Source of the DNA: Halocalculus aciditolerans
Lineage (GTDB): Archaea > Halobacteriota > Halobacteria > Halobacteriales > Halobacteriaceae
Reading direction: 5' to 3'
DNA length: 64,000 nucleotides
NCBI RefSeq assembly: GCF_014647475.1
Contig: NZ_BMPG01000002.1
Location: forward strand, 744,001-808,000
The position numbers and the translations under genes are program-made. The notes beneath the pieces are model-generated. The model saw only the letters and a program-made list of their open reading frames with translations, was not told where the DNA came from and did no database searches. Positions within the stretch are counted from its first letter, which is position 1, and the number at the start of each line of letters is the position of its first letter. Positions 1 to 64,000 of this stretch are shown here, piece by piece.

Positions 1-339
1 CTCCTCTAAGACTTCGAGGCCGACGAGGCTCTGCGTGGCGTTGCGGACGACGCGGCGCTGACTGCTCGTGATGCGGTCAGCTTCCAGTTCGAGGATGTCG
101 AACCCGGAGATGTACATCGTCACGACCGTCCCCATGAGGCGGTCGCCGTCGAGGCCGGTGACGTCGATCTGGCCGCGCTGCGGCTCGTCGTCGCTCATCG
201 GCGTCAGGAGGAGGCTCCCGCTGTCCGGATAGAACTCGATGCGGTCGCCCGCGCTCACGTCGTGATCGCGCGCCCAGTCTTTCGGGATGGAGACCGTGAA
301 CGTCGACCCGCCGGTCACCTGCACCTTCCGTCGTTCCAT
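1..339 (-). CDS. AbrB/PhoU-type phosphate regulator, N-terminal part (gene runs off the left edge)
   Basis: The first 113 codons are in the window; the 3' end is missing. The N-terminus (METs-start then ERRKVQVTGGSTFTVSIPKD, residues 2-21) is a SpoVT/AbrB-type swapped-hairpin DNA-binding motif, followed by a region resembling the haloarchaeal PhoU-like regulators. Proteins of this family combine an AbrB domain with PhoU repeats and are thought to act in phosphate-responsive control. It is divergent from pstS, which supports that role. The ATG at 337-339 is preceded by a TATA-like box (minus-strand TTTATA at about 362-367) 26 bases upstream, so the mRNA is probably leaderless. The PhoU part itself cannot be confirmed because it lies outside the window. 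Confidence 0.8.
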   Translation of the reverse strand, partial: MERRKVQVTGGSTFTVSIPKDWARDHDVSAGDRIEFYPDSGSLLLTPMSDDEPQRGQIDVTGLDGDRLMGTVVTMYISGFDILELEADRITSSQRRVVRNATQSLVGLEVLEE

Positions 340-359
340 ACCTTGAGATATGACCTACG

Positions 360-369
360 GACTATAAAT
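360..369 (-). promoter_or_regulatory. TATA box of the AbrB/PhoU-type regulator
   Basis: The minus strand reads GATTTATAGT here, centred 26 bases upstream of the ATG at 339, the spacing expected for a leaderless haloarchaeal transcript. This is a position and composition argument only. Confidence 0.55.
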
Positions 370-373
370 CCAC

Positions 374-530
374 CTATGACTATATACACAGAGAGGTGAG
401 AGCCGTATTCGTGCTCTAAGGGGCGGAGATGGTGTTTAATTCGGGCGGGCGGCAAGTATCTTCGGGTCGAATACTCACCGTGAGAAGTATTACCCAAGTA
501 CGACTAAATACCACTATATATCTATCATAG
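374..530. promoter_or_regulatory. Candidate paired operator between the divergent phosphate genes
   Basis: CTATGACTATATA at 374-386 on the plus strand and CTATGATAGATATATA on the minus strand (515-530) share the start CTATGA and the end ATATA. They are in opposite orientation, and each lies just upstream of one of the two divergent promoters. Phosphate-starvation cis elements have been described for haloarchaeal pst promoters; equating these motifs with such an element is inference. Confidence 0.35.
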
Positions 531-533
531 TAG

Positions 534-546
534 GGTATTTATTTAG
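534..546 (+). promoter_or_regulatory. TATA box of pstS
   Basis: The A/T-rich run GGTATTTATTTAG is centred about 27 bases upstream of the ATG at 567. This spacing favours 567 over the in-frame GTG at 549 as the start of pstS and suggests a leaderless mRNA. Confidence 0.6.
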
Positions 547-566
547 AAGTGCGCTCTACTCAGGTG

Positions 567-1685
567 ATGTCAAAGCAGTTCCAGCGGTTCGGGGAGAAAA
601 TCTCGCGGCGCAAGGCACTCGGTGCGGTCGGCGCGACGGGCGTCGCCGCGTTCGCCGGCTGCTCGAGCAACTCCGGGGGGAGTGGCGGGGGGAACAACAA
701 CGGCGGGACGGGAACGACCCAGCAGACGACCCAGCAGACGACCTCGCAGGAAGTCACCGCCCTGACGGCGGGTGGGTCGTCGACGGTCTACCCGATTACG
801 TCGAAGGCGTCCTCCGTTTGGAACTACAACCCGCCGGCGTCCGACACCGAGTACTGGCCGGCCGCCGAGTACGGTATCGACACCGACAAAGCGTTCGCCC
901 AGTACTGGGCGGAGATGTACGGCTTCGAGGCCGACGGCGAGGGGAACCCGCCGTTCAAGGTCCAGGTCGGTCTCAGCCACTCCGGCGTCGGCCTGACGAA
1001 GGTCATGAAGGGTCAGGTCGATATCGGTGACGCGTCCGCGCCCGTCGAAGCGGAGCTCGAAGACGTCGACTACGACAAGTTCGTCAACCACGTCGTCGGC
1101 GTCGACGCACAGCCCATCGTCGTCTCGAAATACCTCTACGACAACGGTATCAAGGGCCTCGACGCCGAGACGGTCCGCGCCATCTACAAGGGCGACATCG
1201 ACAACTGGTCGGAAGTCGACGGCTACACGGGGAAGGACATGGAGATTCAGGCCATCGGCCGCTCCGTCGGGTCCGGTACCGACACCTCGTTCCGCGTGAA
1301 CATGCTCGGCAGCTCCGACGCCGAGATGCCCGGCGTCGACATCCGCAAAGGCGAGAACCAGCAGGTCGCCGCCGCGGTCGAGGGCTCCGACAACGCCATC
1401 GCGTACATGGCGCTCGCGTTCGTCTCCGACCAGGTCCCCGCTATCTCGCTCACCTTCGACGGCAAGACCTACACGCCCGGTGAGAACCTCTCCGACCAGG
1501 GCTACCCGCTCTCCCGCGACCTCCACTGCTACACGTACGACGGCACCTCGAACAAGGAAGCCGCCTTCCTCCGGATGATCATCCACGACTTCGGGCAGGG
1601 GCAGTACGTCGGTCCCTCGGGCTACGCGCAGCTCTCCGACGCCCGGCAGGAAGAGGAACTTTCAAAGCTCCCGGACCCGCAGTAA
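567..1685 (+). CDS. pstS: Phosphate ABC transporter substrate-binding lipoprotein PstS
   Basis: Periplasmic-type phosphate-binding protein (372 aa) that feeds the PstCAB importer. Residues 1-32 form a Tat-lipoprotein signal: twin arginines at 14-15 in SRRKALG, a hydrophobic stretch, and lipobox AFAGC with Cys32 as the lipidated residue. A low-complexity G/S/N/T/Q linker (about 33-65) follows, as is usual for haloarchaeal surface lipoproteins. The mature part starts with LTAGGSSTVYPI and contains the GRSVGSGTDTSFR segment, both PstS-like. ATG 567 is preferred to GTG 549 because of TATA spacing. It heads an operon with pstC, pstA, pstB and phoU. Confidence 0.93.
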   Translation: MSKQFQRFGEKISRRKALGAVGATGVAAFAGCSSNSGGSGGGNNNGGTGTTQQTTQQTTSQEVTALTAGGSSTVYPITSKASSVWNYNPPASDTEYWPAAEYGIDTDKAFAQYWAEMYGFEADGEGNPPFKVQVGLSHSGVGLTKVMKGQVDIGDASAPVEAELEDVDYDKFVNHVVGVDAQPIVVSKYLYDNGIKGLDAETVRAIYKGDIDNWSEVDGYTGKDMEIQAIGRSVGSGTDTSFRVNMLGSSDAEMPGVDIRKGENQQVAAAVEGSDNAIAYMALAFVSDQVPAISLTFDGKTYTPGENLSDQGYPLSRDLHCYTYDGTSNKEAAFLRMIIHDFGQGQYVGPSGYAQLSDARQEEELSKLPDPQ

Positions 1686-1700
1686 CGCCCACGACATAGT

Positions 1701-2765
1701 ATGTCTGGGGCACTCACCACACAGGCCGTTCGGCAGTCGGTCGCCGAACTCGACCGCACGGCACAACTCGCCGGGCTGGTGGGTGCGCTTTCGCTGATCG
1801 CCGCGTTCACCGCGTTCGTCGTCGCACCGGGGCTCGTCGTCTTCCCCGCGATGGTGTTCGCGGCCGTCGCCGTTTACGGCTGGATCTTCCACCAGGCCGC
1901 AGCGGCGAAATCGCTGACGTTCCTGACGACCGTTTCGACGCTCGTTATCCTCGGACTCATCACTGCGTACCTGTTCGTCCAGTCGGTTCCGGCTGTACGG
2001 GCGATGGGTGTCGACCTCTTCACGAGCACCGCCTGGGACGTTCACAGCAACCGATACGGCCTCGCGACGATGATGTGGGGGACGCTCATCACGACGGTCA
2101 TCGCGACCCTCGTTGCCGCCCCTCTCGGCGTCGCCGGAGCCGTCTTCATCAGTGAAATCGCACCCGTCACGATCCGCGAGGCCGTCAAACCCGCAATCGA
2201 ACTGCTCGCTGGAATCCCGTCCATCGTCTACGGGTTCATCGGATACACCATCATCAACTCCTACATGATGGACCTCTTCCAGCTCCCGACCACCGGCAGC
2301 CTGTTCATCGTCGGGCTCGTCATCGGCGTGATGGCGCTCCCGACGGTGGTGTCGGTCTCCGAGGACGCCCTCAACGCCGTGCCGAACCCGATGAAGGACG
2401 GCTCGGTCGCGCTCGGCGCGACCGACTGGCAGACGACGAAGAGCGTCTCGGTTCCCGCCGCCGTCTCCGGAATCTCCGCCGCCGTCATCCTCGGTGTCGG
2501 CCGCGCGCTCGGCGAGACGATGGCCGCGACGGTCATCCTCGGGAACGTCACGACGCTCCCCGACCCGCTCTACGACGTCTTCGGGAACACCATCACGCTC
2601 ACGTCCGCCATCGCGAGCCAGTACGGCGTCGCGGCGGGCCGCCCGATGCAGTTCTCCGCGCTCTTCGCGGCCGGCGTCGTGCTCTTCGTCGTCGTGCTCG
2701 CGCTGAGCATCGTCTCACAGACCATCGAACGACGCATGCAGCAGACGCTCGGAGGGAACCAATGA
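1701..2765 (+). CDS. pstC: Phosphate ABC transporter permease PstC
   Basis: Inner-membrane permease (354 aa) of the phosphate importer. Two N-terminal membrane segments (about 25-55 and 65-95) precede the binding-protein-dependent transport domain that begins near residue 115. The EAA-type loop is clear around residues 220-275 (EDALNAVPNPMKDGSVALGA, then GVGRALGETMA), the site that contacts the PstB ATPase. It follows pstS by 15 bases and its stop codon overlaps the pstA start in an ATGA arrangement, so the two permeases are probably translationally coupled. Confidence 0.93.
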   Translation: MSGALTTQAVRQSVAELDRTAQLAGLVGALSLIAAFTAFVVAPGLVVFPAMVFAAVAVYGWIFHQAAAAKSLTFLTTVSTLVILGLITAYLFVQSVPAVRAMGVDLFTSTAWDVHSNRYGLATMMWGTLITTVIATLVAAPLGVAGAVFISEIAPVTIREAVKPAIELLAGIPSIVYGFIGYTIINSYMMDLFQLPTTGSLFIVGLVIGVMALPTVVSVSEDALNAVPNPMKDGSVALGATDWQTTKSVSVPAAVSGISAAVILGVGRALGETMAATVILGNVTTLPDPLYDVFGNTITLTSAIASQYGVAAGRPMQFSALFAAGVVLFVVVLALSIVSQTIERRMQQTLGGNQ

Positions 2766-4315
2766 GCGAGAGTTACGGCGCGACGGGCGAACAGAACATC
2801 GTCACCGACACGACGGCCGCCGACCGACTCGCCGTCATCCCCGTCGTGTTCGGCGCGCTCGCGTTCATCGCCGGTTGGGCGATACTCTTCCGCTGGGTGA
2901 CCGTCACCGACACCCTCGGCGGCATCGAGTACGCGACGCTCATCGCCGGCGGCCACCTCGTCGCCGCCGCCGTGCTGCTCGCCATCGGCGCGCTGTCCGC
3001 GATCGATGTCATCGACAACAACCCCGACGACGCCGTCGGCGTCGTCACCGCCGGTATCTACGGGGCGTTCGCGTTCATCGCGGTCGGCCTCACCGTCTCG
3101 CAGACCCTCTCGATGACGGCGCTCGCGTGGTTCCCCGCGGGCCTCCTCGCCGCCGTCGTCGTCTCGGCCGTCGCGCTCTTCCTCCCGGAGGACCTCGGCG
3201 TCACCCTCCCGGTCGCGGCGTTCGAAGCGCTCGCCGGTCTGGTCGTCTTCACCGGCGTCATCGGGCCGCAGTGGGTGTGGAGTCCGGAGGGGTTCTCCGC
3301 GTCCTTCATCGGCCCCATCGCCATCGCCACGTTCGCGATGGTCGGCAGCCTCCTCACCGTCTGGGCGGGGACGAACGCCTACCGCGGGTTCGGCGCTCGC
3401 GGCCGCGAATCCGGCGCGTACACGCTCATCGCCGTGTACGCCGTCGCGCTCCTCGGGGTTCTCGCCCTCCTCATCATCTTCGTCGTCCAGAAGGGCATGG
3501 GGAAGGTCCTCGAAGGCGCGCAGCTCTGGCCGTTCAAACTCCCGTTCGTCCTGAACGGCTACGGGCTCGAGTACGACGTCAACGGCATCTTCCCGGCAAT
3601 CGTGGGGACCGTCTGGCTCGTCGTCGGCGCGTGCGTGTTCGCCGTGCCGCTCGCCGTCGGCGCTGCCGTCTTCCTCACCGAGTACGCCGAACAGGGCCGC
3701 TTCACGCGCGTCGTCGAGACCGCGACGAACGGCCTGTGGAGCACGCCGAGCATCGTCTACGGTCTCTTCGCGTTCGCGTTCCTCCTGCCGCGCATCGAGA
3801 ACCAGGAGACGCTCCTCACCGGCCAGCTCGTCCTCGGGTTCATGCTGATGCCGCTCGTCCTCATCACGAGCCGGGAAGCGCTCCAGAACGTCCCGGACGA
3901 GTACCGCGACGCGAGCGCCGCGCTCGGCGTCTCGAAGTGGCAGACGATTCGGAGCGTCGTGCTCCCCGCCGCCATCCCCGGCGTCCTCACCGGCGTCATC
4001 CTCGGCGTCGGCCGCATCGCCGGTGAGACCGCGCCCATCCTCCTCGTCCTCGTCCGCGAGCCGTTCCCGGCGGTCGCGACGAACGTCCTCGGCTCGTTCC
4101 ACTTCACGGCCTCCGCGCCGTTCGTCGTGAACGACGCGCTCCTCAGCTCGACGACCGCGCTCCCCTACCAGCTCTTCGCCGTCATCACCGCCGGCGTCGG
4201 CGCGAGCCAGGAGTTCGGCTGGGGGACCGCGCTCGTCCTCCTGCTCGTCGTCATGTTCTTCTACACCATCGGTATCACCACGCGAATCTACTTCCGGAAG
4301 AAGCTCCGCCAATGA
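2762..4315 (+). CDS. pstA: Phosphate ABC transporter permease PstA, long haloarchaeal form
   Basis: Second permease of the importer, 517 aa against roughly 280-300 aa for typical bacterial PstA. The extra length is N-terminal: residues about 20-200 hold several additional hydrophobic segments before the transport domain. The C-terminal half has the EAA loop ([20 protein letters not shown]) and [12 protein letters not shown], paralleling PstC. Start ATG 2762 overlaps the pstC stop by four bases, and its own stop overlaps the pstB start the same way. The role of the extension is unknown; an assembly or regulatory function would be guesswork. Confidence 0.92.
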
Positions 4316-5184
4316 GTCAGCCAACACAAACCACGACTGGAGAGACAGACGAACGAATCCGAGAGGAGTGGCTCGAATACGACTTCGAGGGCGACGCCGC
4401 GCTCTCCGTCGAGGACCTCGACGTCTTCTACGGGAACGACCAGGCGCTCCAGTCCGTCAGCATGGACATCCCAGAGAAGTCCGTCACCGCGCTCATCGGC
4501 CCGTCCGGCTGCGGGAAGTCGACGTTCCTCCGGTGTCTCAACCGGATGAACGACCGCATCTCCGCGGCGCGCGTCGAGGGGAGCGTCGAGTTCAACGGGG
4601 AGGACATCTACGGCGAGAACGTCAATCTCGTCGAGCTCAGAAAGCGCATCGGGATGGTCTTCCAGTCCCCGAACCCCTTCCCGAAGTCCATCCGGGAGAA
4701 CATCTCCTACGGCCCGCGGAAGCACGGCGACATCGACACCGGTCTCGTCGCTCGCCTCCTCGGCCGCGACGACCGGGAAGAAGAAGAAGAGCTCGTCGAA
4801 CGCTGCCTCCGCGGTGCCGCGCTCTGGGACGAGGTCTCCGAGCGCCTCGACGACAACGCGCTCGGCCTCTCCGGCGGCCAACAGCAGCGCCTCTGCATCG
4901 CTCGAGCCCTCTCCGTCGAACCGGACGTCCTCCTGATGGACGAGCCCGCGAGCGCCCTCGACCCCATCGCCACCTCGAAGGTCGAGGACCTCGTCGAGGA
5001 CCTCGCAGAGGACTACACGGTCGTCATCGTCACGCACAACATGCAGCAGGCCGCCCGCATTAGCGACCAGACCGCGGTGTTCCTGACCGGCGGCGAGCTC
5101 GTCGAGTACGGCGACACCGAGCAGATCTTCGAGAACCCGCGCAGCCAGCGCGTCGAAGACTACATTACGGGTAAGTTCGGGTAA
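4312..5184 (+). CDS. pstB: Phosphate ABC transporter ATP-binding protein PstB
   Basis: Cytoplasmic ATPase (290 aa) that drives phosphate import. All nucleotide-binding signatures are intact: Walker [10 protein letters not shown] at residues 63-71, Q-loop in [15 protein letters not shown] signature LSGGQQQR, Walker [13 protein letters not shown], and the switch histidine in VTHNM. The [10 protein letters not shown] segment is typical of PstB rather than other importer ATPases. An acidic 30-residue N-terminal extension precedes the ABC core. The start ATG 4312 overlaps the pstA stop (ATGA), and phoU begins five bases after the pstB stop. Confidence 0.95.
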
Positions 5185-5189
5185 TCACT

Positions 5190-5870
5190 ATGGCACGTCA
5201 ATCCTACCAAGACCAACTGCAGGAGATGCAGGAGGACGTCCTCTACATGAGCGAGGTCGTCACCGACCGTCTCCGCATGGCCTTAGAGGCGATGGAGCAG
5301 AAAGACGACGAGACCGCGACCCAGGTCATCGAGGGCGACGACGAGGTCAACGACCTCTACCTCGACTTAGAGCAGACCTGCATCGACCTGCTCGCGCTCC
5401 AACAGCCCGTCGCCGGCGACCTCCGCCTCATCGCGTCCTCCTTCAAGATCATCACGGACCTCGAACGTATCGCGGACCTCGCCGTGAACCTCGGCGAGTA
5501 CACGCTCGACGCCGAGCAGGACATGTTCCCCGAGGTCGACATCAACGTCATCGGCGACCGCACCGTCGAGATGGTCGAGGACGCGATGGCCGCGTACGAG
5601 AGCGAGGACACCGAGCGCTGCTGGGAGCTCGCCGACCGCGACGACGAACTCGACGCGCTCTGCCAGACCGCCAGCGAATCCGTCGTTCGCGACCTCATCG
5701 AAACCGAAGTCGACGACGACACGACCGAAGGCGAGATCGAGGGGCTCATGCAGGACGTCTCCCGGATGCTCCTCACCATCCGCGACCTCGAACGCGTCGG
5801 CGACCACGCCGTCAACATCGCCGCGCGCACGCTCTACATGGTCGAGAAAGACGACTCCCTCATCTACTAA
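5190..5870 (+). CDS. phoU: Phosphate-signalling regulator PhoU
   Basis: A 226-aa all-helical PhoU with two three-helix repeats. Metal-binding-type motifs of the E/DxxxD kind occur in both halves (EVNDLYLDLEQTC near residue 51 and DELDALCQTASESV near 151), and the signature segments DLERIADLAVN and DLERVGDHAVN close each repeat. PhoU proteins bind the Pst transporter and signal phosphate sufficiency. It is the last gene of pstSCAB-phoU. With the AbrB/PhoU-type gene at the left edge, the locus has two PhoU-class proteins, one without a DNA-binding domain. Confidence 0.93.
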   Translation: MARQSYQDQLQEMQEDVLYMSEVVTDRLRMALEAMEQKDDETATQVIEGDDEVNDLYLDLEQTCIDLLALQQPVAGDLRLIASSFKIITDLERIADLAVNLGEYTLDAEQDMFPEVDINVIGDRTVEMVEDAMAAYESEDTERCWELADRDDELDALCQTASESVVRDLIETEVDDDTTEGEIEGLMQDVSRMLLTIRDLERVGDHAVNIAARTLYMVEKDDSLIY

Positions 5871-6120
5871 CCCTCCCTCGTCCCCGCCTCTTCCCCGTTC
5901 GACCGCTTCTCGCCGAGGAGCGCGCCGCTCACGCGTCAGTCGTCGAAGCAGACACCGATGCGACTCGACGCGCGCCAGTTTTCGCGGGCGATAGTTCAAG
6001 TGCGATGACGCGGCGAGTCGGCGGTGTGCGGTGAGGAGAGTCCGCGGGACGCAGCGGTCGTGCAGCGGCCGACCCGCGGAAGCCAATAGGCGAGTCGACG
6101 AGGCCGCTGCCTGTCAGCCC
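5871..6120. other. 250-base intergenic region between phoU and trmI, with a long stem-loop
   Basis: This region lies between two convergent genes, so it should hold terminators. The strongest structure is at 6041-6080: an 8-bp outer stem (TCCGCGGG/CCCGCGGA) and a 6-bp inner stem (6055-6060 with 6066-6071) separated by small internal loops. A GAGGAGAGTCC segment at 6033-6043 sits immediately 5' of it. It could be a bidirectional terminator or part of a small RNA on the plus strand; no protein-coding frame is convincing. Confidence 0.3.
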
Positions 6121-6888
6121 TCAGAGCTTCCGTGCGAACGTGAGATAGCCGGTGTGACCGACGCCCGCGGTGGACGGTCGAGAGCCGCGGTCGTCGAAGT
6201 CCATGCGGCGCTGGATGGACTCGTAGGTGTCGACGTCGCTGAGGCCGACGTCGCGCGCGGTCCGGTGGACCTCGCGGGTGTTCTCGACGAACGGCGAGTA
6301 GACCGCGAGATAGCCGCCCGACACGAGGAGGTCCGGCGCGTGCTCGACGACCGCGGGGGCGTCGCCCGTGTCGAGCGTCACGAGGTCGAACCCTTCGCTC
6401 TCGCCGGCTGTCGCATCGCCGAGACCTTCTCCCTCGGCTTCAGTGAGGTCGTCGATGTCGTCGAGAACGTTGCCGGTGCGGACCTCGACGTTCTCCGAGA
6501 CCTCCGCGAGTTCCATGTTCCCGCGGGCGACGTCGGCGAACTCGGAGTCCTGCTCGTAGGTCGTCACGTCCGCGCCGAGCCGTCCGAGGTAGGCTGCGAG
6601 CACGCCCGTACCGGTGCCCGCGTCGAGCACGCGGTCGGACGCACACGCGCCCGTGTGCCCCTCGATGAGACCGATGTCCTTCGTCATCATCGGCGCGCCC
6701 GTGCGCTCGAAGTGGTTGAAGAGGTCGGGGCCGCGGAGCGCGCGCGTCCGGAACTCCTCGCCGAGATGCGTCTCCAGCGTCTCTCCGGCCTCGACGTCTT
6801 CGGGGACGTCGACGACGCCGAGGTCCGTGTGGAGCTCCTCGCCCGGCGCGCAGAGGAACTCGCGGTCGTCGCGAACGAGCAGTATCAC
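6121..6888 (-). CDS. trmI: tRNA (adenine-N1)-methyltransferase, TrmI family
   Basis: Class I SAM-dependent methyltransferase (255 aa) of the archaeal TrmI group, which forms m1A at tRNA positions 57/58. An N-terminal beta-rich part is followed by the family segment [12 protein letters not shown], the SAM-binding motif [16 protein letters not shown] (about residues 90-105), and [10 protein letters not shown]. It starts at GTG 6886-6888 and overlaps the stop of the upstream NAC gene by four bases (GTGA), showing translational coupling in a NAC-trmI pair. An acidic insertion around residues 150-165 ([17 protein letters not shown]) is probably a haloarchaeal surface loop. Confidence 0.9.
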
Positions 6889-7259
6889 TCGAGCGTGTCG
6901 ATGGCGGCCGCGAGGTCGCCGTCCGTCTCTTCGAGCGCCTCGCGCGCGGCGTCCTTCGTGGAGCCCGTCCGACTCGCGACGAGTTCGACGTCCTCCTCGG
7001 GGATTTCGGGCTCACCGGCTTCGACTTCGGCGGCCGCACCGCCCTCGGTGGCGTCGCGCTCGGTCGGGTCGCCGATGACCTGGTAGGTCTGCTGGCCGCG
7101 AGCGTCCATCCGCGTGACGTCCGCGTCGTCGAAGTAGAGCTCCGAGCCGTCGGCCTTCCGGATGATGACCTCGGTCGCGTCGATCTCGTCGACGTCGATG
7201 CCCATCTGTTTCATCATCTGTTCCATCTTCCGCGGATTCATACCGCCGCCTCCAAACAT
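6885..7259 (-). CDS. nac: Nascent polypeptide-associated complex protein (archaeal NAC)
   Basis: Ribosome-associated chaperone (124 aa) that contacts nascent chains at the tunnel exit. It begins with the archaeal hallmark [20 protein letters not shown], has the NAC domain (about 25-65), an acidic linker, and a C-terminal UBA domain (about 80-124). Archaeal NAC is a homodimer, unlike the eukaryotic alpha/beta form. ATG 7259 is favoured by a T-rich TATA-like box about 28 bases upstream. It is co-directional with the PUA gene upstream and overlaps trmI downstream, grouping three translation-related functions. Confidence 0.93.
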
Positions 7260-7307
7260 ACCCCGACAGTCGCGGTGCGGGGAAAAAAGCGTGGCGTTCG
7301 CCCCTGA

Positions 7308-7775
7308 TTACTCCTCGACGCCTTCGCGCACCATGACGGCCATCCCGGTCTCGAAGTCGCGGATGGCGTCCGCGTCGAGTTCCGCGCGGCCGACCGCGAG
7401 CACGTCGCCGTCCTCGTGGACGACTGCGACTTCGTCGCCCGCGCGGACGTCCGGGTCGACGACGTCGACGAACTTCGCGAAGACGTTCTTCCCCTCGCTG
7501 ACGAAGGGCGCGCTCTCGTCGCCGACGACGACGCGCCCGCCGGGCGGGTCGCGAGCGGCGGCGAGGCGGCGGCCGCCTTCGAGGCCGAGCGTGAAGCGGC
7601 CGTCCGTGGTGACGGAGACGAGGCGGTCGCCGTCGGCGTGGACCTGACGGGGCCGCCCGGACTTCGACCGAGAGACGTCGAAAGCGCCGCCCGCGGGGAA
7701 GAGCGCGTCGCCGACGCCGCCGCCGAACTGGTAGTCGGCGACGGTTCGGAGCGCGTCGATGGCTGCGTCGTTCAT
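7308..7775 (-). CDS. PUA-domain RNA-binding protein
   Basis: Small protein of 155 aa whose C-terminal half (about 75-150: RVVVGDESAPFVSEGKNVFA, then AGDEVAVVHEDGDVLAVGRA) is a PUA domain as found in tRNA-guanine transglycosylases and pseudouridine synthases. No catalytic domain is present. Haloarchaea and other Euryarchaeota encode such stand-alone PUA proteins related to the archaeosine TGT accessory region; the target RNA is not known. The frame is open further upstream, but ATG 7775 (MNDAAID) is the likely start because a more upstream one would run into the divergent promoter region. It lies upstream of nac on the same strand. Confidence 0.8.
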   Translation of the reverse strand: MNDAAIDALRTVADYQFGGGVGDALFPAGGAFDVSRSKSGRPRQVHADGDRLVSVTTDGRFTLGLEGGRRLAAARDPPGGRVVVGDESAPFVSEGKNVFAKFVDVVDPDVRAGDEVAVVHEDGDVLAVGRAELDADAIRDFETGMAVMVREGVEE

Positions 7776-7869
7776 ACCGTCGAGTCCGACGCCTCGACGG
7801 TTAGGGGCTTCGCTCGCGCCGCGTAGCGGAGAGAATATCTTATATGCCACGGGTGGCTACGCATACCCA

Positions 7870-8058
7870 ATGGCAGATACGAAGGTCACCATCGGCGTGC
7901 CGCTGTTCGTCGTCGGCGCGCTCGTGATGTTGTGGACGAGCGTCAGCGGGCAGGGGTCGACGCTGCTCATCGGCGCGGGATTCCTCTCCGCCGTCGTCCT
8001 CACCGTCGGTACCATCTTCCTCGGGCTCTCGGGAAGCGAAGGCGACCGCGTCGTCTAA
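7870..8058 (+). CDS. Small two-helix membrane protein
   Basis: A 62-aa protein with two hydrophobic segments (about 7-24 and 32-52) and a short acidic C-terminus ending GSEGDRVV. ATG 7870 is supported by TTATA at 7840-7844, 28 bases upstream, so the mRNA is probably leaderless. It resembles the many short conserved haloarchaeal membrane proteins of unknown function; no motif suggests an activity. It is divergent from the PUA gene and 114 bases before the next plus-strand gene. Confidence 0.7.
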   Translation: MADTKVTIGVPLFVVGALVMLWTSVSGQGSTLLIGAGFLSAVVLTVGTIFLGLSGSEGDRVV

Positions 8059-8172
8059 CCACCCGCGATTTCTTCCGGCCGAGCACGCGCAACGCCGTGA
8101 ATCCGGTTCGGGGAGCGATGGCACTCTCTCGCTGACCGGTGATTTCTTCTACAGGCGGCGTCGTTTGCCCGT

Positions 8173-9012
8173 ATGGCTGTCTTGTCAGCGCTCGGAACGG
8201 CCGGGAGCGCGGTCCGCCGCAACCCCGTCGTCCTCGCCGCCGCGGCGATATACGGCCTCGTGTACGTTCCGACGCTCCTCCTCCAAGCCTCCGGCAGCGT
8301 CGCGTTGAACCTCCTCGGCTCCGGTTACTCCTTCCTCGCGCTCTTCGTCGCGCCGTTCGTCGCGGGCGGTGTGCTCGCGATGGCGAACGAGGCCATCGAC
8401 GGCCGGACTGACTGGCGGATGTTCGTCACCGGCGGGAAGCAGAACTACCTCCGCATCCTCGTCGCCGCCCTCCTCTACGGCGTCGTGAGTTTACTTGTCG
8501 GCGTCGCGCTGTCGTTCGTCGTGTTCGCCGTCGTGCTCGCGGGCAGCGGGGTGGGGGCAGGGGGCGGACTCGTCATCGCCGTCGCGCTCCTCTTCGGCGG
8601 CGTCGTCGCGCTCGCGCTCTTCGTCGCCGGGTTCTTCCTCCAGTTCTACCCGCACGCAGTCGTCGTAGAGGGTTACGGCGTCGCCGACGCGTTCAAGCGC
8701 TCCGCGGGCCTCGTTCGCAACCACTTCGCCTCCGCGCTCGGCTACACGGCGCTCCTCGTCGCGCTCAGCGTCGGTATCGGCGTCGCCTCGTTCCTCGCGT
8801 CGCTCCTCGTGCTCGGCGGCGGGGCGCTACTCGAGCCGGCTGGTGTCGGTGGCGCGGCCGGAGCGCCCGGTCCCGCGACGAGCGGGCCGTCTCTCGTCGT
8901 GCTCGCCGGCTACGCGGTCGGCTACGTCGTCATGTCCGGCGTCGTCGGCGGGTACGTCGGAACGTACTCGGTCGCGTTCTATCGCGAACTGCTCGACGCG
9001 GAGTCAGAGTAA
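8173..9012 (+). CDS. Multi-pass membrane protein of the DUF7847-like haloarchaeal family
   Basis: Integral membrane protein, 279 aa, with about six hydrophobic segments (near 20-40, 50-75, 98-125, 130-160, 190-220 and 245-270). The segment EGYGVADAFKRSAGLVRNHF (about 165-184) resembles the amphipathic region of the glycerophosphoryl-diester-phosphodiesterase-type membrane domain found in many archaeal proteins of unknown function. Its last nine bases overlap the end of the convergent NYN-domain gene. Function unknown. Confidence 0.75.
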   Translation: MAVLSALGTAGSAVRRNPVVLAAAAIYGLVYVPTLLLQASGSVALNLLGSGYSFLALFVAPFVAGGVLAMANEAIDGRTDWRMFVTGGKQNYLRILVAALLYGVVSLLVGVALSFVVFAVVLAGSGVGAGGGLVIAVALLFGGVVALALFVAGFFLQFYPHAVVVEGYGVADAFKRSAGLVRNHFASALGYTALLVALSVGIGVASFLASLLVLGGGALLEPAGVGGAAGAPGPATSGPSLVVLAGYAVGYVVMSGVVGGYVGTYSVAFYRELLDAESE

Positions 9013-9501
9013 GAAGGTCTCTTCGCGCTCGCTCATGTCGATGAAGGAGTCGGCGGCCTCGACGAGCTCGTCGGCGGTGGCCGCGCCGAACGCCATCGCT
9101 TCGACGCGTACGCCCTCGTGGCGGAGGTGGTGGCAGAGCCGGGAGAAGTCGCCGTCGCCCGTGCAGAGCACGACGGTGTCGACGTGGTCGGCGAGCGTGA
9201 CGGCGTCGAGGCTCATCCCGACGTCCCAGTCGGCCTTCTTCGAGCCGTCGCCGAACGTCTTGATGTCCTTGATCTTCGTCTCGAAGCCGATGTCGACGAG
9301 CGCGTCGAAGAAGGACTCCTCTTCGGGGCTGTCGGCGCGGATGACGTAGGAGATCGCGCGCGTGAGTTCGCGGCCCTGCACGGCCTTATCGAGCACGGCG
9401 GAGTAGTCGACGTTCCGCGAGTAGAGACTGTGCGCGGAGTGATAGAGGTTCTGCGCGTCCGCTAAGACGGCGACGCGCTGTCCGGGGTGGATGTCAACCA
9501 T
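9004..9501 (-). CDS. NYN-domain (LabA/DUF88-like) putative ribonuclease
   Basis: 165-aa protein of the NYN fold, a PIN-related nuclease superfamily. Conserved acidic positions are visible: LADAQNLYHSA near residue 14, DWDVGMSLDAVTLA near 91, and VLCTGDGDFSRLCHHLR near 112. These make up the expected metal-binding cluster. The family includes LabA and RNA-processing enzymes; the substrate here is unknown. The start ATG 9499-9501 has a weak TATA-like CTTAGG about 27 bases upstream. Its 3' end overlaps the convergent membrane-protein gene by nine bases. Confidence 0.85.
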   Translation of the reverse strand: MVDIHPGQRVAVLADAQNLYHSAHSLYSRNVDYSAVLDKAVQGRELTRAISYVIRADSPEEESFFDALVDIGFETKIKDIKTFGDGSKKADWDVGMSLDAVTLADHVDTVVLCTGDGDFSRLCHHLRHEGVRVEAMAFGAATADELVEAADSFIDMSEREETFLL

Positions 9502-9555
9502 TACGCCTACCTCGTGGGTTCTCCCCTAAGAAGCCACCGGGCGCGCGAACGCGGT

Positions 9556-10197
9556 TCAGGCGTCGGGGGTCTCGTGGCGCGCGAGCTCGAGCGTGTCGGG
9601 GTCGAGGTGGTAGTAGGACTCCCACGCGGGCGCGAGCGTGACGACGCGCGTCGCTCCGAACGCGCTCTCGGTGTGTTCGTGGTGGTGGCCGACGAGGCAG
9701 AGGTCGGGTTCGAGCGCGCGGAGGATGTCGTCGACGTGCCCGTTCCCGACGTCGTAGTCCTCGTCGACGGGCGTGCCGTGCGGGGCTTCGTGCGCGAGGA
9801 AGACGTCGACGTCCCCGAGGTGTTTCGCGCGTTCGACGTCCGCGCGGATGAAGTGCCGGCGGCGCTCGCCGACGAGCGCGCGGCGGGGTTTCTCGTACTG
9901 CGTCGGGGCGTAGTTCCCGGAGAGGCCGGCGACGGTGACGCCTTCGACGTCGACGGTGATGCTGTCGAGGAGTCGGACGTTGTGGACGTCGCTGCTCTCG
10001 ATGCGGCCGTGGCGGAGCGCGTCGATGACGTCGAAGTCCTCGTTGTTCCCCGCGACGAAGTAGGTGAGCTCGGGGAGGTCGTAGTAGTAGAGGTCGCCGG
10101 CCTGGATGGCGACGTCGGCGTCGCTCGCGCGGTAGGCGGCGAAGAGCGCGCGCCGCCGGTCGGGGTCGTTCGCGTGGGCGTCGCCGAGGACCAACAC
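9556..10197 (-). CDS. Calcineurin-like metallophosphoesterase
   Basis: 213-aa phosphoesterase with the five-block metal-binding signature: GDAHAN at residues 5-10, GDLYYYD, GNNED, LAHEAPHG and GHHHEHTE. A two-metal phosphatase or nuclease activity is expected; the substrate cannot be inferred. It starts at GTG 10195-10197: a very clear TATA box (minus-strand GGTTTTATTTGG, 10219-10231) lies 28 bases upstream, and no ATG is in a better position. This makes it a good example of a leaderless GTG start. It diverges from the lysine operon. Confidence 0.87.
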   Translation of the reverse strand: MLVLGDAHANDPDRRRALFAAYRASDADVAIQAGDLYYYDLPELTYFVAGNNEDFDVIDALRHGRIESSDVHNVRLLDSITVDVEGVTVAGLSGNYAPTQYEKPRRALVGERRRHFIRADVERAKHLGDVDVFLAHEAPHGTPVDEDYDVGNGHVDDILRALEPDLCLVGHHHEHTESAFGATRVVTLAPAWESYYHLDPDTLELARHETPDA

Positions 10198-10280
10198 GAC
10201 GGAGTGTCCGCGACCGATCCAAATAAAACCGCCCGACCGGCGAGCGGCGGCCCCGGGCGAGTTTTGGCCGCGTCCACAGA

Positions 10281-10289
10281 CTTATACTC
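10281..10289 (+). promoter_or_regulatory. TATA box of the lysine operon
   Basis: CTTATACTC is the only clear TATA element between the metallophosphoesterase and dapA. Transcription would start near 10311, giving dapA a leader of about 166 bases, unusually long for this window. Confidence 0.5.
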
Positions 10290-10310
10290 GTCCGCGGCCA
10301 TCGAACGTGT

Positions 10311-10388
10311 ATGCTCGGCACGCGCGCACGGCGGACGTCGGTCGTCGCGAGTGTCGACCGCGTCGCGAGCAAACGCGGTAAACGCTAG
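10311..10388 (+). CDS. Possible 25-codon leader peptide ahead of dapA
   Basis: An ATG lies exactly 27 bases after the TATA box, the leaderless spacing, and opens a 25-codon frame ending at TAG 10386-10388. The predicted peptide is strongly basic: six Arg and two Lys, with the end SKRGKR. This is unlike the acidic proteome of this organism. Lys codons (AAA) occupy the third- and sixth-last sense positions region just before a hairpin. A Lys-sensing leader peptide is an attractive but unproven idea; chance is a real alternative for so short a frame. Confidence 0.3.
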   Translation: MLGTRARRTSVVASVDRVASKRGKR

Positions 10389-10402
10389 TTCTCTCTGGCT
10401 TC

Positions 10403-10425
10403 GGGCGGGGGTCGCGCCCCGTCCC
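10403..10425 (+). promoter_or_regulatory. Hairpin in the dapA leader with an alternative pairing
   Basis: GGG(C)GGGG at 10403-10410 can pair with CCCC(GT)CCC at 10417-10425. An exclusive alternative pairs GGGCG at 10403-10407 with CGCCC at 10415-10419. It lies 15 bases after the stop of the small leader ORF and about 50 bases before dapA. Competing stems suit an attenuator-like switch, but this is only a folding argument. Confidence 0.3.
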
Positions 10426-10476
10426 TGGCCGTTCTCGTGCCCGGCTTTCGAGTACCCACGAACCCACCACACACAC

Positions 10477-11361
10477 ATGCAAGACGTTACGTCCGGGGTC
10501 TTCCCGGCTATCACGACGCCCTTCGGAGCGGACGGCAGTATCGACCACGACCAACTCGCGGCGCACGCGCAGTTCCTCGAAGACCGCGGCGTCGACGGCG
10601 TCGTGCCGGCGGGGTCGACGGGGGAGTCGGCGACGCTCACGCACGACGAGCACGTCGACGTCGTCGAGACCGTCGTCGAGGCGGTTGACATCCCCGTCAT
10701 CGCGGGCGCTGGCAGTAACTCGACGCGGGAAGCCATCTCGCTCTCCGAGCGCGCGGCGGACGCGGGCGCGGACGCCCTCCTCCTCATCAGCCCCTACTAC
10801 AACAAGCCGGAGCCCGCGGGGATGGAGGCGCACTATCGGGCGGTCGCGGACGCGGTCGACCTCCCGCAGATCGTCTACAACGTCCCGAGTCGAACGGGGA
10901 GAAACATCGACGTGGAGACGGCGGTGTCGCTCGCCGGGCACGAGAATGTCGTCGGGTACAAGGCGGCGAGCGGCGACCTCGGCCGCGTGAGCGAGGTCGT
11001 GGAGCGCACGCGAGACGAGGAGTTCGCGGTGCTCGCGGGCGACGACGGGCTGACGCTCCCCATCATGTCCGTGGGCGGGACGGGCGTCATCAGCGTCGCG
11101 GCGAACGTCGAGCCGGCGCGGATGGTCGACCTCGTCGAGCTCGCGGCGGCCGACGAGTACGCGGCGGCGCGCGACGTCCACCACGAGCTCGGCGAGCTCT
11201 GCCGCGCGCTCTTCGTGGAGACGAACCCGATTCCGGTGAAGGAGGCGGTCGCGATTCGCGGCCACGGCTCGGGCGAGCTCCGCCAGCCGCTCACGCGGCT
11301 GAGCGAGGAGCACCGCGAGTACCTCGAAGGCGTGCTCGCCGACCTGGAGGGCGACGCGTGA
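10477..11361 (+). CDS. dapA: 4-hydroxy-tetrahydrodipicolinate synthase
   Basis: Condenses aspartate semialdehyde with pyruvate at the first committed step of lysine synthesis (294 aa, TIM barrel). Family features are present: PAGSTGESATLTHDEH (about 44-59), the catalytic Tyr in SPYYNKPEP and QIVYNVPSRTG, and the Schiff-base Lys in VVGYKAASGD. The ATG at 10477 gives the standard N-terminus (QDVTSGVFPAITTPF). It is the first enzyme gene of a six-gene operon; its stop overlaps the GTG start of dapB by four bases. Confidence 0.95.
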   Translation: MQDVTSGVFPAITTPFGADGSIDHDQLAAHAQFLEDRGVDGVVPAGSTGESATLTHDEHVDVVETVVEAVDIPVIAGAGSNSTREAISLSERAADAGADALLLISPYYNKPEPAGMEAHYRAVADAVDLPQIVYNVPSRTGRNIDVETAVSLAGHENVVGYKAASGDLGRVSEVVERTRDEEFAVLAGDDGLTLPIMSVGGTGVISVAANVEPARMVDLVELAAADEYAAARDVHHELGELCRALFVETNPIPVKEAVAIRGHGSGELRQPLTRLSEEHREYLEGVLADLEGDA

Positions 11362-12122
11362 GAGTCGGCGTGACCGGCGCGACCGGCCGAATGGGCCGCG
11401 AAATCCTCGCGGAGGCCAGTGAGCGCGGCGTCGACGTGGCGTTCGCGGTGAACCGCGGCGACGGCCACGGCGACGTCGCGGGCGTCGACGTCGAGCCGGC
11501 GGACGACTTCCCCGACCTGCTCGCCGAGCGCGCGCCGGACGTCGTCGTGGACTTCACGGGGCCGGTGTCGAGCGTCGAGTACGTCCGCGCCTGCGCGGAC
11601 GCCGGCGTCCCGGTCGTCGTCGGGACGACCGGGTTCTCCGACGCCCAGCTCGACGAGCTGCAGTCGTACGGCGACGACGCGCCGGTGCTCGTCGGCGCGA
11701 ACTTCTCGCGGGGGATTCAGGCGCTCCGGCAGGCCGTCCAGTCGGCCGTCGGCTCCCTCCCCGAGTACGACGTCGAGGTGACGGAGACGCACCACAACCG
11801 CAAGCGCGACGCTCCGTCGGGGACGGCGAAAGTCCTCCTCGACGCGGTGGACGACGCGCGGAACCGGGACGCGGAGCGCGTGCACGGCCGCGAGGGCGAC
11901 CAGCCCCGCGAAGAAGGCGAAATCGGCGTGCACGCACGGCGGGCGGGCGACGTCACCGGCGAGCACGAAGTCCTGCTCGCGGGGAACGACGAGGTACTGG
12001 AACTCACCCATCGCGCGGGGAGCCGCGGCGTGTTCGCGGCGGGCGCGCTCGACGCGGCGGAGTGGCTGACGACGGCGGACGCGGGCTTCTATCGGTTCAC
12101 GGAGGTAGCTGCACGACTATGA
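11358..12122 (+). CDS. dapB: 4-hydroxy-tetrahydrodipicolinate reductase
   Basis: NAD(P)H-dependent reductase (254 aa) making tetrahydrodipicolinate. The N-terminal Rossmann motif GATGRMGREI (about 7-16) and the family segments VVVGTTGFSD, GANFSRGIQ and EVTETHHNRKRDAPSGTA are intact; the last carries the catalytic His/Lys pair. The start is GTG 11358, sharing GTGA with the dapA stop. Its own stop overlaps the dapD start as ATGA, so it sits in a translationally coupled run. Confidence 0.95.
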   Translation: MRVGVTGATGRMGREILAEASERGVDVAFAVNRGDGHGDVAGVDVEPADDFPDLLAERAPDVVVDFTGPVSSVEYVRACADAGVPVVVGTTGFSDAQLDELQSYGDDAPVLVGANFSRGIQALRQAVQSAVGSLPEYDVEVTETHHNRKRDAPSGTAKVLLDAVDDARNRDAERVHGREGDQPREEGEIGVHARRAGDVTGEHEVLLAGNDEVLELTHRAGSRGVFAAGALDAAEWLTTADAGFYRFTEVAARL

Positions 12123-12952
12123 CACTGGAATCCGAGATTCGAGACCTGCAGGAACGACGCGAGAACGACGAGGTTTCGGCGGCGACGGCGAGCGCCGACG
12201 ACCTGGACACGCTGGACGCGTTCCTCGAAGCGCTGGAGGCGGGCGAGGTCCGGGCGGCCGAGAAGACCGGCGGCGAGTGGTCGGCCGTCGAGTGGGTGAA
12301 GGAGGGCATCCTCCTGAACTTCGCGCTCCGGGAGACGGAGGCGCGAGAGTACGGCGGCGTGACCTACCACGACGTCCTGCCGCTCCGCGAGACGAGCGAC
12401 CTCGCGGAGCGCGGCACGCGGAACACCCCCGATGGAACGACGATTCGCCGCGGCGCGTACGTCGGCGGCGACGCGATTCTGATGTCGCCGGCGTTCGTGA
12501 ACATCGGCGCGCGCGTCGGCGACGGCACGCTCGTCGACTCCTGTGACACCGTCGGCTCCTGCGCGCAAATCGGGAGCGACGTCAAGCTGGGCGCGAACAC
12601 GCTCATCGGCGGCGTGCTCGAACCCGTCGAGTCCGCGCCGGTCGTCGTCGAGGACAACGTCTCGCTCGGCGCGGGCTGTCGCGTGACGTCCGGATTCGTC
12701 GTCGGCGAGAACTCGGTCGTCGGCGAGAACACGCTCCTCTCGCCGCGCATCCCCGTCTACGACCTCGTCGAGGACGAAGTCGTCTACGGCGAGCTGCCCG
12801 CGAACCGCCGGGCGTTCGCGCGGATGGTCGAGTCCTCCGCGAGCGACCACGACCTGATTCCGGGGCAGGCGTACAAGCCGGCGGTCGTGGCGACGGGCCT
12901 GGAGACGAGCACGCTCGAAGCGAGCCAGCGCGAGGAGGCGCTCCGCGAGTGA
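12119..12952 (+). CDS. dapD: 2,3,4,5-tetrahydropyridine-2,6-dicarboxylate N-succinyltransferase
   Basis: Left-handed beta-helix acyltransferase (277 aa) that succinylates tetrahydrodipicolinate. The N-terminal helical domain is followed by RRGAYVGGDAILMSPAFVN (about 116-134) and imperfect hexapeptide repeats up to about residue 225. The presence of dapD and dapE indicates the succinylase branch of the lysine pathway, rather than the direct dehydrogenase or LL-DAP aminotransferase routes. ATG 12119 overlaps the dapB stop; its stop overlaps the lysA GTG start. Confidence 0.93.
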   Translation: MTLESEIRDLQERRENDEVSAATASADDLDTLDAFLEALEAGEVRAAEKTGGEWSAVEWVKEGILLNFALRETEAREYGGVTYHDVLPLRETSDLAERGTRNTPDGTTIRRGAYVGGDAILMSPAFVNIGARVGDGTLVDSCDTVGSCAQIGSDVKLGANTLIGGVLEPVESAPVVVEDNVSLGAGCRVTSGFVVGENSVVGENTLLSPRIPVYDLVEDEVVYGELPANRRAFARMVESSASDHDLIPGQAYKPAVVATGLETSTLEASQREEALRE

Positions 12953-14169
12953 CGACTCGCAGACTCGACGACTGGTCGGCGCGCGACCTCCGCGCGGTCG
13001 CGGCCGAGCACGGCACGCCGACGTACGTCCAGGACCTCGACCGGGTGCGAGCGAACTATGAGCGCCTCGACGACGCGTTCCCGGACGCGCGCATCCACTA
13101 CGCGGTGAAGGCGAACGCCGGCCGCGCCGTCCTCAAAGCCCTCCGGGAGGTCGATGCAGGAGCGGAAGCGGCCTCCGCGGGCGAGGTCGCGCGGGCGCTC
13201 GACGCGGGGTTCGACCCGAGCGAGATCCACTACACGCCGGTGAATCCGCCGGACCGCGACCTCGACCCTATCCTGAACGGGCCGACGTCGGGGCTCACGG
13301 TTACGGTCGGCTCTCGTGACCTCCTCGACCGCCTCGACGCGCGCGGGTTCGACGGCCGGGTCTGCCTCCGCGTCCACCCGGGCGTGGGCGCGGGCCACAG
13401 CGAGGACGTGGCGACGGGCGCGGACGCGAAGTTCGGCGTGCCGGCCGAGGACGCGACGACGGTGCTTCGCGAGGCGGACGCCCGCGGGTTCGACGTCGTC
13501 GGCGTGCACGCGCACGTCGGGAGCGGGATGCTCACCGAGGAGGACGTCGAAGCGCACCGCGAGGTCGTCGAGGTCATCGCCGGCATCGCGCGCGACTCCC
13601 CCGTGGACTTGGAGTTCGTGGACGTCGGCGGCGGGTTCGGCGTCCCCTACCGCGAGTCGGAGGAGGCGCTGGACCTCGACGCAGTCGCGAACGCGACGCG
13701 GGACGCGCTCGCGGACGTGGACGCCGACCTCGTCGTCGAGCCGGGCCGGTATCTCGTCGCTGACGCGGGCGTCCTCCTCGCGGAGGTCGTGTCGACGAAA
13801 CCGACGGGCGACGCGGTGGTCGCGGGCGCGGACGCCGGGATGACGGAGCTCCTGCGGCCGGCGCTCTACGACGCCTACCACCCGATTCGGTCGCTGGCGC
13901 GCGACGCCCACGACCGCCCCACGAGGACGGTGACGGTCGTCGGCCCGGTCTGTGAGTCGACGGACGTCCTCGCGGACGCGCGCGACCTCCCGCGGCCGGC
14001 GGTCGGCGACCTGCTCGCCGTCGGGAACGCCGGCGCGTACGGCATCGAGATGGCGAGCAACTACACGTCGCGGCCGCGCCCGCCCGTCGTCGCGGTCGAG
14101 GGCGACGACACACGGATAGTCCGCGAGCGCGAAACGATGGACGACCTGCTGCGGTTCGAGCGAGACTAA
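12949..14169 (+). CDS. lysA: Diaminopimelate decarboxylase
   Basis: PLP enzyme (406 aa) that decarboxylates meso-diaminopimelate to lysine. The PLP lysine is in HYAVKANAG (about residue 49), followed by the barrel motifs HAHVGSGM, VDVGGGFGVPY and EPGRYLVADAG, and the C-terminal GPVCESTD with the substrate-binding Cys. It starts at GTG 12949, overlapping the dapD stop (GTGA). Unusually, lysA is placed before dapF and dapE, although its enzyme acts last. The stop overlaps dapF (TAATG). Confidence 0.95.
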   Translation: MTTRRLDDWSARDLRAVAAEHGTPTYVQDLDRVRANYERLDDAFPDARIHYAVKANAGRAVLKALREVDAGAEAASAGEVARALDAGFDPSEIHYTPVNPPDRDLDPILNGPTSGLTVTVGSRDLLDRLDARGFDGRVCLRVHPGVGAGHSEDVATGADAKFGVPAEDATTVLREADARGFDVVGVHAHVGSGMLTEEDVEAHREVVEVIAGIARDSPVDLEFVDVGGGFGVPYRESEEALDLDAVANATRDALADVDADLVVEPGRYLVADAGVLLAEVVSTKPTGDAVVAGADAGMTELLRPALYDAYHPIRSLARDAHDRPTRTVTVVGPVCESTDVLADARDLPRPAVGDLLAVGNAGAYGIEMASNYTSRPRPPVVAVEGDDTRIVRERETMDDLLRFERD

Positions 14170-14996
14170 TGACGACCACACCATACACTCTCTATCACGG
14201 CACGAGCAACGATTTCGCGGTCGTCGACGCCGCGAACCACGTCCCCGACCGCGCGGCGTTCGCACAGCGCGTCTGCGCCGACCTCGGCGTCGACGGCGTG
14301 CTCTTCCTCGCGCTCCAAGACGAGTACGAGCCGCCGCGCTGCGTGATGACGCTCGTCCAGCCGGACGGCTCGACGGCGGCGATGTGCGGGAACGGCGCGC
14401 GCTGTGCGGCGCGCTGGGTGACCGAGCAGACCGGCGAGTCCGAGGTGATGCTCGACACGCAGGCGGGCACGCGGCGGTCCACGGTGGACGGCGCGCACGT
14501 CGTCGTGGAGATGGGCGTCCCCGACTTCGCCCCGGACGCGGTCCCGGTGCGCGGCGACGCGCCGATGGACGGCGACGTCCTGAACGGCTACGCCATCACG
14601 GCGGTGAACACGGGCGTGCCGCACGCGGTGACGTTCGTCGAGGACGTCGACGCGGTGGACGTCGAGGGCGACGCGCCGCCGGTTCGGAGCCACGAGCGCT
14701 TCCCGGCGGGCGCGAACGTGACGTTCGCAGAAGAGACCGAGTGGGGGTTCGCACAGCGGACGTTCGAGCGCGGCGTCGAGGGCGAGACGCAGTCCTGCGG
14801 GACGGGCGCGGTCGCGGTCGCGGCGGTCGCGGCGCGCCACGGCCGCGTTCCGGGCGACGCGACGGTGACGGTCGCGCCGCCGGGCGGCGAGCTCGAAGTC
14901 TCGCTCACGCCGGGCGGTCGCGCGACGCTCGCCGGGCCGACCGAGCGCGTCCGCGACGGCGAAGCCGAAACGGAGCCGCGGGTACCGAAGCGATGA
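14169..14996 (+). CDS. dapF: Diaminopimelate epimerase
   Basis: PLP-independent epimerase (275 aa) converting LL- to meso-diaminopimelate. Both catalytic cysteines are present in their usual contexts: MCGNGARCAARWV (about 74-86) and SCGTGAVAVAA (about 212-222), along with NDFAVVD near the N-terminus. The ATG shares its first base with the lysA stop codon. The final ATGA overlaps dapE. Confidence 0.94.
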   Translation: MTTTPYTLYHGTSNDFAVVDAANHVPDRAAFAQRVCADLGVDGVLFLALQDEYEPPRCVMTLVQPDGSTAAMCGNGARCAARWVTEQTGESEVMLDTQAGTRRSTVDGAHVVVEMGVPDFAPDAVPVRGDAPMDGDVLNGYAITAVNTGVPHAVTFVEDVDAVDVEGDAPPVRSHERFPAGANVTFAEETEWGFAQRTFERGVEGETQSCGTGAVAVAAVAARHGRVPGDATVTVAPPGGELEVSLTPGGRATLAGPTERVRDGEAETEPRVPKR

Positions 14997-16075
14997 CCGA
15001 CGCCGAGTTCGACCCGGTCGCCTTCCTCGAAGCCGGCGTCCGCATCGACTCCACGGCGCGCGTCGACGAGATGCGGCGGTTCGTCCGGGAGACGCTCGGC
15101 GAGCACGGCGTCGAATCCCGCGTCGACGACGCCGGGAACCTCCTCGCGTCGAAAGGTGACGGCGGTGACGGCGACGGCGGCGGTGTCCTCCTGAACACGC
15201 ATCTGGACACCGTGCCGCCGCACGTGCCGTTCGCGCGCGACGACGGGAGGGTTCGCGGCCGCGGCTCCTGTGACGCAATCGGGCCGATGGCCGCGATGCT
15301 CGCGGCGTTCCTCGCGGCGGACGACGACGCGGCCGTGACGCTCGCGCTCACGCCGGACGAGGAGACGAACTCCACGGGGGCGGCCGCACTCGACCTCGAC
15401 GCGGACTGCGTCGTCGTCGGCGAACCCACGGGTCTCGACCGCTGCACGGCGGCCCGCGGGCGCTTCCAGGCGACCGTTTCGGTTACTGGAACGGCGGCGC
15501 ACGCGGCGGAGCCGGAGAGCGGCGCGAGCGCGATTCAGGGCGCTCGACGCGCCCTCGAAGCCCTCGAAACCTACGACGGCGAGCGCGGACCGAGCCCGCA
15601 CCCCGTGCTCGGCGCGCCGACGCTCACCGCGACGACCATCGAGGGCGGGAACGCGACGAACCAGGTGCCCGCGGAGTGCTCGTTCGTCGTCGACCGCCGG
15701 ACCGTCCCTCCGGAGTCCGCGGGCGCGTTCTTCGACGGGCTGCGCGCGCACCTCCGCGCCGCCGTCCCCGACGCCCTCGGCGTCGAGGTCACGCCCGCCG
15801 AGCGCGACACGCCCTTCCTCGAAGCCTTCGCGACGGACCGCGACGAGAGAGTGGTGAACGCGCTCGGTGACGCGGGCGCGGGCCGGATTCGCCCCTTTAC
15901 CGCCGCGACGGAGGCTTCCTACTTCGCGGCGGACGCCCCGACGGTCGTCTTCGGTCCCGGCGTGCTCGCCGACGACGAGGGCGCAGTCGCGCACGCCGAC
16001 CGCGAGTACGTCGACGCCGCGGCCGTCGAAGACGCCGCCGCGATACTCACGGACGCTGTCGACGCGCTCGCCTGA
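14993..16075 (+). CDS. dapE: M20 peptidase, probably succinyl-diaminopimelate desuccinylase
   Basis: Zn-dependent M20 hydrolase (360 aa). Metal and catalytic residues appear in order: NTHLDTVPP, GRGSCDAIGPMAAML, and the EE pair in LTPDEETNSTGA. A dimerisation domain follows (TVSVTGTAAHAAEPESGASA, then GGNATNQVPAECSFVVDRR). M20 enzymes vary in substrate, but its position as the last gene of the dap operon, overlapping dapF by four bases, makes succinyl-DAP the likely substrate. It ends directly against a convergent histidine kinase gene. Confidence 0.88.
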   Translation: MTDAEFDPVAFLEAGVRIDSTARVDEMRRFVRETLGEHGVESRVDDAGNLLASKGDGGDGDGGGVLLNTHLDTVPPHVPFARDDGRVRGRGSCDAIGPMAAMLAAFLAADDDAAVTLALTPDEETNSTGAAALDLDADCVVVGEPTGLDRCTAARGRFQATVSVTGTAAHAAEPESGASAIQGARRALEALETYDGERGPSPHPVLGAPTLTATTIEGGNATNQVPAECSFVVDRRTVPPESAGAFFDGLRAHLRAAVPDALGVEVTPAERDTPFLEAFATDRDERVVNALGDAGAGRIRPFTAATEASYFAADAPTVVFGPGVLADDEGAVAHADREYVDAAAVEDAAAILTDAVDALA

Positions 16076-17275
16076 TTACTGGAGTTCGACGTCGAGGAAT
16101 TCGAAGCGCGCGCCGCCCGACTCGCTCTCCCGAATCCGCATCGTCCAGCCGTGCTCGGCGGCGATACGGTGGACGACGCGGAGACCGAGCCCCGCTCCCT
16201 CGTGATTCGTCGACTCGCCGTCGAGCGCGGCGTCACGGTGCTCCGGCGGAATGCCGGGGCCGTCGTCCGCGACGAAGAACCCGGTACGAGCCGACGCGTC
16301 AGCCGGCGAGGGACCGGTACGAGCCGATTCGTCAGCGGGCTCGCGTTCGGTGTCGGCGTCGATGCGGCCGAGGGTGACGGCGGCGTCGTCGCCGGCGTGC
16401 TCGATGCTGTTGCGGAAGAGGTTCTCGAGGAGTTGCTGGAGGCGGCTGGGGTCGGCGGTGACGGTGGCGTCGGTGTCGGCGGCGAGGGTGGCGTCGCCGG
16501 TGTCGACGACGCCCCAGGCGTCGCGGGCGACGGCGTCGAGGTCGACGGGGGCGGCCGAGTGTGCGCTGTCGCCGTGGCGGGCGAGCGTGAGGAGGTTAGA
16601 GATGAGGTCGTCCATTCGTTCGAGGGCCCGTTCGGCGCGGTCGAGGTCGTCGACGTCGCCGGTCTCCGCGGCGGTCTGGACGGTGCCGAGGGCGATGTTG
16701 AGCGGGTTGCGGAGGTCGTGGCTGAGGACGCTCGCGAACTCGGCGAGGCGGTCGTTCTGTCGTTCGAGGCGTTCGCGGGCGCGGACGTGCTGGATTTCGT
16801 AGGCGGCGAGGCGGGCGCAGAGGTCGACGAAGCGGCGTTCGCGCTCGTCGAACCCCTCGGGGTAGGGGTCGTCGCCGGCGAAGCAGAGCGTGCCGTAGAA
16901 GTCGCCGTCGACGAGGAGTTTCGACCCGATGTAGCAGCCGAGGCCGAAGCGCTCGTAGCCGGGGTCGTCGGCGAGGTCGGCGGTGGCGTCCTCGAAGGCG
17001 ACGAGTGCGTCGCGGTCGACGACGTTCCGGCAGTAGGATTCGTCGAGCGGACAGGTCTCCCCGGGTTCGAGGAGGGGGTGGCCGCCGACGCTCTCTTCGA
17101 CGCGCATCTCGTCGCCCGTGATGTGCGTGACGAAGCCGTAGTCGACGTCGAGGTAGTCGACGCCGACGTCGAGGATGGCGGTGAGTTTCTCTCCGAGGTC
17201 GCGGTCGGTGTCGGTCGTGACTCTGTGGAGTGCGGCGATAGCGTCGGTCGTCTCCGGGTCCCCGACCGCAGTCAT
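16076..17275 (-). CDS. GAF-domain sensor histidine kinase
   Basis: 399-aa cytoplasmic kinase without membrane segments. A GAF domain (about 20-165) precedes the dimerisation/phosphoacceptor helix with His186 in SHDLRNP. The ATPase domain has an N box ([13 protein letters not shown], about 282-294), G1 (DDGPGIP, about 337-343) and G2 (GAGLGL, about 360-365). No response regulator is adjacent, as is common in haloarchaea. Odd feature: residues 308-331 before G1 contain a duplicated SARTG-type peptide encoded by a repeated 24-base element, also found in the kinase at 23042-24127. Confidence 0.87.
16281..16337 (-). repeat. Two copies of a 24-base coding mini-repeat
   Basis: Copies at 16281-16304 and 16314-16337 match at 21 of 24 bases and encode related ADxSARTG-type peptides in frame within the kinase. 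A third copy (22 of 24 bases matching the first) lies at 23280-23303, in the same place in the second kinase. The flanking kinase segment is also partly similar, so gene conversion or shared ancestry is possible. Confidence 0.6.
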
Positions 17276-17362
17276 TCGTTGAACGTGGAGTCGCGACCGC
17301 CATGGTCTTTCCGGGTGGGGCGGGGGAACGGCTTTTCGGCGTCGGCGTCGTCGGGGCGAGTA

Positions 17363-17896
17363 ATGTTCGAAGCGCTGCTCGGCGACGAGGTCGAGCGCGA
17401 CGCGGGTCGCTATCTCGCGGAGGCCGTCTACGGGGCGAACGACGGAATCGTGACGACGTTCGCGGTCGTCGCCGGGGTGGCGGGCGCGGGGTTGTCGTCG
17501 TCGGTCGTGCTCATTCTCGGCGTGGCGAACCTCCTCGCGGACGGGTTCTCGATGGGGATGAGCAACTACCTGAGTCAGTCCTCGGAGCGGGACTACGAGG
17601 CGGCGCACGACCTGACGCGGACGACGTCGAAGTCGCCGCGGCGGACGGCGGCGGTGACGTTCGCGGCGTTCGTGCTCGCGGGCTGGACGCCGCTCTTCCC
17701 CTACGTGTTCGGCGTCCCGTCGGCGTTCTCGGTGTCGGTCGGGGTGACGGCGGCGGCGTTCTTCCTCGTCGGGGCGTCGCGGTCGTTCGTCACGGGGCGG
17801 TCGTGGCCTCGGGCGGGCGGGGAGATGCTGGCGGTCGGGCTGGCGGCGGCGGGCGTGGCGTACGTCGTCGGCGAGCTCCTGCGCGGCGTGGCTTAG
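17363..17896 (+). CDS. VIT1/CCC1-family membrane protein
   Basis: 177-aa integral membrane protein of the vacuolar iron transporter family. It opens with the family motif region [20 protein letters not shown] (about residues 17-36), followed by [16 protein letters not shown] with the conserved polar residues of the metal-translocation path, and four to five hydrophobic segments in all. Homologues move Fe2+ or Mn2+, but many archaeal members are uncharacterised. The start is ATG 17363. The last bases overlap the convergent transporter gene by four. Confidence 0.83.
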
Positions 17897-19407
17897 GCGG
17901 CGATGACGGCGAGGAGGAGGGCGACGACGCCGGTGACGAGGAGGGTGGTGATCGGGACGAAGAGGACGTCGAGGGTGAGGCCGGCGCGGAGCATCTGGTC
18001 GCGGGTGACTTCGCCGGTGCCGTAGGCGATGGCGTTCGGCGGGGTGGCGACGGGGAGGGCAAACCCGAAGGACGCGCCGACGGCGGCGGCGAGGACGAGG
18101 GTGACGCCCGCGGCCGCGGCGGTGAGGCCGTAGGCGGGGGCGACGGTCGCGCCGAGCGCGACGAGGACGGGTGCGAGGATGGCGACGGTCGCGGTGTTCG
18201 AGGCGAGTTCGCTGAACGCGACGGTGACGAGGACGACGAGCGCGACGAGCGCGAGGAAGACGGGGAGAGCGAGGCCGTCGAAGACGACGGCGGCGAGCCA
18301 CTCGGTCGCGTGCGTGTCGGAGAGCGCGTCGGCGAGGCTGATGCCGCCGCCGAAGAGGAGGAGCGTCGGCCAGTCGACGCCCCTGAAGACGTCGCTTTCG
18401 TCGACGCAGCCGAGGAGGACGAGCGCGGGGACGGCGAGCAGGCCGACGAGCGCGTAGTAGAGGACGCCGGTGTGGCCGACCGTGTCGAAGACGGAGGGGC
18501 CGCTGCCGCCGAAGAGCGTGACGTGCCAGGCGTCCGGGAGGACGTCGGCGGCGAGGAAGCCGAGGCCGCCGAGCACCCAGAGGACGGCGACGGCGAGGAA
18601 GACGCCGGCGGTGCGGCGCGCGGCCGCGTCGAGCGGACCGAGGCCGGCGAGTTCGGCGCGCGCGGCGTCGCGAGCGGCGGAGACGTCAGCGACGCGCGGC
18701 GGGTAGAGCCAGTAGGTGAGGACGGCCCAGACGACGGGGAGGGTGACGGCGACGACGGGGAGGCCGACGGCGAGCCAGTCGAAGAAGGAGACGTCGACGC
18801 CGAGCGTCTCTCGGAGCGTCGCGACGGCGATTGCGTTCGGCGGTGTGCCGACGAGCGTGCCGACGCCGCCGACGGACGCGGCGTAGGCGGTTCCGAGGAC
18901 GAGGGAGACGTGGAGGTTGTCCGTGTCGCCTGCGTCGAGTTCGGCGACGAGGCCGACGGCGATGGGGAGCATCATCGCCGCGGTGGCGGTGTTGGAGACG
19001 ACCATGGAGAGGACCGCGGTCGTGACCATGACGCCGAGGACGAGCCGCCGGGGGCTGGAGCCGAAGCGCGCGACGAGCCGGAGGGCGACGCGGCGGTCGA
19101 GGCCGTGGCGCTGGAGCGCGGCCGCGAGGACGAACGTCGCGAGGAAGAGGAAGACGACGGGGTCGGCGAACCCGGAGAGCGCGTCCTCGAAGCGGGAGTA
19201 GACGCCGAGGACGCCGAGGAGGGCGGGGACGAGGAGGCTCGTGACGGCGAGCGGGAGCGCGCCCGTGACCCAGAGCGTGGCGGCGAAGGCCATCGTCGCG
19301 AGCGCGTACTGGCCGGCGGGCGTGAGGCCGGCGGGCGTCGGCGCGGCCGTCACGCCAGCCGTGAGCGCGACCGCGGCGAGGAGGCTGGCGACGCGGCGCT
19401 GGTCCAT
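17893..19407 (-). CDS. SLC13/DASS-family anion symporter
   Basis: 504-aa membrane protein with about twelve hydrophobic segments. DASS-type hairpin signatures with the Ser-Asn-Thr motif occur twice: [15 protein letters not shown] in the first half and [16 protein letters not shown] in the second. Each is followed by a conserved proline-containing ATPPNAIAY or [10 protein letters not shown] loop. The family imports dicarboxylates, citrate or sulfate with Na+; the exact anion cannot be read from sequence. It is convergent with, and overlaps by four bases, the VIT1-like gene. Confidence 0.88.
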
Positions 19408-19561
19408 ACCGACTTCCCGCCCGCCGACACGTTATCGTTTGCCCTTGCGACCGTGTCACGGCGACAGTCTCACGGGAGTCGTTTCGCGGGGAGCCGGCCG
19501 AACCTCTGGTTCACGGGTCGGCTTTCTCAACAGTTTTGCCCGTTCGACGACAAGGGCGCGT

Positions 19562-19747
19562 ATGGAATTCGACTTCCCTCGCTCGGTGGCCCCACTCGTC
19601 GTGATCGTCGCCGTCGCGACCGTCGCGCTCACGAGCATGATGACCGCGTCGACGGTGTTCATGATGGTCCTGCCGTCGATGATCGTCTTCTCGGTCGTCG
19701 CGTTCTTCTTCGGGATGAAACACGGCGAGTTCCGCGCCAGCCCGTAG
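19562..19747 (+). CDS. Small membrane protein
   Basis: 61-aa protein with two hydrophobic segments (about 9-30 and 33-51) and a short charged tail. ATG 19562 has a TATA-like AGTTTTGCC about 27 bases upstream. It looks like a conserved short haloarchaeal membrane protein; no functional motif is visible. It stands alone between a divergent transporter gene and convergent purB. Confidence 0.65.
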   Translation: MEFDFPRSVAPLVVIVAVATVALTSMMTASTVFMMVLPSMIVFSVVAFFFGMKHGEFRASP

Positions 19748-19887
19748 GTCCGGCTCAGCTCCCCGCAGCGGTGCGACCGAGGACCGCGTTATTCTTCGAC
19801 TGTGCGAACGCGAACGCTCGATAGCCGTTTTAGCCGTTTCGCGGGTGAGTGGCGACGGCTCCCGGTAGCGGCGGGTTCTGGGCCGCC

Positions 19888-21264
19888 TCAGGCGTCTCGC
19901 GCGAGGTCGGCGGCGACGCCGAGGTAGGTCTCGGGCGCGAGCGCTTCGAGTTCCGCGCGGACGTCGTCGGGGACGTCGAGGTCGGCGAAGAGCTCGTGGA
20001 AGTCGTCGAGCGTGACGTGCCGGCCGCGCGTGAGGGCTTTCACGCGCTCGTAGGCGTCGCCGTGGCCCTCCCGGCGCAGGATCGTCTGGACGGCCTCGCC
20101 GATGAGTTCCGGGTGGGCTTCGAGCTCTTCGCGCATCGCGACGGGGTTCGGCTCGATCTCTCCTAATCCACGCCGGAGCTTGCTGTACCCGAGGAGGCAG
20201 TACGCGAACGCGCTCCCGACGTTGCGCTTGACCGTGCTGTCGGAGAGGTCGCGCTGGAGCCGGCTCGTGGTGAGGTAGTCGGCGAGGAAGACGAGGTCCG
20301 AGTTCGCCTTGGAGAGGTTCCCCTCGGAGTTCTCGAAGTCGATGGGGTTCACTTTGTGCGGCATCGTGGAGCTCCCGGTCTCGCCTTCGGTGGTCTCCTG
20401 GCCGAGATACCCGTCCGAGACATATCTCCAGATGTCGCGGTCGAGGTCGAGGAGGACGTCGTTCGCGCCGCGGAGCGCGTCGAAGACGGCGGCGAGGTCG
20501 TCGCAGGGATTGACTTGCGTCGTCGGCTCCGCGTGCTCGATGCCGAGGTCTTCGACGAACTCGCGGCTGAACGCGCGCCAGTCGACGTCGGGGTAGGCGA
20601 CGTGGTGGGCGGCGTAGGTGCCGGACGCGCCGGCGAGTTTCCCCGCGATGCCGGCGGCGGCAGCGTCGATGCGCGCGACGAGGCGGCCGAGGCGGCTGGC
20701 GTAGACGGCCATCTCCTTCCCGAAGGTCGTCGGCGTCGCGGGCTGGCCGTGGGTGCGCGCGAGCATCGGCGTGTCCGCGTGCTCGTGGGCGAACGCGACG
20801 AGCGAATCCCGGACCTCGCGGAGTTCCGGGAGGAGGACAGCCTCGACGGCGGGCTTCAGCAGGAGGCGGTAGGCGAGGTTGTTGACGTCCTCGCTCGTCA
20901 GGCCGAAGTGAATCCACGAGTGGGCGCGCTCGGGCGCGTGCTCGCGGAGGAAGTACTCGACGGCTTTCACGTCGTGGTTCGTCGCGCTGTACCCGCGCGC
21001 GCCCTCCGTCTCGATACGCTTCACGAGGTCGGCGTCCCCGTCGTCGAACTCCTCGTGGGCGGCGGTGACGGCGTCGCGTTCCTCGCTATCGAGGTCGAGC
21101 GGGGTGGCGTCGAGGTCGGCGAGCGCGAGGAGGTAGCGGGCTTCGACTTCGACGCGCGCCCGCATGAGCGCCTTCTCGCTCGCGTACGGCACGAGCGGCT
21201 CGGTGTAACGCGCGTACCGGCCGTCGAGGGGCGACACGGCGGACAGTGGGCCTCGGTCGGTCAT
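19888..21264 (-). CDS. purB: Adenylosuccinate lyase
   Basis: 458-aa fumarase/aspartase-superfamily enzyme that cleaves SAICAR and adenylosuccinate in purine synthesis. It begins LSAVSPLDGRYARYTEPLVP, typical of the long bacterial-type PurB. It contains TSEDVNNLAYRL, the general-acid region ARTHGQPATPTTFGKE (about 168-183) and the superfamily signature GSSTMPHKVNPIDFENSEGN. The ATG at 21262-21264 has a CTTACT element about 28 bases upstream. It is divergent from the purN-purH fusion, so the 178-base gap is a purine regulatory region. Confidence 0.95.
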   Translation of the reverse strand: MTDRGPLSAVSPLDGRYARYTEPLVPYASEKALMRARVEVEARYLLALADLDATPLDLDSEERDAVTAAHEEFDDGDADLVKRIETEGARGYSATNHDVKAVEYFLREHAPERAHSWIHFGLTSEDVNNLAYRLLLKPAVEAVLLPELREVRDSLVAFAHEHADTPMLARTHGQPATPTTFGKEMAVYASRLGRLVARIDAAAAGIAGKLAGASGTYAAHHVAYPDVDWRAFSREFVEDLGIEHAEPTTQVNPCDDLAAVFDALRGANDVLLDLDRDIWRYVSDGYLGQETTEGETGSSTMPHKVNPIDFENSEGNLSKANSDLVFLADYLTTSRLQRDLSDSTVKRNVGSAFAYCLLGYSKLRRGLGEIEPNPVAMREELEAHPELIGEAVQTILRREGHGDAYERVKALTRGRHVTLDDFHELFADLDVPDDVRAELEALAPETYLGVAADLARDA

Positions 21265-21442
21265 ACGCGAAACTCCCCGTGGAACCACAGTAAGACTGTC
21301 GGTCCCGCCCCTCGAAAGAAGGCACGTTCCTGCACACATACCGGCATCGAATGCCGGCAGAGGCGCGACTGTATGCTCGTCTGTGTATATTTGCTCGCGT
21401 GGAACCGCAATCGCCTTACCGGTGGCTGCCGGGGAGTCGAGT
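21265..21442. promoter_or_regulatory. Divergent purine promoter region with an inverted repeat
   Basis: Between purB and the purN-purH fusion lies a perfect 7-bp inverted repeat, CCGGCAT-CGA-ATGCCGG, at 21341-21357. GTGGAACCrCA occurs twice on the plus strand (21279-21289 and 21399-21409), once near each promoter. TATA-like elements are CTTACT for purB, and CCTTACC (21414-21420) or TGTATATTTG (about 21383-21392) for purNH. The operator role is inferred. Confidence 0.4.
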
Positions 21443-23038
21443 ATGAGCGAGTTCGCTATCGCGGGTATCGCCGGAAACCGAGGGCGGAACCTCCGTCGCA
21501 TCGCCGCGACGGAGCCGGGCGACGCCGACGTCGCCGTCGTGGTCGCCGCGAGCGAGGACGCGCCGGTGCTCGACGCCGACGAGTTCGCCGACACGCCTAC
21601 CGTGGTCGTCGAGCGCGACGAGGGCGAGTCCCGGGAGTCTCACGAGGAGCGCCTCCTCGACGCCATCGAGGGGTACGACGTCGACCTCGTCTGCCTCGAC
21701 GGCTTCATGCGCGTGCTCACGGAGACGTTCCTCGACGCCGCGCCGACGACGCTGAACGTCCACCCGAGCCTCCTCCCCGCCTTCCCCGGGACGGACGCGC
21801 ACGAGCAGGTCCTCGACGCCGGCGTCAGCGTCACCGGCGCGACCGTCCACGTAGTGACGGAAGAACTCGACGGCGGCCCCATCGTCACGCAGGAGTCGGT
21901 CCCGGTCTTCCCGGACGACGACGCCGACGCGCTCAAGCGCCGCGTGCTCGAAGACGCCGAGTTCGCCGCCTACCCGCGCGCCGTCGAGTGGTTCGCGACC
22001 GGCGACGCCGCCTACGAGAACGGCACTCTCACGGTCGACGCCGACGAGCCCGGTGACTTCCCGACGCGACGAACCGTCACCGAGGACAAGGAAGACGAGC
22101 TCCGGTACGGCGAGAACCCCCATCAGGACGCCGCCGTCTACCGGAATCGAAAAAGCGACGAGCCGAGCGTCGTCGCCGCCGACCAGCTGAACGAGGGCGC
22201 GAAGGGGCTCTCCTACAACAATTACAACGACGCGGACGGCGCGCTCGACCTCATCAAGGAGTTCGACGAGCCGGCGGCAGCAGTGATTAAACACACGAAC
22301 CCCGCGGGCTGCGCCACGGCGGACACGCTCGCCGAGGCCTACGAGGCCGCGCTCGCCACGGACCCGATGAGCGCCTTCGGCGGGATTGTCGCGCTCAACC
22401 GCACCTGCGACGCGGAAACCGCAGAGCTCGTCGTGGACTCCTTCAAGGAGGTCGTCGTCGCGCCCGGCTACACCGACGACGCGCTCTCCGTCCTCACGTC
22501 GAAGAAGAACCTGCGCGTGCTCGACGTCGGCGGCGACGAACTCGGCCCCGGCGACGTGACCGAGCGCTTCACGGAGAACGACCTCGTCGGCGGCCGCCTC
22601 GTCCAGGAACGCGATACCTGGGCCCCGACGGAGGACGACTTGGAGGTCGTGACGGACGCCGAGCCCACCGGCGAACAGGTGGAGGCGATGCTGTTCGCGT
22701 GGAAGGTCCTCAAGCACGTGAAGTCGAACGGCGTCCTCTTCGCCGACGGCACGGAGACGGTGGGCGTCGGCATGGGGCAGGTCTCCCGGGTGGACGCCGT
22801 CCGCCTCGCCGCGATGAAGGCCGAAGAGCACGCCGAAGGCAAGAGCGCCGACGGCGCGGTGATGGCCTCGGACGCCTTCTTCCCCTTCCCCGACGGCATC
22901 GAGGAAGCCGCCGACGCCGGTATTTCTGCGGTTATCCAGCCCGGCGGCTCCGTGAACGACGACGACGTCATCGAGGCCGCGAACGAGGAAGGCATCGCGA
23001 TGGTCTTCACCGGCCGGCGCACCTTCCGCCACAGCTAA
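21443..23038 (+). CDS. purNH: PurN-PurH fusion: GAR formyltransferase plus AICAR formyltransferase
   Basis: 531-aa two-domain purine enzyme. Residues 1-205 are a glycinamide ribonucleotide formyltransferase: IAGNRGRNL nucleotide loop, catalytic Asn/His in NVHPSLLPAFPGTDAHEQ, and the Asp in HVVTEELDGGP. Residues about 218-531 are the AICAR transformylase part of PurH, with the KH pair in AAVIKHTNPAGCATADT and DPMSAFGGIVALNR. The IMP cyclohydrolase (MGS-like) domain of bacterial PurH is absent, so a separate cyclohydrolase (PurO in archaea) should exist elsewhere. This fusion is known in haloarchaea. Confidence 0.92.
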   Translation: MSEFAIAGIAGNRGRNLRRIAATEPGDADVAVVVAASEDAPVLDADEFADTPTVVVERDEGESRESHEERLLDAIEGYDVDLVCLDGFMRVLTETFLDAAPTTLNVHPSLLPAFPGTDAHEQVLDAGVSVTGATVHVVTEELDGGPIVTQESVPVFPDDDADALKRRVLEDAEFAAYPRAVEWFATGDAAYENGTLTVDADEPGDFPTRRTVTEDKEDELRYGENPHQDAAVYRNRKSDEPSVVAADQLNEGAKGLSYNNYNDADGALDLIKEFDEPAAAVIKHTNPAGCATADTLAEAYEAALATDPMSAFGGIVALNRTCDAETAELVVDSFKEVVVAPGYTDDALSVLTSKKNLRVLDVGGDELGPGDVTERFTENDLVGGRLVQERDTWAPTEDDLEVVTDAEPTGEQVEAMLFAWKVLKHVKSNGVLFADGTETVGVGMGQVSRVDAVRLAAMKAEEHAEGKSADGAVMASDAFFPFPDGIEEAADAGISAVIQPGGSVNDDDVIEAANEEGIAMVFTGRRTFRHS

Positions 23039-23041
23039 CCG

Positions 23042-24127
23042 TTACTCGGGAATCTCCCGGGTCTCGTGGCGCGGCGTCTCCGGCCGAACGCGGAACTCGA
23101 AGCGCGCGCCGCCGCTCGCGGATTCGGTGACGGTGACGCTCCACCCGTGGAGCTCCGCGACCTCCCGGACGAACGCGAGCCCGAGCCCCGTCGAACCGCG
23201 AACGGTCGTGAACCCCACCTCGAACACCCTCTGCCGTTGCTCCACCGGAATGCCGGGGCCGTCATCTTCGACGTAAAACCCGATACGAGCCGATGCGTCA
23301 GCCCGCGGGGTATCCGCAGCCATCGTGCCGACGGTGACGGTGACGTCGTCGCCGGCGTGCTGGCGGGCGTTGGCGAAGAGGTTGGCGAGGAGGCGGTCGA
23401 GGAGTTCGGGGGAGGCGTCGAGTTCGGCGGCGTCGTCGACGACGAGCTCGGCGTTCGTGTCGGCGGCGTGGGCGTGGAACTCCCAGGCGGAGCGGGCGAC
23501 GGCGTCGAGGTCGACGGGTTCTTTCTGGATGCCGTCGCGTTCGACACGGAGGAGGTCGACCGCGCCGCCGATCATGTCGTCCATGCGTTTGAGGGCGCGT
23601 TCGACGCGTTCGAGGTCGGCTGGGTCGCCGCCGTCCATGACGGTTTCGAGCCAGCCGCGCGCGATGGTGAGGGGGTTTCTGAGGTCGTGGCTGATGTAGC
23701 TGGCGACGGCGAGCGTGCGCTCCGCGCGGCGGTTCGCGGCGAGTTCGGCGGCGACGCGCTCGGTGACGTCGGTGTGGGTGACGAGCGCGTAGGCGGCGTC
23801 GTCGACGGCGAAGCGGTCGGCGCGCATGAGGAACCACTGTTTCCGGTCGGGCGAGTGACAGGGGTACTCCATGCGGAACGTCTCGGTCGCGCCGTCGAGA
23901 ATCGCGTTGATCGACTCGGCGGCGCGGTCCGCGTAGTCGCCGCCGTCGCGGCAGGTGTCGAGGTAGTTCACGCCGACGTCGCTCACCGGAACCGGGCGGC
24001 CGCCGCGGGTGCCGAGGTCGTTCCACGAGGCGTTCGTGCCGAGGATGACGCCATCGGCGTCGAGGACCGCGGCGGAGTCCTCGAACGAGTCGAGCGCGGC
24101 GGCTGCGATGTCCCCGGAGATGTCCAT
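23042..24127 (-). CDS. PAS-domain sensor histidine kinase
   Basis: 361-aa soluble kinase. The N-terminal PAS-like domain (about 10-125) contains GVILGTNASWNDLGTRGG and ends with VTHTDVTERV. The phosphoacceptor His147 is in SHDLRNP, the N box is LLANLFANARQHA, G1 is DDGPGIP and G2 is GSTGLGL. Residues before G1 read ADASARIGFYVED, nearly the same peptide as in the kinase at 16076-17275, and encoded by a matching 24-base element at 23280-23303. No response regulator is nearby. It ends three bases after purNH on the opposite strand. Confidence 0.87.
   Translation of the reverse strand: MDISGDIAAAALDSFEDSAAVLDADGVILGTNASWNDLGTRGGRPVPVSDVGVNYLDTCRDGGDYADRAAESINAILDGATETFRMEYPCHSPDRKQWFLMRADRFAVDDAAYALVTHTDVTERVAAELAANRRAERTLAVASYISHDLRNPLTIARGWLETVMDGGDPADLERVERALKRMDDMIGGAVDLLRVERDGIQKEPVDLDAVARSAWEFHAHAADTNAELVVDDAAELDASPELLDRLLANLFANARQHAGDDVTVTVGTMAADTPRADASARIGFYVEDDGPGIPVEQRQRVFEVGFTTVRGSTGLGLAFVREVAELHGWSVTVTESASGGARFEFRVRPETPRHETREIPE
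23280..23303 (-). repeat. Third copy of the 24-base kinase mini-repeat
   Basis: It matches the copy at 16281-16304 in 22 of 24 bases and lies in the same position relative to the ATP-binding G1 box of its kinase. See the two-copy entry in the first kinase. Confidence 0.55.
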
Positions 24128-24179
24128 GCGAGAGAGTGAGGAGCGAGCGGCATAGACGTATGGGATAACCGAGACCGCA

Positions 24180-24207
24180 CGGGCGAGCGGGCGTCGTCGC
24201 TCGCCCG
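24180..24207. repeat. 10-bp perfect inverted repeat upstream of folCP
   Basis: CGGGCGAGCG at 24180-24189 is inversely repeated at 24198-24207 with an eight-base spacer. It lies between the divergent histidine kinase and folCP starts. It could be an operator or a DNA/RNA hairpin; nothing decides between them. Confidence 0.45.
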
Positions 24208-24270
24208 CGCGGACGCCTGCCGCGTCGAGTCCGACAGCCTAAAGCGGAGTCCGGCGGACCATTCGGTATC

Positions 24271-26754
24271 ATGCGATACGACGAGGCCGCTAACTTCCTT
24301 CTCGACCTCCAGCGCTACCGGCCGCGCGCCGGGACGGACGCGACCGCCGCGCTCCTCGACGCGCTCGGCGACCCACACGAGGGCCCGCGGTACGTGCAGG
24401 TCGCGGGGTCGAACGGGAAGGGGAGCACGGCGCGGCTGCTCGAACGCGTCCTCCGCGAGGCCGGTCTCGACGTCGGCCTCTACACGAGCCCGCACTTCGA
24501 CGACCTCAGAGAGCGCGTGCGGGTGAACGGCCGCGTCGTCCCGAAGTCGGCGGTGGCGGCGTTCGCGCGCGCGGCGAAACCCCACGTCGTCGACGCGGCC
24601 GCGGCGGGGCGCGCGCCGACGTTCTTCGAGACGATGACGGGACTGGCGCTCTGGCACTTCGGCCGCGAGGACGTCGACGTCGCGGTGCTCGAAGTCGGCA
24701 TCGGCGGGAAGTTCGACGCGACGAGCGTCGTCGACCCGGAGGCGGCGGCGGTGACGAGCGTGACGCTCGAACACACCGGCGTGCTCGGCGACACCGTCGA
24801 GGAGATCGCGACCGATAAGGCGCACGTCGCGCCAGAGAATGAGAACGCGCTGGTGACGGCGACGACGGGTGACGCGTTGGACGCGGTGCGCGCGCAGGCG
24901 GGCGACGTCCTCACCGTCGGCCCGGGCGGCGACGTGCGGACGAGCTACGGCGGCGCGGTCTCCCCGGTCGAATCCCTCGTGACGGTCGAGACCGAGGGGT
25001 TCGCGGTGGAGACGCGGCTGCCGCTCCTCGGCGCGTATCAGGCGACGAACGCGGGGGTGGCGGTGGCGCTCGCCCGCCAGCTCGCCGACGTGGACGAGGC
25101 GACGGTGGCGCGCGGCCTGCGGAACGCGACGTGGCCGGGGCGGTTCGAGGTGATGGGACGGGAGCCGCTCGTCGTGCTCGACGGCGCGCACAACCCCGGG
25201 GCGTGCGAGGCGCTCGCGGACACGCTCGCGGAGTTCGACGGCGAGTACGACGACCTCCACCTCGTGTTCGGCGCGATGAACGACAAGGACCACGCGGGGA
25301 TGGCGGACGCGCTCCCGACGCCGGCGAGCCTGTACACGTGCGTCCCGGCGACGCAGCGCTCCGAGGACCGGGACGTGCTCGCGCGCGTCTTCGGCGGGCG
25401 CGGCGTCGAAGACGTCCACGCGATTTCGAGCGTCGAAGCCGCCGTCGACCGCGCCGTCGACGCCGCGGGCGAGGACGACCTCGTGCTCGTGACGGGGTCG
25501 CTGTACGCGGTCGCGGAAGCGCGGGCGCGGTGGACGCGGACGTTCACCGAGACCGACGTGGACGGCCTCGACGACGCGCGCGCCGCGCTGGAGCGGACGG
25601 ACGTGACGCCGCCGGGCGTCTGGCGGATGCGCGGGAAGGGCGTCCACCGCGTCGTCAGAACGAGAGTCCAGAAGCGACAGGCCTCCTACCTCAAAGAGGA
25701 GCTGCTGTCGCTCGGCGGGGAGTGCGCCATCAGCGGGCTGAACGACCAAGTGGAAGGGAACCTCGACGTCGCGTTGATGGGGACGCTCGCGCAGTTCAAG
25801 CGGCTCTGCGGGAAGCTCGACGGGCAGCCGTACGGGCTGTCGGTCCTCGCCGACGACCTCCGTGACTCGCTCGGCATCGAAACGGGAGCCGGCGGTGATG
25901 GCACGGGCGGCGCGGGCGGCGCGGACGGTGAGAAGCCCGCGTATCCCTGGGAGGACGAGGGGACGGCGGTGATGGGCATTCTGAACTGCACGCCCGATTC
26001 GTTCCACGACGGCGGCGAGTACGCGGCGGTCGAGGACGCCGTCGAGCGAGCGGAGGAGATGGTCGAGGCGGGCGCGGACGTCGTCGACGTCGGCGGCGAG
26101 TCGACGCGGCCGGGCGCAGAGCCCGTCGCCGCGGAAGAAGAGATCTCGCGCGTCGTCCCGGTCATCGAGCGTATCAGCGACTTCGACTGCCTCGTCTCGG
26201 TGGACACGATGAAGGCCGAGGTCGCCCGCGCGGCGCTGGAGGCGGGCGCGGACATCCTGAACGACGTGACGGGCTTAGAGGACCCGGCGATGCGGTTCGT
26301 CGCCGCGGAGTACGACGCGCCGCTCGTCGTGATGCACTCGCTGAACGCGCCCGTCGACCCGGACGAATCCGTCGACTACGACGACGTCGTCGACGACGTC
26401 GTCGCCGAACTCAGAGAGCGCGTCCTCCTCGCGGAGAAGGCCGGCGTCGAAGAGGTAATCGTCGACCCCGGCATCGGCTTCGCGAAGAGCGAGGGCGAGA
26501 ACTTCGAAATCCTCCAGCGGACCGACGAGCTCCACGCGCTCGGCTGCCCGGTTCTCGTCGGCCACAGCCACAAGTCGATGTGGGCGGCGGCGGACGCCTA
26601 CCCCGACGACGGCGGGTACGCGACGGTCGCGGGCACCGCGCTCGCCGCCGACCGCGGCGCGGACATCGTCCGCGTGCACGACGTGGCGGAGAACGTCGCC
26701 GCCGTGAACGCCGTCGAGGCGACGAAGAGGGGAGCGGACGCCGACGACACGTGA
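24271..26754 (+). CDS. folCP: FolC-FolP fusion: dihydrofolate synthase plus dihydropteroate synthase
   Basis: 827-aa bifunctional folate enzyme. Residues 1 to about 425 are a Mur-ligase-type FolC with P-loop SNGKGST at 47-53 and the family segments LYTSPHFDDLRERVRVNG, EVGIGGKFDATSVV and DGAHNPGA. Residues from about 565 are FolP: MGILNCTPDSFHDGG, DVGGESTRPGAEPV, SVDTMKAEVA, DILNDVTGLED and the final GHSHKS region. The FolC-FolP fusion is known from halophilic archaea. About 130 residues between the two enzymes (roughly 430-560) belong to neither and include a Lys/Arg-rich stretch and a compact hydrophobic region. Confidence 0.93.
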   Translation: MRYDEAANFLLDLQRYRPRAGTDATAALLDALGDPHEGPRYVQVAGSNGKGSTARLLERVLREAGLDVGLYTSPHFDDLRERVRVNGRVVPKSAVAAFARAAKPHVVDAAAAGRAPTFFETMTGLALWHFGREDVDVAVLEVGIGGKFDATSVVDPEAAAVTSVTLEHTGVLGDTVEEIATDKAHVAPENENALVTATTGDALDAVRAQAGDVLTVGPGGDVRTSYGGAVSPVESLVTVETEGFAVETRLPLLGAYQATNAGVAVALARQLADVDEATVARGLRNATWPGRFEVMGREPLVVLDGAHNPGACEALADTLAEFDGEYDDLHLVFGAMNDKDHAGMADALPTPASLYTCVPATQRSEDRDVLARVFGGRGVEDVHAISSVEAAVDRAVDAAGEDDLVLVTGSLYAVAEARARWTRTFTETDVDGLDDARAALERTDVTPPGVWRMRGKGVHRVVRTRVQKRQASYLKEELLSLGGECAISGLNDQVEGNLDVALMGTLAQFKRLCGKLDGQPYGLSVLADDLRDSLGIETGAGGDGTGGAGGADGEKPAYPWEDEGTAVMGILNCTPDSFHDGGEYAAVEDAVERAEEMVEAGADVVDVGGESTRPGAEPVAAEEEISRVVPVIERISDFDCLVSVDTMKAEVARAALEAGADILNDVTGLEDPAMRFVAAEYDAPLVVMHSLNAPVDPDESVDYDDVVDDVVAELRERVLLAEKAGVEEVIVDPGIGFAKSEGENFEILQRTDELHALGCPVLVGHSHKSMWAAADAYPDDGGYATVAGTALAADRGADIVRVHDVAENVAAVNAVEATKRGADADDT

Positions 26755-26755
26755 A

Positions 26756-27388
26756 ATGACGGGCGACGACGAAGCCGACGCCGCGTTCCGCCGGGCGGTC
26801 AGGAGCGGGTACGACTCGCTCGCGGACGCCTACGCCGCCCAGCGCGACGCGGGCGACGATTCGCCGGACCTCCTCGACTCGCTCTTCGACGACCTCGGCG
26901 CGGGCGCGCGCGTCCTCGACCTCGGCTGCGGCGCGGGCGACCTCGTCCTCGACTCACTCCCCGACCCGGTCAGGGGTGTGGGTCTCGACGTCTCCCGCGA
27001 GCAGACGCGGCGCGCGCGAACGCACGCCGACCGCGTCGTCCAGGGCGACATGACCGCGCTCCCGTTCGACGCCGACTCGTTCGACGCGGCGACCGCGATG
27101 TACTCGATAATCCACGTCCCCGCGAGCGAACACCCCGCCGTCTACGCGGAACTCGCGCGCGTCCTCCGGCCCGGCGGCGACGCCGTCGTCGTCACCGGCC
27201 ACGACGCCTGGACAGGCGCGAACCCCGACTGGCTCGACGCGAACGTCGAGATGCGGTGGAGCTGGCCGGCCCTCGCGGAGACGAAGCGCGCGCTCCGCGA
27301 GGCGGGACTCGAAGTGGTCGAAGAAGCAGACGTCGCGGACTCGCTCGGCGGGAGTTTCCGCCACCTCCGCCTCTCGCTCGACGCCTGA
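26756..27388 (+). CDS. SAM-dependent methyltransferase
   Basis: 210-aa class I methyltransferase of the ubiE/Methyltransf_11 type. Motif I is RVLDLGCGAGDLVLD (about 49-63), then VGLDVSREQTRRAR, VVQGDMTALPFDADSFDAAT and LARVLRPGGDAVVV. The substrate is unknown. The ATG starts one base after the folCP stop, so it is probably in the same transcript; a link to folate or one-carbon metabolism is not implied by the sequence. A T5 run at about 27411-27415 after the stop may end transcription. Confidence 0.85.
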   Translation: MTGDDEADAAFRRAVRSGYDSLADAYAAQRDAGDDSPDLLDSLFDDLGAGARVLDLGCGAGDLVLDSLPDPVRGVGLDVSREQTRRARTHADRVVQGDMTALPFDADSFDAATAMYSIIHVPASEHPAVYAELARVLRPGGDAVVVTGHDAWTGANPDWLDANVEMRWSWPALAETKRALREAGLEVVEEADVADSLGGSFRHLRLSLDA

Positions 27389-27714
27389 GCCCGTCGGATT
27401 CGACCGGTACGTTTTTCGGCGCGCGAGCGGACGGTTCGAGCGACCAGTTCTATGAGCCGCCGGCGCTCGGTCCGTCCGGTGTTCTCCCCGCGGTCGCCCC
27501 CCGCGTCGCGGCGGGCCCGATAGCCGCAGCACTCGGGTTCGCCTCGCTACCCTTCCGGTAGCCGCATTCTCCGCACGACCGCACACGATATGCACACACC
27601 GACCGAGCCGCCGGCGTCGAGCCGGCGCTCACGCGACCACGCCTCGACCACTGAACCATCCCCGTTCCGCGCGCCGCACCGGGCGGCGCGACCCCGAACC
27701 GGAGGCGGAAGCCG
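27389..27714. other. 326-base intergenic region, no supported gene
   Basis: It contains the probable terminator of the preceding gene (GTTTTTCGG near 27410) and a perfect 6-bp inverted repeat GCCGGC-GTCGA-GCCGGC at 27610-27626. The minus strand from about 27665 to 27600 has D-arm- and T-arm-like sequences but no acceptor stem, so no tRNA is called. No clear TATA box has the correct spacing for the GTG start at 27715. Confidence 0.4.
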
Positions 27715-29031
27715 GTGACGCTCCTCGACCGCGCGCTCTGGCGGAACCGCCGCTTCCGGCGGTTCGTCGCCGGGCAGTTCGCGACGAACGCCGGGGACAG
27801 CCTCTACACCGTCGCGGTGCTCTGGGTCGCCTTCCAGCTGACGGGGTCGACGCTCGTCACGGGCGCGCTGAACGCGATCCTCCTGCTCCCCTGGCTCCTC
27901 CAGGTGTTCGCCGGCCCGCTCGTCGACCGACTCCCGCTCAGGGGCGTCCTCGTCGGCTCACAGGTCGTTCAGGGCGTCGCCGTCCTCGTCCTCCCTCTCG
28001 CGGCGGTGACCGGCCGGCTGACCGTCCCCGTGCTGTTCGCCGTCGCCCCCGTCTTGATGCTCGCGTCGCTGCTGATGGCTCCGATGGAGACCGCACTCCT
28101 CCCGCGAATCGTCGACGACGAACGGCTGTCCGGCGCGAACGCCGCGCTCTCCGTCGTCACGCTCGGCCTCGACATGGTCTTCGACGCGCTCGGCGGGGCC
28201 TTCATCGCGGTGCTCGGCGCGACCGCGCTCTTCGTCGCCGATTCGGCGACCTTCGCCGTCGCCGCGCTCCTGTTCGCCGGCGTCATCGTCCGCCCGGCGG
28301 ACGCCCAGCGTGAGCCTGTGGGGTCGACGGAGCCGACGCCGACGGTTCGTTCGGCGCTCCGCTCGTACGCCGCGGACCTACGGGCCGGCGTCGACATCAT
28401 TCGCGGGAGCGTCTTCGTCGAGTTAGTCGTTCTGACCGCCGTGACGAACTTCGCCGTCGGCGTCGCGCTCGCCGTCCTCCCGGCGTTCGGCGACAACTTG
28501 GGCGGCCCCGCGGTCTACGGCCTCCTGCTGGGGGCGCTCGGAATCGGGCGGCTCCTCGGCTCCCTCGTCGGCCCGTACGTCGAGGACATCCCGTACGGCT
28601 GGGTGCTCGCCTCGCACGCGCTCGGCGCGGCCTGCTGGGTGGCGGCGGCGCTCTCCCCGACGGCCGTCGCCGCGGTCGTCCTGTTCGGTCTCGCGTGGGT
28701 TCCCGCGGGCGCGTCCGGCGTGCTCACGTCGACGCTGAACCAGCGGGTGTTCCCCGCCGACGCGCTCGGGCGGGTGTCCGCGACGAAGGGGACGCTGTCG
28801 GGGGCGTCCCTCCCACTCGGGTCGCTCCTCGGCGGGTTCGCCGCCGAAACGCTGGGCGTGACGACGACCATGGCGGGAGCCGCCAGTGGGTTCGCCGTCA
28901 CGGCCGGCTACGTCCTCCTGCGGACGCGGCTCAGGCGGCTCCCCGCGGTCGCCGCGGCCGAACCAGAAGACTTCGACGTCGACGCCGCGGAGACAGCAGA
29001 CCGGGGAGAGGAGAGGGGAGACCCGCCGTAG
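27715..29031 (+). CDS. MFS transporter
   Basis: 438-aa permease with about twelve hydrophobic segments. The N-terminus RNRRFRRFVAGQFATNAGDS and the cytoplasmic-loop GPLVDRLPLRGVLVGSQ resemble the MFS_3/enterobactin-exporter-like group (EntS/YfiS type), often drug or siderophore exporters. A charged tail rich in D/E follows the last helix. The start is taken as GTG 27715 because no ATG gives a complete first helix; it is not backed by a promoter motif. Substrate unknown. Confidence 0.82.
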   Translation: MTLLDRALWRNRRFRRFVAGQFATNAGDSLYTVAVLWVAFQLTGSTLVTGALNAILLLPWLLQVFAGPLVDRLPLRGVLVGSQVVQGVAVLVLPLAAVTGRLTVPVLFAVAPVLMLASLLMAPMETALLPRIVDDERLSGANAALSVVTLGLDMVFDALGGAFIAVLGATALFVADSATFAVAALLFAGVIVRPADAQREPVGSTEPTPTVRSALRSYAADLRAGVDIIRGSVFVELVVLTAVTNFAVGVALAVLPAFGDNLGGPAVYGLLLGALGIGRLLGSLVGPYVEDIPYGWVLASHALGAACWVAAALSPTAVAAVVLFGLAWVPAGASGVLTSTLNQRVFPADALGRVSATKGTLSGASLPLGSLLGGFAAETLGVTTTMAGAASGFAVTAGYVLLRTRLRRLPAVAAAEPEDFDVDAAETADRGEERGDPP

Positions 29032-29049
29032 GGGGAGAGAAGACCGCGC

Positions 29050-30117
29050 TCAGAGCGACGGCGTGGTTTTGCGGTCCGCGCGGTAGAAGTCGAGGTAGCG
29101 TTCGACGAACGCGCGTTCGCCGTAGCGCTCGTAGTCGGGGTCAGGGCCAGTGGAGTCGACGGCGGCGGCGTCGCGGAGGCGTTCGACGAGCTCCTCGTCG
29201 GTCGTCGCGAGGAAGCCGCGCTCTTCGTGTTCGACGAGTTCGTGCGCGGCGGAGTCGACGTGGTATTCGACGAGGGCGACGCAGCCGCAGGCGAGCGCGC
29301 GCAGGAGGTCCGTCGGGAAGGAGGAGCGGCGCGCGGTCTGGACGTAGACGTGCGCGTCGAGGAAGTACCGGATGCGCTCTTCGACCGTTCGCTCGCCGAC
29401 GAACTCGACGCGGTCGTCGATGCGGAGGTCGCGGGCCTGCCGGACGTAGTTCTCCTTCTCCGGGCCGTCGCCGATGACGGTCGCGCTCCAGTCGAACTCG
29501 CGGAACTCCGCGAGCGCGAGGAGGAGGGATTCGAGGTTCGCCGCGCCGTCGAGCCGCCGGGAGTAGACGATGTCACCGGCGTCGACCGGGTCGGCGGACG
29601 TGATGGTCTCCCACTCGATGGGGTCTTCGACGACGGTGAAGGCGTCGCCGTCGATGCCGCGTTCGCGGTAGGCCGTCGCGACGAGGCGGGAGGGGACGAC
29701 GGCGGTGCTCGCGCCGTTCACGGCGGCGCGGTAGAAGCGGTCGGAGAGCCCGCCTTCGCGCCGGGGCGGGTCGTAGCACTCCACGAGGTAGGAGGCGTTC
29801 GCGAGTCGTGCGCCGACGCGGGCGGCGAGCGCCGCGCCCGGCGGGTCGCCGGCGGCGTGCACGACGTCCGGGTCGAACGACCGGAGCGCGCCCGGGAGGC
29901 CCGCGCGGTAGCGCCAGTCGTTCTCGGGCGCGACGGCGTAGTAGTCGAGGCCCTCGTGTTCGAAGGCGTCGACGTCGCCCTCCCACCACTGCGTCGTGAA
30001 GAACTGGACGTCGTGGCCGCGGCCGGCGAGGACGCTCGCGAGGCGATAGAAGCGTTCCGGGACGCCCGTCGTCGCTCCGTGCTCGACGGTCTCGGCCGTC
30101 ACGAACGCCACGCGCAT
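29050..30117 (-). CDS. GT4-family glycosyltransferase
   Basis: 355-aa GT-B fold enzyme. The N-terminal domain starts MRVAFVTAETVEHGATTGVPERF with a Gly-rich loop, and the C-terminal nucleotide-sugar domain contains VIGDGPEKENY, FVGERTVEERIRYFLDA and FPTDLLRALACGCVAL. The usual EALA motif of GT4 enzymes is changed here to DLLRALACG. The acceptor is unknown; such genes often act in surface glycan or N-glycan assembly. ATG 30115-30117 has a T-rich TATA box (CCTTTTTACGG) about 28 bases upstream. Confidence 0.85.
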   Translation of the reverse strand: MRVAFVTAETVEHGATTGVPERFYRLASVLAGRGHDVQFFTTQWWEGDVDAFEHEGLDYYAVAPENDWRYRAGLPGALRSFDPDVVHAAGDPPGAALAARVGARLANASYLVECYDPPRREGGLSDRFYRAAVNGASTAVVPSRLVATAYRERGIDGDAFTVVEDPIEWETITSADPVDAGDIVYSRRLDGAANLESLLLALAEFREFDWSATVIGDGPEKENYVRQARDLRIDDRVEFVGERTVEERIRYFLDAHVYVQTARRSSFPTDLLRALACGCVALVEYHVDSAAHELVEHEERGFLATTDEELVERLRDAAAVDSTGPDPDYERYGERAFVERYLDFYRADRKTTPSL

Positions 30118-30288
30118 ACTCTACGACTCCGCGAGACGCCGTAAAAAGGTATTCCCTTCGGGCGAATCGAGTCGCGCCGCGGACAGGAGGCCAGCGGTGG
30201 CTCCTCGCGACCGGCGGGAGTGGGGCGTCGACGGCGCGGCGGCTTCGCCGACCCGAACGGCTATCCGCGCCCCCGGAAAACGACGGGT

Positions 30289-32091
30289 ATGGCGTACGAT
30301 ATCGAACGCTACCTCAATATTCGGAGCGCGGGCGGTCCGACGTTCGGCCCGGACGGCCGGCTCGCCTTCCTGATGGACACGACGGGGACGTCGCAGGTCT
30401 GGCGGCTGGACGAGCCGCTCGAATGGCCGGACCAGCTCTCCTTCCACGAGGAGCGCGTGACGTTCGCGTCCTACTCGCCGACGCGCGACGAGCTCGTCTA
30501 CGGCCGCGACGAGGGCGGGAACGAGAAGACGCAGTTCTTCCGGCTCTCGGGCGACGGCGCGGAGGAAGTCGCGCTCACCGACACCCCCGACGCCATCCAC
30601 CAGTGGGGCGGCTGGAGTCACGACGGCGAGCGCTTCGCGTTCACCGCGAACCGCCGCGACGAGGCGGACTTCGACGCCTACGTCCAGCGCCGCGACGAGA
30701 CCGGCGACGACGCCGAACTCGTCTTCGACGGGAGCGACGCCGGCTGGCTCTCCGTCGCCGGCTGGAGTCCGAGCGACGACCGCCTCCTCGTCCACGAGAT
30801 GCACTCGAACGTCGCCCACGACCTCCACGTCGTCGACATCGATACCGGCGAGGCGACACGCCTCACGGGCGGCGAGGAAGCGGAAGTCCGGTACGCGTCC
30901 GCGTCGTGGTCGCCGGACGGCGACGGCCTGCTCGTGGCGACGGACCGGGGCAGGGATACGCTCGCGCTCTGCCGCCTCGACGCCGACACCGGCGACCTCA
31001 CTCCCGTCGCGGAGGGCGGCGACTGGGACGTCTCCAGCGTCTTCGTCGACCACGAATCGTCGAGGATCGCCTACGCGCGGAACGTCGACGGCTACACCGA
31101 CCTCACGCTCGGCCGTCTCGACGGCGCGACGGTCGAGCGCGAAGAATCCCCCGCGGACGGCCTGCCCGACGGCGTCCTCACCGGGTTCTCCTTCGGCCCC
31201 GACGCCGAGCGCATCGCCGTCTCGTGGTCCGCGCCGACCGAGAACGGGAACGTCTTCGTCGCCGACCTCGATGGCGACGAGCCGACCCGGTGGACGGACG
31301 CCGCGACCGCCGGCATCCCCAGAGACGGCTTCCGCGACCCCGAGCTCGTCCGCTTCGACTCATTTGACGACCTAGAGATTCCCGCGTTCCTCACCGTCCC
31401 CGAGGGCGACGGCCCCGTCCCCGTCATCGTCGACATCCACGGCGGCCCCGAGTCCCAGCGCCGCCCCTCCTTCTCGGCGCTCCGCCAGTACTTCGTCGAC
31501 AACGGCTACGCCGTCTTCGAGCCGAACGTCCGCGGCTCCGCGGGCTACGGGAAGGAGTACATGAACCTCGACAACGTCGAGAGGCGGATGGACTCCGTCG
31601 CCGACATCGACGCCGGCGTCGAGTGGCTCACCGACCGAGACGGCGTCGACGCCGACCGCGTCGTCGCCTACGGCGGCTCCTACGGCGGCTTCATGGTGCT
31701 CGCCGCGCTCACCGAGTATCCCGAGCGCTGGGCGGCCGGCGTCGACGTCGTCGGCATCGCGAACTTCGTCACCTTCCTCGAAAACACCGGGGACTGGCGG
31801 CGCGAACACCGCGAAGCCGAATACGGCTCCCTCGCCGAGGACCGGGAGTTCCTCGAATCCATCAGCCCCATCAACAACATCGAGGACATCCGCGCCCCGC
31901 TCCTCGTTCTCCACGGCGCGAACGACCCGCGCGTCCCCGTCGGCGAAGCCGAACAGATCGCCGACGAAGCGAGCGAACACGTCCCCGTGGAGAAACTCGT
32001 CTTCGACGACGAGGGCCACGGGTTCAGTAAGCTCGAGAACCGCATCACCGCCTACAGCGCCGTCGTCGACTTCCTCGACGAGCACGTCTGA
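30289..32091 (+). CDS. S9-family prolyl oligopeptidase-like peptidase
   Basis: 600-aa serine peptidase of the acylaminoacyl-peptidase/dipeptidyl-peptidase type. The N-terminal half is a beta-propeller with repeated SxDG or SPDG blades (for example SWSPDGDG near 210). The C-terminal alpha/beta hydrolase has VDIHGGPESQRRP (oxyanion region), nucleophile Ser in YGGSYGGFM, Asp in LHGANDPRVP and His in DEGHGF. No signal peptide is present, so it is probably cytoplasmic. The start ATG 30289 has a CTATCC element about 27 bases upstream. Confidence 0.92.
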   Translation: MAYDIERYLNIRSAGGPTFGPDGRLAFLMDTTGTSQVWRLDEPLEWPDQLSFHEERVTFASYSPTRDELVYGRDEGGNEKTQFFRLSGDGAEEVALTDTPDAIHQWGGWSHDGERFAFTANRRDEADFDAYVQRRDETGDDAELVFDGSDAGWLSVAGWSPSDDRLLVHEMHSNVAHDLHVVDIDTGEATRLTGGEEAEVRYASASWSPDGDGLLVATDRGRDTLALCRLDADTGDLTPVAEGGDWDVSSVFVDHESSRIAYARNVDGYTDLTLGRLDGATVEREESPADGLPDGVLTGFSFGPDAERIAVSWSAPTENGNVFVADLDGDEPTRWTDAATAGIPRDGFRDPELVRFDSFDDLEIPAFLTVPEGDGPVPVIVDIHGGPESQRRPSFSALRQYFVDNGYAVFEPNVRGSAGYGKEYMNLDNVERRMDSVADIDAGVEWLTDRDGVDADRVVAYGGSYGGFMVLAALTEYPERWAAGVDVVGIANFVTFLENTGDWRREHREAEYGSLAEDREFLESISPINNIEDIRAPLLVLHGANDPRVPVGEAEQIADEASEHVPVEKLVFDDEGHGFSKLENRITAYSAVVDFLDEHV

Positions 32092-32139
32092 GCACTCCGG
32101 CGGTCCCGCTCCGCCGCGGTCGGCGGTTCCCGACCCGTG

Positions 32140-32946
32140 TCAGTAGACGCGGTCGAGGAACGCCGCGAGCGCGTCGTTCACCGCGTCCGGGTTCTCGCAG
32201 TTCGAGGAGTGACCCGCTTCCGGGATCGGCTCGAACGTGAGGTCGGGGATGGCGGCGTAGGAGTCACGGGCGGCGTCGATATCGAGAGTGGCGTCCTCCT
32301 CGCCGTGGACCGCGAGGACGGGGACGTCGATGTCGGCGACGCGCTCCCGGAGGTCCTCGCGGCCGAGCCACGAGCGGACCTCGTTGGCGACGGCGCGACC
32401 GGGGTAGGTCGTCCAGCGGTCCACCCAGCCGTCGACGAGGCCGGTGCGCTCCTCGCGGCTGGTCGCGCCGAACAGCTCTTCCGTCACGGGTTCGGCGACG
32501 GCCCGCGGCACCGCGGGTTCGTCGTCGATGGCCTCGGCGGTCGCGCCGTGGCGCTCCTGGTCGGCCTCGGTGTGCGGTTTCGCCATCGAGTCCACGAGGA
32601 CGAGCCCGTCGACGCGCTCGGGGTGCGCGAGGGCGAAGCGCAGGCCCATGAAGCCGCCCATCGACATCCCACAGAGGACACACGAGTCGATGCCGCGCGC
32701 GTCGAGGAAGCGCTCGGCGTCGGCGACGAGGTCGTCGAGGTCGTAGGGTTCGGCGTAGCGGTCGGTGCGCGCGCGGAGGTCGTACGCGACCGTCCGGTAC
32801 TCGTCTGCGAACGCCTCGATCTGCGGGTCGAACATCGTCCGGTCCATCAGCGTGCCGTGGGCGAACACGACCGGATCGCCGCTCCCGCGGTCGGTGCAGA
32901 CCGTGTCGCTCCGGTGCGTATACAGTTCCGCGCCATCGCGTGCCAT
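32140..32946 (-). CDS. Alpha/beta-fold hydrolase
   Basis: 268-aa hydrolase with oxyanion-loop FAHGTLMDRTMF, nucleophile elbow GMSMGGFMG (Ser near residue 95), an acidic residue in LAVHGEEDATLD and the catalytic His in EAGHSSNCENPDAV. It resembles the broad 3-oxoadipate-enol-lactonase/haloperoxidase-like group, and no specific substrate is supported. The ATG at 32944-32946 has a strong TATA box (minus-strand GCTATATACGG) about 28 bases upstream, consistent with a leaderless mRNA. It is convergent with the S9 peptidase gene. Confidence 0.87.
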   Translation of the reverse strand: MARDGAELYTHRSDTVCTDRGSGDPVVFAHGTLMDRTMFDPQIEAFADEYRTVAYDLRARTDRYAEPYDLDDLVADAERFLDARGIDSCVLCGMSMGGFMGLRFALAHPERVDGLVLVDSMAKPHTEADQERHGATAEAIDDEPAVPRAVAEPVTEELFGATSREERTGLVDGWVDRWTTYPGRAVANEVRSWLGREDLRERVADIDVPVLAVHGEEDATLDIDAARDSYAAIPDLTFEPIPEAGHSSNCENPDAVNDALAAFLDRVY

Positions 32947-33139
32947 GGTAACAATCTCCTAACAATCCCGTATATAGCTTCGCGTCCCGGAAGACCCGAG
33001 TTCGTCCGATACCGACCGCGACTCCGTCGAGGACGCGCTCACGTCCCACTCGCCGGGTTAGAACGCAGCGGGAACCAGAGCGGGGTCGAGGCCTCCGACG
33101 AGGGAAGGTTTTTGCCGCGGCCATCGCATTCTCACCGGT

Positions 33140-33619
33140 ATGGACGAGCATACGCGCGACCCCGGCGTCGCGCCGCCGCTCGGCACGCCCGCGGGCTGGC
33201 GGCCGATTCGCCGCGAGTGGGAGCACGCGACGCTCCGCCGCGCCACGGAGCACGCCGTCCGCCTCCACAACGACGCCGCCTACCTCGACGCCTACGACTG
33301 CGTGAAGTACGAGTGGTACAACTACGGCGACGGCACGCGGGAGTCGAAATTCTGCCACGGCCTCCAGCAGGCCATCGCGGCGCGCCACAAACACGACGTC
33401 GACGTCCCCGAGGGCGCGCGCTCGCTCGCCCGAACGGCGCGAAAATACCTCCAAGACACGCCCGCGGACTTCTACGGCCTCGACGTCGGCGGCCTCCGCG
33501 ACACGCTCGCCGAGGTCGAATCGGAGCCGGACGCCTTCGACGGCTTCCGCCTCGTCCTCGACGGCGAGCCAGTGACGGCCTATCCGGCGGACTACGCGTT
33601 CGCCGACGACCTCCCCTGA
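33140..33619 (+). CDS. Conserved haloarchaeal protein of unknown function
   Basis: 159-aa soluble, acidic protein. It is notable for aromatic and His-rich segments in the middle (KYEWYNYGDGTRESKFCHGL, about 56-75, and AARHKHDVDV) and a helical C-terminal half. I do not recognise the family and no catalytic motif is certain. ATG 33140 has TATA-like GGTTTTTGCC about 29 bases upstream. It is convergent with the following YrdB-like gene with only seven bases between stops. Confidence 0.7.
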   Translation: MDEHTRDPGVAPPLGTPAGWRPIRREWEHATLRRATEHAVRLHNDAAYLDAYDCVKYEWYNYGDGTRESKFCHGLQQAIAARHKHDVDVPEGARSLARTARKYLQDTPADFYGLDVGGLRDTLAEVESEPDAFDGFRLVLDGEPVTAYPADYAFADDLP

Positions 33620-33626
33620 TTCTCGA

Positions 33627-33977
33627 CTAACGTTCGCCGCGCGCGGCGAGCCACGCTTCGTCGACGGCGACGAGCGCGGCGTACGCGAACGCGGCGGCCG
33701 CCGAGACGGCGAGAGAGAGGCCCGCCGTCGCCGCGCCGAACACGGCCAGTTCGACGAGGAGGCGGGCGGGGTCGGCGAGCCGGTAGCGGGCGCGCGGCGC
33801 GACGAACGCCCCCCAGACGACGGCGGCGGCGAGCGGTGCGCCCGCGGCGAGTACCGCCCGCGACGCGACCGTATCCCCCGCCACCCACCCCCAGTAGCCC
33901 AGCGCCGCCAGCGCCCCCAGTTCGAGGAGGAAACGCGCCGCGAGCGCCACCGACACCGACGGGGACTCGGACGACAT
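33627..33977 (-). CDS. YrdB/DUF2568-like small membrane protein
   Basis: 116-aa protein with four hydrophobic segments. The pattern ARFLLELGALAALGYWGW near the N-terminus, then GAFVAPRARYRLADPARLLVEL, matches the DUF2568 (YrdB-like) family of unknown function. The ATG at 33975-33977 was chosen over much longer upstream openings, which are shadow frames. It lies downstream of the liv operon on the same strand but separated by about 305 bases, so it is probably transcribed separately. Confidence 0.75.
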   Translation of the reverse strand: MSSESPSVSVALAARFLLELGALAALGYWGWVAGDTVASRAVLAAGAPLAAAVVWGAFVAPRARYRLADPARLLVELAVFGAATAGLSLAVSAAAAFAYAALVAVDEAWLAARGER

Positions 33978-34282
33978 ACCCCACTCGACGCCCGCCCGCG
34001 AGAAGAAGATTCGCCCCCGCGCAACACTGACCCGAGCCGGCCGGAGAAACCGGCCGACGAAGCGGGCAACACGCTCCGGTCGACGACGCAACCACTCGGG
34101 GCGGGGTATCGAAAGGGGGCGGGTTCTCGCGTGTCTCTGCGCGGCCCCTATTCGTGACGAACGGAGTGAGGAGCGAATATGTCGCGCAGAACGCGCGAGA
34201 ACTCGCGGGCTTTCGGAAACGTCGACGACACCAGTGTTCGCGGCGGGAAAGCGGAGCAGAAGGCCCGCAAAACCAGAAGCAG
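33978..34282. other. 305-base intergenic region with hairpin and low-complexity repeat
   Basis: It contains a perfect 7-bp stem with a five-base loop at 34038-34056 (CGGCCGG-AGAAA-CCGGCCG). Around 34150-34175 there is a GTGACGAACGGAGTGAGGAG-type sequence of the kind often seen scattered between haloarchaeal genes. This is the region after the last liv gene, so the hairpin may serve as terminator. No gene is supported. Confidence 0.4.
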
Positions 34283-34993
34283 CTAGCCGCCGAGGTAGAG
34301 TTCGGCGACTTCGGGGTTGTCCATGAGGTCGTCGGCGTCGTCTTCGTAGGCGACTTGGCCTTGGTCGAGGACGTAGCCGCGGTCGGAGATGGCGAGGCCC
34401 TGGCGGGCGTTCTGTTCGACCATCAGGACGGCGGTGCCGAGTTCGTTGACGGCGACGACGTCCTCGAAGACGTCCTTCGCGGTGTTGGGGGCGAGGCCCG
34501 CCGAGGGTTCGTCGATGAGGAGGACGTCGGGTTCGGTCATGAGCGCGCGGGCGAACGCGAGGACCTGGCGTTGGCCGCCGGAGAGCGTGCTCGCTTTCGC
34601 GCGTTTCTTCTCGGTGAGGAGCGGGAAGCGCTCGTAGAGCTCCTCGATGCGTTCGCCGACGCCCGAGTGCCGGGGGACGCCGCCGATTTTGAGGTTCTCC
34701 TCGATGGTGAGACTCCCGAAGACGTTCTCGGTCTGCGGGACGTAGCCGACGCCGAGTCGAACGACGTCCTCGGGCGGCGTGCCGCCGATTTCGTCGCCGT
34801 TCAGGCGGACGCTGCCCGTCCACGGGGTGAGGAGGCCGAACGCGGTCTTCAGCACGGTGGATTTCCCCGCGCCGTTCGGGCCGACGAGGCAGACGATCTC
34901 CTCCGAGTCGAGGTGGAGGCTGAGGTCGTCGAGGACCTGGACGTCGCCGTAGCCGGAGTCGACGCCGTCGAGCGCGAGCACGTGCTCACTCAT
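34283..34993 (-). CDS. livF: Branched-chain amino-acid-type ABC transporter ATP-binding protein LivF
   Basis: 236-aa ATPase, the second of the two Liv nucleotide-binding subunits. Walker A GPNGAGKST (about 38-46), Q-loop VGYVPQTENVFGSLTIEENL (LivF-type), signature LSGGQRQ, Walker B VLLIDEPSAGLAPN and the switch region MVEQNAR are all present. The MVEQNA form of the switch loop is characteristic of LivF. Its start overlaps the livG stop by eight bases; it is the last gene of the operon. Confidence 0.93.
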   Translation of the reverse strand: MSEHVLALDGVDSGYGDVQVLDDLSLHLDSEEIVCLVGPNGAGKSTVLKTAFGLLTPWTGSVRLNGDEIGGTPPEDVVRLGVGYVPQTENVFGSLTIEENLKIGGVPRHSGVGERIEELYERFPLLTEKKRAKASTLSGGQRQVLAFARALMTEPDVLLIDEPSAGLAPNTAKDVFEDVVAVNELGTAVLMVEQNARQGLAISDRGYVLDQGQVAYEDDADDLMDNPEVAELYLGG

Positions 34994-35810
34994 CGAGCGG
35001 CCCTCCGAGGTAGGCGTCGACGACTCGGTCGTCGGTTCGTACGGCGTCCGGTGCGCCCTCGACGAGGACGCGGCCCTGGTCGAGGACGACGATGGGGTCG
35101 GCGAGATCCATGATGAAGCCCATGTCGTGTTCGATGAGGAGGACGGTGATGCCCTCGTCGTTGATGTCGCGGATGAAGCCTTTGAGTTTGTTCGCGAGCG
35201 TCGGGTTGACGCCGGCGACGGGTTCGTCGAGCAGGAGGACGTCCGGCTCGGTCATCGTCGCGCGGGCGAGTTCGACGAGCTTCATCTGCCCGCCGGAGAG
35301 TTCCGTCGCGGGCGTGTCGGCGAACTCGGCGATTTCGAAGCGTTCGAGCGTCTGCATCGCCTGTTCGAGGTTCGCGCGCTCCTCGGCGAGGACCTGACTG
35401 CGGTTCGTGAAGATGGAGAAGACGCTCTCGCCCGTCTGGTGTTGCGGACCGACGAGCATCGCTTCGCGGACGGTCATCCCCTCCAACTTCCGCGGGGTCT
35501 GGAACGTCCGGACGAGGCCGGCGTCGGCGACGGCGTGCGGTTCGCGGCCGGTGACTTCGGTGTCGTTCACGTAGACGCTCCCGCCGTCGGGCTCGTAGAA
35601 CCCGGAGACGAGGTTGAAGAGCGTGGACTTCCCCGCGCCGTTCGGCCCGATGAGACCCGTGATGGAGCCGCGTTCGACTTCGAGGTCGACGTCGTCCGTG
35701 ACCTGGAGGCCGCCGAAGGCCTTGCGGAGGCCGTCGACGCGGAGGACGGGGTCGGACTTCCCGCTGACCGCGCCGTCCGTGATGCGGTCCTCGTCAGTCA
35801 CTGCGACCAC
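34986..35810 (-). CDS. livG: Branched-chain amino-acid-type ABC transporter ATP-binding protein LivG
   Basis: 274-aa ATPase. Motifs in order: FGGLQVTDDVDLEVERGSI, Walker A GPNGAGKSTLFNLVSG, signature ELSGGQMKLVELARA, Walker B VLLLDEPVAGVNPTL, and switch LLIEHDMGFIM; the IEHDM form is typical of LivG. Two GTG starts are possible, at 35810 and 35801; both give the same core and overlap livM (by 17 or 8 bases). About 20 extra acidic residues precede the ABC core. Confidence 0.92.
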   Translation of the reverse strand: MVAVTDEDRITDGAVSGKSDPVLRVDGLRKAFGGLQVTDDVDLEVERGSITGLIGPNGAGKSTLFNLVSGFYEPDGGSVYVNDTEVTGREPHAVADAGLVRTFQTPRKLEGMTVREAMLVGPQHQTGESVFSIFTNRSQVLAEERANLEQAMQTLERFEIAEFADTPATELSGGQMKLVELARATMTEPDVLLLDEPVAGVNPTLANKLKGFIRDINDEGITVLLIEHDMGFIMDLADPIVVLDQGRVLVEGAPDAVRTDDRVVDAYLGGPLDE

Positions 35811-36906
35811 CTCCGTTCTCCCCGGCGGCCGGGCCGGCGGGGCCGCCGCCGTCGGTCGTGCCGGGGGTGACGAGTTCGTGCTGCGGCGGCAGGATGCCCT
35901 CCTGGCGGAAGTACATCACGCCGACGATGAGCAGGCCGATGACGAGCAGCCGGACGGCGGCGGTGGGGAAGGCGGCTGGGAGGAGGTCGCCGCCGAGGAA
36001 CCGCGTGCCCTCGACGATGATGACGAGGACGAGGCCGCCGAAGAACGCGCCGCGGTTGGAGCCGCTGCCGCCGAGGATGACCGCGATCCAGACGTAGAAC
36101 GTCTGCGTCGGGTCGAGCGCGCTCGGCGTGATGGCGAGGTTGAGGTGGGCGTAGAAGACGCCGGCGAGCGCCATGACGACGCTCCCGACGACGAACGCCT
36201 CCATCTTGAAGCGGAAGGCGTCCTTCCCGAGCGCCTCCGCGAGGTCCTCGTCGGCGCGGATGGTGCGAACCGTCCGCCCCCACGGGGAGAGGTGGAGGCG
36301 GCGGAGCGCCCAGTACGTCACGCCGATGAAGACGGCGACGAGGACGACGTCGAGGAAGTACGTCGGCGCGCCGCGCGGGACGTCGCCGAGCACCGGCCAG
36401 TTCCCGAAGAAGAGCGGGAGGCCGAGGATGCCACTGGGGCCGTTCGTCCACGCCTGCTGGTTGTTGAAGACGCTCCTGATGACTTCGGCGAGGCCGAGCG
36501 TGGCGATGGCGAGGTAGTCGGTGCGCAGGCGGAGCGTCGGCACGCCGATGATGACGGCGACGACGGCGGCGAGGCCGAGACCGACGAAGAGGCCGACGAT
36601 GGGGTCGACGGTGAAGGGAAGCGGGCTGTCGCGCGCGGAGACGAGCGCGGTGCCGTACGCGCCGAGCCCCCAGAAGGCGGCGACGGAGAAGTTGATGAGC
36701 CCCGCGTACCCCCAGTGGACGTTCAGGCCGAGAGAGAGGAGCACGTACATGCCGGCGAGCGCGAGGAGGTAGAGGCCGTACGCGAGGTTGAGGACGCCGG
36801 AGCCGACGCCGATGACGAAGAGGACGCACATGACGCCGACCGTCCAGGCGACGTTCGACTCCGCCTGCGTGAGCCCGTCGTACCAGCTCGTGACTGGGTT
36901 CGTCAT
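35794..36906 (-). CDS. livM: Branched-chain amino-acid-type ABC transporter permease LivM
   Basis: 370-aa membrane permease. Family segments include LSLGLNVHWGYAGLINFSVA (about 56-75), AIATLGLAEVIRSVFNN, and the cytoplasmic EAA-like stretch SPWGRTVRTIRADEDLAEALG that docks the ATPase. A Gly/Pro-rich acidic tail (about 345-370) is extra. The start overlaps the livH stop in ATGA fashion, and its 3' end overlaps livG. Confidence 0.92.
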   Translation of the reverse strand: MTNPVTSWYDGLTQAESNVAWTVGVMCVLFVIGVGSGVLNLAYGLYLLALAGMYVLLSLGLNVHWGYAGLINFSVAAFWGLGAYGTALVSARDSPLPFTVDPIVGLFVGLGLAAVVAVIIGVPTLRLRTDYLAIATLGLAEVIRSVFNNQQAWTNGPSGILGLPLFFGNWPVLGDVPRGAPTYFLDVVLVAVFIGVTYWALRRLHLSPWGRTVRTIRADEDLAEALGKDAFRFKMEAFVVGSVVMALAGVFYAHLNLAITPSALDPTQTFYVWIAVILGGSGSNRGAFFGGLVLVIIVEGTRFLGGDLLPAAFPTAAVRLLVIGLLIVGVMYFRQEGILPPQHELVTPGTTDGGGPAGPAAGENGGGRSD

Positions 36907-37856
36907 TTGACCGCCTCCCCCATGATGCCCTGCGGGCGGACGAGCAGGATGACGACCATGATGAGGAACGCGACGGCGTTCGCGTACTGTGCGCTAATCG
37001 GGATGCCGAGCGAGGAGAGCGCGGGGACGAACTCGTGGACGACGCCGATGACGAGGCCGCCGAGCATCGCGCCGTAGACGCTCCCGATGCCGCCGAGGAT
37101 GACGGCGGCGAAGACGACGAGGAGGATGTTGAAGCCCATGAGTGGTTCGAGGCGGAGGCTGAGGCCGAGGAAGACGCCGCCCGCGCCGGCGAGCCCCGCA
37201 CCGATGGCCCACGTCGCGTCGACGATGCGGCTCGTTCGGATGCCGCTCGCCCGCGCGAGGTCGCGGTTGTCGGAGGTGGCGCGCATCTGCCGGCCGAGGC
37301 TCGTGTACTGGAGGATGGCGTGGAGCGCGGCGACGAGGACGAGCGTCGCGACGACGACGACGACGTCGCGCGCGGTGACGGCGACGCCGAGCGCGCTGAA
37401 GAACGGGAGCGGCCCGGAGCGCGGGAGCTGGTAGGCCTGCTGGATGTTCCCGAAGAAGATCTGGACGATTGCGCGCATCACGAACGCGACACCGATGCTC
37501 GCGATGAGCAACCCGATAGACGAGGTGTCGAGCTTCGAGAAGACGAGGCGTTCGCTCGCGATAGCGACGACGGCGGCGACCGCCATGCCGACGGCGAGCG
37601 CGACGACGAACGCCGCGGGGCCGCCGAGCAGGCCGGCGAGACCGCCCTCCGCGTTCGCGCTGCCGCTCGTCGCGAGCAGCGCGGACGTCCCGGAGAACGT
37701 GATGAGCGCGGCGTACGCGCCGACCGTGAGGGTGTCGCCGTGCGCGAAGTTCGCGAACCCGCGGATGCTGTAGACGAGGCTCAGGCCGATGCTCGCGAGG
37801 ACGATAATCGCGCTGTAGACGAGGCCGTTGACGACGTACTGGAGTAAAGCAGACAT
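36903..37856 (-). CDS. livH: Branched-chain amino-acid-type ABC transporter permease LivH
   Basis: 317-aa permease with about eight hydrophobic segments. Typical LivH features: LVYSAIIVLASIGLSLVYSI at the N-terminus, GFANFAHGD, the ATPase-contact segment TSLGRQMRATSDNRDLARASG, and AVILGGIGSVYGAMLGGLVIG near the C-terminus. It starts ten bases after the binding-protein gene ends, as part of livJHMGF. Confidence 0.92.
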   Translation of the reverse strand: MSALLQYVVNGLVYSAIIVLASIGLSLVYSIRGFANFAHGDTLTVGAYAALITFSGTSALLATSGSANAEGGLAGLLGGPAAFVVALAVGMAVAAVVAIASERLVFSKLDTSSIGLLIASIGVAFVMRAIVQIFFGNIQQAYQLPRSGPLPFFSALGVAVTARDVVVVVATLVLVAALHAILQYTSLGRQMRATSDNRDLARASGIRTSRIVDATWAIGAGLAGAGGVFLGLSLRLEPLMGFNILLVVFAAVILGGIGSVYGAMLGGLVIGVVHEFVPALSSLGIPISAQYANAVAFLIMVVILLVRPQGIMGEAVK

Positions 37857-37866
37857 GTGCCCGAGG

Positions 37867-39099
37867 TTACGTCGAGATGAACCCAGTGGACACGTAGGCG
37901 TGGTCTTGGACCTCGAAGACCTGGAGGTAGGCGGCGGGGTCGCCGTTCTGGTCGAGGTCGATGGGGCCGCTCACGCCTTGGTAGTCGACGTCGCTCGCGC
38001 TCCCGCCGTCGGCGAGGATGTCGTGTGCGGCCTTGTAGGTCTGTACTTTCTCGCCGGACGGCCGGGTGACGTCGCGGACGACGTCGCCGAGCGCGCTCCC
38101 GGTGAACTCGTCGGCGGCCTGCACGGAGAGCGCCGCGGTGATGACGCAGTCGTAGGTGTACGCGGACCACGCCGTCGGCGCGCTCCCGTACTCGTCCTCG
38201 AAGGTCGACGCGAAGTTCTTGTAGTTCTCCTGGTCGACGGCCGCGGACGGCGCGACGATCTTCATGCCGTCGATGCTGCCCTCGGGCGTGTTCTCGATGA
38301 CGTTCGTCCCCTTCACGGAGTCCGCGCCGTAGTAGGTGACGCCCTCGCCGTACCCCTGGTCGTAGGCGTCCTGCGCCATCGTCGAGAACTCCGGCTGGTA
38401 GGTGATGAAGACCCACGCGCTCGCGCCGGACTCGTTCATCGCCGTGACGATGCTGGAGTAGGAGGCCTGCCCCTGGTCGTGCGCGGCGTCGTACGCGATG
38501 TCGCCGGGGTAGGCGTCGCGGAAGGCGTCCGCGATGCCGGAGCCGTACTCGTTGTTGATGTAGGTGAGGGCGACGGAGTCGTGGCCGTCCTCGGAGACGA
38601 TGTCGGAGATGGCCTTCGACTGCGTCTTCCCCGTCGGGCTCATCCGGAGGAGGTCGGGGTACTCGGTGAGTTTCGGGCCCGTGGAGTTCTGACTGAGCTG
38701 GACGACGTCGGTGCCGTTGATGACGGACTCGTAGATGGCGATGCTGACGCCGGAGCCGACCGCGCCGATGAGGAAGGGGACGCCCTCCTGGTTCACGAGT
38801 TTCTGCGCGGCGGACACGCCCGCCTGGTTCGTCGACTGCGAGTCGCCGACGGAGATAGCGAGCTCCCCGCCGTTCACGCCGACGTCGTTCACGTCGGCGA
38901 GCGCGAGTTCGCGGCCGCGTTCGTTCCGCGTCCCGAACTCGGAGAGCGAGCCGGTCTGCGAGTCGACCATGCCGATGGTGTACGTGTCGCTTCCCCCGCC
39001 CCCGCCGAAGCTCGAGCAGCCGGCGAGCGCCGTCAGTCCCGCCGCGCCGCCGACCTTCAGCAGGTCGCGGCGACCTACGTTAATGTGATTCGGTGCCAT
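37867..39099 (-). CDS. livJ: Liv-type ABC transporter substrate-binding lipoprotein
   Basis: 410-aa type I periplasmic-binding-fold protein. The N-terminus has twin arginines in GRRDLLKVGG (about 9-18) and lipobox ALAGC with Cys near 27, that is a Tat-exported lipoprotein, followed by a short Gly/Ser linker. The mature domain begins TYTIGMVDSQTGSLSEFG. Ligand could be branched-chain or other amino acids, or an amide; specificity cannot be read. ATG 39097-39099 was chosen because it gives a normal signal peptide; longer upstream frames do not. It heads the five-gene operon. Confidence 0.9.
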   Translation of the reverse strand: MAPNHINVGRRDLLKVGGAAGLTALAGCSSFGGGGGSDTYTIGMVDSQTGSLSEFGTRNERGRELALADVNDVGVNGGELAISVGDSQSTNQAGVSAAQKLVNQEGVPFLIGAVGSGVSIAIYESVINGTDVVQLSQNSTGPKLTEYPDLLRMSPTGKTQSKAISDIVSEDGHDSVALTYINNEYGSGIADAFRDAYPGDIAYDAAHDQGQASYSSIVTAMNESGASAWVFITYQPEFSTMAQDAYDQGYGEGVTYYGADSVKGTNVIENTPEGSIDGMKIVAPSAAVDQENYKNFASTFEDEYGSAPTAWSAYTYDCVITAALSVQAADEFTGSALGDVVRDVTRPSGEKVQTYKAAHDILADGGSASDVDYQGVSGPIDLDQNGDPAAYLQVFEVQDHAYVSTGFIST

Positions 39100-39283
39100 A
39101 AGACAGTCGTAGTAGCCCAAGGTCGAGGATAACCTTGCCGCCGACCATGGACGGGAGGGGGCGAATCGTCGACGGAGAGCCCTCGAACGGCCCGGAATAC
39201 GACCCGACATTCATTCACCCGGTGTGGGCGCGGATTATTTGGTCGGGGGGCGGCTTATCGGGTGGTACCCCGAAACACGATTC

Positions 39284-40123
39284 ATGATTCCCCCAATCGC
39301 CGACCGATTCGTGGCCGGGGAGACGCCAGCCAGCGCGCTCGACCACGTCGAATCACTCAACGACGGCGACGTGAAGGCCATCCTCAACCTCCTCGGCGAG
39401 CATTACGACGAACGCCCGCCCGCCGACGGGGACGCCGACGCCTACGTCGACCTCGTCTCCGACATCGCGACCTCCCGCGTCGACGCCTGCATCTCCGTGA
39501 AACCCTCGCAGATCGGCCTCGACGTCGGCGACGGCGTCTTCGAGGAGAACCTCGCGCGCATCGTCGACGCCGCCGAAGAACACGGCGTCTTCTGCTGGGT
39601 GGACATGGAGGACCACACCACCACCGACGTCACGCTCGACGCCGTCGAAGACGCCGCCGAAACCCACCCCGGCGGCGTCGGCATCGCCATCCAAGCGAAC
39701 CTGAAACGCACGAAAGAAGACTTAGTGCGCTTCGCCGACATTCCCGCCGCCGTCCGCCTCGTCAAGGGCGCGTACGACGAACCCCGCGAGGTCGCCTACA
39801 AGAACAAAGCCGACGTGAACGAGAAATACGAGGAGTACCTCACCTACCTCTTCGAGCACTACGACGACGGCGAAATCGCCGTCGGCAGCCACGACCCCCG
39901 CATGATCGACTACGCGAAAGAACTCCACGACGCACACGGCACGGAGTTCGAGTTCCAGATGCTCATGGGCGTGCGCGAAGACGAGCAGTTCCGGCTCGCC
40001 CGCGACTACGAGATGTACCAGTACGTCCCCTACGGCGGCAAGTGGTTCCAGTACTTCTACCGCCGCGTCATGGAGCGCAAGGAGAACATCCTCTTCGCCG
40101 CGCGCGCCATCCTCGGCCGCTAA
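39284..40123 (+). CDS. putA: Proline dehydrogenase
   Basis: 279-aa monofunctional FAD-dependent proline dehydrogenase (PRODH barrel) that oxidises proline to pyrroline-5-carboxylate. Family segments: SVKPSQIGLDVGDGVFEENL, FCWVDMEDHTTTD, GIAIQANLKRT, VRLVKGAYDEP with the flavin-contacting Lys/Tyr, and the C-terminal FQMLMGVREDEQFRLARD and YVPYGGKWFQYFYRR, which carries the substrate-binding YxxRR motif. The start ATG 39284 gives a complete N-terminus. A divergent Liv importer and a convergent HTH regulator flank it. Confidence 0.93.
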   Translation: MIPPIADRFVAGETPASALDHVESLNDGDVKAILNLLGEHYDERPPADGDADAYVDLVSDIATSRVDACISVKPSQIGLDVGDGVFEENLARIVDAAEEHGVFCWVDMEDHTTTDVTLDAVEDAAETHPGGVGIAIQANLKRTKEDLVRFADIPAAVRLVKGAYDEPREVAYKNKADVNEKYEEYLTYLFEHYDDGEIAVGSHDPRMIDYAKELHDAHGTEFEFQMLMGVREDEQFRLARDYEMYQYVPYGGKWFQYFYRRVMERKENILFAARAILGR

Positions 40124-40222
40124 CGCGACCACCCCTCGTTCTGGCGATTCGACCCGCTCGACCCGCGAAATCTCGCCTCCCCGGCGATGCTCGACCCGCG
40201 GAAACTCGTCTTCTACGGTTTG

Positions 40223-40942
40223 TCAGGGGTCGAGGAGTTTCGATTCGGCTTTGCGGAGGTGTTCGAGGAAGGTGGTCTTGGAGACCTCCTGTTTCTCGGC
40301 GAGCTCGCGGACGGTTATCTGCCGGGGCCACGAGTAGTAGCCTTCGGCGCGCGCGAGCTCGTAGGCGTCGCGCTGGGCTTCGGAGAGCCGGTCGACGCGG
40401 CGGTGCGTGGAGCCCTGCGGCGGCCCCGACGAGGAGATGCGGGTGACTTCGATGTCGGCGTCCCGCTCCTCGCGGATCTCTTCGAGCGTGGCTTCGAGTT
40501 CAGCGCGGCTCCCGCGGTAGAAGACGGGCCAGAACTCCTCGCCGTCGACGATGCGGATGGGCTGGTCGTGGAGGAAGCCTCTCGAGACGAAGGCGTCGTT
40601 GACGGAGTGCTCCGGGGTTTCCTCGACGAACAGCTCGCGGGCGACGCCGCCGGCTTCAGGCGTCGAGACGCTGGAGCCGTAGCGCTCCTCGAGTTCGAGG
40701 ACGGAGTTCGTGTGCTCGGAGTCGCGGATGGCGTCGACGAGCGCGTCCACCTCCGCCGTGGTGTCGCCGTAGGCGGTGAAGAGGCTGCGGACGTTGTCCT
40801 CGGCCGTCCGGTAGACCGCGTGCGCGAGCAGGCCGCCGGGCCGGTCTTCCGTCACCTCGATGGACCAACACCCCGGGTGCCAGACTTTCAGCGTCAACTG
40901 GAGCCCCGACGCGTCCCCCACGGGCGCAGCACTGTCACTCAT
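40223..40942 (-). CDS. HTH-10 (Bat-type) transcriptional regulator
   Basis: 239-aa protein with the C-terminal HTH-10 DNA-binding domain typical of haloarchaeal Bat-like regulators: LSEAQRDAYELARAEGYYSWP, then ITVRELAEKQEVSKTTFLEH (about 190-228). The N-terminal half is the accompanying sensory/GAF-like-HTH-associated domain. Effector unknown. It is convergent with proline dehydrogenase and upstream of nothing on its own strand except the G1P dehydrogenase region, so a role in proline control is possible but unsupported by an operator. Confidence 0.87.
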   Translation of the reverse strand: MSDSAAPVGDASGLQLTLKVWHPGCWSIEVTEDRPGGLLAHAVYRTAEDNVRSLFTAYGDTTAEVDALVDAIRDSEHTNSVLELEERYGSSVSTPEAGGVARELFVEETPEHSVNDAFVSRGFLHDQPIRIVDGEEFWPVFYRGSRAELEATLEEIREERDADIEVTRISSSGPPQGSTHRRVDRLSEAQRDAYELARAEGYYSWPRQITVRELAEKQEVSKTTFLEHLRKAESKLLDP

Positions 40943-40980
40943 ACCCGACCATAGACGGGGTGAGTACGTGTGCCTTTCCC

Positions 40981-42039
40981 CTAGATGACGCCGGTGGTGA
41001 CGGCGGCTTCGAGCGCGGCGTCCTCGCTGATGCCGTCGCCGAGGATGGTGTAGCGGTCGCGGATGCGGTGGGCGGTCGTGAGCGCCTCAATGACTTCCTC
41101 GTCGTCGACGCCGAGGTCGTCCGCGGTCGTCGGGGCGTCGATGCTGTCGAGCGCGTCGCGAACCGCCTGCCAGTCGCCGCGCTCGCCCGAGTGGAGGTAT
41201 TCCGTGAGGACCGCGCCGACGCCGACCTGATGGCCGTGCAGGGCCTTCCCCGGAGCGATGCGGTCGAGCTGGTGGCTGAAGAGGTGTTCCGCGCCCGACG
41301 CCGGCCGCGAGGAGTCCGCGATGCTCATCGCGACGCCCGAGGAGACGAGCGCCTTCACGACCACCCACGCCGACTCCTCCAGCCCGGGACGGATGCTGTC
41401 CGCGCGCTCCACGAGCAGCTCGGCGGTCATCTCCGAGAGCGCCGCCGCGTACTCCGAGTACTCCACGTTCTTCAGGCGGTTCGCCAGCCGCCAGTCCTTC
41501 ACCGCCGTGTAGTTCGAGATGATGTCCGCACACCCCGCCGTCGTCAACTCCCACGGCGCGTCCGCGATGACGCCCGTGTCCGCCACGACGACGATGGGCG
41601 GGGCCGCCGCGACCGAATGCCGCGTGTCCCCCTCGGGGACCGACCCGCGGCCGGAGACGATGCCGTCGTGGCTCGCCGCCGTCGGGACGGAGACGAAGCC
41701 GACGCCGAGTTCGTCGCTCGCCATCTTCGCGATGTCGATGGCCTTCCCGCCGCCGACGCCGACGAGGTAGCCCGCATTCACTGCTTCTGCTTCCGCAATC
41801 ACCTGCTGGACGGACTCGAAGCTCGCCTCGTCGACGACGGCGAGCGCCGGGTCCATCTCGGCGTCCGCCAGCGCGTCCCGCACTCGCGCGCCCGCGACGG
41901 CCTTCGGCGTCGGACTCGTCACCACCAGCGGCCGCCCCGATAAGTGGACGTCCGCCACGACCTCGTCCACGTCGTCGAGCACGCCCGACCCGAGCACGAC
42001 GTTCCGCGGGAGGCGAATCCACGAGGATTTCTCGAACAT
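40981..42039 (-). CDS. egsA: Glycerol-1-phosphate dehydrogenase [NAD(P)+]
   Basis: 352-aa enzyme that reduces dihydroxyacetone phosphate to sn-glycerol-1-phosphate, giving archaeal lipids their backbone stereochemistry; a clear archaeal marker. Motifs: dinucleotide-binding GVGGGKAIDIAK (about 94-105), VPTAASHDGIVSGRGSV, and Zn ligands in the contexts TAGCADIISNYTAVKDW, GAEHLFSHQLD and LHGHQVGVG. The ATG at 42037-42039 has GTTTACTCG about 28 bases upstream. It stands as a single gene. Confidence 0.95.
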   Translation of the reverse strand: MFEKSSWIRLPRNVVLGSGVLDDVDEVVADVHLSGRPLVVTSPTPKAVAGARVRDALADAEMDPALAVVDEASFESVQQVIAEAEAVNAGYLVGVGGGKAIDIAKMASDELGVGFVSVPTAASHDGIVSGRGSVPEGDTRHSVAAAPPIVVVADTGVIADAPWELTTAGCADIISNYTAVKDWRLANRLKNVEYSEYAAALSEMTAELLVERADSIRPGLEESAWVVVKALVSSGVAMSIADSSRPASGAEHLFSHQLDRIAPGKALHGHQVGVGAVLTEYLHSGERGDWQAVRDALDSIDAPTTADDLGVDDEEVIEALTTAHRIRDRYTILGDGISEDAALEAAVTTGVI

Positions 42040-42083
42040 ACTTCGTACTCCACTGCCGCGAGTAAACGGTTTTCCCCTCGCGT

Positions 42084-43073
42084 TCAGACCATCTCGAGGA
42101 CGCCGATGAGGCGTTCTTCGGCCTGCCGACCCGGCCCTTCGTCTTCCCCGGTGCGGTCGCTGTCGAGGTGTTCTTCCACTGTTCGCTGCATGGCTTCGCG
42201 GACGGGCGTGGACTCCCAGCCGAGCGCCGCGAGCTTGTGCGTATCGAGGATGTGCGGGGACTCGCGGTACATCGGGAAGTCCGTGAGGGAGAGGTCGACG
42301 GTGGCGAGTTCGCGGTCGCTCGCGTAGACGGGTTCGACGGTCGTGTCGAGCGCGCTCGCCGCCTCCGCGACGGTGTCCTCGAGCGTGAGCGCGTTCCGGT
42401 CGCCGACGTTGTACGCCTCGCCGGCCTCGCCCTCCTCGGCGACGATGCGGAGCGCGCTCGCGACGTCCTCCACGTAGACGCGCTGCCAGACGTTCGTCCC
42501 GTCCCCGGGGACGACGACCCGGTCGTGTTCGTTCACCTTGTGCAGCCAGTAGTCGAAGCGCTCCGTGTAGTCGTAGGGACCGTAGACCACGGTCGGGCGG
42601 ACGGCCATCGCGTTCACGCCGCGCTCGGCGGCCGAGAAGACCATCCGGTCGCCCTCGGCCTTCCGCGGGCCGTAGGAGGCCGCGGAGTCCTCCACCGCCT
42701 CGTCGGGCGAGCAGTCACAGAGCCGCGTCACGCCCTCGCGCTTCGGGATGTCGTCCGCCGCGTACGACGACCCCGAGGAAACGTAGACGTAGGCGTCGAC
42801 GTCCGCGAAGATTTCGGTCGCCCGCCGCACCTCGTCCGGGAAGTACGCGACGCAGTCGACGACCACGTCCGGTTCGACGTCGCGCTTCGCCGCGAGCAGC
42901 CGCTCGTCGTCCCCGCGGTCGCCCTGCACGTGCCGGACGTCCGCACGGTTCGTGAAGGGGTTGTCGTGGTTCCCGCGGTTGAAGAGCGTGACCGTGTAGT
43001 CGTGGTCGAGGAACTCCTCGACCGCGTGCCGACCGATGAAGCGCGTCCCGCCGATGATGAGCACGGAATCCAT
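42084..43073 (-). CDS. NAD-dependent epimerase/dehydratase (extended SDR)
   Basis: 329-aa extended short-chain dehydrogenase. Rossmann motif GGTRFIG (residues 8-14), DVVVDCVAYFPDEV, YVSSGSSY and the catalytic YGPRK pair (about 140-144), with VRPTVVYGPYDYTERFDYW further on. This resembles the mRNA-binding/CSP41-like and sugar-epimerase branch; the substrate is unknown. The ATG at 43071-43073 has TTACGG about 28 bases upstream. Confidence 0.87.
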   Translation of the reverse strand: MDSVLIIGGTRFIGRHAVEEFLDHDYTVTLFNRGNHDNPFTNRADVRHVQGDRGDDERLLAAKRDVEPDVVVDCVAYFPDEVRRATEIFADVDAYVYVSSGSSYAADDIPKREGVTRLCDCSPDEAVEDSAASYGPRKAEGDRMVFSAAERGVNAMAVRPTVVYGPYDYTERFDYWLHKVNEHDRVVVPGDGTNVWQRVYVEDVASALRIVAEEGEAGEAYNVGDRNALTLEDTVAEAASALDTTVEPVYASDRELATVDLSLTDFPMYRESPHILDTHKLAALGWESTPVREAMQRTVEEHLDSDRTGEDEGPGRQAEERLIGVLEMV

Positions 43074-43156
43074 ACGGAGAGCGTGCGCCGCGCGCGCCGT
43101 AAGCGTACCGAACAGGACGGCGAAAACGAAATCGAAAGGCGCGAAGCGGAGGCGGG

Positions 43157-46100
43157 TTAGTCGGCGCTGCCGGCGGCGGCGGGGGAGTCGCTGCCGGCGG
43201 GTTCGGGGAGGCTGCGGCGCGCGTCGCGCTCGGGGCGTTCGGCGATGGCGTCGCGGTAGGCGTCCGGCATCACCTTCACGAACGCGCTCTTGCTCGCCTC
43301 CCAGTCTTCGAGGAGGCCGCGGGCGCGCTCGGAGTCGGTGTAGGCGGCGTGGTTCTCGACGAGGCGGCGGAGCGCCTGTTCGTCGCGCTCGGAGAAGCCC
43401 TCCGAAACTGCGACCATGTCCGTGTTCGACTTCGCGTCGAGGTCGCCGTCGGGGTCGTGGACGTACGCGACACCGCCGCTCATGCCGGCAGCGAAGTTCT
43501 TCCCCACGTCGCCGAGGACGGCGACGACGCCGCCGGTCATGTACTCACAGCCGTGGTCGCCGACGCCTTCGACGACGGCGTGCGCGCCCGAGTTGCGGAC
43601 GGCGAACCGCTCGCCGGCGCGGCCGTTCACGTAGAGTTCGCCGTCGGTCGCGCCGTAGAGCGCGACGTTGCCGATGAGGCTGTTCTCGGCGGGGTCGAAG
43701 GCGGCGTCGGCGGGCGTGGAGATGCGGACTTTGCCGCCGGAGAGGCCCTTGCCGACGTAGTCGTTCGCGCCGCCGACGAGGTCGAGGGTGACGCCGGGGG
43801 CGAGCCACGCGCCGAGGGACTGGCCGGCGGTGCCGCGGAGGTCGAGGTGGACGCGGTCGTCGGGGAGGCCGCTGCCGCCGTTCTCCGTGACGACGGCGTT
43901 GCTGAGGCGGCCGCCGACGGCGCGGTCCGCGTTCGTGACGGGGCGGTCGAGGGTGACCGGCGTCCCGTCGGCGTCGAGCGCGTCGTCGATGTCGGCGAGG
44001 ACGCCTTCGTCGAAGTGCTCGGGGTCGGAGTCCTGTTCGCGGGTCTTGTGGCGGTCGTCGTCGCCCGCGGGTTCCGCGATGATGGAGGCGAGGTCGATGC
44101 CGGCGAGGCGGTCGTCGTCGACGTCGCGCTGGCTGAGGCACTCCGTGCGGCCGACCATCTCGTCGATAGTCGTAAAGCCGAGGTCGGCGGCGATCTCGCG
44201 GAGTTCCTGGGCGACGAAGCAGAGGAAGTTGACGACGTGCTGGGGCTGGCCGGGGAAGCGCTCTCTGAGGTCCTCGTCCTGCGTGGCGACACCGACGGGA
44301 CACGTGTTCTCGTGGCACTGCCGGGCCATGACACACCCGGAAGTAACGAGCGAGGCGGTGCCGAAGGCGAACTCCTCCGCGCCGAGGAGGGCGGCGACGG
44401 CGACGTCGCGACCGGTCTTCATCCCGCCGTCCGCGCGGAGAGTGACGCGGGAACGCAGGCCGGTCTCGCGGAGGAGCTGGTTCGCTTCCGCGAGCCCGAG
44501 CTCCCACGGCGCGCCGGCGTGCTTGATGGACGTCTTCGGGCTCGCGCCCGTCCCGCCGTCGTGGCCGGAGATGTGGATGCAGTCCGCGCCCGCTTTCGCG
44601 CAGCCCGCGGCGACGGTCCCGATGCCGGCTTCGGAGACGAGTTTGACCTGTACGCGCGCGTCGGGGTTGCCGGCGCGGAGGTCGTAGATGAGCTGTTTCA
44701 GGTCCTCGATGCTGTAGATGTCGTGCTGTGGCGGCGGGCTGATGAGGCCGACGCCCGGCGTCGCACACCGCACGTCCGCGATCATCTCGTTCACCTTCGA
44801 GCCCGGGAGGTGGCCGCCCTCGCCGGGTTTCGAGCCCTGCGCCATCTTGATCTGGAGGTCGTCGGCGGCGGCGAGGTACTCGCTCGTCACGCCGAACCGG
44901 CCGGACGCCACCTGCTTGATGCTGCACTCGCGCTCCGTGTCGAAGCGCTCCGGGGGCTCGCCGCCCTCGCCGGTGTTGGATTTCGCGCCGATGGCGTTCG
45001 TCGCCTCGGCGTTATTCTCGTGGGCCTCCGGGCTCAGACTCCCGAGGCTCATCGCGGCGGTGGAGAACCGCTCGACGATCTCCTCGACGGGCTCGACCTC
45101 CTCGACGGGAACGGGGTCGCGGTCGCTCTCGATGTCGAGGAGGCCGCGGAGCGCGCGCGTCTCGTTCTCGGCGTTCACGAGGTCGGAGAAGTCCGCGAAG
45201 TCCTCGTACTCGCCCCCGCGGACCGCGCCCTGGAGCGCGTGGACGGACTGCGGGTTCCAGCCGTGGAACCGGCCGTTCGAACGGTTCGAGAACTCGCCCT
45301 GCCGTTCGAGTTCGGGGTCGTCGTCGAACGCGACGCCGTGGCGGTCGCGGAGCTGTTCCTCGATGTCGTCGAGGTCGCGGCCGCCCGTCCGCGACGGCGT
45401 GTCCGAGAAGTGTTCGGCGACGAGGTCGTCGTCGAGGCCGATAATCTCGAACGTCTCCGCGCCGCGGTAGGACTCGACGGTGGAGATGCCGAGACGCGCC
45501 ATCACGGTGAGAAGGCCGTTTTCGAGCGCGCTGCGGTAGGTTTCGACGGCTTCGGCGTCGGTGACGTCCGCGGCCCCGGCGATGTCGACGATGGTTTCGA
45601 CGCCGAGGTAGGGGTTGATTGCGCCCGCGCCCTGCCCGAGGAGGCAGGCGTGGTCGTGGACGGTGCGCGGGGAGGCGGATTCGACGACGAGGCCGGTGCG
45701 GGCGCGGAGGCCCTCGCGGACGAGGTGGTGGTGGACCGCGCCGGTCGCGAGGAGCGCCGGGACGGCGAGCGTCGAGTCGTCGACGCCGCGGTCGGAGAGC
45801 ACGAGGAGTTCCGCGCCGTCGCGCACCGCGGCTTCGGCTTCGTCGCGCACGCGGTCGACGGCGTCCGCGAGGTCGGCGGAAGCGTCAAAGGTGAGGTCGA
45901 CGGTGACGTCGTCGAGGTCGGTGTCGCGGAGGCCCGCGAGGTCGCCGTCCGTCAGGATGGGCGAGTCGAGGCGCGCGCGGTGGGCGTGCTCGGGCGTCTC
46001 CGAGAGGAGGTCGCGCTGCCGGCCGAGGCGGACTTCGAGGCTCGTCACGAGCTCCTCGCGGATGTAATCGATGGGGGGGTTCGTGACCTGCGCGAACTGC

Positions 46101-47611
46101 TGGCGGAAATAAGTAGAGATGGGGCGGTCGAAGTCGTCGAGCGCGGCGAGCGGCGTGTCGTCACCCATCGACCCGACGGGGTCCTTCCCGACGTCGAGCA
46201 TCGGCTCTAAGAGCTCGTCGAGTTCGTCGTGCGTGTAGCCGAAGGTCGCCTGCTGGGCGCGCAGGTCGTCAGCGGGCCGCTCGGGCGTCGGGTCCGCGCT
46301 CGACTCGGGGCGGACGCCGTGTTCGGCGACCCACTCGCCGTACCGGTCGTCGGCGATGTCGTCGAAGACTTCGTCCTCCGGGACGATTCGGCCGTCCTCG
46401 GGGTCGGCGAGGAAGAGTTCGCCGGGGGCGAGCCGGCCGCGCTCGCGGACTTCGCTCGCGTCGTGTTCGAGCGCGCCCTGCTCGGACGCCATCACGAGCC
46501 GGCCGTCAGTCGTGACCTCGTAGCGACAGGGCCGGAGGCCGTTCCGGTCGAGGACCGCGCCGATGCGCGTTCCGTCCGTGCCGATGACGAGCGCGGGGCC
46601 GTCCCACGGCTCCACGAGGTTCGCGTGGTAGTCGTAGAAGTCGCGGCGCTCCTCGCTGAGCGCGTCGTTGCCCCGCCAGGCTTCGGGGACGAGCATCCGC
46701 ATCGCGTGCGGGAGGGACCGACCGCCGGCGAGGAGCGTGCCGAGCGCGTCGTCGAGGCTCGCCGTGTCCGACTGGTCGGGGTCGTCGACGACGGGCGTGA
46801 CGGCCGCGAGCTCGGCAGCGCTAAAGTCGCCTTCGAGGTCGCTCTCGCGGGCGCGCATCCAGTTCACGTTCCCTCTGATCGTGTTGAACTCGCCGTTGTG
46901 GGAGACGTTCGGGAAGGGGTGGGCGAGGTCCCACGCGCCGAGCGTGTTCGTGGAGAAGCGCGCGTGGACGACGGCGAACTTCGTCTCGATGCGGTCGTCG
47001 CCGAGGTCCGGGTAGTACTCTTGGAGCTGGGTCGCGAGGAGGAGGCCCTTGTAGACGACCGTCTCGCGGTCGAACGAGCAAACAGTAAAACGGTCGTGGG
47101 AGACGTCGCGGAGCGCGCGGGAGGCGACGTAGAGGCGGCGGTCGAACTCCGCAGTGTCCGCGTCGTCGGTCGGCGTGACGAAGGCCTGAGCGACGTGCGG
47201 TTCCGAGTCGAGCGCGGTCTGCCCGAGGCCGCTGTTGTCGGTGGGGACGTCGCGCCACGCGGCGATGTCGAGGCCGTGGTCGGCGACGATTGATTCGACC
47301 TCTTCGACGGTGGCGTCGCGGTCGGCCTCGTCGGCGGGGAGGAAGAGGGAGGCGGCGGCGTAGCGCTCGGGGAGGTCGTCGACGACGGATTCGAAGAACG
47401 CGTGGGGCGTGCGAATCATGACGCCCGCGCCGTCGCCGGTGTTCTGTTCCGCGCCGGTCGCGCCGCGGTGTTCGAGGTTCTCTAACAGGTCGAGCGCGTC
47501 GGCGAGGACGTCGTGGTTCGCTGGCCGGTCGAGGTCGGCGACGACGCCGACGCCACAGTTCGCGCGCTCGCGTACGGGAGCGGCGGGGCTTTTCGTGTGT
47601 GGGTCGCTCAT
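43157..47611 (-). CDS. gltB: Glutamate synthase, large (alpha) subunit
   Basis: 1484-aa glutamine:2-oxoglutarate amidotransferase. An 18-residue N-terminal segment precedes Cys19 (NCGVGVVADLDRP), which becomes the N-terminal nucleophile of the class II glutaminase domain after processing. The central and FMN synthase domains follow (GGKSNTGEGGE-like GAKSNTGEGGEPPERF, GHDGGTGASPKTSIKHAGAP), with 3Fe-4S cysteines in CVMARQCHENTCPVG and the C-terminal GXGXG beta-helix domain. No gltD is adjacent, suggesting a ferredoxin-type reductant or a distant partner. ATG 47611 is favoured over an upstream GTG by TATA spacing. Confidence 0.95.
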   Translation of the reverse strand: MSDPHTKSPAAPVRERANCGVGVVADLDRPANHDVLADALDLLENLEHRGATGAEQNTGDGAGVMIRTPHAFFESVVDDLPERYAAASLFLPADEADRDATVEEVESIVADHGLDIAAWRDVPTDNSGLGQTALDSEPHVAQAFVTPTDDADTAEFDRRLYVASRALRDVSHDRFTVCSFDRETVVYKGLLLATQLQEYYPDLGDDRIETKFAVVHARFSTNTLGAWDLAHPFPNVSHNGEFNTIRGNVNWMRARESDLEGDFSAAELAAVTPVVDDPDQSDTASLDDALGTLLAGGRSLPHAMRMLVPEAWRGNDALSEERRDFYDYHANLVEPWDGPALVIGTDGTRIGAVLDRNGLRPCRYEVTTDGRLVMASEQGALEHDASEVRERGRLAPGELFLADPEDGRIVPEDEVFDDIADDRYGEWVAEHGVRPESSADPTPERPADDLRAQQATFGYTHDELDELLEPMLDVGKDPVGSMGDDTPLAALDDFDRPISTYFRQQFAQVTNPPIDYIREELVTSLEVRLGRQRDLLSETPEHAHRARLDSPILTDGDLAGLRDTDLDDVTVDLTFDASADLADAVDRVRDEAEAAVRDGAELLVLSDRGVDDSTLAVPALLATGAVHHHLVREGLRARTGLVVESASPRTVHDHACLLGQGAGAINPYLGVETIVDIAGAADVTDAEAVETYRSALENGLLTVMARLGISTVESYRGAETFEIIGLDDDLVAEHFSDTPSRTGGRDLDDIEEQLRDRHGVAFDDDPELERQGEFSNRSNGRFHGWNPQSVHALQGAVRGGEYEDFADFSDLVNAENETRALRGLLDIESDRDPVPVEEVEPVEEIVERFSTAAMSLGSLSPEAHENNAEATNAIGAKSNTGEGGEPPERFDTERECSIKQVASGRFGVTSEYLAAADDLQIKMAQGSKPGEGGHLPGSKVNEMIADVRCATPGVGLISPPPQHDIYSIEDLKQLIYDLRAGNPDARVQVKLVSEAGIGTVAAGCAKAGADCIHISGHDGGTGASPKTSIKHAGAPWELGLAEANQLLRETGLRSRVTLRADGGMKTGRDVAVAALLGAEEFAFGTASLVTSGCVMARQCHENTCPVGVATQDEDLRERFPGQPQHVVNFLCFVAQELREIAADLGFTTIDEMVGRTECLSQRDVDDDRLAGIDLASIIAEPAGDDDRHKTREQDSDPEHFDEGVLADIDDALDADGTPVTLDRPVTNADRAVGGRLSNAVVTENGGSGLPDDRVHLDLRGTAGQSLGAWLAPGVTLDLVGGANDYVGKGLSGGKVRISTPADAAFDPAENSLIGNVALYGATDGELYVNGRAGERFAVRNSGAHAVVEGVGDHGCEYMTGGVVAVLGDVGKNFAAGMSGGVAYVHDPDGDLDAKSNTDMVAVSEGFSERDEQALRRLVENHAAYTDSERARGLLEDWEASKSAFVKVMPDAYRDAIAERPERDARRSLPEPAGSDSPAAAGSAD

Positions 47612-47632
47612 GCCACACAATCACTCACCTCT

Positions 47633-47640
47633 GGATAAAG
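47633..47640 (-). promoter_or_regulatory. TATA box of gltB
   Basis: The minus strand reads CTTTATCC, centred about 26 bases upstream of ATG 47611, the leaderless spacing. It fixes the gltB start. Confidence 0.6.
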
Positions 47641-47658
47641 GCGTGACCCTGAAACTAC

Positions 47659-47680
47659 TAGGGACTCCCCTAACCCCCTA
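47659..47680. promoter_or_regulatory. Candidate operator upstream of gltB
   Basis: TAGGG and CCCTA form an inverted repeat separated by ACTC (47659-47672), and a further CCCTA half-site follows at 47676-47680. The cluster lies 48-69 bases upstream of the gltB start, just beyond its TATA box, where haloarchaeal activators bind. The regulator is unknown. Confidence 0.35.
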
Positions 47681-47728
47681 AATGTGTATAAGGCCCACAA
47701 CAATCGTGAGAGATACCGCCGCGGCGCG

Positions 47729-49240
47729 TCAGTACGACTTCGCGAAGAACGCCGTCGTCGCCGCGTCCTCGCCGCAGACCACGCAGTCGTCCTCTGGGCC
47801 GTGCTCCGGTTCGGGGACGCGCTCGCCCTCGAACTCGGACGCCGTCCGCGCGACCGCGTCGTCCTCGAACGGCACCATCACGATCTCCGCGTGAATCTGG
47901 TCCTTGATCTCGCCCTCGCACGCCTCGTCGCCGCACCACGGGGCCTTCACGTAGCCCTTGTGCTGGCCGAGCGTTCCTAACAGGTCCGCGCGGTCCGACG
48001 CCTCCCGGACGTTCTCCGTGAGGTTCTCGTAGGCCGCGTCGTAGAGCTTATCGTACACCGCGTCGAGGTGCTCCGCCGTCCACTCCAGGACGCCCGCGCG
48101 GTCCTCGACGGTGTTCTCGCCGTCGGGGCGGTGGACCACGGTGACCTCCTCGTCTTCGACCTCGTTCGGGCCGATTTCGAACCGGACGGGGACGCCTTTC
48201 AGCTCCCACTCGTTGAACTTGAAGCCGGGGTTGCGCTCGTCGCGGTCGTCGAGGTGCACGCGCACCCCGGAGGACTCGAGTTCGGCGGCGATTTCGCTGG
48301 AGTACTGGAGGACGTCCTCTTTCGTGTCCTCCTGCCAGATGGGGACGATGACGACCTGCTCGGGGGCCATCGTCGGCGGCAGCACGAGGCCCTGGTCGTC
48401 CGAGTGCGTCATGATGAGCGCGCCGAGCGCCCGCCACGACAGCCCCCACGACGTCGTGTGCGCCGTCCGCTCCACCTCGTCCTCGTCGGCGAAGGTGATG
48501 TCGAACGCCTCCGCGAACGACTGGCCGAGGTGGTGGCTCGTCCCGCCCTGCACGGACTTCCCGTCCGGCATCAGCGCCTCGACAGTAGTCGTCGCCTTCG
48601 CCCCCGGGAACTTGTCGTGCTCGGGCTTCTGCCCGCGGAGGACGGGGATGCCGAGCACGTCCTCGTAGAGGCGCTGGTACTGGTCGAGGCGGAGCGTCGT
48701 CTCCGCCCACGCCTCCTCGTCGGACGCGTGCGCCGTGTGCCCCTCCTGCCACAGGAACTCCCGGGTGCGGAAGAACGGCTTCGTATCCGTCGCCTCCCAC
48801 CGCACGACGGAGTTCCACTGATTGAGGCGGAGCGGGAGGTCGCGGTGCGAGCGCACCCACTTCGCCATGTACGGCGCGATGATGGACTCCGACGTCGGCC
48901 GGACCGCGAGCCGCTCTTCGAGCTCCTCGTAGCCACCGTGGGTCACCCACGCCACCTCGGGGTCGAACCCTTCGACGATGTCCTTCTCCCGTTCGAGGTA
49001 GGACTCCGGGATGAACATCGGGAAGGAGGCGTTCTCCGCGCCCGTCTGCTTGAACCACGTGTCGAGGTGCTCCTGGAGGGACTCCCAGAGCGCGTAGCCG
49101 CGCGGCCGCACGACGATGAACCCGCCCATCGCCTCCGGGCCGTAGCTCGCGAGCTCCGCCTTCTGGACGACCTCGGCGTACCAGTCGCCGGGGCTGTACT
49201 CTTTCGACTCGGTGATGCCGAGATCCTGCTCGTCGCTCAT
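47729..49240 (-). CDS. proS: Prolyl-tRNA synthetase, archaeal/eukaryotic type
   Basis: 503-aa class II synthetase. Motif 2 region is around NQWNSVVRWEATDTKPFFRTREFLWQEGHTAH (split here: RWEATDTKPFFRTREFLW), and motif 3 lies near TTSWGLSWRALGALIMTHSD. Then come the anticodon-binding domain and a C-terminal zinc domain with cysteines in PWCGDEACEG and CVVCGEDA. It ends in FFAKSY, as in archaeal-type ProS. The ATG at 49240 has GGATTTAAG about 29 bases upstream; a longer open frame upstream is not coding. Confidence 0.95.
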   Translation of the reverse strand: MSDEQDLGITESKEYSPGDWYAEVVQKAELASYGPEAMGGFIVVRPRGYALWESLQEHLDTWFKQTGAENASFPMFIPESYLEREKDIVEGFDPEVAWVTHGGYEELEERLAVRPTSESIIAPYMAKWVRSHRDLPLRLNQWNSVVRWEATDTKPFFRTREFLWQEGHTAHASDEEAWAETTLRLDQYQRLYEDVLGIPVLRGQKPEHDKFPGAKATTTVEALMPDGKSVQGGTSHHLGQSFAEAFDITFADEDEVERTAHTTSWGLSWRALGALIMTHSDDQGLVLPPTMAPEQVVIVPIWQEDTKEDVLQYSSEIAAELESSGVRVHLDDRDERNPGFKFNEWELKGVPVRFEIGPNEVEDEEVTVVHRPDGENTVEDRAGVLEWTAEHLDAVYDKLYDAAYENLTENVREASDRADLLGTLGQHKGYVKAPWCGDEACEGEIKDQIHAEIVMVPFEDDAVARTASEFEGERVPEPEHGPEDDCVVCGEDAATTAFFAKSY

Positions 49241-49408
49241 ACGGAGGACAACGGCCTGATACGGTCTTAAATCCGGTGAAGCGCCGTTCACTCCTCGCAC
49301 GCGACGGCGAACGCGCCGCCGTCGACCCGCGGACCGATGGGGTTCGACGCCGCAGTAGATAACCGTGCCGGCGAGAAGATTAAGTGGGTGGGCTTCGTTG
49401 CCATGGGT

Positions 49409-49549
49409 ATGGGTGACACGAAGCGCGGCCGTGAGCGCAAAGGCACCGTCAAACGCGAACAGCGTCTCGAAGCGGAAGTGCATCGAGAGCTAGACGCGAG
49501 CGACGAGCCGCCCGAGCCCGAGGACGACGAGCTCGAAATCGGTAGCTAA
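49409..49549 (+). CDS. Very short conserved haloarchaeal protein (46 aa)
   Basis: The frame MGDTKRGRERKGTVKREQRL opens a half-basic, half-acidic 46-aa protein: the N-terminal 20 residues are K/R-rich, the C-terminal half is D/E-rich (EPPEPEDDELEIGS). Three in-frame starts are close together (49337, 49403, 49409); a GATTAAG element centred at 49381 is 28 bases before 49409, which favours that ATG and a leaderless mRNA. Function unknown; the charge split suggests a nucleic-acid-binding or disordered peptide. Confidence 0.6.
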   Translation: MGDTKRGRERKGTVKREQRLEAEVHRELDASDEPPEPEDDELEIGS

Positions 49550-49578
49550 CGGCCGACCACCGTCAACGCCTTCTTTCG

Positions 49579-50058
49579 CTAGTCGACGTCGACACCGAAC
49601 GGGCTCTCTCGCTCCGTCCACCGCCAGCCCGGGAGTCGCGTCTGCACGCCGGCGGCGAGCGCCGCGTCGAGGTCGTCCTCGCCCGCCGTCCCCCCGTGCG
49701 ACTGCAGGTCCGCGTAGTGGAACGTCGCCTCCGCGAGCAGCCGCCGCGGCTGGTTCCCCGCGACGACCGCGGCGAGCTCGCGGCCGAGGAGTTCGTCCAC
49801 GACGAACCCCGGGTAGTCGCCGGCGACGTCGAGGTCGCGGAGCACGGCGACGAGAGCGGCGGCGTTCACCGCGCGGTCGCCGTCCGCGAACGTCTCGTCG
49901 ACGACGCGGCGGTAGCCGGCTGCGTCGATGTGGTCGACGCGCGTGTCGAAGGCGTCGGCGAGGTCGTCGCGAACCGCGTTCGCGAGGGCGACGACGACGG
50001 GCGCTCGGTCGCGGACCCACGCGTACTGGTCGGCGACGAGAGCGGGCGTGACGTCCAT
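49579..50058 (-). CDS. Conserved hypothetical protein
   Basis: 159-aa soluble acidic protein, predicted mainly helical, beginning DVTPALVADQYAWVRDRAPV. I do not recognise a catalytic motif or family. The ATG at 50056-50058 has a strong palindromic TATA element (TTATAA, 50084-50089) about 28 bases upstream, so it is probably leaderless. The same element sits upstream of divergent aCPSF1. Confidence 0.65.
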   Translation of the reverse strand: MDVTPALVADQYAWVRDRAPVVVALANAVRDDLADAFDTRVDHIDAAGYRRVVDETFADGDRAVNAAALVAVLRDLDVAGDYPGFVVDELLGRELAAVVAGNQPRRLLAEATFHYADLQSHGGTAGEDDLDAALAAGVQTRLPGWRWTERESPFGVDVD

Positions 50059-50081
50059 ACGGGGTCGTGGTTTGCGAAGGC

Positions 50082-50090
50082 TTTTATAAT
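50082..50090. promoter_or_regulatory. Palindromic TATA box shared by two divergent genes
   Basis: TTTTATAAT contains the self-complementary hexamer TTATAA at 50084-50089. On the minus strand it is about 28 bases from the ATG at 50058; on the plus strand it would start transcription near 50113, giving aCPSF1 a leader of about 145 bases. Use in both directions is inferred from sequence and spacing only. Confidence 0.45.
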
Positions 50091-50258
50091 GTCGCGTGTA
50101 ACGCTCACGGTAAGCGGGTTTTCGACGCTACATTCCCGCGGTGCCACCGGACCACTCCGATACACCGCCACGATGCTTCCCGGCCACGGACGACGACCGG
50201 CAGTTTCCGTCCTTCGCCGTCCGTCCGCCGGCCCACCCAGCCCGCACCAGGACCCACT

Positions 50259-52178
50259 ATGAGTACGGTAGAGAAGCAACTCGACGACCTGAAAGAGACG
50301 ATTGCGAGCGAAGTACCGCCCGACATCTCCGTTACCGAAGTCAAGTACGAAGGCCCGGAGGTGGTCGTGTACACCCGCGACCCCCGGAAGTTCGCCGAAG
50401 ACGGCGACCTCGTTCGGAACCTCGCGAGCAAACTCCGCAAGCGCATCACCATCCGCCCGGACCCCGACGTCCTCTCCGCGCCCGAGAAAGCGCGCGAGGA
50501 GATTATGGCCGTCATCCCGGAGGACGCCGGCGTCACCGACCTCGACTTCCACGAGGACACCGGTGAGGTCGTCATCGAGGCGCAGAAACCCGGAATGGTC
50601 ATCGGCCGCCACGGCTCGACGCTCCGGGAGATAACGCAGGAATCCGGGTGGACGCCCGAAGTCGTCCGCACGCCCCCCATCGAATCCTCGACGGTCTCCA
50701 ACGTCCGGGACTTCCTGAAGACGGAGCGCGACGACCGCCGCCGCATCCTCGAAAAGGTCGGCCGACAGATTCACCGCGAGGAGATGGCGGACGACGAGTA
50801 CGTCCGCATCACGACGCTCGGCTGCTGTCGCGAGGTCGGGCGCGCGTCCTTCGTCCTCTCCACGCCGGAAACCCGCATTCTCATCGACTGCGGCGACAAA
50901 CCGGGGAGCGAGGACGAAGTCCCCTACCTCCAGGTGCAGGAGGCGCTCGGCGCGGGCGCGAACACCATCGACGCCGTCGTGCTCACGCACGCCCACCTCG
51001 ACCACTCCGCGCTCATCCCGCTCCTCTTCAAGTACGGCTACGACGGCCCCATCTACTGCACGGAACCCACCCGCGACCTGATGGGCCTCCTGACGCTCGA
51101 CTACCTCGACGTCGCCTCGAAGGAGGGGCGGACGCCGCCCTACGAGTCCGAGATGGTGCGCGAGGCCATCAAACACTGCATCCCGCTCGAATACGGCGAC
51201 GTCACCGATATCGCGCCCGACGTGAAGCTCACCTTCCACAACGCCGGGCACATCCTCGGCAGTGCGGTGAGCCACTTCCACATCGGCGACGGCCTCTACA
51301 ACGTCGCGTTCTCCGGCGACATCCACTACGAGGACACCCGCCTCTTCAACGGCGCGGTGAACGACTTCCCGCGCGTCGAAACCCTCGTCATGGAGTCCAC
51401 CTACGGCGGCCGGAACGACTACCAGACCGACCGCGAAGACTCCGAGGAACGACTCATCGAAGTCATCAACGAGACCTTCGATAGGGGCGGCAAGGTCGTC
51501 ATCCCCGCGTTCGCCGTCGGCCGCTCGCAGGAACTCATGCTCGTCTTAGAGGAGGCGATGCGGGAGGACAAGATTCCCACCGTCCCCATCCACCTCGACG
51601 GCATGATCTGGGAAGCCACCGCCATCCACACCACCTACCCCGAATACCTCCGCGACGACCTCAGAGACCGCATCTTCCACGAGGACGAGAACCCCTTCCT
51701 CGCCGACCAGTTCAACCACATCGACGGCGGCGAAGAAGAACGCATGGACGTCGCCGAGGGCGACGAATGCATCGTCCTCTCCACCTCCGGGATGGTCACC
51801 GGCGGCCCCATCATGAGCTGGCTCGAACACGCCGGCCCCGACCCAGACAACCGCCTCGTCTTCGTCGGCTACCAGGCCCAGGGAACCATGGGCCGCCGCA
51901 TCCAATCCGGCTGGGACGAAATCCCCATCGGCGGCGAAGGCGGCCGCACCCAGCGCCTCACCCTCAACATGGACGTCGAAACCGTCGACGGGTTCTCCGG
52001 CCACGCCGACCGCGCCGGCCTCATGAACTTCGTCAAAACGATGAACCCCCGCCCCGAGAAAGTCCTCTGCGTCCACGGCGACGAACGCTCGGTACAGGAC
52101 CTCTCAAGCGGTCTCTACCACGACCACAACATCCGCACCTTCGCCCCCAAGAACCTCGAAACCTTCCGGTTCCTATAG
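50259..52178 (+). CDS. aCPSF1 beta-CASP ribonuclease (archaeal CPSF73/FttA)
   Basis: 639-aa archaeal cleavage factor, known as a transcription-termination ribonuclease. Two N-terminal KH domains (about 1-145; MVIGRHGSTLREI is a KH loop) are followed by the metallo-beta-lactamase core with HAHLDHSALIP near residues 244-254, CTEPTRDLM, GDIHYEDT and GHILGSA, and the beta-CASP insert (VVIPAFAVGRSQELML). The late motifs STSGMVTGGPIM and GFSGHADRAGL complete the active site. The start ATG 50259 is inferred; a 29-codon frame at 50173-50262 overlaps it by four bases. Confidence 0.94.
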   Translation: MSTVEKQLDDLKETIASEVPPDISVTEVKYEGPEVVVYTRDPRKFAEDGDLVRNLASKLRKRITIRPDPDVLSAPEKAREEIMAVIPEDAGVTDLDFHEDTGEVVIEAQKPGMVIGRHGSTLREITQESGWTPEVVRTPPIESSTVSNVRDFLKTERDDRRRILEKVGRQIHREEMADDEYVRITTLGCCREVGRASFVLSTPETRILIDCGDKPGSEDEVPYLQVQEALGAGANTIDAVVLTHAHLDHSALIPLLFKYGYDGPIYCTEPTRDLMGLLTLDYLDVASKEGRTPPYESEMVREAIKHCIPLEYGDVTDIAPDVKLTFHNAGHILGSAVSHFHIGDGLYNVAFSGDIHYEDTRLFNGAVNDFPRVETLVMESTYGGRNDYQTDREDSEERLIEVINETFDRGGKVVIPAFAVGRSQELMLVLEEAMREDKIPTVPIHLDGMIWEATAIHTTYPEYLRDDLRDRIFHEDENPFLADQFNHIDGGEEERMDVAEGDECIVLSTSGMVTGGPIMSWLEHAGPDPDNRLVFVGYQAQGTMGRRIQSGWDEIPIGGEGGRTQRLTLNMDVETVDGFSGHADRAGLMNFVKTMNPRPEKVLCVHGDERSVQDLSSGLYHDHNIRTFAPKNLETFRFL

Positions 52179-52181
52179 TAC

Positions 52182-52215
52182 CTTTTGCTGCGCGCGCTTC
52201 GCGCGCTGGCAAAAG
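52182..52215 (+). terminator. Long GC-rich hairpin directly after aCPSF1
   Basis: CTTTTGC at 52182-52188 pairs with GCAAAAG at 52209-52215, and GCGCGC at 52192-52197 with GCGCGC at 52201-52206 around a TTC loop. It starts four bases after the aCPSF1 stop. The following sequence to about 52350 is low-complexity GC-rich DNA typical of haloarchaeal intergenic repeats. Confidence 0.5.
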
Positions 52216-52451
52216 CTACGCTAAAAGCACTCCTCCTTCGGTTCGCTTCGCTCCCCTCAGTCGTCGGCCCGAGCGCTCCCGTTGGTCGCGCTCGGTGAAT
52301 CGCGACCCTTCCGGGCTCTTCGAGCCGCTCGGGTCGCGAACGCTGGCCGCGGAGTCGGCTCAGTTTGCAAGAGAACGTGGTTTGTCCGGCCCGGAACACC
52401 CAGATTGACCGGCGCAGACCTTTACCACCGTGAGGGGGAAGAGTGCGAGAG

Positions 52452-52886
52452 ATGCCGGATTCGGACGACCCCTACGACTTGGAGCGGTTCGTCGAGGCGC
52501 AGAATCCCGTGATGGAGGACGTGAAGGCGGAGTTGCGGGCGGGGGAGAAACGCACGCACTGGATGTGGTTCGTGTTCCCGCAGATAGCGGGATTGGGGCG
52601 GAGCGAGCTGGCGCGGCGGTACGCGATTTCGTCGCGCGCGGAGGCCGAAGCCTACCTCGCGCATCCCGTGCTCGGGCCGCGGCTCCGGGAGTGCACGAGG
52701 CTCGTGAACGCCGTCGACGGCCGCTCGGCGCACGAAATCTTCGGGTCGCCGGACGACCTGAAGTTCCGGTCCTCGATGACGCTCTTCGCCGCCGTCGCCG
52801 ACGACGCCGAACCGTTCGAGACGGCGCTGGAGCAGTACTACGACGGCGAACGCGACCCGAAAACGCGAGCGCGACTCGACGGCTGA
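52452..52886 (+). CDS. DUF1810-family protein
   Basis: 144-aa soluble protein. It matches the DUF1810 family (calpastatin-like in some annotations, structurally studied but of unknown function): DDPYDLERFVEAQNPVMEDV at the N-terminus and HWMWFVFPQIAGLGRSELARRY (only its start cited: HWMWFVFPQIAGLG) in the middle. ATG 52452 is preferred to GTG 52443 because TTTACC lies about 29 bases upstream. It is convergent with the endonuclease III gene with 12 bases between stops. Confidence 0.85.
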   Translation: MPDSDDPYDLERFVEAQNPVMEDVKAELRAGEKRTHWMWFVFPQIAGLGRSELARRYAISSRAEAEAYLAHPVLGPRLRECTRLVNAVDGRSAHEIFGSPDDLKFRSSMTLFAAVADDAEPFETALEQYYDGERDPKTRARLDG

Positions 52887-52898
52887 CGCGAGAGCCGA

Positions 52899-53711
52899 CT
52901 ACTCTGCCTCGTAGGCGTCGCTGGGATCGACGAGTTCGCCGGTCTCGGGGTAGACGCCGACTTGGTCGCAGCGGTCGGCGAGCGGGCAGGCGTCGGGGTC
53001 GTCGAGGCACGCGGGCTTGCGGGCGGTGCAGTACTCGCGGCCGAACTGAATCATCGCGGTGTGACCGAACCCGCACTTCTCGGGCGGAACCGACGACTCG
53101 ATGGCTTCGCGGACGCCCTCGTGGTCGGCGTCGGCGGGCGCGAGCCCCATCCGGCGGGCGATGCGGTGGACGTGCGTGTCGACGGGGAAGACGCCGTCGC
53201 GGCCGCCGGCGAAGAGGAGCACGCAGTCGGCGGTTTTCGGGCCGACGCCCTTCATGTCGAGGAGGGCGTCTCGCACCCCATTCGGGTCCCCGTCCTTCAC
53301 GTATTCGTCGAAGCCGTCGGCGCTCCCGTAGTCGTCGACGATTTCGCCCGCGAGCCGAATGATGGTCGCCGACTTCTGGTTGTACAGTCCAGCCGAAGAG
53401 ATGGTGTCGGCGAGTTCGTCCTGCTCGGCGTCGGCGAGCGCGACGGCGAGGTCCGCGTCGGCTCCGTCATATCGCTCCATCAGCGCGTCGTGGGCGGGCT
53501 GGCTCGCCTTATCGGAGGTGTTCTGGCTCAGTATCGTTCGGACGAGACACTCGAAGGCGTCCCGTCCGCCGTAGGTCTTCTGCCAGTACCGCTCGCCGAG
53601 CCGGTCGACGACGGCTTCCGCGCGGTTCGCGCCGTCGCCGGGAGCGCTCTCCGCAAACGTGCCGCCGCCGCGCTCGCCGCCGGAGATGTTCTCGGCGGGT
53701 TCGTCGTCCAT
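52899..53711 (-). CDS. nth: Endonuclease III-like DNA glycosylase/AP lyase
   Basis: 270-aa HhH-GPD base-excision-repair enzyme for oxidised pyrimidines. The helix-hairpin-helix is in LLDMKGVGPKTADCVLLFAG with the catalytic Lys, followed by the catalytic Asp in FPVDTHVHRIARR. A 4Fe-4S cluster is formed by the four Cys in CTARKPACLDDPDACPLADRC-type spacing (Cys near 234, 241, 248, 254). An acidic extension of about 40 residues precedes the core. The ATG at 53709-53711 has a CTTTGTC element about 27 bases upstream. Confidence 0.93.
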   Translation of the reverse strand: MDDEPAENISGGERGGGTFAESAPGDGANRAEAVVDRLGERYWQKTYGGRDAFECLVRTILSQNTSDKASQPAHDALMERYDGADADLAVALADAEQDELADTISSAGLYNQKSATIIRLAGEIVDDYGSADGFDEYVKDGDPNGVRDALLDMKGVGPKTADCVLLFAGGRDGVFPVDTHVHRIARRMGLAPADADHEGVREAIESSVPPEKCGFGHTAMIQFGREYCTARKPACLDDPDACPLADRCDQVGVYPETGELVDPSDAYEAE

Positions 53712-53809
53712 ACCCGGAAGTCGGGCGCGCTGGAAGACAAAGCCTTCGGGGTTACCCCGTCGTGGACGCGCCGCGATGTCGACTGCGGGGGCGGAGCGAG
53801 AGCCGAGGG

Positions 53810-54226
53810 TTATTCGACGGTGAGCGTGACGGTGAGGGTCGCGCCGGCGGCGAGCGCGTCGACGAGGTCGCGGTCGAGGTCGCCGGCGGCGGTGTCGGCG
53901 TCGACGAGGATGGTGCGGTCGTCGACGTAGGTGCTGGTGCGGCCGACCATGGAGCGGTCGTTCGTGTAGGTGAGGTCGGGGTGGCCGGAGCCGGTGATGG
54001 TGGCTTCGTGGCCGTCGGCGTCGAGGCGGGCGGTGATGGTGGCGTCTTCGGACTGGCAGGCGTCGACGAAGTCGCGGGGGACGTCGCTCGCGGCGGCGTC
54101 GGCCTCGATGCCGAGGATGCAGTCGCCCGCGGGCGTGAGGAAGTCGTCGGTCGTGAACTCGAAGGTGCTCGCGTGCTGGGCGGAGACGTTCTCGTGGCCC
54201 TCGGCGGTGAGCGTGAACTCGCGCAT
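53810..54226 (-). CDS. DUF371-family protein
   Basis: 138-aa protein matching the archaeal DUF371 family. Characteristic segments: FTLTAEGHENVSAQHASTFE at the N-terminus, GDCILGIEADAAASDVPRDF, and ISGSGHPDL-like ITGSGHPDLTYTND. The function is unknown; the fold is expected to be beta-rich. It lies alone upstream of the coiled-coil gene on the opposite strand. Confidence 0.83.
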   Translation of the reverse strand: MREFTLTAEGHENVSAQHASTFEFTTDDFLTPAGDCILGIEADAAASDVPRDFVDACQSEDATITARLDADGHEATITGSGHPDLTYTNDRSMVGRTSTYVDDRTILVDADTAAGDLDRDLVDALAAGATLTVTLTVE

Positions 54227-54350
54227 ACGTCGCCCGTGGGAACCCGTGTACTTGAGCGCGTTCCTCGACGCTGGCACGCGATGTGCCAGACACCCTCGTC
54301 CGGCCGGGAGACCGCCGTGTGTGGGAGTTACACACCCATCGGAGCGGAAA

Positions 54351-54357
54351 TTTTAAA
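54351..54357 (+). promoter_or_regulatory. Strong TATA box of the coiled-coil gene
   Basis: TTTTAAA is the best TATA match of the window; transcription would start near 54381, giving a leader of about 129 bases. A ribosome-binding site (GAGGAG, 54498-54503, six bases before the ATG) fits with a leadered mRNA, unlike most genes here. Confidence 0.6.
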
Positions 54358-54497
54358 TGTGGGTATCCGGTACTAGGAGTTACCAGAACGCCGCCGGCGT
54401 TCACCCGCACAGCCCTCGAGAATGACAGGACGCTTTCCTATCCGACGCGACCGAAGTTATCGAGAGCCGTGCCTGCGCGCGGCGGCAGTATGGAACC

Positions 54498-54503
54498 GAG
54501 GAG
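54498..54503 (+). promoter_or_regulatory. Shine-Dalgarno sequence of the coiled-coil gene
   Basis: GAGGAG is six bases before ATG 54510. Shine-Dalgarno sites are scarce in this window, so this one fixes the start and indicates classical initiation. Confidence 0.6.
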
Positions 54504-54509
54504 TAACCA

Positions 54510-55409
54510 ATGTCTGAGGAAACGCAGATCGAAGTATCCAGTGCAGATGAACTGATCACCGACGAAGAGCTCCAGGACCGGTCCAAGGGGCAGCTTATCA
54601 AGAACGCTGGTCAGTTCCGCGACCGACGTAACGAACTCAACCAACTCGCTTCCTCCCGTGCTTCGAAGCGCGACGAGCTGAACGCGAAGACCCGCGAGAA
54701 GGTCGACGCGGCGCAGGAACACCGCGAGAAGCGCGACACGCTCAACGAGCGCGTCCAGGAGCACAAGGAAGTCCGGAACGAGCTGAACGCGAAAGCGAAC
54801 AAGCTCTTCGATAAGGTCGACGAGCGGAAAGCCGACCTGGAGCTCGACGAGGGCAAGGGCCTCGAAGAGCTGAAAGAGGAGATCGAGCAGCTCGAATTCA
54901 AACAGCAGACCGAAGTCCTCTCCCCTGAAGACGAGCGCGAACTCATCGAGAAGATCGAGGAGAAGCGCGAGGAGTACCAGGACCGCAAGGAGAAGATGGA
55001 GGACTCCGGCGACCTCGAAGAGCTCGTCGAGGAAGCGGAGGAAGTCCGCGGTGAAGCTTCGAACCACCACGAGAAGGTGACGGAGCTCGCGGACAAGGCG
55101 CAGAAACACCACAACGAGATGATCGAGGCCTACCGCGAGGCCGACGACATCCGCGACGAGGCCGACGAGATGCACGAGGCCTTCGTCGAGGCGCAGGAAG
55201 CCGCCGACGCCCACCACGAGGCGTTCGTCGACGTCCAGAAGCGCCTGCGCGAGCTCGACAAGCAGGAAGAAGAGGACCGCAAGGACGAGCGCGAGGCGAA
55301 GCGCGAGGAAGCGAAGGCGGAAGCCGAGGAGATCTACCAGCGCTTCCAGGAGGGCGAGACCCTCGACACCGACGACCTCCGCAAGCTCCAGAAGTCCGGT
55401 CTCCTGTAG
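54510..55409 (+). CDS. Long coiled-coil protein
   Basis: 299-aa protein, almost entirely charged heptad-like helix from about residue 30 to 285, with runs such as KREEAKAEAEEIYQRFQEGE. It has no membrane segment and no cysteine. Homologous coiled-coil proteins are conserved and abundant in haloarchaea; their function is unknown, with structural or ribosome/nucleoid-associated roles proposed for similar proteins. Lys content is high for this proteome. It has a strong TATA box, a leader and a Shine-Dalgarno site, suggesting high expression. Confidence 0.82.
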   Translation: MSEETQIEVSSADELITDEELQDRSKGQLIKNAGQFRDRRNELNQLASSRASKRDELNAKTREKVDAAQEHREKRDTLNERVQEHKEVRNELNAKANKLFDKVDERKADLELDEGKGLEELKEEIEQLEFKQQTEVLSPEDERELIEKIEEKREEYQDRKEKMEDSGDLEELVEEAEEVRGEASNHHEKVTELADKAQKHHNEMIEAYREADDIRDEADEMHEAFVEAQEAADAHHEAFVDVQKRLRELDKQEEEDRKDEREAKREEAKAEAEEIYQRFQEGETLDTDDLRKLQKSGLL

Positions 55410-55538
55410 ACCGTCTCATTTCTCTCTCGTTTTCACGGCGCGGAGCGGTTGCGCCGGCTCGGCGTGTGCGGCGCGCGTGACCCGAAGTCGCGGCGTGCTG
55501 TGACCGGGATTTAACTCCGCGCCGGGTGTCGGTCCGCT

Positions 55539-56537
55539 ATGGATACGACTGGGAAGCGACTGGGGCGGCTGTTGTTCGCGGTCGTCGGCGCGCTCGTCGG
55601 CGTGGCCGCGGGGTTCGTCGCGTTCCTCGTGGTGCCGGCGGGGAGTTTCGCGCGGCTCGTCGGCGTGGCGTTGACGGTCGGGCTGGCGGTGGCGGCCGCG
55701 CGGTTGGCGCGCGGAATCGCGTCGTCGTGGTTCGCGCCGTACAACGCCGCGGAAGTCGCAGTCGAGGGACCGATTACGCGGGACGGCGGCGGGGGCGGGA
55801 TTCCGCCGCGGCCGGGCGGGCTGCCGGCTGACGCCGTCGTGGAGCAGGTCGAGTCGGCCGACGCGGACCCGAACGTCGAGGCGCTCATCGTCCGCTTGAA
55901 CACGCCGGGGGGCGAGGTCGTGCCGAGCGACGACATCCGGAACGCCGTGGCGGACTTCGACGGGCCGACGGCGGCGTACGCGACGGACACGTGTGCGAGC
56001 GGCGGCTACTGGATCGCGAGCGGCTGTGACCGCATCGTCGCGCGGGACGCGTCCATCGTCGGGAGTATCGGCGTCATCGGGTCGACGGTGAACGCGTCGG
56101 ACCTCGCAGACGAGCTGGGCATCTCCTACGAGCGGTTCGCGGCGGGGAAGTTCAAGGACGCGGGCGTGCCGCTGAAGCAGATGAGCGACGACGACCGCGA
56201 CTACCTCCAGGGCATCGTGGACGACTACTACGACTCGTTCGTGGAGCGCGTCGCCGACGGCCGCGACCTCGACCCGGCCGCGATTCGGGACACCGAGGCG
56301 CGCGTCTACCTCGGCGAGGAGGCGCTCGACCTCGGGCTCGTGGACGAGCTCGGGACGCGTGACGCCGTCGACGACTACTTGGCGGGCGAAATCGGCGACG
56401 CCGTGGAGACCGAGGAGTTCGCGCCGAGTCGCGGGATGCTCGGGCGGCTCCGGGGCGGCGCGACGGCGGTGGCGTACGCGGCGGGCGCGGGCGCGGCGAG
56501 CGTGGTCGCCGGCGACGACGAGTTCCGACTGCGGTAG
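55539..56537 (+). CDS. sppA: S49-family signal peptide peptidase (SppA-like)
   Basis: 332-aa membrane-bound serine protease. Two N-terminal hydrophobic segments (about 8-35 and 40-65) anchor it. The catalytic domain carries the nucleophile Ser in TCASGGYWIASG (about 148-159) and the general-base Lys in ERFAAGKFKDAGVP (about 203-216), with the IVRLNTPGGEV segment before them. It degrades cleaved signal peptides or membrane protein fragments. The ATG at 55539 has GGATTTAACTCC about 28 bases upstream. Confidence 0.9.
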   Translation: MDTTGKRLGRLLFAVVGALVGVAAGFVAFLVVPAGSFARLVGVALTVGLAVAAARLARGIASSWFAPYNAAEVAVEGPITRDGGGGGIPPRPGGLPADAVVEQVESADADPNVEALIVRLNTPGGEVVPSDDIRNAVADFDGPTAAYATDTCASGGYWIASGCDRIVARDASIVGSIGVIGSTVNASDLADELGISYERFAAGKFKDAGVPLKQMSDDDRDYLQGIVDDYYDSFVERVADGRDLDPAAIRDTEARVYLGEEALDLGLVDELGTRDAVDDYLAGEIGDAVETEEFAPSRGMLGRLRGGATAVAYAAGAGAASVVAGDDEFRLR

Positions 56538-56633
56538 GAGTCGAGGAGTGGGTGGCGAGGCCGTCGGGGGTCGGACCGTTCGGACCGGCGGGACTTTTAC
56601 GCCGGGGGGCCGACTCTCCGGATAGACCCGCGA

Positions 56634-57794
56634 ATGCGAACGCTCGTCGTCTGCGTCGACCGGTCCGGCGACCTCACCCGGAAGAGCGGCGTCTCCACGC
56701 CGGTCGCGGGGTGGGAGGCCGTGCAGAGTCTCGTCATCGACGTGGGCGTCGCCGACCCGGAGGATTCGACGGTGAACTCCATCCTCGAAGCGCTCTCGGT
56801 CACGCGCCGCCTCACGGATAACGACGAGGACGCCGTCGTCGCCGTCGTCTCCGGCGCGGCGGACTCCGCGGTGAACGCCGACCGGTCCGTCGCCGCACAG
56901 CTGGACGACCTCGTCGCGCGCTACGACCCGGATTCGGCCGTGGTCGTCGTCGACTCCGCGGAGGACGAACGCCTCGTCCCCATCGTCGAGTCCCGCCTGC
57001 GCGTCGACTCCGTGGACAGAGTGGTCGTCCGGCAGGCGCGCGACATCGAGTCGACGTACTACCTCATGAAGCAGTTCCTCGCCGACGAGGAGCTGCGGGA
57101 GACGGTGCTCGTGCCGCTCGGCGTCGTCCTCCTCGTCTTCCCCGTCCTCCTCGTCCTCACCTCCAGCCTCGCGATGGCCATCGGCGCGATTACCGCCGTC
57201 ATCGGCGTCTTCCTCCTCTACAAGGGCCTGAACGTCGACGAGCATCTGGCGGACGTGCCCGCGCAGGCCCGCGACGCGCTCTACTCCGGCCGCGTCAGCA
57301 TCGTCACGTACGTCGTCGCGGCCGGGCTCGCGCTCGTCGGCGTGTTCGCCGGCGTGCTCGGCGTGTCCGCGCTCGCCGCGGACTCCGGCGACATCTTCCT
57401 CGCGACGATGGCGTTCGTCTACGACGCCGCCCCCTGGCTCGCGCTCGCCGCGCTCGCCGCCTCCCTCGGCCGCCTCATCGACGAGGCCATCCGCGAAGAG
57501 GACATCCGCTCCTCCTACCTCAACCTCCCGTTCGGCGTCGTCGCCGTCGGCCTCGTCGTCCGCGGGTTCTCCGCGTACTTCTTGGAGCGCGCCGCGTCGA
57601 ACGTCCTCGACCCGATGGTCATCCCCGCCATCGACATCGGCATCGTCGCCATCGAATCCTACCGGCTCAGCGCCGAGGAACGCCTCGCGGCGCTCGTGCT
57701 CGGCGCGGTCGCGCTCAGCCTCGTCGGCATCCGCGTGTCCGCCTATCTCTCCGGCACCGCCGTCGAGGACGCGCCCGCGAGAGAGGCGAAGTGA
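56634..57794 (+). CDS. DUF373-family membrane protein
   Basis: 386-aa archaeal protein. The N-terminal soluble domain (about 1-155) begins LVVCVDRSGDLTRKSGVSTP and has GVADPEDSTVNSILE and VVSGAADSAVNADRSVAAQL; these are the DUF373 signatures. The C-terminal half has about seven hydrophobic segments. The function is unknown. It lies about 100 bases after sppA on the same strand and 38 bases before the Dph6-like gene, and its TATA-like ACTTTTACG would start transcription about ten bases before the ATG. Confidence 0.86.
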   Translation: MRTLVVCVDRSGDLTRKSGVSTPVAGWEAVQSLVIDVGVADPEDSTVNSILEALSVTRRLTDNDEDAVVAVVSGAADSAVNADRSVAAQLDDLVARYDPDSAVVVVDSAEDERLVPIVESRLRVDSVDRVVVRQARDIESTYYLMKQFLADEELRETVLVPLGVVLLVFPVLLVLTSSLAMAIGAITAVIGVFLLYKGLNVDEHLADVPAQARDALYSGRVSIVTYVVAAGLALVGVFAGVLGVSALAADSGDIFLATMAFVYDAAPWLALAALAASLGRLIDEAIREEDIRSSYLNLPFGVVAVGLVVRGFSAYFLERAASNVLDPMVIPAIDIGIVAIESYRLSAEERLAALVLGAVALSLVGIRVSAYLSGTAVEDAPAREAK

Positions 57795-57832
57795 AGTGAT
57801 GGGCATTTAGCGCTCGGCGTCCAGCTAGCGGT

Positions 57833-58549
57833 ATGGACGCGGAACCCTGGGTGAGCCTCTTCTCCGGTGGGAAGGACTCGAACTGGGCGCTCTACCGGGC
57901 GCTCGAAGCCGACTACCCCGTCGAACGCCTCGTCACCGTCCACCCGGAAGGCGACTCCTACATGTACCACACGCCGGCGACGCACCTCGCGACGCTCGCG
58001 GCCGAAGCCATCGGGATTCCGCTCGTCGACGTCCACCCCGGCGACCTCGACGCGCTCGACGCCGAAGACTCCGGGAAACAGGGCGACCGCGAACTCGAAC
58101 CGCTGGAGGCCGCGCTCGTCGACCTCCGCGATGACCTCGGCGGGCTCGGCGGCGTCACCGCCGGTGCCATCGAGTCCGAGTTCCAGACATACCGAATCGA
58201 GGAGATGGCCGACCGCCTCGGCTGTGAGGTCTTCGCGCCGCTCTGGCAGCGCGACCCGAGCGCGCTCGCGGCCGACATGCTGGACGCCGGCTTCGAGATT
58301 ACCGTCCTCCAGGTCGCCGCGTACGGCCTCGACGAGTCCTGGCTCGGCCGCACGCTCGACGCCGACGCCATCGCGGAACTCGAAGCGCTCAACGACGAGT
58401 ACGGCGTCCACGTCCTCGGCGAAGGCGGCGAGTTCGAGACGTTCGTCACCGACGGCCCCCACTTCGACCAGCGGATCGACTTCGACTACGACACCGTCTG
58501 GGAAGGAAACCGGGGCTACGTCGAAATCACCGACGCCGAACTCGTCTGA
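57833..58549 (+). CDS. Diphthine-ammonia ligase-like ATP pyrophosphatase (Dph6)
   Basis: 238-aa PP-loop enzyme. The PP-loop SLFSGGKDSNWALYRAL (about 8-24, motif SGGKDS) is followed by HPEGDSYMYHTPATHL, GAIESEFQTYRIEEMA and the C-terminal VHVLGEGGEFETFVTDGP. These features define the Dph6/MJ0570 group, which converts diphthine to diphthamide on elongation factor 2; archaea make diphthamide. ATG 57833 has TATA-like CATTTAGCGC about 27 bases upstream. Confidence 0.88.
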   Translation: MDAEPWVSLFSGGKDSNWALYRALEADYPVERLVTVHPEGDSYMYHTPATHLATLAAEAIGIPLVDVHPGDLDALDAEDSGKQGDRELEPLEAALVDLRDDLGGLGGVTAGAIESEFQTYRIEEMADRLGCEVFAPLWQRDPSALAADMLDAGFEITVLQVAAYGLDESWLGRTLDADAIAELEALNDEYGVHVLGEGGEFETFVTDGPHFDQRIDFDYDTVWEGNRGYVEITDAELV

Positions 58550-58640
58550 AGAGGCACGTCGAAGTGAGCGTGACCGCGAGCGCGGTGAGGAGCGGGCGGT
58601 CGTGCATGGGTTTTTGCGGTGTAGGCGCGTAGGAGTGAGT

Positions 58641-58925
58641 ATGCCTGAAGAAGTGCTGTTCGAGTCGGAGAGTCGGCAGAGTCGCGCGGCCATCGCGTCC
58701 TACCTGCGGCAGGTGGCGGAGAACCTGGAAGACGGGAAGGCGCTCACGCTCGCGGCGGGCGAGCAGTCGGTGACGCTGGACCCGCCGGCGGAGGCGACGT
58801 TCGAGGTGAAAGCCGAGCGGGAAGGACCGGCGGACGGGCCGGGAGAGTTGAGCGTGGAGTTCGAGGTCGAGTGGGACGAAGAGCACGAAGCGGGCGGGGA
58901 CGCCGACGGCCTCTCCATCGAGTAG
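58641..58925 (+). CDS. Amphi-Trp domain-type small protein
   Basis: 94-aa acidic protein. It begins with EVLFESESRQSRAAIASYLR (about 4-23) and LEDGKALTLAAGEQSVTLDP, and ends in an acidic EVEWDEEHEAG tail, matching the amphi-Trp family of short halophile proteins of unknown function. ATG 58641 has GGTTTTTGCGG about 28 bases upstream. It is followed by a strong hairpin and a convergent gene. Confidence 0.75.
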   Translation: MPEEVLFESESRQSRAAIASYLRQVAENLEDGKALTLAAGEQSVTLDPPAEATFEVKAEREGPADGPGELSVEFEVEWDEEHEAGGDADGLSIE

Positions 58926-58942
58926 CCGGAGCGGTCTTGCCG

Positions 58943-58968
58943 GGGACGCCCGATCCGCCGGGTGTCCC
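58943..58968. terminator. Stem-loop between convergent genes
   Basis: GGGACGCCCG at 58943-58952 pairs with the ten bases at 58959-58968 (one G-T pair) around a six-base loop. It lies 17 bases after the amphi-Trp gene and 41 before the end of the nucleotidyltransferase gene, so it probably terminates transcription in one or both directions. No U-run follows closely. Confidence 0.4.
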
Positions 58969-59008
58969 TGCTGAGTCTGGAGAGCGAAAACCGGTCGCCT
59001 TTTCGTGG

Positions 59009-59983
59009 TTACTGGGGGTGGCCGTTGGTGATGGTGGTGTGTGCGCCGATGAGCGCGCCGGAGAAGTCGACGTTCTCGATGCGGGTTTTCTCGTCGATGA
59101 TGCTCTCGCGGACGTCGCAGTCGAGGACGGTGGCGTCGGGGAAGACGAGGGAGTTGTCGAGGCTGGAGTTCCGGACTTCCGCGCCGCCCATGACGTGGAC
59201 GTTGTCGCCGAGGGTGGTGTTCTCGACGACGGCGTCGTCGTCGACGAGGCTGTCGCCGTCGAGCGTCCACGCGACGGCGTCGAGGTAGGATTCGGGAGTG
59301 CCGATGTCGAACCACGCGCCTTCGAAGGTGAAGGCGTGGACGGACTGGCGCTGCTGGAGCCACTGGACGAACCAGCCGGGTTCGTCGGGGTTCTCGCCGG
59401 CCTCCAGATATTCGGAGAGGAGGGGGAGGGTGTCGGCGGGGTAGGCGTAGCAGGCGATGGAGACGAGCGTGCTCTTCGGGTCGTCGGGCTTCTCCTGGAA
59501 GTCGACGACTTCGTCGCCGTCGAGGTCGACGAGGCCGTAGGATTTCGCGCGCTCCTTGCTGCCGACGTCGTAGGCGGCGAGGCTGGGGGCGTCCTTCTCC
59601 TGGAAGAAGTCGAGGAACTCCGCGATGTCGAAGCTGATGAGGTTGTCGCCGGCGATGACGAGCGTGTCGTCGTCGATGTCTTCGCGGTCGACGAGCTGGG
59701 CGAGCGCGCCGATGACGCCGAACTTCTCGTCCTCCTCGGTCGTGTCTTCGACGGTGAGCGTGGGTTTCTCGTAGTCGCTCGCGGAGAGGTAGTCGGCGAA
59801 GTCGTCGGCGAACCGCTCGTTCGTCGAGACGTAGACGTCGTCGATGCGGTCGTCGGCTTCGAGCTCGTCGAAGATGCGGTCGATGACCGTCGAGTCGCCG
59901 ACGGGCAGGAACATCTTCGGGCGGTGCTTCGTGATCGGCCAGAGCCGCGTGGCGTAGCCGCCCGCGAGAACGATAGCCTGCAT
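59009..59983 (-). CDS. Sugar-phosphate nucleotidyltransferase
   Basis: 324-aa enzyme with an N-terminal nucleotidyltransferase domain: signature MQAIVLAGGYATRLWPITKHRPKM (positions 1-24, key GGxxTRL and KxxxP elements) and VIAGDNLISFD, DFQEKPDDP, FEGAWFDIGTPESYLDA. The C-terminal 80 residues are a left-handed-helix-like repeat (VVENTTLGDNVHVMGGAEV). It could be a glucose-1-phosphate or mannose-1-phosphate nucleotidyltransferase used in glycan synthesis; the sugar is not determined. ATG 59983 has GCCTTAGTTC about 28 bases upstream. Confidence 0.87.
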   Translation of the reverse strand: MQAIVLAGGYATRLWPITKHRPKMFLPVGDSTVIDRIFDELEADDRIDDVYVSTNERFADDFADYLSASDYEKPTLTVEDTTEEDEKFGVIGALAQLVDREDIDDDTLVIAGDNLISFDIAEFLDFFQEKDAPSLAAYDVGSKERAKSYGLVDLDGDEVVDFQEKPDDPKSTLVSIACYAYPADTLPLLSEYLEAGENPDEPGWFVQWLQQRQSVHAFTFEGAWFDIGTPESYLDAVAWTLDGDSLVDDDAVVENTTLGDNVHVMGGAEVRNSSLDNSLVFPDATVLDCDVRESIIDEKTRIENVDFSGALIGAHTTITNGHPQ

Positions 59984-60083
59984 GATTAGCTGACCTTCCC
60001 GTGCGTCGAACTAAGGCCTTTGTGATACGCCCGTCGCCGCGAGGAGCCGACCGACCTAACTACTCGGGTTCGCTACGGGGCGT

Positions 60084-60383
60084 ATGGAGGCGCGAACGAC
60101 CCGACAGCGGATCGCGGACGCGCTCCGCGAGGAACCGGGGACGCCGAGCTCGCTCGCGGCGGCGTTCGAACTGACGCCGCACGCCGCGTTGACGCACGTC
60201 GAGCACATCGCGAAATCCCTCGACGCGCAGGAAGAAGAACTCCTCGTGCGCCCGCCGGCCTGCCGCGAGTGCGGGTTCGACGGCTTCGACGACCCGCTCA
60301 ACCTCCCCTCGCGCTGCCCGGAGTGCAAGCACGAAGGCATCGAGGAGCCAGCGTTCGTTATCGAGCGACGCGGTTCGACGTGA
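60084..60383 (+). CDS. HTH plus zinc-ribbon predicted transcriptional regulator
   Basis: 99-aa protein. A winged-helix-like N-terminal part (TTRQRIADALREEPGTPSSL, then AFELTPHAALTHVEHIAKSL) is followed by a zinc ribbon with CRECGFDGF and SRCPECKHEG, the two CxxC knuckles. It fits the archaeal predicted regulators with HTH fused to a Zn-ribbon (COG3357 type). Target genes are not known. It is followed by a repeat-rich intergenic region. Confidence 0.85.
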   Translation: MEARTTRQRIADALREEPGTPSSLAAAFELTPHAALTHVEHIAKSLDAQEEELLVRPPACRECGFDGFDDPLNLPSRCPECKHEGIEEPAFVIERRGST

Positions 60384-60647
60384 GGCCGCTCGCAGAGCGG
60401 CCGAACGAGAACCGCGGAACCAACGAGCGGCGAACGAGCGTGAGCCGCGAGTCGCGCGACCGGTCTTTGCAGAGCGGCCGAACGAGAACCGCGGAACCAA
60501 CGAGCGGCGACCAGAGGGAGCCGTGAGCCGCGCGGTGTGAGGGACAAAGCGCGGCGAACGAGCGTGAGCCGCGAGTCGCGCGACGTGGGGCAGCCGGTGT
60601 CCGGCGACCCGCGGGGGTTTTGTGGGTCGCCGCGATAGCGAGTGGTA
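60384..60647. repeat. 264-base intergenic region with duplicated repeats
   Basis: A perfect 42-base direct repeat occurs at 60392-60433 and 60469-60510. A second 34-base unit occurs at 60427-60460 and 60551-60584 (overlapping the end of the first copy of the larger unit). Both contain GAACGAG and GTGAGCCGCGA-type words common in haloarchaeal intergenic DNA. It also carries the TATA-like GGTTTTGTGG (about 60614-60623) of the Rieske gene. No gene is supported. Confidence 0.8.
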
Positions 60648-61070
60648 ATGGCGAGTACGCTGGTCGCGGCGGTGGCGGACGTGCCCGAAGACGGCTCCTA
60701 CCTCTTCACGGTTCGAGACGAGGACGGGGAGGAGCAGGAGGCGATTCTGGTACGGGACGGCGACGAGGCGGGCGGGGTGCGGGCGTGGTTGAACTACTGT
60801 CAGCATTTCACGCACATCAAGCTCGACAAGGGGCGGGGCGCGCCGATTCGGGAGGGCGAGATTATCTGTGCGAACCACGGCGCGATGTTCGAGGTGGACA
60901 GCGGGGAGTGTACGTTCGGGCCGTGCGAGGGCGCGTACCTGAACGGGCTCGATATCCGCGTGGAGGATGGCGACGTCTACCTCGACGACGAGGGCTTCGA
61001 GTTCGCGTACGACGGCGGTATCGAGACCGACCCGACGGACCTGTCGTCGACGTCGAACGTCGAGTTCTGA
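60648..61070 (+). CDS. Rieske [2Fe-2S] ferredoxin-type protein
   Basis: 140-aa soluble Rieske protein. Cluster ligands are in CQHFTHIKLD (Cys-x-His, about 50-52) and CANHGAMF (Cys-x-x-His, about 73-76), the standard pattern. There is no membrane anchor or oxygenase partner nearby, so it may be an electron carrier like those of the NirD/ferredoxin-type group. ATG 60648 is preferred to GTG 60642 because a TATA-like GGTTTTGTGG lies about 29 bases upstream. It is convergent with the aminotransferase gene. Confidence 0.88.
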   Translation: MASTLVAAVADVPEDGSYLFTVRDEDGEEQEAILVRDGDEAGGVRAWLNYCQHFTHIKLDKGRGAPIREGEIICANHGAMFEVDSGECTFGPCEGAYLNGLDIRVEDGDVYLDDEGFEFAYDGGIETDPTDLSSTSNVEF

Positions 61071-61090
61071 GGCGTCGCGGGTTTCGCGGT

Positions 61091-61945
61091 TTAGTAGTGC
61101 GCTGTTTCGACGTGGTCGTCGTAGGCGTCGGCGAGCGTCTCGGCGAGGTCGCCGACCGGATAGCCGCGGCCGTCGAGTGCGCTGACTGGTCGGAGTTCCC
61201 AGGTGGTGTTGGTGAGGAAGAGTTCGTCGGCGTCGCGGAGGGCTTCGGGCCCATAGCGGCCGGTCTCGACGGGGATGCCGCGGTCGGCGGCGAGGTCGAG
61301 GACGGTGTCGCGGGTGATGCCGGGGAGGACGTCGCCGTCAGTCGTGGGGGTGTGGAGGACGCCGTCGCGGGCGAAGAAGACGTTGCTGGTGGCGCACTCG
61401 GCGACGTTCCCGTCGACGTCGAGCATGAGGGCGGCGTCGGCGTCGGGGGAGAGGTCGCGTTTGGCGAGGACGCCGTTGAGGTAGTTGTGGGTCTTCGCGT
61501 CCGCGGGGATGGCGCTGTCGGGGACGCGGCGGGTGGGGACGGTCTCGACGCGGGCGGGAGCGTCCCAGACGGAGTCGCTCTCGCGGCCGCCGCGCGGCAG
61601 GGGTTTCGTGACGACGACGACCGTCGGATGCTCGGCGGGACCGGGTGCGAGCTTTCCCGCTTGCGGGCCGCGCGTGACGGACACGCGGACGTAGGCGTCG
61701 GCGAGGTCGTTCGCGTCGAGCGTCTCCCGGACGCGGTCGCGGAGGTCGCCGGGGAGGGCGTCGGGCATTCCGAGCGCGTCGAGCGTCCCGCGCAGGCGGG
61801 ACTCGTGGGCGTCCCAGCGGAACAGCTCGCCGCCGTACGCGCGGAGCGTCTCGAAGCCGGCGTCGCCGTACCGAAAGCCCCGGTCGCTCACGGGAATCGC
61901 GGCCTCGGCGTCGGGGACGAGGTCGCCGTTCAGGTGGACGAACAT
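61091..61945 (-). CDS. pabC: Class IV aminotransferase, probably aminodeoxychorismate lyase
   Basis: 284-aa fold-type IV PLP enzyme. Segments: VSDRGFRYGDAGFETLRAYG (about 19-38), the PLP Lys in DAKTHNYLNGVLAKR (about 143-157), and LDVDGNVAECATSNVF, LPGITRDTV and NTTWELRPVSALDGRG. Fold-type IV members include branched-chain aminotransferase, D-alanine aminotransferase and ADC lyase. Its position after the pabB- and pabA-like genes, overlapping the pabA end by 16 bases, supports ADC lyase acting in p-aminobenzoate synthesis. Confidence 0.83.
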   Translation of the reverse strand: MFVHLNGDLVPDAEAAIPVSDRGFRYGDAGFETLRAYGGELFRWDAHESRLRGTLDALGMPDALPGDLRDRVRETLDANDLADAYVRVSVTRGPQAGKLAPGPAEHPTVVVVTKPLPRGGRESDSVWDAPARVETVPTRRVPDSAIPADAKTHNYLNGVLAKRDLSPDADAALMLDVDGNVAECATSNVFFARDGVLHTPTTDGDVLPGITRDTVLDLAADRGIPVETGRYGPEALRDADELFLTNTTWELRPVSALDGRGYPVGDLAETLADAYDDHVETAHY

Positions 61946-62571
61946 ACGTCCGCTACGAACGTCCGGACCAACGTCTTTCCGATGGCGAGGCTGCCGGGGT
62001 CGTCGGCGCGGCCGGTGAGGACGCTCTCGGGGTGGAACTGCACGCCGAACTGGGGGCGCGAGCGGTGGCGGACGCCCATGAGCACGTCCGCTTCGTCGGG
62101 GACGGTCGCCGTCTCCTCCAGCTCGCGGGGGAGGGCGTCGCGCTCGACGACGAGGGAGTGGTAGCGTCCGACTTCGAACGAGTCGGGGAGGCGCGCGTAG
62201 AGGCCGTCGCCGTCGTGCGTGATGGTCGAGGCCTTCCCGTGGACGACGTCGGGGGCTCGCGTGACGGGCGCGCCGTAGGCCGCACAGAGCGCCTGGTGGC
62301 CGAGGCAGACGCCGAGCACGGGCACGTCGAGGTCGAAGACGTCCATCGAGACTCCCGCGTCCTCGGGGCGACCCGGTCCGGGGGAGAGCACGATGCCGTC
62401 CGGGTCGCGGTCGCGGATGTCGTCGAGCGTCACCGCGTCGTTCCGCGCGACCGAGACGTCCGGCGTGACCTCGCCGACGTACTGCACGAGGTTGTAGACG
62501 AACGAGTCGTAGTTGTCGATGACCAGGATGCCGGGGCGAGCCGGTCGGCCGGCGGGCGAGGTGTCCGTCAT
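61930..62571 (-). CDS. pabA: Glutamine amidotransferase component (PabA/TrpG-like)
   Basis: 213-aa class I glutaminase. The triad is visible: Cys in [14 protein letters not shown] (about 88-101), and His/Glu in [12 protein letters not shown]. The oxyanion segment is [13 protein letters not shown]. It delivers ammonia to the chorismate-using partner; PabA and TrpG cannot be separated by sequence alone. The start overlaps the upstream gene's stop (ATGA), and the end overlaps pabC. Confidence 0.88.
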
Positions 62572-64000
62572 CGTTCGGTGACGCCGAGGTCGGCGTCGAC
62601 GGCGGCGTCGAGGGCGTTCACGAGGCCGCGGGCTTTGTCGAGCGTCTCGTCGTATTCGGCGTCGGGGTCGGAGTCGTGGACGATGCCCGCGCCGACGCGG
62701 AGGTGGTATTCGTCGGCGTGCCGGACGAGCGTGCGGATGAGGATGTTGAGGGTGGCGCGGCCGTTGAAGCCGACGGCGAACGCGCTCCCCGTGTAGGGGC
62801 CGCGGCGGGTGGTTTCGACTTCGTCGATGATGCGCATGGTTTCGGGTTTGGGCGCGCCGGTGATGGTGCCGCCGGGGAAGGCGGCGGCGATGGCGTCGGC
62901 GAGCGTGGCGTCGTCACGGAGCGTGGCGTCGACTTCGGAGACGAGGTGCATGACTTCGGGGTGGCGGTCGACGCGGCGGTAGTCGGTGACGTCGACGGAG
63001 CCGAAGGCGGCGACCCTCCCGAGGTCGTTGCGTTCGAGGTCGACGAGCATCGCGTGTTCGGCGCGCTCCTTCTCGTTCCCGCGGAGGTCGGCGGCGAGCG
63101 CGTCGTCCGCTTCGGGGGTGTCGCCGCGCGGCCGGGTGCCGGCGATGGGTTCGGTGGCGAGGTCGGGGCCGTCGCGGTCGAGGAGGAGTTCGGGGCTGGC
63201 GGAGGCGATGTCGACGCCGGGGAACTCGACGAGGGCGCTGTAGGGCGCGGGGTTGACGTCGCGGAGCGCGGCGAAGAGGGCGACGGGGTGGACGGCGGCG
63301 GGCGCGCGGAGGCGGTGGGAGACGTTCGCCTGGAAGGTGTCGCCGGCGCGGATGCGTTCCTTCACGGTTTCGACGCGCTCGCGGAAGGCGTCGCGGCCGG
63401 CGTCGCTCTCGAAGACGGGGGCCGCGTCGGCGGCCGCGGGCGGTTCGACGGCGGGGTCGCCGGTGGCGATGCGGTCGGCGAGCGCGTCGAGTGCGTCGAG
63501 CGCGCGGTCGTAGGCGGCGTCGACGTCGCCGTCGACGCGCGGCGTCGCGACGAGGAAGAACTCGTCGCCGTGCCACGCGGCGAGCGTCTCGTAGGTCGCG
63601 ACTTGGAGCGTGGGGAGGCCGCGGTCGTCGACGGCGTGGTTCGGGAGCGATTCGAGCTCGCGGGCGGCGTCGTAGGAGAGCCAGCCGAAGTGGCCGCCGG
63701 GAATCGGAACCGGTGAGTCGACGGGGGCGAGCGTGTCGGTTTCGAGCGCGTCGAGCGCGTTGAATACACCCGAGTCGTGCGCGTCGAACTCGGTAGGATT
63801 GACGCCGAAGTAGCCCCAGCCGTCGGTCGGGCCGCCGGTCTCGTAGAAGACGCTCGGGTCGTCGCCGCGGGCGCGGCGGTAGGCGTCGAAGGGGTCGGCG
63901 GTAGCGAGGGACGCGCGGACGGGGACGCGGTCGGCGTCGGGGTGCTCGCGGGCGACGCGCGCGAACGCCGCGCGCGCCGTCACCTCGTCGAGTCCGTCGT
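62568..64000 (-). CDS. pabB: Chorismate-using synthase component I (PabB/TrpE-like), 5' end outside window
   Basis: At least 471 aa in the window. The chorismate-binding domain carries [26 protein letters not shown] (nucleophile/binding segment), [29 protein letters not shown] and [18 protein letters not shown], with the Mg-binding glutamates. A GTG at 63981-63983 can start the protein, but the frame stays open to the window edge (codons read DGLDEV before it), so the true start is probably outside. The PIAGT motif is TrpE-like; context with the pabC-like gene suggests PabB. Confidence 0.85.

Follow-up and report, generated by a model that had tools for sequence, protein, structure and literature searches.

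In Halocalculus aciditolerans, the mRNA of the lysine operon is likely, with a probability of about 0.77, to carry at its 5' end a ribosome-mediated attenuator that senses shortage of tRNA-Lys; this reading rests on sequence evidence, without expression data. It is carried by features that are conserved among haloarchaea, namely a short leader frame upstream of dapA, the Lys codons near its end, the choice of those codons, their spacing to a following hairpin (P2), covariation within P2 and the spacing of the promoter, with usually one such element per genome.

Architecture of the dapA leader

The window, i.e. the whole stretch of 64,000 nucleotides that was analysed, is part of the 3.38 Mb haloarchaeal genome G000, and the coordinates of its relevant features are collected in Table 1. 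The genes dapA, dapB, dapD, lysA, dapF and dapE are arranged consecutively in this order at 10477-16075, and all of them score above the cut-off of their NCBIfam model. The same dap cluster is named for Natrinema gari in PMC10433800, where regulation is not mentioned in the sections bearing on the cluster.

Table 1. Features of the lysine operon leader and of the genes downstream (positions in the window)
Feature	Position	Strand	Basis and remarks
TATA box TTATAC	10282-10287	+	sequence; ~27 nt 5' of the leader ATG
Leader frame (uORF), 25 codons, MLGTRARRTSVVASVDRVASKRGKR and stop	10311-10388	+	ATG at 10311
First control codon AAA (Lys21)	10371-10373	+	sequence, relatives
Second control codon AAA (Lys24)	10380-10382	+	sequence, relatives
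Leader stop TAG	10386-10388	+	sequence
Hairpin P2	10397-10430	+	fold and match to covariance model R1 (10387-10441, 36.9 bits)
Spacer from P2 to dapA	10431-10476	+	relatives: C-rich, G-poor towards dapA, without TATA box
dapA, 4-hydroxy-tetrahydrodipicolinate synthase, first lysine operon gene	10477-11361	+	TIGR00674 above cut-off
dapB	11358-12122	+	TIGR00036 above cut-off
dapD	12119-12952	+	NF008808 above cut-off; start inferred from ATG 12119 (scanned frame 12062-12952)
lysA	12949-14169	+	TIGR01048 above cut-off
dapF	14169-14996	+	TIGR00652 above cut-off
dapE	14993-16075	+	NF006402 above cut-off; start inferred (scanned frame 14384-16075, match from residue 208)

An earlier, sequence-only reading had described a TATA box, a frame of 25 codons whose peptide contains six Arg and two Lys and terminates in SKRGKR, and two AAA codons near the stop, and all of these held when the sequence was inspected. 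The distance from the TATA box to the leader ATG places the predicted start of transcription at the frame itself, and the leader frame is therefore predicted to be leaderless, lying at the very 5' end of the mRNA; the start site is inferred from this spacing. The adjoining upstream frame (9556-10197, with a weak, sub-cut-off phosphodiesterase match) runs on the opposite strand, so that the leader is not the tail of an upstream operon.

The hairpin that had been placed within 15 bases of the stop also held: P2 begins 8 nt past the leader stop and is kept in relatives. In the window it reads GGCU-UC-GGGCGGGG-GUCGCG-CCCCGUCC-CU-GGCC, with an outer stem of 10397-10400 paired with 10427-10430, an inner stem of 10403-10410 paired with 10417-10424 and a loop at 10411-10416. 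The first base of the Lys24 codon lies 32 nt from the loop reference point (10412). A 38-nt hairpin segment (fold z -2.51) was the sole segment of the window to stand out in folding tests; both the leader at 10311-10480 (z -0.18) and the part at 10389-10480 (z -0.60) folded unremarkably compared with shuffles. These tests on the window alone are weak, and the case therefore rests on relatives. A search of 10100-10700 against Rfam 15 with E values up to 1 returned only mir-790, far below its gathering score, and a lysine riboswitch or other known RNA was rejected for want of an above-chance match in this region.

Lys codons and promoter position in relatives

Stretches upstream of dapA were collected from 24 family loci and from 80 loci of named class members. 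After removal of the duplicates L018, L019, L020, L023 and L024 and of L077, which has no hairpin, 99 distinct leaders including that of the window were scored. Leader starts were picked automatically on the basis of position, frame and upstream A/T content, giving frames of 16-51 codons; an overlong start was taken in a few leaders, e.g. L012, L029 and L079. With this automatic pick, Lys was found within the last 16 codons of the frame in 98 of the 99 leaders. For L100 the pick chose a different frame, and another ATG gives the Lys-ending frame MTEARAF...KRAKRGLVGSLRA. The N-terminal parts of the leader peptides vary between genera, and the frames end, for example, in FSKKRA (Halorubrum), GKRTKRAA (Haladaptatus) or SKRKRV directly before the stop; Halobacterium leaders carry GKRKR followed by further residues, ending in GKRKRSTADTHGSLRA.

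Codon choice at these lysines is the reverse of that in the operon's first gene, with AAA and AAG counting 171 and 22 in the leaders vs 11 and 226 in 80 dapA genes (Fisher p 2e-79, nominal as the sequences are related), in which Lys accounts for 237 of 22,400 codons. AAA makes up 31% of the Lys codons in 54 ilvB genes. The control codons can be called minority synonyms as regards their rarity only. The presence of 22 AAG codons in the leaders suggests that lysine itself, rather than a DNA motif, has been kept. In the critical stretch, AAA or AAG occurs in the leader's own frame in 98 of 99 leaders vs 44 and 44 in the other two frames, counts that are inflated by runs of A. This frame preference is indirect evidence that the leader is translated, which remains an inference, and the p-values of the frame and spacing tests ignore the relatedness of the sequences.

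The distance from the first base of the last Lys codon to the P2 loop reference (the GT of GTRGC) was 28-32 nt in 80 of 98 leaders, with extremes of 23 and 38 nt, and the leader stop lies 16-22 nt 5' of the same reference in 80 of 99. In 12 of 99 leaders (L017, L021, L022, L025-L027, L042, L065, L068, L078, L106 and L112) the stop, TAG, falls within the P2 loop itself; in the remaining leaders the loop is mostly GTAGC or GTGGC despite the earlier stop, as if it held a former stop codon. A clade-specific complementarity was seen by eye in L028, L029 and L030 between GGGAAACGC around the Lys codon and GCGTTTCCC just before dapA.

Within the 60 nt that precede the leader frame start, 71 of 96 TATA-like words begin at -30 to -28, a spacing in relatives from which a leaderless transcript may again be inferred. 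A TATA-like box (5 of 7 A/T) is present at the frame start in 92 of 98 leaders; at dapA's own start such 5-of-7 A/T words were found in 15 of 98, no more commonly than at random positions (326 of 1960). The count at the frame is partly circular, because the start pick made use of upstream A/T content; the dapA and random-position controls are not. A start site close to dapA, or lack of conservation of the peptide and hairpin in relatives, had been named in advance as grounds for abandoning the attenuator reading. As far as a sequence check can tell, the former does not apply, TATA words being unenriched at dapA, and on the latter the Lys codons, the start, the hairpin and their spacing were found to recur across the Halobacteria.

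Hairpins P2 and P1

P2 was examined in an alignment of 94 distinct segments (A1), and the covariance model R1 was built on a structure set by the author. In the unfitted alignment, 81.6% of cells pair compared with 79.2% in shuffles (0/500 as high) and 32 cells are changed on both sides compared with 12.8 (0/500); among the controls, one slid version has 39 both-side changes but pairs in just 57% of cells. When the alignment was fitted to the model, 88.3% of cells paired vs 84.3% in shuffles and 38-56% in slid versions, with 35 both-side changes vs 10.8 (0/500). For the raw MAFFT alignment A1, in which the outer stem of Halorubrum is shifted, no consensus structure was returned by RNAalifold. 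Single-sequence folding was carried out on 70 leaders, omitting 25 Halorubrum rows and L010, L054, L100 and L114, and gave a mean z of -2.28 for the P2 segment, with 67 of the 70 below -1. Within the loop, the GT and the GC of GTRGC each reach at least 90% in A1; L009, L010, L013, L014 and L047 deviate in the loop, and so does the window, at a single base; the window's own P2 is a divergent member.

The outer stem of P2 begins ~13 nt before the loop reference. If a ribosome is assumed to extend ~12 nt past its A site, one positioned at the last Lys codon ends just short of P2, and one at the stop usually covers the 5' arm. Folding with the corresponding bases masked gave mean outer-stem pairing of 0.60 with the ribosome on Lys, 0.57 with none and 0.00 with it on the stop (70 leaders); the last value is largely a product of the masking itself.

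A further hairpin, P1, lies inside the frame before the Lys codons in many relatives. It was assessed in 67 leaders (L012, L029 and L061 also being left out), where the mean z against codon shuffles was -1.27, with 36 leaders below -1, 19 below -2 and one above +1. Its sequences differ among genera, and the median distance from its 3' end to the last Lys codon is 13 nt vs 5 in shuffles. P1 is not evident in the window, where z against dinucleotide shuffles is +0.73.

The sequence-only reading had further proposed two mutually exclusive pairings before dapA, which found no support: the pairing of GCCG (10428-10431) with CGGC (10442-10445) exists only on paper and is not conserved. From the 3' arm of P2 onward, relatives fold like shuffles (mean z -0.13; 12 of 70 below -1, 0 of 70 below -2), so no conserved alternative pairing was found. 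An alternative partner for the 3' arm, noted by eye in Halobacterium, L040 and L052, was dropped as a general feature because folding energies do not exceed those of shuffles. A T-rich tract at +18 to +60 after P2 was present in just 17 of 71 dapA leaders, vs 7 of 71 in an upstream control stretch, and the RNA before dapA in relatives is an A/C-rich stretch (C-rich, G-poor). An intrinsic terminator of hairpin and U-run was rejected, T-rich tracts occurring in only those 17 dapA leaders and in 15 of 54 ilvB leaders. The scarcity of T-rich tracts and the lack of a conserved alternative to P2 together indicate that a bacterial terminator/antiterminator switch is absent. The analogy drawn earlier with trp and his attenuators consequently held in its sensing half, with cognate and mostly minority codons and an in-frame hairpin in many relatives, and failed in its output half.

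Distribution of the element

On the window R1 matches with an E value of 1e-4, the window itself being among the sequences used for model building. Applied to the window and 75 loci, R1 gave 75 matches in 75 of 76 sources, L077 being the exception; nearly all had been used in building. R1 also matched 20 of 20 upstream regions unused in model building, comprising 15 genomes without a hit and 5 controls, on the right strand and with E values of at most 0.0024 in this small search, and each of these regions also has a Lys-ending frame.

Within the family, 25 of 26 genomes have a dapA orthologue with the hairpin before it, and in the remaining genome, G013, neither the orthologue nor the hairpin was detected at the same standard. 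Across the class, R1 matched 168 of 194 genomes at an E value of 0.05, nine of them with two matches, and a dapA orthologue was found in 191 of 194. In all of the 120 genomes checked, the hairpin shares the strand of dapA and precedes the dapA match by 36-242 nt. The 26 class genomes without a hit comprise three without dapA, 16 with the element on closer look and seven left out of the follow-up. Those lacking dapA are G013, G114 and, as inferred from its absence in the match table, G196; none of the three is among the R1 matches. All 15 re-examined non-hits have the hairpin and a Lys frame, and G025, with an E value of 0.075, is the sixteenth. The re-examined 15 score 22.7-32.3 bits and unrelated places in whole genomes reach 28.1 bits; because of this overlap, these loci were counted by position and Lys frame. 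The element usually occurs once per genome, at dapA.

The metagenome-assembled L077 (around 2900-3020) has neither Lys codons nor hairpin, and its leader start apparently continues into the coding sequence of dapA; it is possibly a natural deletion or a misassembly.

The ilvB leader and other amino-acid operons

A short frame ending in Ile-Val codons was found upstream of ilvB in 54 of 55 loci (L148 on G000:C1, reverse strand; L210-L233; L260-L288; the split copy of G003, L234, lies outside the count). The leader in the window's own genome is MQSRATRSGSPAASGAAVVAIIVGA followed by a stop. The frame occurs in 25 of 25 family loci, 23 of which end in IVGA or IVGV and two of which (L217, L219) have IRVR further from the stop, and in 29 of 30 loci of the class sample, the exception being L259. 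The Val control codon is GTA in 54 of 54 leaders, and within ilvB itself GTA accounts for 12 of 2694 Val codons; the leader pattern required GTA, and none of the 54 failed on it. GTA is preceded by ATT in 39 of the 54 leaders and by ATC in 13, vs ATT in 93 of the 1210 Ile codons of ilvB.

A hairpin, GTAGGGG...CCCCTAC, spans the ilvB control codons (mean z -2.62; 51 of 54 below -1), so that a stalled ribosome would block it, a geometry opposite to that at dapA. G is almost absent from the RNA downstream of this hairpin, at 3% from +20 to +29, and T-rich tracts are found in 15 of 54 leaders vs 20 of 54 in the upstream control stretch, which holds the TATA box. That the hairpins of dapA and ilvB share an ancestor is unsupported: R1, run on 31 of the 55 ilvB loci, gave no low-E match in the leader, the best match (E 0.079) lying in the coding part.

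No such leader frame was seen before trpC (25 loci), trpD (26) or hisG (25) when 230-300 nt were inspected by eye, without a frame search, and their promoters appeared to lie directly at the gene; the pattern is therefore not general to haloarchaeal amino-acid genes. The trpC (L152-L176) and trpD (L180-L205) promoters carry TGTACA-type palindromes by eye, as for a DNA-binding tryptophan regulator, and a AAAACCTAGTTCC-like promoter box recurs by eye before hisG (L289-L313) in Halobacterium-like genomes.

At the leuA-like gene just upstream of ilvB (L239-L258), a frame of 23-24 codons (MSQHDIPGSSPGERVLPGHVSPQ and a stop in the window's own genome) was seen in 20 of 20 genomes; its ATG follows a TATA-like box by ~30 nt, and the frame is shifted by one base relative to that of LeuA. 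Between the last stop in the LeuA frame and the conserved EFFQGTLA or FFEGTLA, no in-frame ATG or GTG occurs in L240, L256, L257 and L258. Either +1 frameshifting near the conserved GTT CTT, perhaps controlled by leucine, or a nonstandard start is suggested by this.

Proposed mechanism and alternative explanations

In the proposed mechanism, transcription would start at the leader ATG and a ribosome would load on the very 5' end of the mRNA. Near its end the frame has one to three Lys codons, most of them AAA, which is the less used Lys codon in dapA and ilvB. A shortage of charged tRNA-Lys would stall the ribosome at these codons with its leading edge just short of P2, which could then form; when lysine is plentiful, it would reach the stop and cover or melt the 5' arm of P2 before leaving. 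The state of P2 would set the output of dapA-dapE, with more produced under lysine shortage, through premature termination by FttA/aCPSF1 or through control of dapA translation or of RNA stability. The start site, translation of the leader, stalling, the direction of the response, the output step and the response to lysine are all inferred. The sensing half is well supported: two unrelated operons have cognate, minority, positionally fixed codons at a predicted 5' end. Such support is lacking for the output half, there being no conserved terminator tract or rival pairing and opposite geometry at dapA and ilvB. It has been hypothesised that factor-dependent archaeal termination by FttA polices coupling through steric exclusion with the ribosome (PMC11616081), and for this reason premature termination was inferred to be the most likely output.

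One alternative is an arrest peptide, in which a nascent Lys-Arg chain would sense free lysine in the tunnel and stall the ribosome at or near the stop. A Lys-Arg run near the stop is found in most leaders, Arg often following Lys. However, apart mainly from the Lys and Lys-Arg residues, the peptide differs from genus to genus, and the last Lys may be followed directly by the stop or be separated from it by up to about a dozen codons, whereas the distance from the Lys codon to the hairpin is kept. The preference for AAA, and for GTA at ilvB, would moreover have no obvious meaning for a peptide sensor but is meaningful for a sensor of decoding rate, and the arrest peptide is considered unlikely. 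It is likewise unlikely that P2 is itself the regulator, its conserved loop (GTRGC in most genera) binding a protein or small molecule and the frame merely keeping ribosomes moving. Four loop positions at 90% or more in A1 are more than pairing needs, which speaks for this view, but it leaves unexplained the Lys codons, the choice of AAA, the spacing and the Ile-Val leader of ilvB; the loop also deviates in the five loci listed above and by one base in the window, and no Rfam family was above chance at 10100-10700.

Translational coupling or reinitiation, in which dapA, which has no Shine-Dalgarno sequence, would be supplied by ribosomes that finish the frame, at a rate tuned by stalling, is very unlikely. 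The A/C-rich, G-poor stretch before dapA would suit it, and termination-reinitiation has reportedly been described in archaea and bacteria. However, the gap between the hairpin model and the dapA match varies from 36 to 242 nt, and stalling at Lys would reduce dapA just when lysine is scarce, the opposite of what a biosynthetic operon requires. That the short frame may be due to chance, as had been allowed at the outset, with an ordinary promoter downstream of it and a fortuitous hairpin, is all but excluded. Although the window leader alone folds no better than shuffles, this explanation is rejected because frame and hairpin are conserved across the class, and there is no TATA box at dapA itself.

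A bolder form of the attenuator reading, towards which the evidence leans by a narrow margin, is that leader-peptide attenuation is a general, undescribed mode of control on leaderless haloarchaeal mRNAs, of independent archaeal origin. It would cover the lysine operon (Lys AAA), ilvB (Ile ATT, Val GTA) and possibly leuA, whose out-of-frame leader of 23 codons, containing rare codons for Val and Leu, suggests frameshift control. Charging of tRNA would be sensed as in bacteria, and the readout would proceed without the bacterial intrinsic terminator, perhaps via FttA/aCPSF1.

Relation to known systems and significance

The trpL, hisL and ilvL/ilvB leaders are bacterial ribosome-mediated transcription attenuators. 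The haloarchaeal leader resembles them in its short frame, in minority codons for the operon's own amino acid, in a hairpin after these codons, in its place upstream of a biosynthetic operon and, in many relatives, in a hairpin inside the frame. It differs from them in that its frame is predicted to be leaderless and carries only one to three control codons near its end, and in that the dapA leader has no conserved terminator tract or antiterminator and its P2 is conserved in sequence. The bacterial lysine operon is known for control by a riboswitch (PMC5584792); this L box also lies upstream of dapA or other lysine genes, whereas the haloarchaeal element consists of a 34-nt hairpin and a frame. 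TnaC and the fungal AAP are nascent-peptide arrest leaders that stall for their ligands. They too sense an amino acid, but the haloarchaeal leader has no conserved peptide beyond the control residues and its codon choice is apparently selected.

In Haloferax volcanii, 16 uORFs have been described in 5' UTRs of 150-250 nt, all with a low isoelectric point (PMC4983044). They are likewise small (15-31 codons) and lie at the start of long leaders; the list has no entry labelled dapA or ilvB, and control codons, hairpins and attenuation are not discussed in the uORF section of that paper. Its Table 2 includes uORFs before pheS and the tryptophan-tRNA ligase gene, where attenuators with Phe or Trp codons are possible. 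No report of archaeal leader-peptide attenuation was found in the open-access literature searched, most subscription papers being outside its scope, nor in the relevant sections of PMC4983044, PMC10433800, PMC12482152, PMC8116511, PMC8576121, PMC11456600, PMC11481537 and PMC11616081.

Bacterial attenuators that work through ribosome stalling require transcription and translation to be coupled. In archaea such coupling is still argued from co-purification and microscopy (PMC8576121). If the proposed reading is true, a class-wide attenuator would provide a natural reporter of coupling in tractable haloarchaea such as Haloferax volcanii, the leader would offer a defined site at which to study archaeal premature termination, and the codon-choice theory of attenuation would become testable in another domain. 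A form of control long thought to be bacterial would then operate in haloarchaea.
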